Assembly: GCA_027067775.1 (NCBI GenBank) | Contig: JAMOVK010000098.1 | Location: 1 to 33,857 of the forward strand | Reading direction: 5' to 3' | DNA length: 33,857 bases | From: Deltaproteobacteria bacterium | GTDB lineage: Bacteria; Desulfobacterota; Dissulfuribacteria; Dissulfuribacterales; QOAL01 | Part shown: one piece after another, positions 1 to 33,857 of the stretch | Numbering within the stretch: position 1 is the stretch's first letter | Layout: each line of letters opens with the position of its first letter | Notes under the pieces: generated by a model | What the model saw: only the letters and a program-made list of their open reading frames with translations | Databases searched by the model: none | Told to the model about the DNA's origin: nothing | Program-made: the position numbers and the translations under genes

Positions 1-125
1 TTTTTGGCCTCATCAAGCTGTTTTTCTGCATCGGAAAGGATTTTCTCTGCCTTTTCTTCCGCCTGCTTCAAGATCATCTGTCCGGCCTCGTCACAATTTA
101 CAATTTTTTCAATCTCGATTTTCAT
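1..125 (-). CDS. N-terminal fragment of a coiled-coil protein, cut by the window edge
   Basis: This is the first 41 codons of a minus-strand gene that runs off the left edge. The start is the ATG at 125, preceded by an AAGGAAGG Shine-Dalgarno-like stretch about 10 nt upstream. The visible peptide begins MKIEIEKIVNCDEAGQ and then becomes a charged Ala/Glu/Lys heptad pattern (KQAEEKAEKILSDAEKQ), which predicts a long coiled coil. Such N-termini occur in peripheral-stalk subunits of rotary ATPases (E or H type) and in many unrelated helical proteins, so no function is assigned. It is divergent from the small gene at 360. Confidence 0.6.
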   Translation of the reverse strand, partial: MKIEIEKIVNCDEAGQMILKQAEEKAEKILSDAEKQLDEAK

Positions 126-313
126 CTTTAAATGCCTTCCTTAAGGTTAGGCTTTAGTAACTTTTTGAATTTTTTAAAATCTTTCATCGAAATTAGACAT
201 TGAAATTAAGTTATGATTTTGCTAGGCGCAAGGCAAGGGGAAATGAAAATTTATATTAAAAAGTTTGTTGTTATTTTTTTAATTTGTTGACATTTTGTTT
301 GCGGTGGCCATCT

Positions 314-344
314 TTGTGATTTATTTTTATAAAATAAATCACAA
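314..344. promoter_or_regulatory. 31-bp perfect inverted repeat in the leader of the gene at 360
   Basis: Two perfect 14-bp arms (TTGTGATTTATTTT and AAAATAAATCACAA) are separated by TAT. The repeat ends 2 nt before the AAAGGAGG ribosome-binding site at 347-353 of the downstream small gene. A TTGACA -35-like hexamer lies at 287-292, without a convincing -10 at 17 nt. No U-tract follows, so it is not an intrinsic terminator. It may be a protein-binding operator or a 5'-UTR hairpin that stabilises the mRNA or gates its translation. Confidence 0.65.
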
Positions 345-359
345 TAAAGGAGGAGCGTT

Positions 360-656
360 ATGAACATTGTAGAGCGGCAGGAAAAGCTCGCGGCAATCAC
401 AAAGGAGTACATTGACGCTATTGAAGAGGTAGTAAAGACTTTAGAGGAGGAGCTTAAAGAGATCTCTAATGCAGAGAAAACAGGCCATGCAGAATGGGAG
501 TCAATAGAAAACTATATCGACGAGCTTCATACCATAATTTTTTCCCTGCCAGAGCCTCGTTATGGACACAAGGATCTTCACAAGAAGATTGCAGAGCTTA
601 GAAAGCGTATAAGGGATATTTATGCAGATTTCAAGGCAATGACAAAAAAGGGTTAG
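360..656 (+). CDS. small charged helical protein of unknown function
   Basis: A 98-residue protein with an excellent AAAGGAGG site at 347-353 and an ATG start. The composition is rich in Glu, Lys and Ile with heptad-like spacing, such as EEVVKTLEEELKEI near residues 22-35 and KKIAELRKRIRDIYADF near 75-91. It has no signal peptide, membrane segment or Cys, so it is probably a soluble, mostly helical cytoplasmic protein. I do not recognise a family. The strong ribosome-binding site and the long palindrome just upstream suggest a real and possibly well-expressed, regulated gene. It is monocistronic and convergent with the peptidase gene, sharing a hairpin with it at 666-700. Confidence 0.8.
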   Translation: MNIVERQEKLAAITKEYIDAIEEVVKTLEEELKEISNAEKTGHAEWESIENYIDELHTIIFSLPEPRYGHKDLHKKIAELRKRIRDIYADFKAMTKKG

Positions 657-665
657 AATGATTAT

Positions 666-700
666 TACAGGCCTGGTTTAACCTTTGTGCCAGGCCTGTA
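666..700. terminator. hairpin between convergent genes, likely bidirectional terminator
   Basis: Perfect 11-bp arms TACAGGCCTGG (666-676) and CCAGGCCTGTA (690-700) enclose a 13-nt loop. It sits 9 nt after the small gene and includes the last codons and stop of the M20 peptidase gene. The U-tracts on both sides are weak, so termination may be partial. Confidence 0.55.
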
Positions 701-1832
701 GTGTTTCCACCATAAGGTCGCAGCTTTTTTTCATATCCGCCAGCCTGATAAATTCTTCTGTGGTGTGAACCTTATGCATGCCTATTCCAACTATTAAGGT
801 GGTCAGGCCCTTTTTGTTAAGTATGTTGGCGTCACTTCCTCCACCAGTCATCTCGATCTTTAAGTTTCTTCCAAGCCTTCTTCCTGCAGTCAGTAGCGCT
901 ATGGTCAGAGGATGATTCTCAGGAACATTCATAAGCGGGTAGTCATCTTCCACTGTTGTGGCAACGTAAGGATGGGTGGCAGCCTGGTCTTTTTTATAAT
1001 GTCTTGCTGCCTTATAGAAACACGCAACAATCTGGTCTTGGACTTCTTTTAATCTGTCTTCATTGTGACTTCTGACCTCTCCGTCCACCTGCACCAGATC
1101 AGGAACGATGTTGGTGGCTGTTCCTCCCTTTATAAGGCCAATGTTGCAGGTTGTTTCTTGATCTAGCTTGCCCTGGGGTGCCCTGTCTATGGCATATGCA
1201 GCCACCTTGATTGCGCTGATGCCCTTTTCAGGGTTAAGGCCTGCGTGTGCTGCAAGTCCGTTAATATTTATGTGAAAGCGTATGGCAGCAGGAGCCCTGT
1301 TTATGACAGAGTCCGGGTCTTCGGTATCAAGGGCAAGCCCTGCCTTTGAGTCCAAAAGAGAAGGGTCAAGGGCCTTTGCTCCAAGAAGACCAATTTCTTC
1401 GCAGGTTGTAAGCAGGATTTCAAATGGACCGTGTTCAACCTTTTGTTCCTGTAGGCATAAAGCTGCCTCCATCATAATGGCTATGGCAGCCTTGTCATCG
1501 CTTCCAAGAATGGTTGTGCCATCCGTCTTGAACATGCCGTTTTCAAATAAAGGCCTTATGTTTCTCCCTGGCTCCACAGTGTCCATATGTGCGTTAAAGA
1601 AGATTGCAGGGGCCTGGATGTTGCCTGGAATCTTGATGATAAGGTTGCCCGTATCTGAACCGGTCTCTGGCTGGGATTCGTCTTCCAATACGCAGGAGCT
1701 TGGCACGTTCTTTTTGAACCAAGTTTTTATGAACTCTGCCACCATGCCTTCGTGGCGTGAAGGACTGTCTATTTTCACAAGTTTTACAAAGATATCTGCA
1801 AGTCTTTTTTTATTGATATTTATTTCAGACAT
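678..1832 (-). CDS. PepT-like M20 family metallopeptidase
   Basis: A 384-residue cytoplasmic dinuclear zinc aminopeptidase of the M20 clan, closest in layout to tripeptidase T-like proteins. Metal and catalytic residues are visible in order: H82 and D84 in NAHMDTVEPG, the bridging D112 in ILGSDDKAA, the catalytic E145-E146 pair in TTCEEIGLLGA, D169 in ALDTED, and a C-terminal His in GMHKVHTTEEF. The central segment (about 184-300) is the lid/dimerisation domain. It probably trims the short peptides released by Lon, whose gene is immediately upstream. The ATG at 1832 overlaps the lon stop by 8 nt, which indicates translational coupling at the end of this operon. The exact substrate (tripeptide or other) is not set by the sequence. 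Confidence 0.9.
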   Translation of the reverse strand: MSEININKKRLADIFVKLVKIDSPSRHEGMVAEFIKTWFKKNVPSSCVLEDESQPETGSDTGNLIIKIPGNIQAPAIFFNAHMDTVEPGRNIRPLFENGMFKTDGTTILGSDDKAAIAIMMEAALCLQEQKVEHGPFEILLTTCEEIGLLGAKALDPSLLDSKAGLALDTEDPDSVINRAPAAIRFHININGLAAHAGLNPEKGISAIKVAAYAIDRAPQGKLDQETTCNIGLIKGGTATNIVPDLVQVDGEVRSHNEDRLKEVQDQIVACFYKAARHYKKDQAATHPYVATTVEDDYPLMNVPENHPLTIALLTAGRRLGRNLKIEMTGGGSDANILNKKGLTTLIVGIGMHKVHTTEEFIRLADMKKSCDLMVETLQAWHKG

Positions 1833-4230
1833 CTTTCTTTTTCACCCTTTCTTTTGACCCGTGTTCTGGAAGCAGTGCTATGTCAAGGACTTCGTCCATT
1901 GTCTTTACAGGTTTGAACTCGAGTTGTCTTCTTATCTGTTCCGGAACCTCGTCTAGATCGGTCATGTTACTTTCTGGTATTATAATGGTTGAAATGGACT
2001 TTCTGAGGGCAGCTATGGATTTCTCCTTGAGCCCTCCAATTGGAAGTACCCTGCCCGTAAGGGTTATTTCCCCGGTCATGGCCACGTCTTTGTTTACGGG
2101 CCTTTTGGTAAAGGCAGAGACAAGGGCTGTTGTCAGAGTGATACCTGCAGAAGGTCCATCCTTTGGTATGGCTCCTGAGGGAATATGGATATGCACATCT
2201 TTTTCTTCAAATACCTGCGAGTCAATGCCAAGTTTATCGGCCCTTGATTTTATCCAGCTAAGGGCCGCCTGGGCCGACTCCTTCATAACCTCTCCGAGAA
2301 GTCCTGTAAGGGTGAGGTTTCCCTTGCCAGGCATAATCTGGCATTCTATACGCATCACCTCACCCCCATAGGCTGTCCAGGCAAGGCCAGTTGCAACACC
2401 TACCTGGCTGTCTTCCCTGAAAAAGTCTGAAAGCACCTTGGGTGGACCCAGGTACTTGTGCAGGTTGCCGGCAGTGAGTCTGAAAGGGCCTGTATCACCT
2501 TCTGCCACCTTGCATGCCACCTTTCTGCAAACGGCTGCTATTTGTCTTTCAAGCTCTCTTAGTCCGGCCTCTTCTGTATATTCGGATATTATTTTTGACA
2601 GGGCATTGTCTGATATCTCAAGCTGTCCCTGCTTGAGACCGCATTCTTTCATCTGCCTGGCAATTAGATATCTTTTGGCAATCTCCATCTTTTCTTCTGG
2701 TGTGTAACCGGAAAGCCTCAGTAGTTCAAGCCTGTCCAGAAGGGCAGAGGGAATGGTGTCGATAACATTGGCAGTAAGGATAAAAAGCACCTTTGAAAGG
2801 TCAAAGGGCACCTCGATGTAGTGATCTGAAAAGGCATTGTTCTGCTCTGGGTCAAGTACCTCCAGGAGTGCAGCAGCAGGATCACCCCGGAAGTCAGTTC
2901 CTATTTTGTCTACCTCGTCTATCATAAAAACGGGATTTTTGGTTCTGGCCCTTTTTATTTCCTGGATGATTCTTCCGGGCATTGCGCCAACATATGTACG
3001 TCTGTGGCCACGAATTTCTGCCTCATCCCGGACTCCTCCAAGGGATAGCCTTGCGAATTTTCTGCCAAGGGCACGGGCAATGGACTTGCCAAGGGAGGTC
3101 TTGCCAACGCCTGGAGGGCCCACAAAGCAAAGTATCGGTCCCTTGACGCCCCTATTGAGTTTGCGGACGGCGATAAACTCGATTATCCTTTCTTTTATCT
3201 TTTCAAGATCATAGTGGTCTTCATCCAGCACCTTTCTGGCCCGTTTTATATCAAGCTTGTCCCTTGTCGTAGTTGTCCAAGGAAGTTCGCAAAGCCAGTC
3301 CAGATATGTGCGTACAAGGGCAGCCTCTGAGGAATCCGGATGCATAAATTCAAGACGCCTTAGCTGTTTGAGTGCCTCCTCTTCCGCATGTTCAGGCATG
3401 TCTGCCTGCTCTATCTTTGCCTTGTATTCATCTATTTCCTTTTGTCTTTCGTCTATCTCTCCAAGCTCCTTCTGTATGGCCCTTAACTGTTCCCGCAGAA
3501 AGATATCCCGCTGCGTTCTGCTCATCTCTTCCCGGGCCTCAGACTGTATCTTGGCCTGCACTGCAGAGACCTCAATCTCCCGGCTCAGAAATTCAGAAAC
3601 TTTTTTCAGACGTTCTATAGGGTGAAAAAGTTGAAGTATCTCTTGTGCCTCTGCTGCGTTCAACTTCAGGTTCGAGGCAACCACGTCTGCCAGCTTTCCC
3701 GGATCGTTTACCGTGCTGAGGATGATCCCAAGCTCTGGACTAAATACGTTTTTGATGTTGAAAAGTTTTTCTGCCTGTTCCCTTACATGGCGCATAAGGG
3801 CCTCTGTCTCCACCGAGATCTCCACCTTTTGATCTTCTATAGGCTCCACCTTCACCTTGAAAAAGGGTTGCTGCTGAACCACGTCAAGGGTTCTTCCCTT
3901 GAGAAGGGCCTGGGTGAGGATTTTCAGTCTTCCGTCCGGAAGCTGCAATGTCCTCATAATGGCAGCGATAACACCGGTGGAGTAAAGGTCTTCTGACAGG
4001 GGCTTGTCTATCCTAGCGTCCTTTTGGGCCACAAGGAATATCAGTCTGTCGTTGGTGAGGGCCTCATTTACAGCAGCAATGGAGGATTCCCTGCCTACAA
4101 AGAGGGGAACCACCATGGAGGGAAATACTATAACGTCTCTCAGGGCCATAAGTGGCAAACATTCTGGTATTTCGTAGCTTTCCGGAATATCAAGATCAAA
4201 GAGATCTGTAATGGTGGCATCGAACTTCAT
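1825..4230 (-). CDS. lon: ATP-dependent protease Lon
   Basis: An 801-residue AAA+ serine protease of normal length for bacterial LonA, which degrades misfolded and regulatory proteins in the cytoplasm. The N-terminal LON substrate-binding domain begins at LPLMALRDVIVFPSMVVP (residues 25-42) and is followed by a coiled-coil linker. The AAA+ module has Walker A GPPGVGKTS near residue 370. The C-terminal protease domain carries the Ser-Lys dyad: S694 in KDGPSAG and K737 in GGLKEK, 43 residues apart as in E. coli Lon. Its ATG overlaps the upstream ABC-ATPase stop as ATGA, and its own stop overlaps the M20 peptidase start. No separate heat-shock promoter is evident, so it seems to be carried by the long proA-led operon. 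Confidence 0.98.
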   Translation of the reverse strand: MKFDATITDLFDLDIPESYEIPECLPLMALRDVIVFPSMVVPLFVGRESSIAAVNEALTNDRLIFLVAQKDARIDKPLSEDLYSTGVIAAIMRTLQLPDGRLKILTQALLKGRTLDVVQQQPFFKVKVEPIEDQKVEISVETEALMRHVREQAEKLFNIKNVFSPELGIILSTVNDPGKLADVVASNLKLNAAEAQEILQLFHPIERLKKVSEFLSREIEVSAVQAKIQSEAREEMSRTQRDIFLREQLRAIQKELGEIDERQKEIDEYKAKIEQADMPEHAEEEALKQLRRLEFMHPDSSEAALVRTYLDWLCELPWTTTTRDKLDIKRARKVLDEDHYDLEKIKERIIEFIAVRKLNRGVKGPILCFVGPPGVGKTSLGKSIARALGRKFARLSLGGVRDEAEIRGHRRTYVGAMPGRIIQEIKRARTKNPVFMIDEVDKIGTDFRGDPAAALLEVLDPEQNNAFSDHYIEVPFDLSKVLFILTANVIDTIPSALLDRLELLRLSGYTPEEKMEIAKRYLIARQMKECGLKQGQLEISDNALSKIISEYTEEAGLRELERQIAAVCRKVACKVAEGDTGPFRLTAGNLHKYLGPPKVLSDFFREDSQVGVATGLAWTAYGGEVMRIECQIMPGKGNLTLTGLLGEVMKESAQAALSWIKSRADKLGIDSQVFEEKDVHIHIPSGAIPKDGPSAGITLTTALVSAFTKRPVNKDVAMTGEITLTGRVLPIGGLKEKSIAALRKSISTIIIPESNMTDLDEVPEQIRRQLEFKPVKTMDEVLDIALLPEHGSKERVKKKDV

Positions 4231-5279
4231 GTTGGTTGGTCACTCCTTTGTTGTCCTGTCTGGAATAGGTGACAAGCTATAAAGTGTTCCTTGGCCACTT
4301 CTATCATGGAAGGGCTGATCCTTGCGCATTTTTCTCTGCTCTGTGGGCACCTGTCATAAAATGTGCAGGCTGCTTCAGATCGTTCACTTTCAGTCTGCTC
4401 AAAAGGTTTTTCTTTATTTAGGGATTGAATGACACCTCCTTGACAGTCTTCTTGGCGTTGAAGGTCGGGTACCGGTATGGATTCTATTAGAAAGGTAGTA
4501 TATGGATGGTGGGGAGACTTGGCACTGTTTGGGGCACTGAGGCTAAAGGCCTTTTTGGGCATGATTTCCACTATAGTCCCCCGGTACATCACAGCTATCC
4601 TGTGGCTTACAAATTCAACTATTGGTAGATCGTGGGAGATAAATAGGCATGTTATTTCACGGGATTCCTGAAGGTCTAGGATCAGATTTATGATCTGTGC
4701 CTGTATAGATACGTCCAGGGCAGAGGTCGGCTCGTCAAGGATGACCAGATCAGGTCTTGTTGCAAGGGCCCTGGCGATACCGATACGCTGTCTCTGGCCT
4801 CCGCTGAACTCATGAGGATATCTGTTTTCTATGCCAGGATTGCTGAGACCTGCCATATGCAGGAGGCGTTTTACCTCATTTCTTAATTGATTTTTGGGAC
4901 ATATCCTATGGATTTTAAGGGGTTGGCTGATTATCTGGAAAATGGTCTTTTTGGGGTTAAGGGATGAAAACGGATCTTGAAAGACCATCTGGACCCGTTT
5001 TCTGAATTTTCTGAGCTGTCGTGCATCAAGGGAGGACAGGTCCACACCTTCGAAGCGGATTGTTCCCTCAGTGGGTTTTTCCAGGCCAAGAATCAGACGT
5101 GCAAGTGTGGATTTGCCACAACCGCTTTCTCCAACAAGTCCCAGGATCTCCTGCCTAAAGATGTCAAGGCTCACCTCGTCAAGGGCCTTTATCTTTGTGG
5201 TGGTTCCAGCAAAAAAGCCTTTTTTTACCTTGTAATGCTTGGAAACCTGCTGGAGGGAACAGATGGCATCCTTTTCCAT
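4227..5279 (-). CDS. oligopeptide/dipeptide ABC transporter ATPase, DppF/OppF type
   Basis: A 350-residue ABC ATPase that would energise peptide (or nickel/peptide-like) uptake. Walker A GESGCGKST is at residues 50-58. The ABC signature is EFSGGQRQRIGIARAL, followed by Walker B LVILDEPTSALD. The C-terminal extension has the oligopeptide/HPY-type motif CTFYDRCPQSREKC, typical of OppD/DppD and OppF/DppF proteins. It is odd that no partner ATPase, permeases or binding protein lie next to it. It is inserted between gpmI (3-nt gap) and lon (4-nt ATGA overlap). The rest of the transporter must be elsewhere, or this ATPase serves several permeases. Confidence 0.9.
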   Translation of the reverse strand: MEKDAICSLQQVSKHYKVKKGFFAGTTTKIKALDEVSLDIFRQEILGLVGESGCGKSTLARLILGLEKPTEGTIRFEGVDLSSLDARQLRKFRKRVQMVFQDPFSSLNPKKTIFQIISQPLKIHRICPKNQLRNEVKRLLHMAGLSNPGIENRYPHEFSGGQRQRIGIARALATRPDLVILDEPTSALDVSIQAQIINLILDLQESREITCLFISHDLPIVEFVSHRIAVMYRGTIVEIMPKKAFSLSAPNSAKSPHHPYTTFLIESIPVPDLQRQEDCQGGVIQSLNKEKPFEQTESERSEAACTFYDRCPQSREKCARISPSMIEVAKEHFIACHLFQTGQQRSDQPT

Positions 5280-5282
5280 ATA

Positions 5283-6842
5283 TCAAAACAGGCAATGCCC
5301 TGTCATTTCCTTTGGCTGTTTAAGAGACATAAGTTTTAATATGGTAGGAGCAACATCCCCAAGGATTCCCTTTTTCAAGGATAGACCGGTGCTTGCATCA
5401 TCTACCAAATAGAAGGGGACCGGATTTGTAGTATGGGCTGTTGCTGGGCTTCCATCAGGTAGTTTCATGACTTCGACGTTCCCATGGTCAGCAGTGATAA
5501 TAACCGCGCCCCCGGTCTTTTTAAATGCCCGTGTAACCTTTCCAACACATTCGTCTACAACTTCGCAGGCCTTGATTGCAGCTTCAAGTACACCTGTATG
5601 ACCAACCATGTCCCCGTTTGCAAAGTTAACCACTATCAGGTTGTATATTTCCTTTTCTATGTTTTCCACCAAGGTGGATGCAATCTCTCTTGCGCTCATT
5701 TCAGGTTTCAAGTCATAGGTTGGCACATCTCGTGGCGAGGGTATCAGTATCCTGTCTTCCAGAGGGAAAGGGTCTTCTTCACCGCCGTTGAAAAAATATG
5801 TAACGTGGGCATACTTTTCCGTTTCTGCAATACGAAGCTGTCTCAGGTTTGCAAGGCTGATCTCTTCTCCAAGAATGTGCTTTAGCTTTTCAGGCGGAAA
5901 GGCAACAGGCAGGTCAAAGTTCTTGTCATACATGGTCATCGTGGCAAAGGCGATCAGTTTGGGCCTATCGCTTACGTCAAAAAAGGAAAAATTTTTTTCA
6001 GTAAAGGCCCGGGTCAGCTCCCGTGCCCTGTCTGCCCTGAAGTTGAAATGAAAGATGGCATCTCCATCCTTAATGGGCCCCTGTCCTTCCGGGCAGGGAC
6101 ACACGGCATTTTCAATAAGAATGGGTTTAATGAATTCATCTGTCTCTCCCCGCCTGTAGGCGGCCCTTACTGCCTCTACCGGGTCTTTTTCCCTACGTGC
6201 CTTTCCCCTTACCAGCATTTCATAGGCAATCTTTACCCGATCCCACCTGGTATCCCGGTCCATGGCGTAGAAACGTCCACAAATAGAGGATATTGCTCCG
6301 GCCCTGGCCTTATTAATTTTGTTCTGGAGCTGTTCGATATACCCGGCACCACTTGTTGGCGGTGTATCCCTACCATCAGTAAATGCGTGTATGCACAGTC
6401 TGTCTCCAATTCCAATTCCTGCTGCCATATCTATAAGGGCGTACAGGTGTTCCATCTGGCTGTGGACACCTCCATCAGAGACCAGTCCCATGAGGTGCAG
6501 CCTAGAGCCCGCCCTTGCCTTCACCCTTTGCATGATGTCTTTTAGGGTAGGATTTTCAAAAAAAGATCCGTCTTCAATGGCCATGTTTATCCTGGTCAGT
6601 TCTTGATATACTATGCGCCCTGCTCCAAGGTTCAGATGTCCTACTTCCGAGTTGCCCATCTGTCCCGGTGGCAGACCGACTGCTTCTCCTGAGGCCTTTA
6701 GGAGAGTGAAGGGATAGCGCTGATAGTAACTGTCGAGATTTGGGGTGTGGGCAAGTCGCACCGCATTGCCTTCCGTCTCTTCACGCCATCCCCAACCGTC
6801 CATTATAACCAGCATGACGGGTCTGATCCTGCTGCTATTCAT
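5283..6842 (-). CDS. gpmI: 2,3-bisphosphoglycerate-independent phosphoglycerate mutase
   Basis: A glycolytic/gluconeogenic enzyme interconverting 3- and 2-phosphoglycerate, of the alkaline-phosphatase superfamily with two Mn ions. The N-terminal metal motif is VMLVIMDGWGWREE, and the phosphorylated serine lies in GQMGNSEVGHLN (S65 from this start). The C-terminal metal motifs include NFANGDMVGHTG and ITADHGNVE. The 519-residue length is normal. I chose the ATG at 6842 because GGAGG sits about 6 nt upstream of it. An ATG at 6866 would add 8 residues but has no ribosome-binding site. It overlaps the end of the nadD-rsfS gene by 8 nt, so the two are translationally coupled. Confidence 0.97.
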   Translation of the reverse strand: MNSSRIRPVMLVIMDGWGWREETEGNAVRLAHTPNLDSYYQRYPFTLLKASGEAVGLPPGQMGNSEVGHLNLGAGRIVYQELTRINMAIEDGSFFENPTLKDIMQRVKARAGSRLHLMGLVSDGGVHSQMEHLYALIDMAAGIGIGDRLCIHAFTDGRDTPPTSGAGYIEQLQNKINKARAGAISSICGRFYAMDRDTRWDRVKIAYEMLVRGKARREKDPVEAVRAAYRRGETDEFIKPILIENAVCPCPEGQGPIKDGDAIFHFNFRADRARELTRAFTEKNFSFFDVSDRPKLIAFATMTMYDKNFDLPVAFPPEKLKHILGEEISLANLRQLRIAETEKYAHVTYFFNGGEEDPFPLEDRILIPSPRDVPTYDLKPEMSAREIASTLVENIEKEIYNLIVVNFANGDMVGHTGVLEAAIKACEVVDECVGKVTRAFKKTGGAVIITADHGNVEVMKLPDGSPATAHTTNPVPFYLVDDASTGLSLKKGILGDVAPTILKLMSLKQPKEMTGHCLF

Positions 6843-7914
6843 CTTTTTCCTCCGGTTTGAGTCCATCCACGGTCATCACAAGCCTTGGAGCTTCGTTCCA
6901 CAGCCCTTCCAGATCGTAAAAGATCCGGACAGGCTCGTAGAAGAGATGGACCACCACATCATCAAAATCCATAAGGACCCATTTGCCTTCTTCTTCACCC
7001 TCTATGCTGTGGCATTTTATCTTTTGTCTGCTAAGCTCTCTTTTCATGCGACTGGCCATACCCTGAACATGGCGCGTGGATCTGCCTTGGGCAATAATAA
7101 AAAAGTCAGCTACAGGAGAGATAGACCTCATATCAAGAACGACTATCTGTTCTCCCTTGTTGTTGAGAATCTGGTCATAGATACACCTTGCAGCATCGAT
7201 GCCTTCAACTGGCTGGCCGTTGTCAGGCCTGCATATCTTGTCTGTGTAATCTTTCATGTATAGTTTGTTTTTCATAATATAACTTCTAACGTCTTCTGGC
7301 AGCAGAAATCTGATAGACCTGTTCCGTCCTGCCAATGCTCTGATATTTGTTGATGATATGTCAAGGGCTGTTGTCTCCAGCATAATGATGGCTGGCTGTT
7401 CTTCACCAACATCTGTCCGTTGGCCAATTGGAATATCCGGAAATATTTCCGAAAATCTTGTTTTTACCTCTTTTATAGACACAGGTGGTCTTTGTACTAT
7501 CACCAGCGTTGCAAGAGAGGGTAAACTCTGCCACTCTTTCCAAGATTCTATGTCAATAGCAGCATCTGTGCCTAAAATGAAATAGAAGAGACACTGCCTG
7601 CCATATAGGGCCTTAATCTGCCTTAGCAGATCTACAGAATATGAAACCCCCTTGCGTCTCGCTTCAAAATCCTTGACCTTAAAGTGGTTAGAGCCTCTTA
7701 TGGCAAGTTTTACCATTTCAAACCGTTGTTTAAAGGGGGTCAGATGCCTTGTAAGTTTGTGAGGGGGTTGATAGGCGGGTACAAACCAGACCTCATCTAG
7801 CCCAAGAATCTCGTACACCTCTTCTGCAGCCCTCAGATGGCCGTAGTGAATGGGATCAAGAGTGCCTCCAAGAAGGCCTATCTTTTTTTTAGGTCCTGAC
7901 TTGTCCGTCTCCAA
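6835..7914 (-). CDS. nadD-rsfS: NadD-RsfS fusion: nicotinate-nucleotide adenylyltransferase plus ribosomal silencing factor
   Basis: A single 359-codon frame encodes two normally separate proteins. Residues 12-222 are NadD, which makes nicotinate adenine dinucleotide in NAD synthesis. The nucleotidyltransferase motif is [12 protein letters not shown] (16-27), with the second motif [12 protein letters not shown] (187-198). Residues about 238-342 are RsfS/DUF143 ([21 protein letters not shown], then [18 protein letters not shown]), which binds ribosomal protein uL14 and blocks subunit joining during starvation. The linker (about 223-237) contains no stop and no internal ribosome-binding site. 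The only start I can support is the TTG at 7914, because an in-frame stop lies two codons upstream. That start is inside the proA coding region and lacks a clear Shine-Dalgarno, suggesting reinitiation after proA. Confidence 0.93.
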
Positions 7915-9148
7915 AGGCTATGAATTTAGTAGTAGTAAGCTCTTCCAGACCCATAGGGCCGTAGGCGTGTAGCTTAGATGTACTTATACCGATCTCGGCC
8001 CCCAACCCGAGCTGGCCACCATCGTTAAATCTGGTGGATGCATTGACCAACACCAGAGAGGCGTCAACCTCGTTCAAGAACCGTCTAGCCCTGGCATAAT
8101 CTCTGGTTATAATGGCCTCGGTGTGATTGGAGCCATACCTGTCTATGTAGTCCATGGCCTCGTCCATGGAGGAGACCACCTTGACCGCAAGGATGAGATC
8201 CAGAAACTCGGTCCCCCAGTCCTCCTCAGTGGCTCTAACCGCATAGGGCAGGATCTGGCACGTGCGTTCACAACCCCTGAGTTCTACTCCGGCCTTTTTA
8301 AACTGTTCTCCCATTCGGGGTAAAAAGGATTCCGCAACATCCTGGTGGACAAGCATCCCTTCCATGGCGTTACATACACCAGGACGCTGTACCTTGGAGT
8401 TAAAGCATATCTCAATGGCCATGTCTTCGTCACAGCCTTTATCAACATAACAGTGGCATACGCCCTTGTAATGCTTCAGGACAGGAATCTTTGAATTTTC
8501 AACCACAAACCGAATAAGACCTTCTCCTCCCCTTGGGATGATGAGATCTATTTCTTCTTCCCTGGCAAGCAGTTCGGTTACAGCGGCTCTGTCTGTTGTT
8601 GGTACCACCTGTACTGCATCTTCCGGAACACCATTTTCTGCCAGGGCCTCCTGAAGAACAGAGGCAAGGGCAAGATTGGAGTGGAGGGCATCAGAGCCGC
8701 CCTTGAGTAGAACAGAGTTGCCAGCCTTCAGGCACAAAGCTGCGGCATCTATGGTCACGTTGGGTCGTGATTCATATATCATGCCTATTACGCCAAGGGG
8801 AATCCTTGTCCGGCCAACCAGTAGTCCGTTAGGACGTTTCCACATTTTTGTAACCTCACCAACGGGATCCGGAAGGGCAGCTACTTCCTGAAGCCCTTGG
8901 ATCATGGAGTCTATAACCTTGTGGGATAACTCGAGCCTGTCCAAAAATGCAGGACTGAGCCCCTTTTCCTTGCCATTTTTTAGGTCTTTTTGATTTTCCT
9001 GTTGAAGCCGGTGTTTAGAATCCTCCAGTTTTTGGGCAGTAGAAAGGAGTACTTTGTTTTTGACATCGGTAGATAGCACAGCGACCTTTCTGGCCGCCAG
9101 TCTTGCCTTTTGGGCCATTGATTCGATAATGTTTTTCACATCAGCCAT
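7889..9148 (-). CDS. proA: glutamate-5-semialdehyde dehydrogenase (gamma-glutamyl phosphate reductase)
   Basis: A 419-residue NADPH-dependent enzyme that reduces gamma-glutamyl phosphate to glutamate semialdehyde in proline synthesis. It shows family signatures [17 protein letters not shown] in the N-terminal third, the catalytic cysteine in [14 protein letters not shown], and the C-terminal [17 protein letters not shown] block. The length matches the family. The start has an AAAGGA site about 8 nt upstream. It is the first gene of the minus-strand operon down to 678, just downstream of the Hsp20 terminator. Its end overlaps the nadD-rsfS start by 26 nt, across an A8 run at 7883-7890. proB is not in the window. 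Confidence 0.97.
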
Positions 9149-9177
9149 GTACTGGTCCTTTCTTTAGGAGAATAATT

Positions 9178-9206
9178 AAAAAAGGGGAAACCCCTGAGTT
9201 TCCCCT
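9178..9206 (-). terminator. rho-independent terminator of the Hsp20 operon
   Basis: Arms AGGGGAAAC (9183-9191) and GTTTCCCCT (9198-9206) form a perfect 9-bp stem with a 6-nt loop. Read on the minus strand it is followed by a run of six T (9183-9178). It separates the two heat-shock genes from proA. Confidence 0.88.
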
Positions 9207-9250
9207 GATTTTAATATGAGCTAATGACTTATGCCAGTCCAAAGAAGAGG

Positions 9251-9658
9251 TTATTCCACTTTCACCTCTATCTTTTTGGGTTTTACTTCTTCGCTTTTGG
9301 GCAGGAAAATTTTGAGCACGCCTGCATTCATGCTTGCCTCTATCTTGGAGACATCCACATCTGGGCCAAGGGTAAAAGCCCTTTCGTAGGCCTTTCCATT
9401 GAACTCCACGTAAAGCGGGGTGATATCTTTTGGCACGATATCACCAATTTCCCCTTTGATGGTCAATACGTTTTTATCAATCTGCACATCCAGGTTTTCC
9501 TTAGGAACCCCTGGCATATCTGCAAAAAGCACGACTCCATCTTCTAGTTCATATATGTCAACTGGCGGAGTGACCACAACAGGCCTTCTTTTTTGTTGCT
9601 CCTGAAGGGACCTGTCCTCGGTCTTTACTGCCATTTCCTGTCCTTTTACATCTGCCAT
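9251..9658 (-). CDS. small heat-shock protein, Hsp20/alpha-crystallin family (second of pair)
   Basis: A 135-residue ATP-independent holdase that keeps unfolding proteins soluble for the DnaK system. The alpha-crystallin domain spans about residues 30-120, from VDIYELEDGVVLFADMPGVP to the C-terminal AGVLKIFLPK. That closing element is the usual A-x-x-x-n-G-v-L motif of the family. A short C-terminal tail ends PKKIEVKVE. It has an AAGGAGG site about 8 nt before ATG. It lies 18 nt after the paralogue at 9677-10141, and the shared VKP/TKKIEVKV tails suggest tandem duplication followed by strong divergence of the N-terminal arms. Confidence 0.95.
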   Translation of the reverse strand: MADVKGQEMAVKTEDRSLQEQQKRRPVVVTPPVDIYELEDGVVLFADMPGVPKENLDVQIDKNVLTIKGEIGDIVPKDITPLYVEFNGKAYERAFTLGPDVDVSKIEASMNAGVLKIFLPKSEEVKPKKIEVKVE

Positions 9659-9676
9659 TTCGACACCTCCTTGGTA

Positions 9677-10141
9677 TTAGTCAACCTTTACTTCGATCTT
9701 TTTGGTTTTTTCTTCTTCCTTCTTTTTAATGGAGATATTCAGGATACCATTTTTATACTTGGCCTCTACGCTTGATGTATCAAGGCCTTCTGGCAGGGCG
9801 ATTACTCGTCTGAACCTACCGCTAAACCTTTCTTTCCTGTAATAGCCTGTTACCTTGGCATCCTCTCCAAGCTCCTTTGATGTGTCACGACCTGCAGAGA
9901 TTGTGAGCATGTTTTTTTCAATGGTGAGATCTATGTTCTTTGGATCAAGACCTGGAGCAAAGAGATATATAAGTATCTGATCGGATGTTTCTCCAATGTT
10001 TACTGCAGGGATGGGAACTCTTGTTGCTACGGTGCCAGCTGGGGTAAAATAGTTTTCGTTAAATATTTTTTCCATTTCCGTGTTCAGCCTATCAAAGTCT
10101 TGCCAGATAGGGTCACTGAGGGAAAACCATGGTCTAAACAT
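9677..10141 (-). CDS. small heat-shock protein, Hsp20/alpha-crystallin family (first of pair)
   Basis: A 154-residue Hsp20 holdase. The N-terminal arm starts MFRPWFSLSDPIWQDFDRL, the typical aromatic/hydrophobic arm. The alpha-crystallin domain runs from about residue 42 (VPIPAVNIGETSDQILIYLF) to YKNGILNISIKK. AGGAGG at 10150-10155 is 8 nt from the ATG at 10141 but only 2 nt from the ATG at 10147, so I choose 10141. It leads a two-gene operon with a plausible housekeeping promoter at 10209-10236 and a terminator at 9178-9206. No CIRCE element precedes it, so its heat control probably differs from that of hrcA-grpE-dnaK. Confidence 0.95.
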   Translation of the reverse strand: MFRPWFSLSDPIWQDFDRLNTEMEKIFNENYFTPAGTVATRVPIPAVNIGETSDQILIYLFAPGLDPKNIDLTIEKNMLTISAGRDTSKELGEDAKVTGYYRKERFSGRFRRVIALPEGLDTSSVEAKYKNGILNISIKKKEEEKTKKIEVKVD

Positions 10142-10208
10142 CTTCATATCCTCCTTAATTTTCCATTTAGTCCAATATTTTTAATATGCTACCAATCGAC
10201 TTATTTTT

Positions 10209-10236
10209 ATGGTAAGCATGAAGATAGGCGAGTCAA
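10209..10236 (-). promoter_or_regulatory. candidate sigma-70-type promoter for the Hsp20 operon
   Basis: On the minus strand TTGACT (10236-10231) is followed 16 nt later by TACCAT (10214-10209). The first matches the -35 consensus in 5 of 6 positions and the second matches the -10 in 4 of 6. The predicted start near 10202 gives a leader of about 60 nt. Confidence 0.45.
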
Positions 10237-10243
10237 GGCCGTG

Positions 10244-10263
10244 GTGCTAAAAATTTTTAACAC
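10244..10263. repeat. 20-bp inverted repeat upstream of the Hsp20 promoter
   Basis: The sequence GTGCTAAAAATTTTTAACAC is palindromic except for one pair and lies 8 bp upstream of the predicted -35. It contains one TTAGCAC half-site of the CIRCE type on the minus strand, but not in CIRCE geometry. It may be an activator or repressor site. Confidence 0.4.
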
Positions 10264-10307
10264 AGGCTCATCAGGACTATAGAACGCGGTAGAATGCCTG
10301 GGAAAAT

Positions 10308-10333
10308 AAAAAAGGCCCTGGATCAGGGCCTTT
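10308..10333 (-). terminator. rho-independent terminator of ino1
   Basis: Perfect 9-bp arms AAAGGCCCT (10311-10319) and AGGGCCTTT (10325-10333) enclose a 5-nt loop. On the minus strand they are followed by TTTTTTATTTT. The hairpin lies 23 nt after the ino1 stop. Confidence 0.88.
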
Positions 10334-10355
10334 AAAACAATCTTGCAAGAATTTT

Positions 10356-11459
10356 CTATCTTTCTCTTTTGCCGGAAATAAATTCTTCAGTGCTTTGGCA
10401 GGCCTCGTCATCAGTCATCTGTTGCGGCGGATGTTTCATAAAGTAAGCAGAGGGAGATGTGAGAGGTCCTCCAATACCTCTGTCCAGGGCCAGTTTGCAG
10501 CAACGTATGGAATCTATAGCCACACCGGCCGAATTGGGAGAGTCTTCAACCGACAGTCTTAGTTCAAGGTGCATGGGAACGTCCCCAAAAAGTTTCCCTT
10601 CCATTCTGATGAAGGCAACCTTGTTGTCCTTTTGCCAGGGCACATAGTCACTTGGCCCAATGTGTATGTTGTCTGCCGGAAGAGGCTCTGCTAAGACAGC
10701 CTGTACCGCCTCGGTCTTTGAAAGTTTTTTAGAACGGAGCCTGTGGCGGTTCAGCATGTTGAGGAAGTCAGTATTGCCCCCGGTATTTAGCTGATAGGTG
10801 CGTTCAAGTTTTACACCTCGTCTCTTGAATAAATTTGCCAAGGTCCGGTGGGTGATTGTAGCGCCAAGCTGGGATTTTATGTCGTCCCCAACAATTGGGA
10901 TATTCCGCTCATGAAAGCGCTGGGCCCATCTAGGATCACTGGCTATGAAGACAGGCATGTTGTTGATGAATCCGACACCGGCCTCAATGGCACATTCTGC
11001 ATAGAATCTCACCGCTTCTTCTGAACCAACTGGAAGATAGTTTAAAAAAACCTCAGTACCTGAGTCTTTTAAGGCGGTTACAATATCTTCTTTTGTTGGT
11101 TCCGGTTCGTCTGCCAATACAAAGGTCTTGTCTTCAGGATAATCCTTCATGTGTTCTGAGAATCCATCAAGGATTTTTCCCATCTGGACTTTTACACCTG
11201 TTGAGGGTATGTCCTTGCAAAATACAGTAGTGCAGTTTGGTAAAGCGAATATGGCTTCTGCCACATCCTTGCCTACTTTGCGTTTGTCAATGTCAAAGGC
11301 CGCTACCACCTCTATGTCATTGGGCCTGTAACCTCCAATCTCCCAGTGCATAAGCCCAATAGCATCTTCGGCAGATTTGTCAGCATAATAGTTTATTCCT
11401 TGCCATAGTGAAGAAAAGCAGTTACCTACCCCAGCCACGGCAATTTTGATCTTAGACAT
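10356..11459 (-). CDS. ino1: myo-inositol-1-phosphate synthase
   Basis: A 367-residue NAD-dependent enzyme converting glucose 6-phosphate to L-myo-inositol 1-phosphate. It has the compact bacterial/archaeal form. The Rossmann motif IKIAVAGVGNCFSSLWQG lies at residues 4-21. The active-site block includes GDDIKSQLGATITHRTL and the LNTGGNTDFLNML segment. In bacteria the product feeds phosphatidylinositol-type lipids, inositol thiols or, in thermophiles, the compatible solute di-myo-inositol phosphate. No downstream enzyme for any of these is in the window. It is preceded by a small Cys-rich gene (47-nt gap) and followed by a strong terminator. Confidence 0.95.
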   Translation of the reverse strand: MSKIKIAVAGVGNCFSSLWQGINYYADKSAEDAIGLMHWEIGGYRPNDIEVVAAFDIDKRKVGKDVAEAIFALPNCTTVFCKDIPSTGVKVQMGKILDGFSEHMKDYPEDKTFVLADEPEPTKEDIVTALKDSGTEVFLNYLPVGSEEAVRFYAECAIEAGVGFINNMPVFIASDPRWAQRFHERNIPIVGDDIKSQLGATITHRTLANLFKRRGVKLERTYQLNTGGNTDFLNMLNRHRLRSKKLSKTEAVQAVLAEPLPADNIHIGPSDYVPWQKDNKVAFIRMEGKLFGDVPMHLELRLSVEDSPNSAGVAIDSIRCCKLALDRGIGGPLTSPSAYFMKHPPQQMTDDEACQSTEEFISGKRER

Positions 11460-11506
11460 CTGTTGCTGCTCCTCCCTAAACCAAAAATCTAGACAAATTT
11501 CTTCAA

Positions 11507-11716
11507 CTACTCTTCCGTCTCCTCGATGTTAATTTCAGCTTCAAAGAAGCTGGTGCCACAATCATAACATTTTATATCGATAATCTTATTGTCTATAATA
11601 GAAACATATATTTCATCACTGCCACAGCTGCATTTTTCCTGAACAGAATCCCTTACAAGTTGTTCAATTTGTGGCTGAATATCAATAGGTATATCAGGAT
11701 CAAAGGTGATTTTCAC
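11507..11716 (-). CDS. small Cys-rich, zinc-ribbon-like protein of unknown function
   Basis: A 69-residue protein starting at a GTG at 11716, chosen because GGAGG lies exactly 6 nt upstream. An ATG at 11746 would add 10 residues but has no ribosome-binding site and lies inside a small hairpin (11730-11744, GGCCC/GGGCC arms). Four cysteines in the pattern CSCG plus CYDCG suggest a zinc or Fe-S site. The chain is acidic, with an ILE-rich beta-strand character around the second pair (KIIDIKCYDCGTSFFEAEI). I do not recognise the family. It is probably co-transcribed with ino1 47 nt downstream. Confidence 0.75.
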   Translation of the reverse strand: MKITFDPDIPIDIQPQIEQLVRDSVQEKCSCGSDEIYVSIIDNKIIDIKCYDCGTSFFEAEINIEETEE

Positions 11717-11896
11717 GTGTATCCTCCAAGGCCCGTAAAGGGCCATTTCTGTTAACCACTATAAAAACGCTAACTATGCAGTCTACCAATTAATTTTTTA
11801 CTTTGCAAAACATTTTGGCCCTTTTTATGGATATTCAATGGGATAACATCTGAAAATTGTTAATAAATTAAAATGGCCTGTTGAAAATTTGGCGGT

Positions 11897-11924
11897 AAAA
11901 AAGCGGCCAGAAAAATCTGACCGC
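11897..11924 (-). terminator. rho-independent terminator after the PpiC-type gene
   Basis: Arms GCGGCCAGA (11903-11911) and TCTGACCGC (11916-11924) pair along 9 bp with one G-U. They enclose a 4-nt loop and are followed on the minus strand by six T (11902-11897). Confidence 0.88.
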
Positions 11925-11976
11925 CTCATATAAAATTTCTGCTGAGATGGTTTTATTGTATTGCTATTTTTTTACC

Positions 11977-12897
11977 TTATTTATGGACCGAGTCATTAGG
12001 CATGCCTGGTGTTTGGCTTAACAACTCTTCATGAACTTGAACCGGGTATTTCTTTTTCAGCTCGGCTATTACTTTGTCGCGCAGTTTTCTCTGTTTTTCC
12101 CTGAGGAGTTTTTGTCTGATTTCCTGTTGGACCTCTTTGAAGGAACGCTGTCTGGCAGGCTTTTGGGCCTCTACTTTTATAATATGATAGCCAAAAGTGG
12201 TCTTTACAGGCTGGCTTATTTCGCCTTTTTTTAGCGAAAAGGCGGCCTTTTCAAACTCCGGGACCATTTGCCCCTTGCTGAAAAAACCAAGGTCCCCTCC
12301 TCTTGTCTTTGAGCCGGGATCATCAGAATACTTTTGGGCAAGTTTTGAAAAGCTTTCACCCTTAACCAGCTTTGCCCTGATTTCAAGGGCCTTTTTCCTG
12401 GCCTCTTCCCACTGCTTTTTAGTTGCATTGGCAGGTACCTTTATAAGGATATGTCTGGCCCTGACCTGAGCAGGCTGCATAAATTCAGATTTGTGCTTGT
12501 TGTAGTATTCTTTCACTTCTTTGTCCGTTACCTGGGCCTTGTTAGATATGTTTTCCATCATATAGTGTTGGGCAAGGAGTGCATTTGTCATATCTTCTAT
12601 TCTCTTTTTGACCTCGGGCCTGTTCTGAAAATTTTCTTTTCTAGCCTCAAGAGCCATAAGTGTTAGTTGCACCCATCTGTCGAGAAGTTGTTTTTTTAGC
12701 TGGGGGTTGCGCTGTATGGCCATTTGTAGCTGTGGTGGCAGAGACTTGACTTGTTCGTTAAACTGTTTAAGGGTGAGTTTGTACTCCCCCACCTGTGCAA
12801 GGATTTTATCTTTATCGTTTTCTTTTGCCAAGCCAGTGGCAACAGACACAAAAAACAGGATCACAAAGATTGCACCAATGGTTTTAAAGTGTTTCAT
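11977..12897 (-). CDS. periplasmic peptidyl-prolyl isomerase/chaperone, SurA/PrsA-like (PpiC domain)
   Basis: A 306-residue exported folding factor. A signal peptide occupies residues 1-24 (basic MKHFK, then a hydrophobic stretch to GLA). A SurA-type helical N-domain covers about 32-135, including [15 protein letters not shown]. The parvulin rotamase domain spans 143-245, with hallmark [21 protein letters not shown] and GYHIIKVE. A basic, helical C-terminal tail follows. It should help outer-membrane or periplasmic proteins, including cytochromes, to fold. An AAAGGAGA site sits 6 nt before ATG. It is the last gene of a three-gene unit and ends in a strong terminator. Whether it carries a lipobox is doubtful, since no Cys is visible at the cleavage site. 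Confidence 0.93.
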
Positions 12898-12921
12898 TAA
12901 GGTTCTCCTTTACCATTAAGA

Positions 12922-13722
12922 TTAACGTATGATTGTCCTGGCTGGATAATAACCAGGACTGACTGTAGAGTTTGGCGCCACCATGGAATCTATTCCCAGA
13001 AAGACGCCAGGGTTGGTGACGCTGTTACAACCTGTCTGAACATTATCTCCGAGTATGGCCCCTATCTTCCTTCTTCCCGTGTCTATTTTCCTCCCATCTG
13101 GACCTGTTATCTTTACTGATCCAGGAGCAAATTTTAGGTTAGCAAGTTTTGTGCCGGCTCCAAGATTAACATTGTTGCCAAGGATACTGTCGCCGATGTA
13201 GGCAAAGTGTCCTGCCTTTGCCTCTTTGAGAAAGATGGAATGTTTTAGCTCAGTAGCATGGCCTACAACAGCCCCTGGGCCCACAATACAGTCTTCTCTG
13301 ATGTAGGCTGCCTGGCGTACCTGGACATTGTCGAGGATAATTGTTGGCCCTTTTATCATGGCTCCCGGTTCTACCAATACGCCTTTTCCAAACTGGACAC
13401 GGTAGTCTGTAAATACAGAACCTGCACACAGGAGCGTGGCTTCTGGGACTGGTTCACCTTCGATCCATACCTGCATCTTTCCTTTTGTGTCATCAGTACA
13501 GACAGTTTCAAAACCTTCGCTCATCCATCCGCCAGGAAGAAGCACCAAGGGTTCCGAAAGGGGGATCCCGGGTTCGACCTGGTCTGGCAGGTTAGGTTGA
13601 ATATGTTGTCTGATAAATCCTTTTAGGTTGTCAAGTATCTGCCATGGAGTAGCTCCTTGCGGAAAAAGCTCGGCGAGTTCGTTGGGCACCGACCTGAAGA
13701 ATTCTTCCCATGAAAGAGTCAT
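12922..13722 (-). CDS. left-handed beta-helix protein resembling the GlmU acetyltransferase domain
   Basis: A 266-residue protein made mainly of hexapeptide repeats (about residues 85-260), such as VLVEPGAMIKGPTIILDN and CIVGPGAVVG. The segment KEAKAGHFAYIGDSILGNNV followed by NLGAGT closely mirrors the acetyl-CoA-binding region of bifunctional GlmU, but the N-terminal uridylyltransferase domain is absent. The first 75 residues are a different helical domain. A role as a sugar-phosphate or nucleotide-sugar acyltransferase is plausible; an allosteric or regulatory function is also possible. Its ATG overlaps the upstream 96-residue gene by 4 nt (ATGA), and ppiC follows after 24 nt. Confidence 0.82.
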   Translation of the reverse strand: MTLSWEEFFRSVPNELAELFPQGATPWQILDNLKGFIRQHIQPNLPDQVEPGIPLSEPLVLLPGGWMSEGFETVCTDDTKGKMQVWIEGEPVPEATLLCAGSVFTDYRVQFGKGVLVEPGAMIKGPTIILDNVQVRQAAYIREDCIVGPGAVVGHATELKHSIFLKEAKAGHFAYIGDSILGNNVNLGAGTKLANLKFAPGSVKITGPDGRKIDTGRRKIGAILGDNVQTGCNSVTNPGVFLGIDSMVAPNSTVSPGYYPARTIIR

Positions 13723-14009
13723 AGCGTCTCCCGTGTCTCCGTTCTTGAAAATTCATCCTTTAAAAGCCTAATGGCTATTTCTATATCATAAAGATGAGTT
13801 GGAGGGGTTCCGTGTCGCCCTTCCTTTTCGTAGAGTTCAGCAGCCTGCTGTATGGCGGTCCAAGGGACCCAGCCATGTTTTTTCCAAAGGTCTTGGTCAT
13901 TGCAATCCCACAGTCTGAACTCGATATCCTCCTGACCAAGGCGCACATACATCCTCAGGTTTTTGTTTTCTAAAACGGGATAATAGTAAATGCCCAGCTT
14001 GTCTTTCAC
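13719..14009 (-). CDS. conserved-looking small protein of unknown function
   Basis: A 96-residue soluble protein with the aromatic-rich N-terminus MKDKLGIYYYPVLENK. It has a beta-strand pattern (MYVRLGQEDIEFRLWD) followed by a helical C-terminal half (WTAIQQAAELYEKEG, YDIEIAIRLLKDEF). It has one Cys, no signal peptide and no membrane segment. I do not recognise a family. It is translationally coupled through an ATGA overlap to the GlmU-like beta-helix protein, which suggests that the two act together. It is the promoter-proximal gene of the unit. Confidence 0.75.
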   Translation of the reverse strand: MKDKLGIYYYPVLENKNLRMYVRLGQEDIEFRLWDCNDQDLWKKHGWVPWTAIQQAAELYEKEGRHGTPPTHLYDIEIAIRLLKDEFSRTETRETL

Positions 14010-14358
14010 TTTAGAACCTCGAATTTTGGCAGCTTTATTTTTGGATAAAAAAGACCATTCATAAGCTAATCCTGCAGAGAGTAGTGGTCAATAAGTAAAG
14101 GCTTGGTAACTTGTAGCTCGTGCAAATACATTGGTATCCGAGCAAAACCAAGCTGTCAGAAGTTGGCTTATTGCGAGATAAAATTTTTGATGAATAGTCA
14201 TTCAGTTTGTGTTAATATTTTCCCAAATGTTTTTGGCTGCCTATTTGACTATGAATTTTTGAATAGTTTCAAACAACAGGGTTGCGTTTTTTTTGAATTT
14301 GCGTTTAAAATCACACGGAGCATGTTAAAAAATACACTCCCTAAGGAGGACTATAAAA
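14010..14358. other. 349-bp divergent intergenic region with a nested hairpin
   Basis: An AT-rich spacer between divergent transcription units with no convincing ORF. It holds a nested stem-loop. The outer arms are GCTTGGT (14101-14107) and ACCAAGC (14147-14153). The inner arms are GCTCG (14116-14120) and CGAGC (14139-14143). A TTGACT hexamer at 14245-14250 starts an imperfect inverted repeat (TTTGACTAT, then ATAGTTTCAAA, to about 14273). An AGGAGG site at 14344-14349 serves the Fe-S gene. The hairpin could be a leader RNA if transcription starts upstream of it. Confidence 0.5.
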
Positions 14359-15102
14359 GTGAAGGTAAATAGGTCCGATAAACCAAATTATGTAACAGAT
14401 GAGGAGAGAAGGGAATTTTTGAAATTGGGCCTCAAAATAACAGGCGTTCTTGCTGGAGGGTCAGTTTTATCCCTTATTCCCCTGCCAGAGGATGAGGCCA
14501 ATGCCCTGGTTGAGCTTGATGGCTATGAAAAGACTCCATACAAGCCACACTACGTTATGGTTATCAGGCAAAACCATTGTGTTGACTGCGAAAAATGCAA
14601 AGAGGCTTGTGTAAAGACCAATCACGTGCCGGATTATGGCTATAGAACCACAATCTTGGAGAAACTGGTAGAAGACGATGAGGGCAAAAAATTCCCCGTA
14701 TTCATGCCGGTTCTATGCAACCATTGTTTGAATCCTCCCTGTGTCAGAGTTTGTCCAACGAAGGCCACAACCAAAGATCCAAAGACTGGTATAGTGGTAA
14801 TGCATTATCACAAATGTATTGGTTGCAAAACATGTATGGCTGCCTGTCCATATAATGCCAGGTATTTCAATGAAGAGAAAAGGGCTATTGACAAATGTAA
14901 TTTCTGCTGGGATACAAGACTTTCCAAGGGCGAGAAGCTTACGGCTTGTGCAGCTGCGTGTCCGGCCCATGTGAGGGTTTTTGGCGATTTCTCAGATCGC
15001 AACAGCGAGGTGTGGAAATTGGTTCACCAGCCTGACAAGGCTGTTTGGGTCCTTAGACCCGAAACTGGTGCCAAGCCATGTATCTTTTACATGAATGACT
15101 AA
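14359..15102 (+). CDS. Tat-exported ferredoxin-like protein with four [4Fe-4S] sites (NrfC/PsrB/DsrO type)
   Basis: A 247-residue electron-transfer subunit beginning at a GTG 9 nt after AGGAGG. A twin-arginine signal RREFLK (17-22) precedes a hydrophobic segment, so it is exported folded to the periplasm. Four cysteine sets are visible: C74-C77-C80-C84, C120-C123-C128-C132, C153-C156-C159-C163, and C180-C183-C197-C201. This is the layout of Fe-S subunits of DMSO-reductase-type and Dsr/Hmc/Nrf membrane complexes. Such proteins normally sit beside an NrfD-like membrane partner, but here the neighbours are a triheme cytochrome and a small membrane protein. The only NrfD homologue is at 28639. 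It is probably part of a periplasmic electron relay; the substrate is unknown. Confidence 0.93.
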   Translation: MKVNRSDKPNYVTDEERREFLKLGLKITGVLAGGSVLSLIPLPEDEANALVELDGYEKTPYKPHYVMVIRQNHCVDCEKCKEACVKTNHVPDYGYRTTILEKLVEDDEGKKFPVFMPVLCNHCLNPPCVRVCPTKATTKDPKTGIVVMHYHKCIGCKTCMAACPYNARYFNEEKRAIDKCNFCWDTRLSKGEKLTACAAACPAHVRVFGDFSDRNSEVWKLVHQPDKAVWVLRPETGAKPCIFYMND

Positions 15103-15121
15103 CCATACAGGGGGAAGACAA

Positions 15122-15523
15122 ATGATTAATAAAGGTTTGCAGATATTTCTTGGTGTACTGGTTCTTTGTTGTTTTCTAGCAGTAGGGGCAGCATCTGGTG
15201 AAGAAGAAGAGGATTATCCACAAGAACCGATTATATTTACAAAGCCGGTGAAGGCAGTTGTGTTTGATCACAAACTTCACATAGAAAACGGTCTTGATTG
15301 TGACTCATGTCATGATGATCCCTTTGAGATGGCTGCAGGAACAGCCGAAGAAAATAAAGATTTCAATATGAAGGCCCTTTACCAGGGCAAGTATTGCGGT
15401 CAATGTCACGACGGTGATAGCGCCTTTGCATCAAATACCAGATGTACCCTTTGTCATATTGGTGTTAAAGGTTATAATAAGATGACTGGTGTAAAGCCAA
15501 AGGGCCATGGTGGACATGAGTAG
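15122..15523 (+). CDS. triheme c7-type periplasmic cytochrome
   Basis: A 133-residue cytochrome with a cleavable signal (hydrophobic residues 6-24). It has three CXXCH heme sites: CDSCH (60-64), CGQCH (92-96) and CTLCH (108-112). Extra histidines that could be distal ligands occur in FDHKLH (H50, H53) and in the C-terminal GHGGHE. The VVFDHKLH-CDSCH spacing is that of triheme c7/c3-like domains. I start at the ATG at 15122, which has GGGGGAA 5-11 nt upstream, rather than at an ATG at 15095 that overlaps the Fe-S gene. It follows the Fe-S gene by 19 nt, so the two are one operon. The cytochrome probably exchanges electrons with the Fe-S protein. Confidence 0.93.
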   Translation: MINKGLQIFLGVLVLCCFLAVGAASGEEEEDYPQEPIIFTKPVKAVVFDHKLHIENGLDCDSCHDDPFEMAAGTAEENKDFNMKALYQGKYCGQCHDGDSAFASNTRCTLCHIGVKGYNKMTGVKPKGHGGHE

Positions 15524-15569
15524 TTGGCTTTAACCTGAGAATTTTGCAAATAGATTTTTATCATGCAGA

Positions 15570-15600
15570 GGGCAGGAGATTTTCTTCTGCCCTTCTTTTC
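15570..15600 (+). terminator. probable (leaky) terminator after the triheme cytochrome gene
   Basis: Arms GGGCAGGAGA (15570-15579) and TCTTCTGCCC (15583-15592) pair along 10 bp with one G-U. They enclose a 3-nt loop and are followed by TTCTTTTC. The interrupted T-tract may allow read-through into the small membrane-protein gene at 15618. Confidence 0.6.
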
Positions 15601-15617
15601 AAGGACGATACAGTATT

Positions 15618-15785
15618 ATGGACAACCTCCTTTCTCTTCTTTTGGTTCTGGTTATTTGGATTGCTATTAATCGCTGGCTTCTGCCAAAACTTGGTCTGCC
15701 ATCTTGAGGTGCTCCTGTTGATGTCGGTCGGCATCTAGAGGAGGACAAGGCCCAGAGCGGAAATAAAAAATCTGTTCCTACCTGA
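15618..15785 (+). CDS. candidate small membrane selenoprotein (in-frame UGA at 15705-15707)
   Basis: A reading frame of 55 codons, starting at the ATG at 15618 and ending at the TGA at 15783, is interrupted once by a TGA at codon 30. Residues 4-18 are strongly hydrophobic (LLSLLLVLVIWIAI) and are followed by NRWLLPKLGLPS, so the protein has one N-terminal membrane helix. After the TGA comes GAPVDVGRHLEEDKA and a short hydrophilic tail. The sequence just after the UGA folds into a hairpin with a GGUC apical loop starting 18 nt downstream, the geometry I recall for the E. coli fdhF SECIS. I therefore read codon 30 as selenocysteine. An AAGGA lies 12 nt upstream of the ATG. If the TGA is a true stop, the product is a 29-residue peptide. 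No sel genes are in this window. Confidence 0.6.
15712..15743 (+). promoter_or_regulatory. SECIS-like stem-loop directing UGA-to-selenocysteine
   Basis: A lower stem CTCCT (15712-15716) pairs with AGGAG (15739-15743). Above it comes a G.G mismatch, one U-A pair (15718/15737) and a U.U mismatch (15719/15736). The upper stem GATGTC (15720-15725) pairs with GGCATC (15730-15735), including one U.G. The apical tetraloop is GGTC (15726-15729). Exactly 18 nt separate the UGA from the loop. Bacterial SelB recognises an apical GU-containing loop at about this distance. Confidence 0.6.
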
Positions 15786-15799
15786 AGCGGATCCAGCTG

Positions 15800-15820
15800 T
15801 TCGATTGGGGACCAATCGAA
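15800..15820. repeat. perfect 9-bp inverted repeat
   Basis: Arms TTCGATTGG (15800-15808) and CCAATCGAA (15812-15820) enclose GGA. The hairpin starts 14 nt after the stop of the candidate selenoprotein. On the plus strand it is followed by an A-run, not T, so it is not a canonical plus-strand terminator. It could still be an mRNA 3'-end stabiliser. Confidence 0.55.
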
Positions 15821-16316
15821 AAAATAGGGTTTGCCTTTATTGCTCCGGTAACGAAGCACTCGGTCTATAACGCTCCAAAGCCGCTCGCTCATGCTCGCTA
15901 GATGGAGGTTTCAGCCGCTTTGCTTCACCTAGAATCCCTAGGCCCTGTTCCCAAATGTCTAATCAAACCCCTATCCTTGCCCTATTCATTTGATGAATCT
16001 TGTTACTATACTAAGTCCGTAATTCCCTATGTTTCATGTTTTTATTTTATTAACTCTGCTAACAAATGTCTTAGCAATGCCGTTAATTTATATGAATGTT
16101 TTTAGGGGCTAGGGCTAATCTCAGTAAGTCCATTACTACAACTGTCTTTTCTAGAATGCCTCGGTTTTATGCAATCAAAGGTGAAAATACGGAACGTGAT
16201 GGCCTAAAATTGCGTTGTTTTTAAAGTCCATATTTGTTGATCTTCTAATTCTAGCTGTATGCCAATAAATATTGGTACAAAAGCTATATGTTATAGGAGA
16301 AAGGGTCTAGATCGGT

Positions 16317-16397
16317 TGCAGATTGGCCAGGCTGGTGGCCTTTCATCAGGGCCCTGCTTTCCTGCCTGTGAAGGTGGCCTCCTGGCCAATTGATGCA
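16317..16397. repeat. dispersed hairpin repeat, copy A
   Basis: A long imperfect hairpin. ATTGGCCAGG (16322-16331) pairs perfectly with CCTGGCCAAT (16381-16390). Flanking TGCA tetramers (16317-16320 and 16394-16397) also pair, and further pairing occurs inside at 16340-16344 with 16370-16374 and at 16347-16350 with 16365-16368. The segment 16350-16372 is identical, in reverse complement, to 33762-33784. The two copies define a dispersed repeat of at least 45 bp. It lies 34 nt downstream of the minus-strand prenyltransferase-like gene. Confidence 0.7.
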
Positions 16398-16430
16398 GAG
16401 TAACAATGTGTTTGATGAAATTAAAAATTT

Positions 16431-17237
16431 TTAGGAATGCATTTTAGACTCTTGCTTTGCAAGGGCAATCAGGGAGGCACTGCCGTGCCAGGTGGCGTCA
16501 AGAAAGGGTGCTGCACCAGCCCGTCTAGAGAATCCTCCGGCTCCTGTTTGACATCCCAATACAAAATTAGTGGTTTCTTCCGGCTCATCAAGGCCTTTGC
16601 CAAGGATTTTTAGTGCCATTAAGGCATAGTGACTATTCTCTAAATAGGATGTGGAGCCTGGCAGAAAGCCAAATCCCCCATCATAGTTGCGGCAGGCAAG
16701 TATCCAGTTATATGCTTTGTTCATGTCAAAAAGTCCGGCTTCTGTGGCGGCATTGATAAAAATGGCTGTCCATCTCCTGAAAAGGATGCCCTTAAAGGAG
16801 ACAATGTTGAAAAGTTTTTCACGATCGCATGTTTCATGCTCGTGCCAGTTAAGAAGCCTGGCTATTTTTAAAAAATAGTAAAGATTCTCCTGGGTTTTGC
16901 ACACCTCGTTTCTTTCTTTTTCAGTTAGTATTTTATCCAAATTTGTGACACCGCACCATTTTAGGCACCATGTAAGGTGATATACACCCTTTGCGGTTCT
17001 GCTATTCCAGTTTTTCAAAAAATCTGTTAGGAATTTCGTGTGGGTCTTTTTGTTGATAGATACGCCATTAGGAAGTCCACAGTATTGTTCTACTGCATCC
17101 ACTATTCGAAGGGCATGGAAGGTGTCTTCAAGTGTGGCAGGAAGTCTGGGGGTGGCTCCAAATCCTCCTTCCCTTTTTTGTCTTTTCACAGCAAAAAAGA
17201 CAGCTTCGTGCAGATTTTTGGCAAATCTACTGGTCAT
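16431..17237 (-). CDS. prenyltransferase/squalene-cyclase-repeat (alpha/alpha toroid) protein
   Basis: A 268-residue protein with repeats of the protein-prenyltransferase beta subunit/terpene cyclase fold. Repeat-like blocks are REGGFGATPRLPATLEDTFH (residues 22-41), CRNYDGGFGFLPGSTSYLEN near 182-201, and a third with GCQTGAGGFSRRAG near 228-241. Each has the G-G-F core followed by a conserved acidic/His helix (EDTFHALRI, NSHYALMAL, ATWHGSASL). The resemblance is to the beta subunit of Rab geranylgeranyl transferase rather than to full-length squalene-hopene cyclases. No signal peptide is visible. It overlaps the GNAT gene by 11 nt at the end of the malQ operon. I cannot tell whether it is catalytic or a binding scaffold. 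Confidence 0.8.
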   Translation of the reverse strand: MTSRFAKNLHEAVFFAVKRQKREGGFGATPRLPATLEDTFHALRIVDAVEQYCGLPNGVSINKKTHTKFLTDFLKNWNSRTAKGVYHLTWCLKWCGVTNLDKILTEKERNEVCKTQENLYYFLKIARLLNWHEHETCDREKLFNIVSFKGILFRRWTAIFINAATEAGLFDMNKAYNWILACRNYDGGFGFLPGSTSYLENSHYALMALKILGKGLDEPEETTNFVLGCQTGAGGFSRRAGAAPFLDATWHGSASLIALAKQESKMHS

Positions 17238-17736
17238 TTTTGGACGTGATTTTTAAGACATAGGTCGATCTAGTCTCAAATTCTACTTTGAAACCGTGTC
17301 TTTTCCAAAATCTGAGTCCTTTGACGTTGTGCTTTTTTACCTCTACAAATATCATCCGGCAAAGATTTGACCCTAAAAACTCGTGTAAAAGCAGCTCGAT
17401 GCACACAGAGCCAATCCCCATATTACGATAAGATGCATCCAGAATGGCCAAGGTGAGGAAAAGCTCTACTCCAGGCTGCCATTCATATATACCTGCTATT
17501 CCAACAGCCCTGTCCTTGACACAAACCATGTAGCTTAAACGAAACAGATACAACAACAGCAGGAATGCCTTAAGGCCGGCCTTTTTTTCATGGAAACCAA
17601 GCTGGCTGAGTGATTGGGGATCTGCCTGCCTCACGAGCCGGTAGAGGCGCAGCCAATCCCAAGGGCCTACCAGTTTCAAATGGACTTGACCATTATCAAG
17701 TCTTTTGGGGATCTTCCCTACTTTGAAGACGGGCAT
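17227..17736 (-). CDS. GNAT-family N-acetyltransferase
   Basis: A 169-residue acetyl-CoA-dependent acetyltransferase. The acetyl-CoA pyrophosphate loop is YRNMGIGSVCIELLLHEF (about residues 102-119), preceded by the beta-strand VELFLTLAIL. The C-terminal NVKGLRFWKRHGFKVEFE is the classical last motif. The substrate is unknown and could be a protein N-terminus, a small amine or an antibiotic-like molecule. The ATG at 17736 lies 41 nt inside malQ, in another frame, without a clear ribosome-binding site. Expression probably relies on coupling to malQ translation. It overlaps the following toroid-protein gene by 11 nt. Confidence 0.85.
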   Translation of the reverse strand: MPVFKVGKIPKRLDNGQVHLKLVGPWDWLRLYRLVRQADPQSLSQLGFHEKKAGLKAFLLLLYLFRLSYMVCVKDRAVGIAGIYEWQPGVELFLTLAILDASYRNMGIGSVCIELLLHEFLGSNLCRMIFVEVKKHNVKGLRFWKRHGFKVEFETRSTYVLKITSKNDQ

Positions 17737-19264
17737 AGAACTTTGTTTCAGAATAAAGCTCTGAGGCGAGCTGTTCGGTTACGAATCTTTTTGCCAAACG
17801 CCATCTCCAGTTACCTTTGCTGGTTGACGGAGTATTCATTCTGCAGTCACTACCAAACCCAAGCACATCCTGCATGGGCATTACGGCAGCTCTTGCTACC
17901 GATGAGTATGCAATGCGAAGGAAATCCCAGTGAATTCGGTTGCCATCGCTGTTGGCATATCGTCTCACCCTTTGCTTGGCATATTCCGGAACCCTTGGGT
18001 CAAGATACCAGCCAACCACTGTGTTGTTGTCATGGGTTCCAGAATATACATAAAAGTTGGTATGTTCGTAATTATGGGGCAGATAAAGATTCTTTTCATC
18101 AGAGTCAAATGCAAAGATCAGGACCTTCATCCCTGCAAGTCCAAGTTCTTCTCTTAACCTTATCACCGGCCTTGTAATAGTGCCAAGGTCTTCGGCCACG
18201 ATTTCTAGACCTTCCACGGCCCCCTTTATCTGTTCAAAAAAGTACCTTCCAGGCCCTCTGACCCATTTACCTTTGACGGCCGTTGGTTCAGAGGCTGGTA
18301 TCTGCCAATAGGCCTGGAAGCCCCTGAAGTGGTCTATCCTGAGTATATGGAGCAATTTCGCCATGTGGGAAAGTCTTTGTCTCCACCATCTGTAAAGGGC
18401 CTTGTTCGGTTTTCCATTGATTTTCCATCTGTAGATTGGATTTCCCCATCTTTGGCCAGTTTTACTAAAATAGTCAGGGGGAACACCAGCCACCACCGTT
18501 GGTTCTAGTGTCTCGGGATCAAGCTCAAAACATTCTTGGTGGGCCCATACATCTGCGCTGTCTGGAGCAACATAGATCGGGATGTCCCCAAAGAGCCTTA
18601 TGTTAAGTTCTTGGGCCCTTTTTTTAAGCTCCTGCCACTGTAAAAAAAAGATCCACTGAATAAAGGAATGAAAGTGTACAGAGTCGGACAGTTCCTCTTT
18701 TGCCTTGCCAAGGGCTTCGGGTTGCCTGGTTGCCAGTTCTCGTGGCCACTTGTTCCATGGCCGCTGCTCAAAGCGTTCCTTCAGTGCCATAAAGAGACAG
18801 TAGTCGGTAAGCCAATTTTGGTTTTCGTGGCAAAATCGGGTGTAGGAGGCCGGTTTTGGGGAAGATGAGAAGTTGAGATATGCTTTTCTAAAAAGGCCAA
18901 AAATAAACGGCTCGACTTTCTCAAAGTCTACAAGATATTCGTTAAAATCGGGAACATTTTCTAAATCATCCTTTTTGACAAGATTCATCTCTGCCAGAGC
19001 ATCTGGACATATGAAAAGAGGGTTACCAGCAAAGGCCGAGCTACTCATATATGGAGAATGGTCGAGTCCGGCCTCTGTTGGACCTGTTGGAAGAAACTGC
19101 CATATGCTTTGCCCCGCCTCTTTAAGAAAGTCCATGAACCACCAGGCGTTTCTGCCAAGTTGGCCAATACCGTATTTCCCAGGCAGTGAAGATATGTGAA
19201 GCAAGATGCCGCTTCTCCTTTTCTTGTCAAAGGGAAAGACAGGGTGTTTTTTGTGTATGGACAT
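17696..19264 (-). CDS. malQ: 4-alpha-glucanotransferase (amylomaltase, GH77)
   Basis: A 522-residue cytoplasmic enzyme that moves maltodextrin segments between glucan chains, used in glycogen/maltose metabolism. GH77 hallmarks are present: RRSGILLHISSLPGKYGIG at the N-terminus, LRIDHFRGFQAYW with the nucleophile Asp, IVAEDLGTITRPV with the acid/base Glu, and SGTHDNNTVVGW with the transition-state Asp. I start at the ATG at 19264 because GGAG lies 6 nt upstream. The ATG at 19276 falls right at the end of the dnaK terminator T-tract. It leads a three-gene minus-strand unit with the GNAT and toroid genes. Its promoter must overlap the dnaK terminator region, or it depends on read-through. Confidence 0.96.
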   Translation of the reverse strand: MSIHKKHPVFPFDKKRRSGILLHISSLPGKYGIGQLGRNAWWFMDFLKEAGQSIWQFLPTGPTEAGLDHSPYMSSSAFAGNPLFICPDALAEMNLVKKDDLENVPDFNEYLVDFEKVEPFIFGLFRKAYLNFSSSPKPASYTRFCHENQNWLTDYCLFMALKERFEQRPWNKWPRELATRQPEALGKAKEELSDSVHFHSFIQWIFFLQWQELKKRAQELNIRLFGDIPIYVAPDSADVWAHQECFELDPETLEPTVVAGVPPDYFSKTGQRWGNPIYRWKINGKPNKALYRWWRQRLSHMAKLLHILRIDHFRGFQAYWQIPASEPTAVKGKWVRGPGRYFFEQIKGAVEGLEIVAEDLGTITRPVIRLREELGLAGMKVLIFAFDSDEKNLYLPHNYEHTNFYVYSGTHDNNTVVGWYLDPRVPEYAKQRVRRYANSDGNRIHWDFLRIAYSSVARAAVMPMQDVLGFGSDCRMNTPSTSKGNWRWRLAKRFVTEQLASELYSETKFYARLQSREDPQKT

Positions 19265-19276
19265 GGGATACTCCAT

Positions 19277-19314
19277 AAAAAAAGGCCGAAGTGCCTCGGC
19301 ACCCGGCCTTTTTT
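19277..19314 (-). terminator. strong terminator after dnaK
   Basis: The outer arms AAAAAAGGCCG (19278-19288) and CGGCCTTTTTT (19304-19314) enclose a nested GTGCC (19291-19295) / GGCAC (19298-19302) stem. On the minus strand it ends in seven T, and the symmetric A/T ends would also let it work on the plus strand. Confidence 0.9.
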
Positions 19315-19341
19315 AAAAGGCATGTGTTCACCTTTTACTTT

Positions 19342-21273
19342 TTATTTTACTTCTTCAAAGTCTGCATCCACTACGTCGTCATCGTCGCCACCTTTGCCTT
19401 GTTCTCCTGCTTGGCCACCGGTAGCGCCACCACCAGCACCAGCAGCTCCGGCTGCTCCTGCACCAGCCTGCGTCTGCTGATAGAGAAGTTCTGCAATCTT
19501 ATGCGAGGCCTGCATGAGTTCATCTTGTGCCTTCTTTATAGCATTTATGTCGTCACTCTCTATTGCCTTTTTGAGGGCCTCGATCTTCTGATTGATCTCA
19601 TCACGTATAGCTGGGTCAACCTTGTCGCCTAGCTCTTTAAGGCTCTTTTCCGTAGTATAGATCAGACTATCAGCCTGGTTTCTGGCCTCAACGAGCTCTC
19701 GTTTCTTCTTGTCTTCCTCTGCATGGAGTCTGGCCTCTTCCTCCATGCGTTTGATCTCTTCTTCGCTCAGACCGCTTGAGGCCTGTATGCGGATGGACTG
19801 TTCCTTGCCAGTGGCAAGGTCTTTTGCAGAAACGTTCAAGATGCCGTTTGCGTCTATATCGAAGGTAACTTCAATCTGTGGCACTCCTCTTGGAGCAGGT
19901 GGTATGCCAACCAGCTCAAAGCGGCCAATGCTTTTATTGTCTGCTGCCATCTCACGCTCACCCTGGAGCACATGTATTGTAACCGCACTTTGGTTATCTG
20001 TAGCTGTGGTAAAGATCTGGCTTTTCCTAGCTGGAATGGTCGTATTTTTCTCGATGAGCTTTGTCATGACTCCGCCCATTGTCTCAAGACCAAGAGACAG
20101 CGGTGTGACATCGAGAAGAAGCACGTCCTTTACCTCGCCCTTTAACACGGCACCCTGGATGGCAGCTCCAATTGCAACCACTTCATCCGGGTTGACTCCC
20201 TTATGAGGTTCTTTGCCAAAGATTTCCTTGACCTTTTCCTGGACCTTTGGCATACGGGTCATGCCGCCGACCAGTATGACTTCATCTATGTCTGCCTTTG
20301 TAAGACCTGCATCCTTAAGGGCTGTTTCGCATGGAGGCACAAGTCTTTCTATAAGGTCTTCAACTAGGGCCTCAAATTTTGCCCTGGTAAGTTTCTTTAC
20401 AAGGTGTTTTGGCCCGGATGCGTCTGCCGTTATGAATGGCAGGTTTATCTCGGTCTCCTGCGTTGTAGATAGCTCGCACTTTGCTTTCTCAGCTGCTTCT
20501 TTAAGGCGCTGAAGGGCCATACGGTCCTGCTTGAGGTCTATGCCGGTTTCCTTTTTGAATTCCTCTGCGAGCCAGTCAACTATTCTCAGGTCAAAGTCTT
20601 CACCACCAAGGAATGTGTCGCCATTGGTGGATTTGACCTCAAAAACTCCATCCCCGATCTCCAGGATGGAGATGTCAAAGGTACCTCCACCAAGGTCAAA
20701 GACCGCAACCTTTTCTTCCTTCTTCTTGTCAAGACCATAGGCAAGGGCTGCTGCAGTGGGCTCGTTTATGATTCTGAGCACATCAAGCCCGGCGATACGG
20801 CCCGCATCCTTTGTGGCCTGTCTCTGGCTATCGTTGAAATACGCAGGAACAGTAATGACCGCTTCCTTTACCTCTTGACCGAGATAATCCTCAGCGGTCT
20901 GTTTCATCTTGCGCAATATCATGGCAGATATCTCTGCCGGACTATATTTCTTGCCCTGAACCTCAACGTATGCGTCGCCATTTGGTCCTTCAACTATTTT
21001 ATAGGGCATTATTTCCCTGGATTTTTGAACTTCAGGGTCGCTAAACTTTCTCCCTATAAGCCTTTTTACGGCAAAGATGGTATTCTCCGGGTTGGTAACC
21101 GCCTGTCTTTTGGCAAGCATACCAACCAGTATTTCTCCCTTGTCCGTAAAAGCTACGACAGAAGGGGTGGTCCTGCCGCCTTCTGCATTTGTTAGAACCT
21201 TTGGCTCTCCGCCCTCCATTATGGCAACGCAGGAGTTAGTGGTTCCAAGGTCAATTCCTATTACCTTTCCCAT
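19342..21273 (-). CDS. dnaK: molecular chaperone DnaK (Hsp70)
   Basis: A 643-residue ATP-dependent chaperone of normal length. The nucleotide-binding domain starts [13 protein letters not shown] (residues 5-17) and includes [15 protein letters not shown] and [14 protein letters not shown]. The substrate-binding domain starts near residue 390 ([17 protein letters not shown]). After the helical lid comes a Gly/Ala-rich linker and the conserved acidic tail ending VDADFEEVK. It works with GrpE, encoded 91 nt upstream, and DnaJ, which is not in the window. It is the last gene of the HrcA-controlled operon, followed by a strong terminator. Confidence 0.99.
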
Positions 21274-21364
21274 TTATAAAATCCTCCTTGAATTTCTGTT
21301 TCTGTTATCGCTTCAACTTTTCTTGATTTTTATTCTTTAACTTTATGCGCTTTTTTAAGAAAAA

Positions 21365-21979
21365 CTAAGCATTACTTTCGTCTTGTCCACCTTCTTTTTG
21401 ATTGCCGGTTTGATTTTTTTTGGACACCACTACTAGGGCCGGCCTTATAACCCTGTCATGGAGTGTATAACCTCTCAAAAGCTCCTTGAGCACTGTATCT
21501 TCTTCTACATCAGGATTTTCTTCCACACTGAGTGCTTCATGGTAATTGGGATCGAAACGCTTTCCTTCTGCCGCAAAGGTTTTAAGACCGAAGCGTTCAA
21601 GGGTCTTAAAATAGCCAGAGAGGGTAAGTTCTATACCTTCTATCATCTTGTCCATGTCTTTGGTATCTTTTGCAAGGGCTATTGCCCTTTCAAGATTGTC
21701 TAAAAACGGTAAAAGTTCCTTGGCGAACTCTTCCAAGGCATACTTCATGTGTTCCAGCTTTTCCCTCTCTACCCTTTTTTTGAAGTTTTCAAGCTCAGCA
21801 GCCAGCCTCAGTATCTTTTCCTTACACTCTGCCAGCTCCTTTTCTTTTTCCTCCAATTTTTTTTCCAAAGAGGCTATCGCCTCGTTTCTCTCTTCCTTGT
21901 TATCCATTTCCTTTTCTTCCTTTTCTTTCATATTTTCATTTGGTCGTTGCTCTTTTTTTAACTCTTTTTCTTTCGCCAT
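21365..21979 (-). CDS. grpE: nucleotide exchange factor GrpE
   Basis: A 204-residue homodimeric DnaK cofactor. A long charged N-terminal coiled coil (about residues 1-75, very rich in Glu and Lys) is followed by the conserved AAELENFKKRVEREK and LLPFLDNLERAI blocks. The C-terminal beta-wing domain ends GYTLHDRVIRPALVVVSKK. The N-terminal EKK-rich stretch is longer than in many GrpE proteins, which fits the thermosensor helix of the family. It begins 4 nt after the hrcA stop and is followed by dnaK after 91 nt. Confidence 0.97.
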   Translation of the reverse strand: MAKEKELKKEQRPNENMKEKEEKEMDNKEERNEAIASLEKKLEEKEKELAECKEKILRLAAELENFKKRVEREKLEHMKYALEEFAKELLPFLDNLERAIALAKDTKDMDKMIEGIELTLSGYFKTLERFGLKTFAAEGKRFDPNYHEALSVEENPDVEEDTVLKELLRGYTLHDRVIRPALVVVSKKNQTGNQKEGGQDESNA

Positions 21980-21983
21980 GACC

Positions 21984-23012
21984 CTACATCTCCTTTGCCC
22001 TGGAACTTAAAATAGATGCTATGTATTCAACTATCGAAACCACCCTGGGATAGTTCATTCTCATGGGGCCAAGTACCCCGAGACTACCAACAGGTTGATC
22101 TTCTTTTTCATAAGGGGCTACCACCATTCCACATTCTCTGACACCGGAGTCTACCTCCTTGCCTATGAATATTTGCAGTTCTTCTCCAGCCAGACATTTG
22201 TCAAGCAGTCTGAGCAGGAGGTGTTTTTCTTCCAATGCCTCCAACAGGCTCTTTATTTTGGGAATGTGTGAAAATTCGGGTTCATCAAGCAGATTAAGTT
22301 TGCCATCTATGTAAAGTTTTCCCGTAAGACGTTTTCTGCCTTCGGATGGAACCAGTTGGGTCAGGAGATTCTCGCACAGCTTGCGATCTTCTTCCATGGC
22401 CTGGACTAGCTTTTCCCTGATTTGGCCCAAGGTATAGTTTTCAAAGAGACGATTCATTTTGGAAGAAAATCTCTCCAGGGTGGCCTGCGGTATATTGCGT
22501 CTGGTTTTGATCAGCTGATTCCTGACGGTTCCACTTGATGTCACCATTACAACAAGAATCAGCCCAGGTTTTATGTTGACGAATTCTATAAATTCAAGCC
22601 GCTCATCGAGTTCCGAAGGTGCGCTTACAACTGCAGTATAGCCTGTCAGAGAGGCAAGCAACTGGGCAGCCTTTTTTAAAACATCCGAGAAGTCATCCAC
22701 CTCTTGAAGGATCTTCTTTTCTATGGCCACCTGTTCTCCCCAGCTCAATGGAACCTTTTTCATAAGATTTTTTACAAAAAATTTGAGACCTTCTTCTGTG
22801 GGAAGACGCCCGGCGGATGTATGCGGCTGAAAGAGAAGGCCAGCATCTTCCAGATCTGCCATACAGTTACGAATAGTGGCAGAACTAAGCCCTAGAGCCG
22901 ATTTTTTGGCTATTATTCTGGACCCAACAGGTTCTGCGGTCTCTATATATGAATTTACCACGTGTTTTAGAATCTCCTTTTTCCTTTCGGATATGGAGAA
23001 TTTTTCCGACAT
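21984..23012 (-). CDS. hrcA: heat-inducible transcription repressor HrcA
   Basis: A 342-residue repressor that binds CIRCE and loses activity on heat shock. The winged-helix DNA-binding part is ISERKKEILKHVVNSYIETA (residues 7-26) followed by SSATIRNCMADLEDAGLL. Next comes the characteristic HTSAGRLPTEEGLKFFV segment, and the C-terminal half contains the dimerisation and GAF-like domain ending GPMRMNYPRVVSIVEYIASIL. It is the first gene of hrcA-grpE-dnaK and represses itself through the CIRCE site at 23055-23081. An AAGGA site lies about 11 nt upstream of ATG. Confidence 0.97.
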   Translation of the reverse strand: MSEKFSISERKKEILKHVVNSYIETAEPVGSRIIAKKSALGLSSATIRNCMADLEDAGLLFQPHTSAGRLPTEEGLKFFVKNLMKKVPLSWGEQVAIEKKILQEVDDFSDVLKKAAQLLASLTGYTAVVSAPSELDERLEFIEFVNIKPGLILVVMVTSSGTVRNQLIKTRRNIPQATLERFSSKMNRLFENYTLGQIREKLVQAMEEDRKLCENLLTQLVPSEGRKRLTGKLYIDGKLNLLDEPEFSHIPKIKSLLEALEEKHLLLRLLDKCLAGEELQIFIGKEVDSGVRECGMVVAPYEKEDQPVGSLGVLGPMRMNYPRVVSIVEYIASILSSRAKEM

Positions 23013-23054
23013 GCTTCTTTGTTTCCTTGAATATTTTTTATTTATGATGACAGA

Positions 23055-23081
23055 TTAGCACCCTTTATAGCAAGGTGCTAA
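23055..23081. promoter_or_regulatory. CIRCE operator (HrcA-binding site)
   Basis: TTAGCACCC, nine spacer bases, then AGGTGCTAA, against the consensus TTAGCACTC-N9-GAGTGCTAA. It lies immediately downstream of the -10 box of the hrcA promoter and 42 nt before the hrcA start, so bound HrcA would block transcription initiation. Confidence 0.95.
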
Positions 23082-23082
23082 A

Positions 23083-23111
23083 AAAATAATTATCCTGTGA
23101 CTGGCTGTCAA
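23083..23111 (-). promoter_or_regulatory. hrcA operon promoter
   Basis: On the minus strand TTGACA (23111-23106), a perfect -35, is followed after 17 nt by TATTTT (23088-23083), a 4/6 -10 match. The predicted start falls inside CIRCE. Confidence 0.75.
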
Positions 23112-23250
23112 TCTTATGACTATTTTTGGCTGTTTTTGTCGCCATAATCCATATTTTTATGCTTAATGGGTCAACAATTCATATTGAATGACTATTCACA
23201 TTGGTGTAAAAAAGTTAAATTTATATTTATCTTTGAGGAGAGAATCGGTT

Positions 23251-24231
23251 ATGTGGAAACGAGGGATTGTATTTGTAATTTTAGGTCTGTTTGGCTTAAT
23301 CTCAATTGTAGCATCAGATGCAGAGGCAGGGGGCGGGCATGCATATCCAAACGGTGCCGAGGGTTTTATGGTGGCAATGATGCCTCCACCTGGACTTGCG
23401 CTCATTAACTATGCATACTATGGCCATGCAGGTAAGCTGAAAGATGATGATGGGGATGATACCCATCTCCTTGACGATGCAGATGTTGGCGGTGACATTA
23501 TCAGGCTTATCTGGATCTCAAGGTATAAGCTTTTTGGGGCCAACTATGGGCAACATTTTTTCTTTGGCGCCATAAACAAGGACATGGATTTTAATGCGCC
23601 AGTGGGTTCCCGTCTAAAAAAGAGTTATTCTGACTTTAATGCCCTGTATGTCATATATTCGCCCATGCTCCTTGGTTGGCATCTTGATCAGGGAAGGCTT
23701 CATGTGGCTGTCTCTGCCTGTGATATCTATTTCCCACTATACAATGAAGACAAAGGCAATATAGCCTCAGTGGGGCGAAATTTCTGGACATTCGAGCCAG
23801 TTCTTGCCGTTACCTACTTTCCGCTTCCCCAGCTCGAGACCTCTATCAAGTTAATGTATGATTTTAATACCCACCAGGACGATTACGAGCCTGGCCCACC
23901 TGTAAGGGTGGACAGGACACCCGGGCAGGAGTTTCACTTTGATTTTAACATATCTTGGGGGTTTACTGACAGTTTTCGCTTTGGCATAAACGGTTATTTC
24001 TACCAGCAGACAACTTCGGATGATTTTGATCATCTGGGGAAGCTGCCGGTGCCCCTCAGAAATGCCCTAAAGGACATAGAAGATGACAAGTCGAGGGCTG
24101 TGGCCCTTGGGCCAGGGATCATGTACCAACACAAAAATTTTATGGCCACTTTAAGATATTCACATGAGTTTGCAGTGAAAAATGGTCCTGAGCTGCAAAA
24201 TGTATGGTTCAAGCTCATTTATATATTTTAA
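23251..24231 (+). CDS. outer-membrane beta-barrel protein of the phenol-degradation MetA/SphA-like transporter type
   Basis: A 326-residue exported protein. I start at the ATG at 23251, 10 nt after GAGGAG, giving a signal peptide MWKRGIVFVILGLFGL up to ASDAEA. The mature part begins with a Gly/His-rich stretch and PNGAEGFMVAMMPPPGLALI, typical of MetA-pathway/SphA-like outer-membrane channels. It continues as alternating amphipathic strands (LFGANYGQHFFFGA, FEPVLAVTYFPL, FRFGINGYFYQQTT) and ends in Phe, as expected for BAM-assembled barrels. The ligand is unknown and may be a hydrophobic or aromatic compound. It is divergent from hrcA and is followed 27 nt later by trpB, possibly on one transcript. 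Confidence 0.8.
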   Translation: MWKRGIVFVILGLFGLISIVASDAEAGGGHAYPNGAEGFMVAMMPPPGLALINYAYYGHAGKLKDDDGDDTHLLDDADVGGDIIRLIWISRYKLFGANYGQHFFFGAINKDMDFNAPVGSRLKKSYSDFNALYVIYSPMLLGWHLDQGRLHVAVSACDIYFPLYNEDKGNIASVGRNFWTFEPVLAVTYFPLPQLETSIKLMYDFNTHQDDYEPGPPVRVDRTPGQEFHFDFNISWGFTDSFRFGINGYFYQQTTSDDFDHLGKLPVPLRNALKDIEDDKSRAVALGPGIMYQHKNFMATLRYSHEFAVKNGPELQNVWFKLIYIF

Positions 24232-24258
24232 AATAATTTGATAGGAGAAAGTTTAATT

Positions 24259-25629
24259 ATGTCAGACAGTTACAAGATCATTCTTGACGAAAAAGAGTTG
24301 CCAACGGCCTGGTACAACGTGCTTCCCGACCTTCCGGAACCCCTGGCCCCGCCCTTAAACCCCCAGACAGGTCAACCTGTTACTCCAGATGATCTGAAGC
24401 CCATTTTCCCAGACGAGCTTATTATGCAGGAAGTAAGTCAGGAAAGGTGGATAGAGATCCCTGGACAGATCCTGGATATATATAAGTTATGGAGGCCAAC
24501 TCCCCTTATCAGGGCAAGAAGGTTGGAAAAGGCCCTGGGGACCCCAGCAAGGATGTACTTTAAGAACGAGGGGGTCAGCCCGCCAGGGAGCCACAAGCCT
24601 AATACTGCTGTTGCCCAGGCCTATTACAATAAAAAGGCGGGTGTCAACAAGCTCACAACCGAGACAGGGGCAGGGCAGTGGGGCAGTGCCCTTTCTTTTG
24701 CCTGCAGCCTTTTTGACATGCACTGCACCGTGTATATGGTTAAGGTCAGTTACAATCAGAAGCCTTACAGGAGGATACTGATGCATATCTGGGGAGGGGA
24801 GGTCTATCCCTCTCCTACTGACCGCACCAATGCAGGCAGGGCCATCTTGGAGAAAAATCCCGATTCCATGGGAAGCCTGGGTATTGCCATATCAGAAGCT
24901 GTGGAAGATGCTGCCACACACGATGACACCAATTACGCCCTAGGAAGCGTGTTAAACCATGTACTTCTTCATCAGACAGTCATAGGTCTTGAGACAAGGA
25001 AACAGCTTGAGCTTGTAGAAGATAAGGCGGATGTGATTGTAGGTTGTGTTGGAGGAGGTTCAAATTTTGCCGGAATGATACTTCCCTTTGTAAAGGATAA
25101 GATAGATGGCAAGCAGGATATAGATATTGTTGCCATTGAGCCAAAGTCGTGTCCAACCCTTACCAAGGGGCTTTATCAGTATGACTATGGTGATACTGCC
25201 GGCATGACGCCACTTATGCTCATGTATACACTCGGGCATACCTTTGAACCCCCAGGTATTCATGCAGGAGGGTTAAGATACCACGGAGATGCTCCCATAC
25301 TGTGTAATCTGGTGAAAAACGGTGTGGTTTCTCCAAAGGCCTACACCCAGAATCCTGTTTTTGAAGCAGCAGTCCTTTTTGCCAGGACAGAGGGAATAGT
25401 TCCTGCTCCAGAGACCTCTCATGCGGTAAGGGGATGGATAGACGAGGCCATGAAATGCAAGGAGACCGGTGAGGAAAAGGCCATTGTATGCTGTTTTAGC
25501 GGTCACGGTCACTTTGATTTGACAGCATATGATGACTATCTTGAAGGCCGTCTCAAGGATTACGAGTATCCGGAAGATAAGATTGCAGAGGCTTTAAAGG
25601 ACTTGCCAAAATTTCCAACAGGCCTGTAA
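24259..25629 (+). CDS. trpB: tryptophan synthase beta subunit, TrpB2-like long form
   Basis: A 456-residue PLP enzyme making tryptophan from indole and serine. It is about 60 residues longer than the classical TrpB, with the N-terminal extension [20 protein letters not shown] typical of TrpB2. The PLP lysine is K113 in [13 protein letters not shown]. The [11 protein letters not shown] carboxylate loop and the phosphate-binding [11 protein letters not shown] loop are present. TrpB2 enzymes often work without TrpA, and no trpA or other trp genes are nearby, which fits an indole-salvage role. The ATG at 24259 has AGGAG 11 nt upstream. A hairpin terminator follows at 25664. Confidence 0.95.
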
Positions 25630-25663
25630 CGGTTTTTTTATTAATTTTGTCAGTCCTTAAAGA

Positions 25664-25704
25664 GGCCCCTTTGCCCAATGGATGCAAAGGGGCTATTTTT
25701 GTTT
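25664..25704 (+). terminator. terminator after trpB, abutting the aat start
   Basis: Arms GGCCCCTTTGC (25664-25674) and GCAAAGGGGCT (25684-25694) pair along 11 bp with one G-U and a 9-nt loop. They are followed by ATTTTTGTTT. The T-tract ends 2 nt before the preferred aat ATG at 25706, so it could also act as an attenuator or hide the AAAGGGG ribosome-binding sequence in its 3' arm. Confidence 0.8.
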
Positions 25705-25705
25705 A

Positions 25706-26401
25706 ATGCCCGTCTTTCTTTTAGATACCAGTAGCGTGGAATTTCCTCCTGTGGAATTGGCCAGAGCAGACGGCCTTTTGGCAGTTGGAGGGGATCTGCG
25801 TGCTGAAAGGCTCCTAAGGGCCTATAAGCATGGAATATTTCCATGGTACAATGAAGGCGAGCCTATTTTGTGGTGGTCTCCTGATCCCAGGCTGGTGCTG
25901 TTTCCAAGCAAGTTGCATGTGTCAAGAAGGCTTGCTCGTGTCATACGTCAAAGACGCTTTGATGTTACGTGCAATCTCGAATTCAGAAAGGTCATGGAAC
26001 TGTGTGGTCTTGTCCGTAAGGAAAGGGGAGAAGGTACATGGATAAATCCCCAGATGTTAGATGCCTATTGCCGACTTCATGATCTTGGTTATGGCATAAG
26101 TGTTGAGTCATGGTATCAGGGAGAGCTGGTGGGGGGGCTTTATGGAATCCTCTTTGGGAGTGTATTTTTTGGTGAAAGCATGTTTGCCATAAAGAAAGAG
26201 GCCTCTAAGGTGGCGTTTGTGCACATGGTAAAAGCCTTTTGCCAAAGAGGCCTCAGACTCGTTGACTGTCAAGTGGAAACCGGTCATTTAAAACGATTTG
26301 GGGCACAACTGATTCCACGCAGTCTCTTTAATCAACTGCTTGATAAATGGACCAGGGAGAGTATCAGGAAAGTCTCTCCAGGGCCTCTTCCAATCGATTG
26401 A
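25706..26401 (+). CDS. aat: leucyl/phenylalanyl-tRNA--protein transferase
   Basis: A 231-residue enzyme that adds Leu or Phe to N-terminal Arg/Lys of proteins and so marks them for ClpS/ClpAP (N-degron pathway). The family signature LLRAYKHGIFPWYNEGEPIL is followed by WWSPDPR, then GTWINPQMLDAYCRLH and the catalytic-domain GGLYGILFGSVFFGESMF. The ATG at 25706 places the protein start as in other Aat proteins. An upstream in-frame ATG at 25682 lies in the terminator stem and seems unlikely. The last 38 nt overlap the convergent aminotransferase gene. With Lon and DnaK it extends the proteolysis theme of the region. Confidence 0.93.
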   Translation: MPVFLLDTSSVEFPPVELARADGLLAVGGDLRAERLLRAYKHGIFPWYNEGEPILWWSPDPRLVLFPSKLHVSRRLARVIRQRRFDVTCNLEFRKVMELCGLVRKERGEGTWINPQMLDAYCRLHDLGYGISVESWYQGELVGGLYGILFGSVFFGESMFAIKKEASKVAFVHMVKAFCQRGLRLVDCQVETGHLKRFGAQLIPRSLFNQLLDKWTRESIRKVSPGPLPID

Positions 26402-27569
26402 GCCCTTCGTTTATCTGGGCCTTGTCTGTTGCATAAGAGAATCTTATGAATCTGTCATCTCCAAAGGCTATTCCTGGTACACAGGCAACCTTTGCCTTTT
26501 CAAGCAGATAGTCAGCCAGGTCCAAGGAGCCTTTTATTTCAAAACCATCTGCAGATTTGTTAAAGAATGAAGAGACATCAGGAAACACATAAAAGGCCCC
26601 TTGAGGCATGTTACATTTGATCCCTTTAATGTTGTTGAGCCGCTCTACAATGTAATCTCTGCGTTCCTTAAAGGCCTTGACCATCTCTTTTACACACTCT
26701 TGAGGTCCTGCAAGGGCAGCCAGGGCCGCCTTTTGCGCAATAGAGTTGGGATTGGATGTGCTTTGGCTCTGGATCTTTGTGGCAGCCTTTATGACAGGCT
26801 GGGGCCCGGCAAGATATCCAATACGCCAGCCGGTCATGGCGTATGTCTTTGATACCCCGTTAGCGACTATTATATGCTCTTTTGCCTCTGGGAAGACAGA
26901 GACCGGATTTTCCGGGCTTTTCCCATCAAAGCGGATCTCATCGTATATGTCATCGCTAATGATATAGAAACCCTTTTCTACAGCCATTTGTGCAAGGGCC
27001 TTAAGGGTGTCTGCGCTGTAGACCGCCCCTGTAGGATTTGAGGGGCTGTTGATTATAAGTGCCCTTGTTTTGTCATTTATCAGGGAAGAAAGCTCGTCAA
27101 GGTCGATATCGAAATCCTTTTCCGGCCTTGAAGACAAAAGCACGGGACGTCCTCCTGCAAGTTCTACCATTGCAGGATAGGAAACCCAGTAGGGAACAGG
27201 AATGATTACTTCAGTGCCGGGATCCACGATAGCCTGTAGGCAGTTGTAGAGGCCCTGTTTGCCTCCTGTTGAGACAACTATTTGATCAGGCTCATATCCT
27301 ACATTGTAGTCTCTTTTCAGCTTGTCAATTATGGCCTGTCTCAATTCCAATATTCCGGCAACTGGTGTATATTTGGTGAACCCGTCTTTGATGGCCTTTA
27401 TGGCTGCTTCCTTAATGTGATCCGGGGTATCAAAATCCGGCTCCCCTGCTGAAAGGTTGATTATGTCTGCCCCCTGGGCCTTAAGGGCCTTGGCCTTTGC
27501 ATCTACGGCCAGGGTGGGGGAAGGTTTAAGGTTTACGACTCTTTGTGCAAGCGGGGTGGTCCAACTCAT
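26364..27569 (-). CDS. class I aspartate/prephenate-type aminotransferase
   Basis: A 401-residue PLP aminotransferase of the thermostable AspC/AAT-I gamma type. K241 in NGVSKTYAMTGWRIGY forms the Schiff base. SAGEPDFDTPDHI is the substrate-side loop, SPSNPTGAVYS binds the cofactor, and ISDDIYDEIRFDG carries the pyridine-N Asp. It most probably moves amino groups between glutamate and oxaloacetate; prephenate or other keto acids remain possible. AGGAGG lies 5 nt before ATG. It follows truA by 70 nt on the same strand, and its 3' end overlaps the 3' end of aat by 38 bp in the opposite direction. Confidence 0.93.
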   Translation of the reverse strand: MSWTTPLAQRVVNLKPSPTLAVDAKAKALKAQGADIINLSAGEPDFDTPDHIKEAAIKAIKDGFTKYTPVAGILELRQAIIDKLKRDYNVGYEPDQIVVSTGGKQGLYNCLQAIVDPGTEVIIPVPYWVSYPAMVELAGGRPVLLSSRPEKDFDIDLDELSSLINDKTRALIINSPSNPTGAVYSADTLKALAQMAVEKGFYIISDDIYDEIRFDGKSPENPVSVFPEAKEHIIVANGVSKTYAMTGWRIGYLAGPQPVIKAATKIQSQSTSNPNSIAQKAALAALAGPQECVKEMVKAFKERRDYIVERLNNIKGIKCNMPQGAFYVFPDVSSFFNKSADGFEIKGSLDLADYLLEKAKVACVPGIAFGDDRFIRFSYATDKAQINEGLNRLEEALERLS

Positions 27570-27639
27570 TTGTTCCTCCTAAAAGCTGGTGAAAGTATTA
27601 TGATCTTTTACTAAAGAGGTGCTGTTTGTACAATATTTT

Positions 27640-28446
27640 TTAACGGCAATCCGGATAGTCCACCTTTACCAAATACAGCCCACAGGCAGGAGCAGTTGGC
27701 GGGGCCTTTGTTCTGTCTCTTGCTTTAAGGACCTGTTTCGTATGGTGCCAGGCTAGTCTGCCTGTTCCCATCTCTTTTAGAAGGCCTGCAATGTTGCGAA
27801 CCATGTATTTTAGGAATCCGTTTGCCGAGATGGTGATCTGGAATTCATCTACTTGAAAAGGGAGGTATTCCGGGCAACTGGTCTTCACAACCTCTAAACG
27901 GGTTACAGTACGAATAGCGGATTTTATGCTGGTTCCAGAGGCCATAAAAGAGGAAAAATCGTGTTCTCCAATCAGCAACCCTGCTGCCCTCTTCATTTTT
28001 TCCACATTAAGTGAAGTGTTTATACGCCAGGCCCTGTTGTGTACAAGGGGCAACCGGGTAGCGCATGTAACCATTCTATACCGATAGGTCTTTGAACAGG
28101 CACTTTTTCTCGAATGAAACCATTGCGGAACCTCTGAAACAGAAAGGATGGCAATATCCTTGGGAAGCAGGCTGTTTAGTCCCTTTTTAAAGCCTTCCAG
28201 GGGAATGGTACTCGAGGTAAAAAAGTTTGCAGTCTGACATAAGGCATGGACTCCAGCGTCTGTACGTCCTGACCCTATCAGATTAATGCTCTCTCTTGTC
28301 ATGGTTTCAATGGCGCTTTCAACAGTTTCTTGAACAGTTGGAACTCCCTTCTGTTTTTGCCATCCACAGTAGTTGGTTCCCTCATAGCTTAAATCAATTT
28401 TTATGTTTCTCTGTTTTTCATGCATGGAACCTAAGAAAAAACGCAT
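27640..28446 (-). CDS. truA: tRNA pseudouridine(38-40) synthase
   Basis: A 268-residue enzyme that isomerises uridines 38-40 in tRNA anticodon arms. The catalytic Asp is D63 in GSGRTDAGVHA. The flanking motifs IDLSYEGTNYCGWQKQ and KTYRYRMV are present, as is NGFLKYMVRNIAGLL near the C-terminus. The length matches the family. The first ATG (28446) and an ATG at 28425 (7 residues shorter) both have poor ribosome-binding sites, so the exact start is open. It is divergent from the NrfD gene and upstream of the aminotransferase gene on the same strand. Confidence 0.95.
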   Translation of the reverse strand: MRFFLGSMHEKQRNIKIDLSYEGTNYCGWQKQKGVPTVQETVESAIETMTRESINLIGSGRTDAGVHALCQTANFFTSSTIPLEGFKKGLNSLLPKDIAILSVSEVPQWFHSRKSACSKTYRYRMVTCATRLPLVHNRAWRINTSLNVEKMKRAAGLLIGEHDFSSFMASGTSIKSAIRTVTRLEVVKTSCPEYLPFQVDEFQITISANGFLKYMVRNIAGLLKEMGTGRLAWHHTKQVLKARDRTKAPPTAPACGLYLVKVDYPDCR

Positions 28447-28554
28447 CTAAAGGATTTGCAATAAGAATTTACAAAGTAGGAATCAGAACGCTTGAGCGGA
28501 ATTTTTTTATTATCCTAGTCAGTTATGGAATTTTTAAAAAATTACCAGGAAAAT

Positions 28555-28585
28555 ACTTGACAATTTTAATTGTCAAGTTTATTTA
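28555..28585 (+). promoter_or_regulatory. 24-bp palindrome overlapping a promoter upstream of the NrfD gene
   Basis: Perfect 11-bp arms ACTTGACAATT (28555-28565) and AATTGTCAAGT (28568-28578) are separated by TT. The left arm contains a perfect TTGACA -35 (28557-28562). TATTTA follows at 17-nt spacing (28580-28585) as a weak -10. The ends CTTGACA...TGTCAAG resemble the HAIR element (CTTGAGT-N7-ACTCAAG) bound by HspR-type MerR proteins, with an 8-nt spacer here. A MerR-family gene lies just downstream of the NrfD gene. Confidence 0.65.
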
Positions 28586-28638
28586 CAAGATATTATTCAC
28601 TTCTTGCCATATCATTCACAAAGGAGGGAGTTTCTAAA

Positions 28639-29832
28639 ATGAATGAACCAGCCGTCAGCTCGTTAACTGCAGGGAAGGCCCTGCCGGTTGTAAGTTCTAG
28701 GGCTTACAATGCAAGCATTGTCTTTTTTGCCTTTATGGCAGCCGTGGGTGTGGCCTTTGGTCTTCATGCCATGTATGTAGGTCACGAGGCGGTGTACAAC
28801 TGTACTAGGGAAATCCCTTGGGGGCTTCTCATTGCCACCTATGTGTTTTTTGTGGTCACGTCAACCGGTCTTTGCATAGTTTCATCCCTGGGGCATGTGT
28901 TTGGCTTTGAAAGCTTTGTTCCTGTAGCCAAAAGAGCTGTATTCCTGTCGATAGCAACCATTGTCAGCGGTTTCATAGTTATTGCCTTTGAAATAGAGAA
29001 CCCTTGGCGCATGGCCATATACAACATGATTTCTCCCAATTTTACGTCCAATATCTGGTGGATGGGAACTCTTTACGGTATATATCTCTTCTTCATGGCC
29101 GTGGAATTTGCCATGCTCCAGATGAACAGGCACAAGACTGCAGCGCTGCTTGGACTTCTTGGCGTGCTCTCTGGCATTGCTGCCCACAGCAACCTTGGGG
29201 CAGTGTTTGGTCTGCTTAATGCCAGGGAGTTCTGGCATGGTCCATACATGCCCATATACTTTATCACCTCTGCTGCAATGTCTGGCTGTGCTGCCGTACT
29301 TCTTTTTACATACATTGCCTACAAGACAAACGGCTGGAAGATGAGCGACAGGCTCAAGGGTTCCCTTAGGGCCGTTGCGTATACGGGTGCATTTCTTATG
29401 GCCACTCTAATATTTTTTGACATCTGGAAGGTTATCTCTGGTATTGCAGGTCATCCTCCAGGAAAGTATGAGGCAACAATGGCCCTTATAAAAGGCCCTT
29501 ATGCCTTCAACTTTTGGATTGGTGAGGTGCTCATGGGCATGGTCCTGCCTTTTGCGATAATCCTTGGAACAAGGGGAAGGAGCGTGCCAGCGCTTTTTGT
29601 TGCAGGTCTGCTTTGCGTGATCGGAATATTTTTTATGCGCTATGACCTTGTCCTTGTGGGTGAGATTGTAAATCCCTTTCATGAATATGGTGTTCTAGAT
29701 TTTCCTCTCTATTTAAGTTACGTGCCAAGCCTTCATGAAATTATGATTACCATAGGAGGCTTAAGCTTCTGCGCCATGGCCTTTCTCATGGGGGAGAAAA
29801 TGTTCAAGGGGCATCTGGCAGAGGATCATTAG
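28639..29832 (+). CDS. NrfD/PsrC-family quinone-interacting integral membrane protein
   Basis: A 397-residue polytopic protein with about nine to ten hydrophobic helices across its whole length. It starts after a short cytoplasmic tail at YNASIVFFAFMAAVGVAFGL. REIPWGLLIATYVFFVVTST near residues 56-75 is the NrfD-like block. Such proteins move electrons between menaquinol and a periplasmic Fe-S/cytochrome partner, sometimes with proton transfer. AAGGAGGG at 28621-28628 supports the ATG at 28639. Unusually, no Fe-S or catalytic subunit sits beside it. The best partner candidate in the window is the Tat-exported Fe-S protein at 14359. It is followed by a hairpin and a MerR regulator. Control is probably through the palindrome at 28555. 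Confidence 0.9.
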   Translation: MNEPAVSSLTAGKALPVVSSRAYNASIVFFAFMAAVGVAFGLHAMYVGHEAVYNCTREIPWGLLIATYVFFVVTSTGLCIVSSLGHVFGFESFVPVAKRAVFLSIATIVSGFIVIAFEIENPWRMAIYNMISPNFTSNIWWMGTLYGIYLFFMAVEFAMLQMNRHKTAALLGLLGVLSGIAAHSNLGAVFGLLNAREFWHGPYMPIYFITSAAMSGCAAVLLFTYIAYKTNGWKMSDRLKGSLRAVAYTGAFLMATLIFFDIWKVISGIAGHPPGKYEATMALIKGPYAFNFWIGEVLMGMVLPFAIILGTRGRSVPALFVAGLLCVIGIFFMRYDLVLVGEIVNPFHEYGVLDFPLYLSYVPSLHEIMITIGGLSFCAMAFLMGEKMFKGHLAEDH

Positions 29833-29880
29833 AGCAATACTTGAAAATAAATCTTTGTAGTTGGACATAGGACACAGACC

Positions 29881-29903
29881 GGGCCTGTCATTTTGGCAGG
29901 CCC
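29881..29903. repeat. hairpin between the NrfD and MerR genes
   Basis: A 10-bp stem with a TTT triloop: GGGCCTGTCA (29881-29890) pairs with TGGCAGGCCC (29894-29903), with one G-U. There is no T-tract on the plus strand. It may stabilise the upstream mRNA or weakly terminate. It argues against a MerR start upstream of it (TTG at 29861). Confidence 0.55.
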
Positions 29904-29926
29904 ACCAATTTATTGCGATTTGGTCC

Positions 29927-30322
29927 ATGACCCAGAGAAGAACAAGGCGCAAAAGAGGAGCACTGCCGGACCGGTTGCTCCCAGTTTATCCCATAGGGGT
30001 CGCAGCCAAGCTGCTGGATATTCATCCCAGGACACTCAGGCTTTACGAGGCCGAGGGCCTCCTGTCGCCTCACTACAAGGGTGGCCGCCGTATCTTTTCC
30101 CAGAGTGATATCCAGTGGGTTTCCTGCCTACGTTCCATAATCCACGATGAAGGAATAAGCATTCCTGGCATAAAGCGGCTCTTGAAGTATGAACCTTGCT
30201 GGATGATCCTGAATTGTCCAAGGGAGGTGTATGAGACTTGCGAGGCAAAGGTTGATCGGACAGAGGGCCCTTTCGGCAATCTTCTGTGTCAAGGTTGCGG
30301 ACAGAAGCTTGTGGAAAAGTAG
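29927..30322 (+). CDS. MerR-family regulator with a Cys-rich C-terminus
   Basis: A 131-residue DNA-binding protein. The MerR/HspR-like winged helix is YPIGVAAKLLDIHPRTLRLY (21-40), followed by EAEGLLSPHYKGGRRIFSQ and a recognition-wing/dimer helix to RLLKYEPCW. The C-terminal part contains CW, LNC, ETC and LCQGCG, which could bind a metal or Fe-S cluster or sense redox state. I start at the ATG at 29927 although it lacks a good ribosome-binding site. A TTG at 29861 would include the intergenic hairpin. The basic QRRTRRKR leader is odd. Position suggests that it controls the NrfD gene, whose promoter carries a HspR-like palindrome. Confidence 0.82.
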   Translation: MTQRRTRRKRGALPDRLLPVYPIGVAAKLLDIHPRTLRLYEAEGLLSPHYKGGRRIFSQSDIQWVSCLRSIIHDEGISIPGIKRLLKYEPCWMILNCPREVYETCEAKVDRTEGPFGNLLCQGCGQKLVEK

Positions 30323-30344
30323 AAACCGGCTGTCTTTCACTGGT

Positions 30345-32387
30345 TCAGACAGGCATAAACTCCTCTTCCTTTATCTTGTATTGGGCTATCTTGCGTCTAA
30401 GGGTATCTTTTGAAATGCCAAGCTCACGGCATGTAGCCATTCTTTTCCCTTGGTTTTTTCTAAGGGCATTGACTATTGCCATTCTTTCAATCTCCTTAAG
30501 ACTCATTGGCCTGTTAAACGGAAGGACTTCAGGAGAAACATTGGCTTCGTCTCTGTTTGAAAATGGTTCCGGCAGATGTTCCGGCATGATTAGCCCACCG
30601 TGACACAAGATAAAGGCATATTCTATTATGTTTTCAAGTTCCCTGATGTTGCCCGGGTAGTCGTATTTCATAAGCAGATCCAGTGCCTCATCAGATATGC
30701 CAGATACGTCCTTTCCCTTTTCAACATTGAATTTCTGAATAAAGTGGTCGACAAGGAGTGGAACATCCACCAACCTTTCCCGTAGCGGAGGCAGGATTAT
30801 CTTTACCACGTTAAGCCTGTAGTAGAGGTCTTCCCTGAACTTTTCTTCTCTTACAAGGGCCTGCAGGTCCTTGTTGGTGGCTGCTATTATCCTCACGTCT
30901 GCCTTTACAGGCTTGTTTGAGCCAAGGGGCTCATAAACCTTGCTTTGAATCACGCGTAAAAGTTTGACCTGGAGTGCAGGAGAGATGTCCCCGATCTCAT
31001 CCAGAAAGAGGGTACCCTTTTCTGCTGCTGCAAATCTTCCCTCTTTGTCTTGTTTGGCATCGGTAAAGGCCCCTTTCTTGTATCCAAAAAGCTCTGATTC
31101 TAAAAGGGTGTCTGGCAAGGCCCCACAGTTTACTGCCACAAAGGGTCCTCGCCTTCTCTTGCTAAAGTTGTGCAGGGCCCTGGCAATAAGTTCCTTTCCA
31201 GTTCCGCTTTCTCCAAGTACCAGCACGTTGCTGTCACTCATGGCGATCTCAGGAAGGATATCAAAGATTTTCTGCATCTGGGGGCTCTTGCTAATTATGT
31301 CGCCAAGGGTGAAACGTCCTGTTAACCGTTTTCTAAGCTGGTCTATTTCCCGAAGATCCCTAAAAGTTTCCACGCCTCCAATGATGTTTCCCTCTGAATC
31401 TAAGAGAGGGGCTGTACTGATGCTGATAGGAACCGATTCTCCATTGACCCGTTTTATAGTGACCCGTTTGTTGGCCACCCTCTTGCCCATTCTTATACTC
31501 ATGGCCAGGGCACAGGCCTGGCCGCAAAGGCTGGATTGAAACACTTCCCTGCACTGTCTCCCAATGGCTTGGGCCGCAGACATGCCTGTTATTTCCTCAG
31601 CTGCCCTGTTGAAAGATGTGATACGCCAGTACCTGTCTACAGTGAATACCCCGTCACCAATACTGTCCAAGATGATTTCGTGTTCTACCTGGTCCGTTAT
31701 ATCCCTAAAAACCTCGACTCCGCCCTTTACCTCACCAGTGATATCTATAAAAGGCGATGCGCTTATTGATATGGGAATCGTATGACCAGACTTGGTCTTA
31801 ACAAAGACCCTGCGTCCTGTAAAAGGTCTTTTTTCCTTTATGGCCCTGGCAAGAATACAGTCTGAAGAGCAGATAGGTGTCTTGAATATTTCCCGACAGG
31901 ATCTGCCAATGACCTCTTTTTTCTGCCACCCCGTAATGAATTCTGCGGCCTTGTTAAATTCTATTATTTTCCACTCCCTGTTTACAATAAAAACTCCATC
32001 ACCTATGTTGTCCAGGATCGGAGCGCCTACAAAATCATCACCTTCAAAACGGATGGATATGGCGACCCAGTCATTTTCTCCCTTTTCGTTGGTGCTTAGA
32101 AGGGCTGTCACGATAGCCGTCCTGTAAGTGGAATCTTTCAAAAGGAAACGATAGTTAAAGAGGCTTTGTCCCTTTTCCAAGAGAGGAACGAGTTCAATCA
32201 GTGGAGATAGAATGGTTTTGGACAAGAGCTCTTCAAGCCTTTTACCAGTCATTTCACCCGGATCTATTGAAAGAATTTCATTAAAAGGGCCGCTAACCTT
32301 CTGTATAACCCAGCTTCCATCGAGAAGGATGGTGAGCCGTTTCAGATTGTTAGTTTTGATGGGCGTAATTATCTGCGTTCCAGGCAT
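30345..32387 (-). CDS. sigma-54-dependent transcription activator with tandem PAS domains
   Basis: A 680-residue enhancer-binding protein. The N-terminal sensory part has a degenerate PAS-like segment (about 15-115) and two PAS domains (about 123-232 and 237-345). Both PAS domains carry cysteines with the same spacing: C164-x8-C173-x3-C177 and C279-x8-C288-x3-C292. The AAA+ domain has Walker A GESGTGKE (392-399), Walker B GTLFLDEIGD (458-467) and RLNVVKIILPPLRER. The sigma-54 contact loop reads GAFTDA (439-444) instead of the usual GAFTGA. A Fis-type helix-turn-helix ends the protein (ATCRELGISKDTLRRKI). It has no receiver domain, so it senses directly, perhaps redox or a ligand. Its target is unknown; I find no clear sigma-54 promoter in the window. 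Confidence 0.95.
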   Translation of the reverse strand: MPGTQIITPIKTNNLKRLTILLDGSWVIQKVSGPFNEILSIDPGEMTGKRLEELLSKTILSPLIELVPLLEKGQSLFNYRFLLKDSTYRTAIVTALLSTNEKGENDWVAISIRFEGDDFVGAPILDNIGDGVFIVNREWKIIEFNKAAEFITGWQKKEVIGRSCREIFKTPICSSDCILARAIKEKRPFTGRRVFVKTKSGHTIPISISASPFIDITGEVKGGVEVFRDITDQVEHEIILDSIGDGVFTVDRYWRITSFNRAAEEITGMSAAQAIGRQCREVFQSSLCGQACALAMSIRMGKRVANKRVTIKRVNGESVPISISTAPLLDSEGNIIGGVETFRDLREIDQLRKRLTGRFTLGDIISKSPQMQKIFDILPEIAMSDSNVLVLGESGTGKELIARALHNFSKRRRGPFVAVNCGALPDTLLESELFGYKKGAFTDAKQDKEGRFAAAEKGTLFLDEIGDISPALQVKLLRVIQSKVYEPLGSNKPVKADVRIIAATNKDLQALVREEKFREDLYYRLNVVKIILPPLRERLVDVPLLVDHFIQKFNVEKGKDVSGISDEALDLLMKYDYPGNIRELENIIEYAFILCHGGLIMPEHLPEPFSNRDEANVSPEVLPFNRPMSLKEIERMAIVNALRKNQGKRMATCRELGISKDTLRRKIAQYKIKEEEFMPV

Positions 32388-32418
32388 TATTCTTTAACAT
32401 TAGAATTTACAGGTTTAC

Positions 32419-33162
32419 TTAAATATAATTGCCAGGCGTGGAAATGCCAATAGAAGAAAGGGCAAATAGGTTTTCCAGGATATGGGCCAGGATATGCTGG
32501 TCAGAGCAAAGGGCCCTGAATTTTACCTGATCGACTAGCACGGATTTTATCCCTATGTTCAAGAACCTTGGTCCTTTTCCGTAGTCGAACTCTACCTCTA
32601 CAAAATAGGTCTTAACCCCTGGAAGAAGGGTGGAATGATTGATTTTGTAGTTTCCGCAAAAACCAGACAGGCCTTGGAGACCCTGTGCAAGGATCTCGTC
32701 TTTGTCTCCAATAAGGTCCATCTCGTTTTCAAGCGTCTGAAAGAGCCGTTCCGCCTCTTTTTCTACCTCCAAGCCATAAATGAATCTTCTGTCATAATTT
32801 AGGTTGATCCATTCATAAAGTCTTAGAAGAAGCACTGTTGCAGTGTAGACAGGATCAGCCACTCGTTTTGATGATGGAGAGTCAGTGATAAGGATCTCTG
32901 ATAAAACCGTGAGCCAGTTGGCTACCGTATCTGGAAGGCGGTCTTTGAGGCCTTTTTCCTGCTCCTGGTTTGTCAGCCTGTCGACACCCTCCTCATGGCA
33001 AAGTCTAGCAAAAAAATCAAGAAACAGGGGGTTCAGGTATTTGGGAAGTGCCTGAATCAAAGTCTGATCTGAAGAAAGCGCTGCCTCAAGCGCTTCTCTT
33101 ACATGACCGTCTGTTGCAGGATCAAGCAGTTCCATCTTCTTTTTTAAAATGACAGGTTCCAT
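32419..33162 (-). CDS. protein of unknown function
   Basis: A 247-residue soluble protein with no signal peptide or membrane helix. The N-terminal two thirds look helical (VREALEAALSSDQTLIQAL, VANWLTVLSEILI, TATVLLLRLYEWI). The last third is beta-rich (VKTYFVEVEFDYGKGPRFLN). Only three Cys occur, with no metal motif. I start at the ATG at 33162. A longer frame from 33192 would begin inside the terminator of the cytochrome gene. It lies 31 nt upstream of the sigma-54 activator on the same strand and is probably co-transcribed with it. No family is recognised. Confidence 0.8.
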   Translation of the reverse strand: MEPVILKKKMELLDPATDGHVREALEAALSSDQTLIQALPKYLNPLFLDFFARLCHEEGVDRLTNQEQEKGLKDRLPDTVANWLTVLSEILITDSPSSKRVADPVYTATVLLLRLYEWINLNYDRRFIYGLEVEKEAERLFQTLENEMDLIGDKDEILAQGLQGLSGFCGNYKINHSTLLPGVKTYFVEVEFDYGKGPRFLNIGIKSVLVDQVKFRALCSDQHILAHILENLFALSSIGISTPGNYI

Positions 33163-33173
33163 ATCAGATTCCC

Positions 33174-33205
33174 AAAAAAAAAGGCCTGCCATTTTGGCAG
33201 ACCTT
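33174..33205 (-). terminator. rho-independent terminator of the tetraheme cytochrome gene
   Basis: Arms AAGGCCTGCCA (33181-33191) and TGGCAGACCTT (33195-33205) pair with one mismatch around a TTT loop. They are followed on the minus strand by nine T (33182-33174). The stem sequence resembles that of the hairpin at 29881-29903. Confidence 0.9.
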
Positions 33206-33228
33206 GTATCTAATAAGATAAAATATCT

Positions 33229-33594
33229 TTATTTTTTATGGCATCCGCTACATTTTGTTGGTGCACCATCAGCCTTATGCTCTTTATGACAGCCTTTGCA
33301 GTTGGTATGCATGGCCTTCATGACGCTGTTGAGTTTCTTGTTTTTGAATTCCTTGTTGTGGCATTTGTCACAGGTCTCGATCTTCATGCCAGCCTTGTAT
33401 TCTGAGTGGTTGGGGCCATGGTGACAATCACCGCACTTGAACTTTGCCTGGTGTTTGTGATGATTAAAAGTTACATCTCCTTTTTTGGCCTTTAAGGTAA
33501 TTACATCTGGACCCTCTCCAGCTACTGCCACTCCGGCAACTACAATGCCGAAAAGCAAAGCCATTAAAACAGAAACCATCCTTGCACTACGCAT
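33229..33594 (-). CDS. tetraheme class III (c3-like) cytochrome c
   Basis: A 121-residue periplasmic electron carrier. A signal peptide covers residues 1-25 (MRSARMVSVLMALLFGIVVA, then GVAVA). Four CXXCH heme sites are present: CGDCH (54-58), CDKCH (75-79), CKGCH (99-103) and CSGCH (115-119). Distal His ligands are supplied by VTFNHHKHQAKF and by later His residues. It is Lys-rich, as c3 proteins are. All four sites are CXXCH, whereas classical c3 has some CX4CH, so it is a c3/c7-like variant. Such cytochromes shuttle electrons from periplasmic hydrogenases or formate dehydrogenases to membrane complexes. I start at the ATG at 33594, preceded by AGGAGGAG. It is monocistronic with its own promoter and terminator. 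Confidence 0.94.
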   Translation of the reverse strand: MRSARMVSVLMALLFGIVVAGVAVAGEGPDVITLKAKKGDVTFNHHKHQAKFKCGDCHHGPNHSEYKAGMKIETCDKCHNKEFKNKKLNSVMKAMHTNCKGCHKEHKADGAPTKCSGCHKK

Positions 33595-33649
33595 CCTAAA
33601 CTCCTCCTTTCTTTTTTGTGAACAATAACTCATTTCTTCAATCTATGTT

Positions 33650-33678
33650 TTTTTAACGGAGGGTCACAGATTTGTCAA
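33650..33678 (-). promoter_or_regulatory. promoter of the tetraheme cytochrome gene with adjacent palindrome
   Basis: On the minus strand TTGACA (33678-33673) is followed after 17 nt by TAAAAA (33655-33650), a 4/6 -10. Just upstream, overlapping the -35 by 2 bp, is an 18-bp near-palindrome AACCAAATTAATTAGGTT (33677-33694) that may bind a regulator. Confidence 0.6.
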
Positions 33679-33738
33679 CCAAATTAATTAGGTTATTCAC
33701 AAGGAAGAACTTTGATATCATTTATCATGGACAAAGGA

Positions 33739-33784
33739 ATGCAGATTGGCAGGAGGTGACTTTCACAGGCAGGAAAGCAGGGCC
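33739..33784. repeat. dispersed hairpin repeat, copy B
   Basis: This segment aligns with the reverse complement of 16350-16397. ATGCAG, ATTGGC and AGGAGG blocks correspond in order. The 23 bases 33762-33784 are identical to the complement of 16350-16372. TTGGC (33746-33750) and GCCAA (33782-33786) can pair, echoing the hairpin of copy A. It lies in the non-coding end of the window. Confidence 0.7.
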
Positions 33785-33809
33785 AAGAGCTTCTAGGGCT
33801 TGGCTTTGC

Positions 33810-33853
33810 AGAAATCCAAATTCCCTCGCTCCGCTCGGCTTGAGTGGATTTCT
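33810..33853. repeat. inverted repeat flanking a GC-rich core at the window end
   Basis: Perfect 9-bp arms AGAAATCCA (33810-33818) and TGGATTTCT (33845-33853) flank a 26-nt core with CTCGCTCCGCTCGG. This arrangement is typical of REP-like dispersed elements. It lies 25 bp from copy B of the other repeat and may be part of the same composite element. Confidence 0.6.
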
Positions 33854-33857
33854 TTTG

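Follow-up and report, generated by a model that had tools for sequence, protein, structure and literature searches.

The window analysed here, a stretch of 33,857 nucleotides, contains a complete coding frame of 69 amino acids at positions 15618–15827 of the forward strand, on which all of the features described below lie. An orthologous frame is present in nine of the nine genus members examined. The product reads MDNLLSLLLVLVIWIAINRWLLPKLGLPS-U-GAPVDVGRHLEEDKAQSGNKKSVPT-U-SGSSCSIGDQSKK, and the frame encodes, in this order, one membrane helix, a first in-frame UGA (UGA1, 15705–15707), a second in-frame UGA (UGA2, 15783–15785), and the stop codon TAG (15825–15827). A possible ribosome-binding site, AAGGA, lies at 15601–15605, and similarly placed purine-rich sites occur in many relatives. 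The initial annotation had described an ATG frame at 15618 with a hydrophobic helix and an in-frame UGA at codon 30, all of which are present. It had also reported a "single in-frame TGA" and a frame of 55 codons ending at 15785. This frame is correct up to codon 55, but its end coordinate is not: the assumed stop at 15783–15785 is the second UGA, and the frame runs to 15827, giving the true length of 69 residues.

Judging from the sequence and its relatives, the product of 15618–15827 is almost certainly a selenoprotein, and we are highly confident that both UGA positions specify selenocysteine (Sec). The comparisons described below show that both UGAs are kept and apparently read through, that a SECIS-like hairpin follows each of them, and that the decoding genes are present in the genome. 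The gene thus appears, with similarly high confidence, to encode a two-Sec, single-pass membrane selenoprotein, a derived form within an apparently undescribed family of proteins of about 45–90 residues.

The AF2 model consists of a single helix spanning residues 2–24 (15621–15689), with block pLDDT values of 87–88 for residues 1–20, followed by a disordered tail. Hydropathy and charge over 80 members agree with a membrane-spanning helix followed by net positive residues, and the charge after the helix exceeds that before it in 87.5% of the members. According to the positive-inside rule, the basic flank resides on the cytoplasmic side. The higher charge after the helix therefore suggests a cytoplasmic tail, and the C-terminus is probably cytoplasmic. 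The helix would anchor the protein in the N-out orientation, with the basic tail in the cytoplasm.

How is this protein distributed, and what is conserved in it? We scanned the GTDB species genomes with a pattern lying entirely upstream of the Sec codon, which therefore introduces no bias toward UGA or Cys, and kept 80 of the 118 relatives found. The Sec site is UGA in 79 of these 80 species loci and Cys in one (L102), a degree of conservation that excludes a chance frame. A Cys lies four residues after the Sec in 69 of the 79 UGA loci and five residues after it in two; the eight UGA loci with Cys at neither spacing all belong to the window's genus, considered at UGA1. The one-Sec relatives share the motif N-[RK]-W-[LIV]-[LF]-P-[KR]-[LM]-G-x-x-[ST]-U-x4-C, the most conserved part of which is the helix–tail junction N-[RK]-W-x-[LF]-P-[KR]-x-G, and the median length of the family is 55 residues. 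The scan loci belong to the Desulfuromonadia, Syntrophobacteraceae, other "Deltaproteobacteria", Planctomycetota, and Spirochaetota, together with one KSB1 bin and one bin labelled Chloroflexi. In a search of 60 related genomes, the UGA-containing protein was found in every genome of the same genus and across the order. When all 46 genomes of the window's order were searched with a profile, the family was detected in 35, always with UGA, and 167 of the 395 genomes sampled from the phylum (42%) carry it. Each of the phylum matches listed has one internal UGA, except for that in G170, which stops short of the Sec codon; the UGA is present there on further reading. No Cys form was seen among the 395 sampled genomes of the phylum. 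Elsewhere, Cys occupies the UGA position in the homologues L102, L191, L193, L196, L201, and L205.

UGA1, encoding the putative Sec30, corresponds in position to the single Sec of the family, the partner Cys of which has been lost in the window's genus. Homologues carry either UGA or Cys at the codon 30 site, conservation continues past the UGA in the relatives, and selA, selB, selC, and selD are all found in the genome. These results support the proposal, made in the initial annotation, of an unannotated small membrane selenoprotein with Sec at codon 30 and a SECIS element after it. A distant relative in G170 (L219, at about 132–310), MWDLLILIAVIALWVFISRFIFPKMGVPV-U-GVPSSPSQDEMKNKTTNCACSLPQKKKK, resembles the window's genus in having no Cys near its Sec and CAC farther along.

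The initial annotation nevertheless under-called the gene, as the canonical Sec-x4-Cys motif is located at the presumed stop, away from codon 30. UGA2, which had been read as a stop, very probably specifies a second Sec (Sec56), and it starts the motif U-SGSS-C. Among the nine genus members (the window and eight further loci), both UGAs are invariant, and the final stop varies between TAG and TAA at the equivalent position. Immediately past UGA2, 13 codons are conserved (SGSSCSIGDQSKK in the window and DGPSCSIGGQSKK in the relatives). The codon differences within the genus amount to 514 synonymous and 116 nonsynonymous before UGA1, 249 and 322 between UGA1 and UGA2, and 93 and 77 past UGA2, and the third codon positions are the most variable in all three segments. 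Beyond the final stop, general conservation was not seen among the genus members compared. On the family post-Sec profile, the post-UGA2 segment of the window reaches 18.7 bits (p = 6e-4). When scored against the profile of the one-Sec relatives, the UGA2 segments of the genus range from 16.5 to 20.7 bits, and the UGA1 segment of the window scores −5.7 bits. The canonical Sec unit is therefore assigned to UGA2.

The tail would have arisen by duplication of a Sec-x4-Cys cassette, the first copy of which then lost its Cys. This history is the simplest and is considered probable. Independent acquisition of the second cassette ranks below duplication, because the position and loop of the cassette-2 hairpin match those of the one-Sec relatives.

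Next, we analysed the hairpins downstream of the two UGAs. Hairpin 1 (15709–15746) has a folding energy of −19.9 kcal/mol (z between about −2 and −3 relative to dinucleotide shuffles) and displays a GGUC apical loop at 15726–15729, exactly 18 nt past UGA1, as initially annotated. The resemblance to the SECIS of E. coli fdhF noted at the time holds as well, since in our K-12 fdhF control GGTC likewise lies 18 nt after the UGA. Hairpin 2 (15800–15820; z −3.2) has a 9-bp stem and a GGA loop at 15809–15811, 23 nt past UGA2. In contrast to the fdhF SECIS, hairpins of the UGA2 type have a GGA, GGG, or GUC loop at 23 nt, and the encoded proteins are unrelated to the fdhF product. The published constraints on bacterial SECIS elements place the apical loop 16–37 nt past the UGA, with an early G (PMC13188914); at both UGAs, the hairpin has a small apical loop within 16–37 nt and a G in its first two bases. 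A SECIS-like hairpin with p < 0.05 was found in 65% of 78 members, as compared to 5.8% of 240 control TGAs (other TGAs of the same loci), and falls below significance in about a third of the members. The corresponding Mann–Whitney p of about 1e-30 is no strict probability, because the members are related. The UGA2-type hairpin can be aligned without gaps in 23 sequences, picked partly for sharing its position, and standard pairs account for 98% at its seven inner positions, as compared to 15–43% once the partner strand is slid by 1 to 3 bases. Most of these inner pairs show more than one standard pair type, which represents compensatory change. Rfam yielded nothing in the window at gathering scores.

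The genome of the window encodes SelB (381 bits), SelA (612 bits), a tRNA-Sec (selC) with the anticodon UCA, and a selD gene that carries its own in-frame UGA. Each UGA would be decoded by SelB and tRNA-Sec. Since the SelB cut-off is exceeded in 353 of the 395 genomes of the window's phylum, co-occurrence with SelB is uninformative there. In place of the phylum, we searched the 45 genomes of the planctomycete order containing L102 for the family and SelB. SelB is present in 21 of the 23 genomes with the UGA form and in none of the six with only Cys or other forms (five Cys and one TGG; Fisher p = 5.9e-5, with the genomes treated as independent despite their kinship). The two UGA-form genomes without SelB are G429, possibly owing to an incomplete assembly, and G447, in which the copy is a fragment without the helix or Cys. 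Closely similar proteins contain Sec in G466 and G467, which have SelB, and Cys in G468 and G469, which do not. Two planctomycete copies, for which SelB was not found, are apparently decaying: in L195, the Sec site reads TGG and a TGA lies within the helix region, and L204 has neither helix nor Cys. Some SelB-containing planctomycetes carry a Sec copy together with a second copy devoid of UGA (L205, with Cys; G455 and G456).

Could the two UGAs be explained otherwise? It is improbable that only UGA1 encodes Sec and that UGA2 is a genuine stop, with the downstream similarity reflecting a terminator or another RNA element. Termination at UGA2 would yield a product of 55 residues, the median length of the family, and the hairpin past UGA2 could be a terminator stem; however, no U-run follows this hairpin, UGA2 is never UAA or UAG in nine species, whereas the next stop varies, and the 13 codons beyond it fit the post-Sec profile, with the third positions varying the most. 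A protein ending there would, moreover, be devoid of the Sec–Cys pair that is present in 71 of the 71 other UGA-form loci. Far less probable still is the absence of recoding at either UGA, which would leave a 29-residue membrane peptide, a pseudogene, or a chance open frame. With translation table 11, the frame does end after 29 codons and would be skipped by gene callers, but the conservation past the UGA across phyla, the read-through Cys replacements, the covarying hairpin, and the tracking of UGA with SelB all oppose this explanation. An altered genetic code, with UGA read as another residue such as tryptophan, would account for an in-frame UGA without termination and is hardly credible in a genome with a full Sec system: the conserved Trp residues of the window protein are encoded by TGG, and genomes without SelB mostly have Cys in place of UGA (five genomes), a single apparently decayed copy having Trp.

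The functional context was examined in the neighbouring genes. Upstream, at 14359–15523, lie a ferredoxin-type FeS subunit (tetrathionate-reductase/DsrO-like) and a triheme cytochrome c7, and a strong hairpin followed by TTCTTTTC (15568–15594; fold z −3.6) separates the cytochrome c7 gene from that of the selenoprotein. A simple terminator scan did not call this hairpin. It is a possible terminator, and the selenoprotein gene may therefore be its own transcription unit. The FeS/cytochrome c7 pair also precedes the selenoprotein gene in several of its order relatives, some of which have an NrfD-type gene close by. No consistent operon partner was found across the clades: the window's order has cytochrome c7/FeS genes as neighbours, some Desulfuromonadia have sensor kinases, and the neighbours otherwise vary. 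Considering this variability and the separating hairpin, we drew no function from the context.

We tentatively favour a membrane-tethered selenium/sulfur redox role, which the U-x4-C motif by itself suggests. Sec56 and Cys61, the two ends of this motif, might form a reversible selenenylsulfide at the membrane surface, and the pair might reduce a thiol, a peroxide, or an oxidised partner, or relay electrons. Sec30 could conceivably act as a second redox or metal ligand. Somewhat less likely, the same selenoprotein may bind metals or chalcogens (for example, soft metals or in selenide delivery) or serve as a structural small subunit of a respiratory complex. A selenol and a thiol are soft-metal ligands, and the gene stands just after the FeS/cytochrome c7 pair in the window's genus as well as in the order relatives mentioned above; however, the strong hairpin parts it from the upstream genes in the window, and this neighbourhood is absent from the Desulfuromonadia, Spirochaetota, and Planctomycetota. 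A thioredoxin-like selenoprotein (UxxC/CxxU) was ruled out by the U-x4-C motif and the model of one helix with a disordered tail. No PDB chain matched the family profile.

Among eukaryotic selenoproteins, SELENOK and SELENOS are likewise small, span the membrane once, and carry their Sec on a disordered tail; this Sec is located close to the extreme C-terminus, and the SECIS is in the 3′ UTR. The window protein resembles them in architecture only, by analogy. Searches of NCBIfam (June 2026 release) and Pfam with the window protein and seven other members returned no meaningful match. In the part of the 2026 catalogue of 119 families and subfamilies accessible to us, nothing fits by name, motif, or domain (PMC13188914). 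The families of Haft and Tolstoy (2025) appear in that part, most with NCBIfam models (PMC13188914). Judged against the catalogue and NCBIfam, the family is likely to be undescribed. It is like the bacterial selenoproteins catalogued there in its in-frame UGA, downstream SECIS-like hairpin, Sec/Cys replacement, and neighbouring Cys, and unlike them in being a short single-helix protein with U-x4-C, neither of which is named in the same part of the catalogue (PMC13188914). TsoB is listed there as UxxxxU, but it is a rhodanese/DsbD-like fusion (PMC13188914). The deep-Sep authors state that their method may miss selenoproteins without Cys homologues (PMC12013277). The present family may have escaped homology-based searches because it is so short and has so few Cys homologues.

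On balance, we consider it reasonably probable that this nearly Sec-only family of miniature membrane selenoproteins, common among Desulfobacterota-type anaerobes and Planctomycetota, constitutes a general membrane-surface selenol redox system, in which one genus has duplicated the Sec cassette to give a protein of 69 residues with two Sec. An apparently missing family would be added to the bacterial selenoproteome. It also exposes a blind spot, since such genes stay hidden both from methods that require Cys homologues and from those that impose a minimum gene length. The Sec-to-Cys swaps paired with the absence of SelB provide test pairs for why selenium is used, and the 210-base gene, with two UGAs and two putative SECIS elements, would offer a compact model of serial recoding.

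Follow-up and report, generated by a model that had tools for sequence, protein, structure and literature searches.

Copies of the repeat in the window and in its genome

Two non-coding segments of a single contig that share a run of bases in opposite orientation raise the question of what element they derive from, what keeps it and whether it is read as DNA or as RNA. The window, that is, the whole stretch of DNA analysed, is the entire contig C98 (33,857 bases) of the 2.42-Mb draft genome G000. A sequence-only reading of it had proposed a dispersed hairpin repeat family with two copies, either REP/MITE-like or a structured RNA. As that reading stated, positions 16350-16372 are the exact reverse complement of 33762-33784 (23 bases; by our own arithmetic, chance expectation in 34 kb is approximately 1e-5), and the arms ATTGGCCAGG/CCTGGCCAAT described for copy A are present without mismatch at 16322-16331 and 16381-16390. 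The boundaries given for both copies were too small. The repeat to which copy A belongs extends over approximately 15838-16398, and copy B is also longer (Table 1). Both copies are worn fragments of a mobile, non-coding repeat.

Table 1. Positions of the repeat components and of the insertion locus within the window
Feature	Position	Strand	Basis
Gap holding the inserted composite repeat, between a small conserved ORF and a convergent prenyltransferase-domain gene	15828..16430	+	Synteny comparison
Outer 5' motif of the composite repeat (TATTGCTCCGGTAACGAAGCACTCGGTCTAT)	15838..15868	+	Likeness by eye upstream of the C19, C149, C45, C58 and C35 copies; absent from BLAST matches
Left hairpin remnant, left half gone; retains the outer right arm and some of the core	15869..15983	+	92-94% over 125-136 bp to C154, C58 and C149
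Inter-hairpin spacer, common to other copies	15984..16313	+	Alignment with other copies
Copy A: right hairpin, core deleted, outer arms alone left	16314..16398	+	Genome matches, alignment and folding
Copy B: truncated by the contig end to the right half of a right hairpin, with the right half of the core	33728..33857	-	C100 matches at 100% over 125 bp; C35, C72, C58 and C19 at 94-99%

Copy A with its flanks (111 bases) matched the genome as two separate blocks (query positions 1-51 and 51-91), which lie approximately 80-115 bp apart on the same contigs elsewhere; copy A has therefore lost the intervening sequence. Its earlier description as a near-complete hairpin was wrong, since it is a deletion remnant without the core: folded alone as DNA it gave a z-score of -2.2, with 10 of 200 shuffles as good, whereas the intact right hairpin from C72 gave -5.9 as DNA and -7.1 as RNA (0 of 200 shuffles in each case). 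The other half of copy B is missing because the contig ends at 33857.

The supposed pair of copies belongs to a much larger set. A 770-base query matched at least 21 contigs of G000 at E <= 1e-5, and its 61 matches do not equal 61 copies because the hairpins match both strands. The composite repeat consists of a left hairpin, a spacer of approximately 330 bp and a right hairpin, approximately 0.7 kb together; weaker similarity continues further upstream, giving 0.7-1 kb for the whole. Longer copies were found on C72, C19 and C154 and, with changes, on C35, C149 and C58. Window positions 15869-16350 show 71% identity to the C72 copy, which contains no ORF longer than 56 aa within the repeat. 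Hairpins were also found without the rest of the composite, and five contigs end inside the repeat (C98, C100, C142, C45 and C44). The core or part of it is missing in copy A, C48, C50 and the right hairpin of C154. The breakpoints of these core-less copies differ and lie, by eye, at short direct repeats, so that they look like palindrome deletions and not empty sites. In the C149 copy (locus L004, about 63.7-65.0 kb), an extra insertion of approximately 0.5 kb with apparent ORF remnants was seen by eye in the spacer.

The composite repeat of copy A lies within an insertion absent from three syntenic relatives. These same-genus genomes keep the gene order iron-sulfur protein, cytochrome c7, small ORF and prenyltransferase-domain protein, the small ORF having been found by way of its antisense reading frame. 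The alignable ends of the last two genes are 542 bp apart in the window compared with 41, 64 and 67 bp in the relatives. This synteny was present at three of the seven prenyltransferase-domain loci in relatives; the neighbours were not found at the other four. For the yraN neighbourhood of the C72 copy, the downstream neighbour was found in none of 13 relatives' loci, each with up to 1.5 kb of flank.

Elements carrying the core in related genomes

The 770-base repeat was matched in 8 of 41 genomes, G000 included; the last of these, G038, showed a weak spacer match alone (E 0.003), which is probably due to chance. In G012 and G017, which belong to the same family as G000, the core lies within an element of approximately 226 bp with the ends GTAWCTRTTCAGCGT. 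These end motifs, at no more than one mismatch, occur 389 times in G012 and 288 times in G017, compared with 0 for the reversed pattern, and none was found in G000. A total of 121 full copies were collected from the two genomes. Among 90 core matches, 65 had both ends and flanks (25 were without two recognisable ends or flanks), and 40 of these 65 carry perfect 8-bp target duplications, with a mean identity of 0.846 versus 0.305 for shuffled pairs. For duplication lengths of 4-7 and 9-12 the identity was 0.27-0.37, and length 7 alone exceeded the shuffles (0.367 versus a maximum of 0.347). In a larger set, 66 of 119 copies had perfect 8-bp duplications. The terminal repeats and target duplications establish that the homologous elements in these two relatives are MITEs: they are short, multi-copy, bounded by terminal inverted repeats and flanked by target site duplications. 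The dispersed REP/MITE-like family proposed earlier is supported. The composite copies of G000 have diverged, with no terminal repeats or target duplication definable, and we infer their MITE nature from these homologues.

Other elements enclose the same core between different ends. In G118 and G150, it is flanked by ends of the type AGTTCATCCTG (AGTTCATCCTGAAAAATGA), and the four copies matched by script show apparent 4-bp duplications (AATT, ACTT, AATT and CATT, by eye); a fifth visible copy ending in AGTTC (locus L345, unmatched by the script) is flanked by AATT and AAAT, which is not a perfect duplication. Ends of the type GGGCTGTTGCC (GGGCTGTTGCCCAAA-like) flank the core in G118, G150, G110, G207 and G386, with no clear target duplication by eye. 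The kinds of ends observed around the same core thus number at least three. Each of the genomes G118, G150, G207 and G386 contains copies that share the core but differ in their ends or outer arms.

Conservation and spread of the hairpin core

The core, approximately 90 nt long, is common to the left and right hairpins of the composite repeat, and its fold, not its sequence, is kept in dozens of related genomes. A covariance model (R1) built from 19 cores had matches in 10 of the 46 genomes from the class (E <= 1e-5). Under the stricter filters and capped scoring of a phylum-wide search, it matched at least 34 of 395 sampled genomes at E <= 1e-6, representing at least 20 of 245 genera, G000 included. 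R1 contains just seven outer pairs, and the stem and GNA-flank pairs examined below are therefore not modelled by it. The core pattern had no match in a viral collection; a match in Fredinandcohnia (L123) was judged by eye to be due to chance.

Covariation was analysed in an alignment (A2) of 31 cores from 28 genomes and three records. Four of the 29 phylum cores were left out (L243, L282, L284 and L290). The cores of G000, G001 and G006 were left out as well, because the stems of these three misalign. From 60 further regions, L323 and L325 were left out, and 5 of the 58 used had no anchor. In A2, TGTYTGA and GAGTT are invariant, and the surrounding stem varies in sequence yet pairs: its mean complementarity was 19.7, compared with a mean of 11.0 and a maximum of 12.9 for permuted partners, and 0 of 2000 permutations were as good. 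The flanks of the GNA motifs pair in 118 of 124 cells (permuted mean 78.9, maximum 99; 0 of 5000 permutations as good). These permutation counts are not probabilities, because the genomes are related. The flank types were GC.GC/GC.GC in 9 cores, GC.AG/CT.GC in 5, GC.AC/GT.GC in 5, AT.GC/GC.AT in 3 and others in 9, and a single inherited change does not account for such separate types of stem and flank. GNA stands on both sides of the internal loop in 27 of 31 cores, although the flanking pairs vary together; since these flanking bases covary, pairing takes place between the two GCGNAGC blocks.

Additionally, an alternative Watson-Crick pair was present at 14 of 58 pairs among the 121 MITE copies. 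RNAalifold applied to the mixed alignment A1 returned seven outer pairs and no more, we think because the differing stems misalign, and the anchored permutation tests were used instead. The sequence-only reading would have abandoned the family had there been at most two copies and no compensatory changes; many copies and strong compensation across genomes were found. A fold kept without its sequence across genomes suggests a function for the folded strand itself. The TGTYTGA/GAGTT loop of A2 could also be read as tandem G.A pairs beside a bulge.

Proposed mechanism

With slightly more belief than doubt, we read the family as a MITE-like mobile repeat, decayed in the window, whose core fold is selected as a single strand, somewhat more likely DNA than RNA. 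The window would then hold two decayed copies of a non-autonomous MITE-like repeat, which is defined by a long, imperfect hairpin around the conserved core. From base to tip, this core comprises a lower helix (TTCT...AGAA, GGC...GCC), the GNA/GNA internal loop, read as G.A pairs, a stem of free sequence, the loop formed by the invariant TGTYTGA.../...GAGTT, and a short stem at the apex, whose closing loop is mostly GNA or GNNA. The element would be moved through its outer ends by transposases whose genes lie elsewhere, a step supported by the target duplications of the relatives and extended by analogy to G000. Since elements that differ in their ends all carry the core, it is not an end sequence and would thus be kept for something done by the folded single strand. 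Most likely, this strand would fold while single-stranded at replication or transfer, and the DNA fold would help the element to be recognised, to survive or to be copied. In G000, the composite repeat would be old, its copies having lost parts of the palindrome by deletion.

A broader proposal, which we consider doubtful, is that a single-stranded DNA fold, and not an RNA or a transposon end, is selected across the phylum, has moved from one transposon family to another and gives an advantage to any element that carries it. If true, the fold in question, a G.A 'zipper' (GNA/GNA) in a covarying hairpin topped by a mini-hairpin, would be recognised, for example, by a host single-strand or replication factor.

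DNA or RNA as the folded strand

The main rival explanation, which we hold to be rather unlikely, is that the core is a structured RNA (a small RNA or an mRNA element) travelling in MITEs, with selection acting on the transcript. Structured RNAs typically show deep covariation together with conserved internal loops, the TGTYTGA/GAGTT loop presumably resembles a widened kink-turn, and the folding score of the intact hairpin as RNA, given above, points the same way. In line with the earlier statement that no known ncRNA could be recognised, Rfam gave no match in the window at gathering scores, and against the RNA explanation it also gave none in 10 loci with relatives of the repeat (E up to 1).

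The apical loops lean towards DNA. They were parsed automatically, with G.A pairs allowed as stem, and comprised 21 GNA, 4 GNNA and 6 others in the 31 cores; with further copies, 49 GNA and 6 GNNA were counted among 72. Usual RNA apical loops are GNRA and UUCG, in contrast to the GNA triloops that predominate here. The 17 terminator-like hairpins from the same loci that served as a small control have loops of 3 or 4 bases (8 are triloops), with 0 GNA and 2 GNNA. According to PMC4686876, extraordinarily stable DNA mini-hairpins combine a GNA or GNNA loop with at least two G-C pairs. RNA, too, contains G.A pairs and GNA loops. Furthermore, no orientation bias relative to genes was observed: 34 cores lie on the same strand as co-directional genes and 32 on the opposite strand. 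Among 93 MITEs assessed with a crude ORF finder, 66 have co-directional, 15 divergent and 12 convergent neighbours, like the background pairs (330, 64 and 71).

A strand test compared changes that keep G.U on the TTCTTGG strand with changes creating A.C. The former exceed the latter when counted over copies or along a tree, as the RNA explanation expects. In 62 copies, 115 versus 21 cells were counted; sites changed in at least two copies numbered 21 versus 6 (unpaired control 18 versus 18) and private changes 10 versus 9. On a tree of 121 copies, with a consensus structure without the inner pairs, the counts were 15 versus 3 on inner and 78 versus 30 on terminal branches, with unpaired controls of 77 versus 48 and 151 versus 152, respectively. 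With a fuller structure, the 121 copies gave 214 versus 83 cells, yet there was no excess by site (37 versus 35); sites changed in at least five copies numbered 12 versus 5 (Fisher against unpaired 0.37). Nor did the phylum set show an excess by cells, with 12 versus 15 in 31 cores and 15 versus 41 in 72 cores. In this latter set, the outer stem junction accounts for 38 of the 41 A.C cells, and the 8 G.T versus 3 A.C inside the stem are too few to use. We think that the counts by cell and on the tree are driven by a small number of frequent alleles; as this is a judgement, the test stays mixed. Overall, we lean slightly towards DNA over RNA for the core. For the structured-RNA option of the sequence-only reading, loop type and the lack of orientation bias lean away from it, and the G.U/A.C counts fall on both sides.

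Other explanations and the search for a mobilising enzyme

Long imperfect palindromes undergo quasi-palindrome correction, and the complementary changes could have arisen by such template switching between the arms, without selection. We regard this as unlikely. The commonest double changes in the MITE do lie in the outer stem, and the right arm of copy A seems, by eye, more complementary to its left arm than those of other copies. Correction would, however, erase mismatches, yet the GNA/GNA loop is retained in 27 of 31 cores as its flanks change. The N of each heptamer is also variable across the 121 MITE copies (0.73 and 0.40 conserved, compared with 0.89-0.99 at the remaining heptamer positions).

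A little less probable still is that the core moves independently, as a mobile element in its own right (for example a single-strand, REP/IS200-like one) that inserts into the hairpin tips of MITEs. Its presence between several kinds of ends would agree with this, as would the solo hairpins in the genus, which show no target duplication by eye. The differing breakpoints of the core-less copies, described above, speak instead for deletions. Moreover, the Y1 transposase is single-copy in G000, G001 and G017 and was not found in G006, G012 and G034, and its loci hold no complete core; one half-block with one mismatch was seen inside the gene in L233. A RAYT (Y1) gene flanked by repeats, as in REP/REPIN systems, was not observed in these six genomes. 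The Y1 (IS200-like) transposases at L232 (1414-1902) and in L233, from G000 and G001, are very similar by eye.

For the preferred reading, no partner transposase was found in the few loci of these draft genomes, which is weak evidence. GTAA-type ends and an 8-bp duplication are traits of IS66. One IS66 gene was detected in G012, with the MITE ends absent from its locus, and none in the other five genomes tested. Four widely spaced pairs of MITE ends proved to be separate MITEs and not an autonomous transposon; the ORFs between them (three of the four listed, judged from translations) look like ordinary genes. An assembly artefact or chance similarity, suggested by the position of copy B at a contig end, is practically negligible given the independent contigs, genomes and target duplications, and real repeats are expected at contig ends.

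Comparison with known repeats

The elements of G012 and G017 resemble prokaryotic MITEs in their short length, terminal inverted repeats, target duplications and high copy number. They differ in their interior core, which is conserved in about 20 genera and common to elements with different ends; to our knowledge, MITE interiors are usually not shared in this manner. Such interiors are usually taken for leftovers, whereas here the interior is the conserved part, with a fold that covaries in about 20 genera and is carried by elements with different ends. This poses a testable question, namely what a mobile element gains from a conserved single-strand fold, and whether it is read as DNA or RNA. 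Additionally, contigs of the draft genome G000 end in this repeat, for which the core yields a covariance model.

With the RAYT-mobilised REP/BIME/REPIN sequences, the family shares intergenic palindromes, many copies and composite arrangements. It differs in having a core hairpin of approximately 90 nt within a rod of approximately 200 nt, 8-bp or 4-bp duplications in some carriers, and no Y1 transposase seen beside the cores. Correia and ERIC sequences, compared by general form and not by sequence, are likewise hairpin-forming MITE-like repeats with a core. The d(GCGNAGC) DNA mini-hairpins share the GNA/GNNA apical loops closed by G-C pairs; here, in contrast, two GCGNAGC blocks pair mutually in a long hairpin. 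In the portions of the open-access literature on MITEs, REP and Correia sequences that were available, no description of this repeat family was found. Within the available text of a MITE review (PMC10969869), 'Desulf' occurs once, in a reference, and IS66 is unmentioned, and in that of a study of REP sequences (PMC12306157), a table names Desulfotalea and three Thermodesulfobacteriota genomes, with no sequences.

A conserved small ORF beside the insertion

The small ORF next to the insertion (15618-15827, + strand) has 69 codons, is conserved, and contains two in-frame TGA codons and a hydrophobic N-terminus. Its translation reads MDNLLSLLLVLVIWIAINRWLLPKLGLPSUGAPVD...VPTUSGSSCSIGDQSKK, from which it is a candidate small selenoprotein, and it had no Pfam or NCBIfam match. 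The antisense ORF at 15599-15892 (- strand) is probably spurious. Matches to the small ORF were identified in 29 of 46 genomes of the order. All 9 same-genus copies contain two TGA codons, and each of the 20 more distant matches contains one, two of them carrying one further stop.
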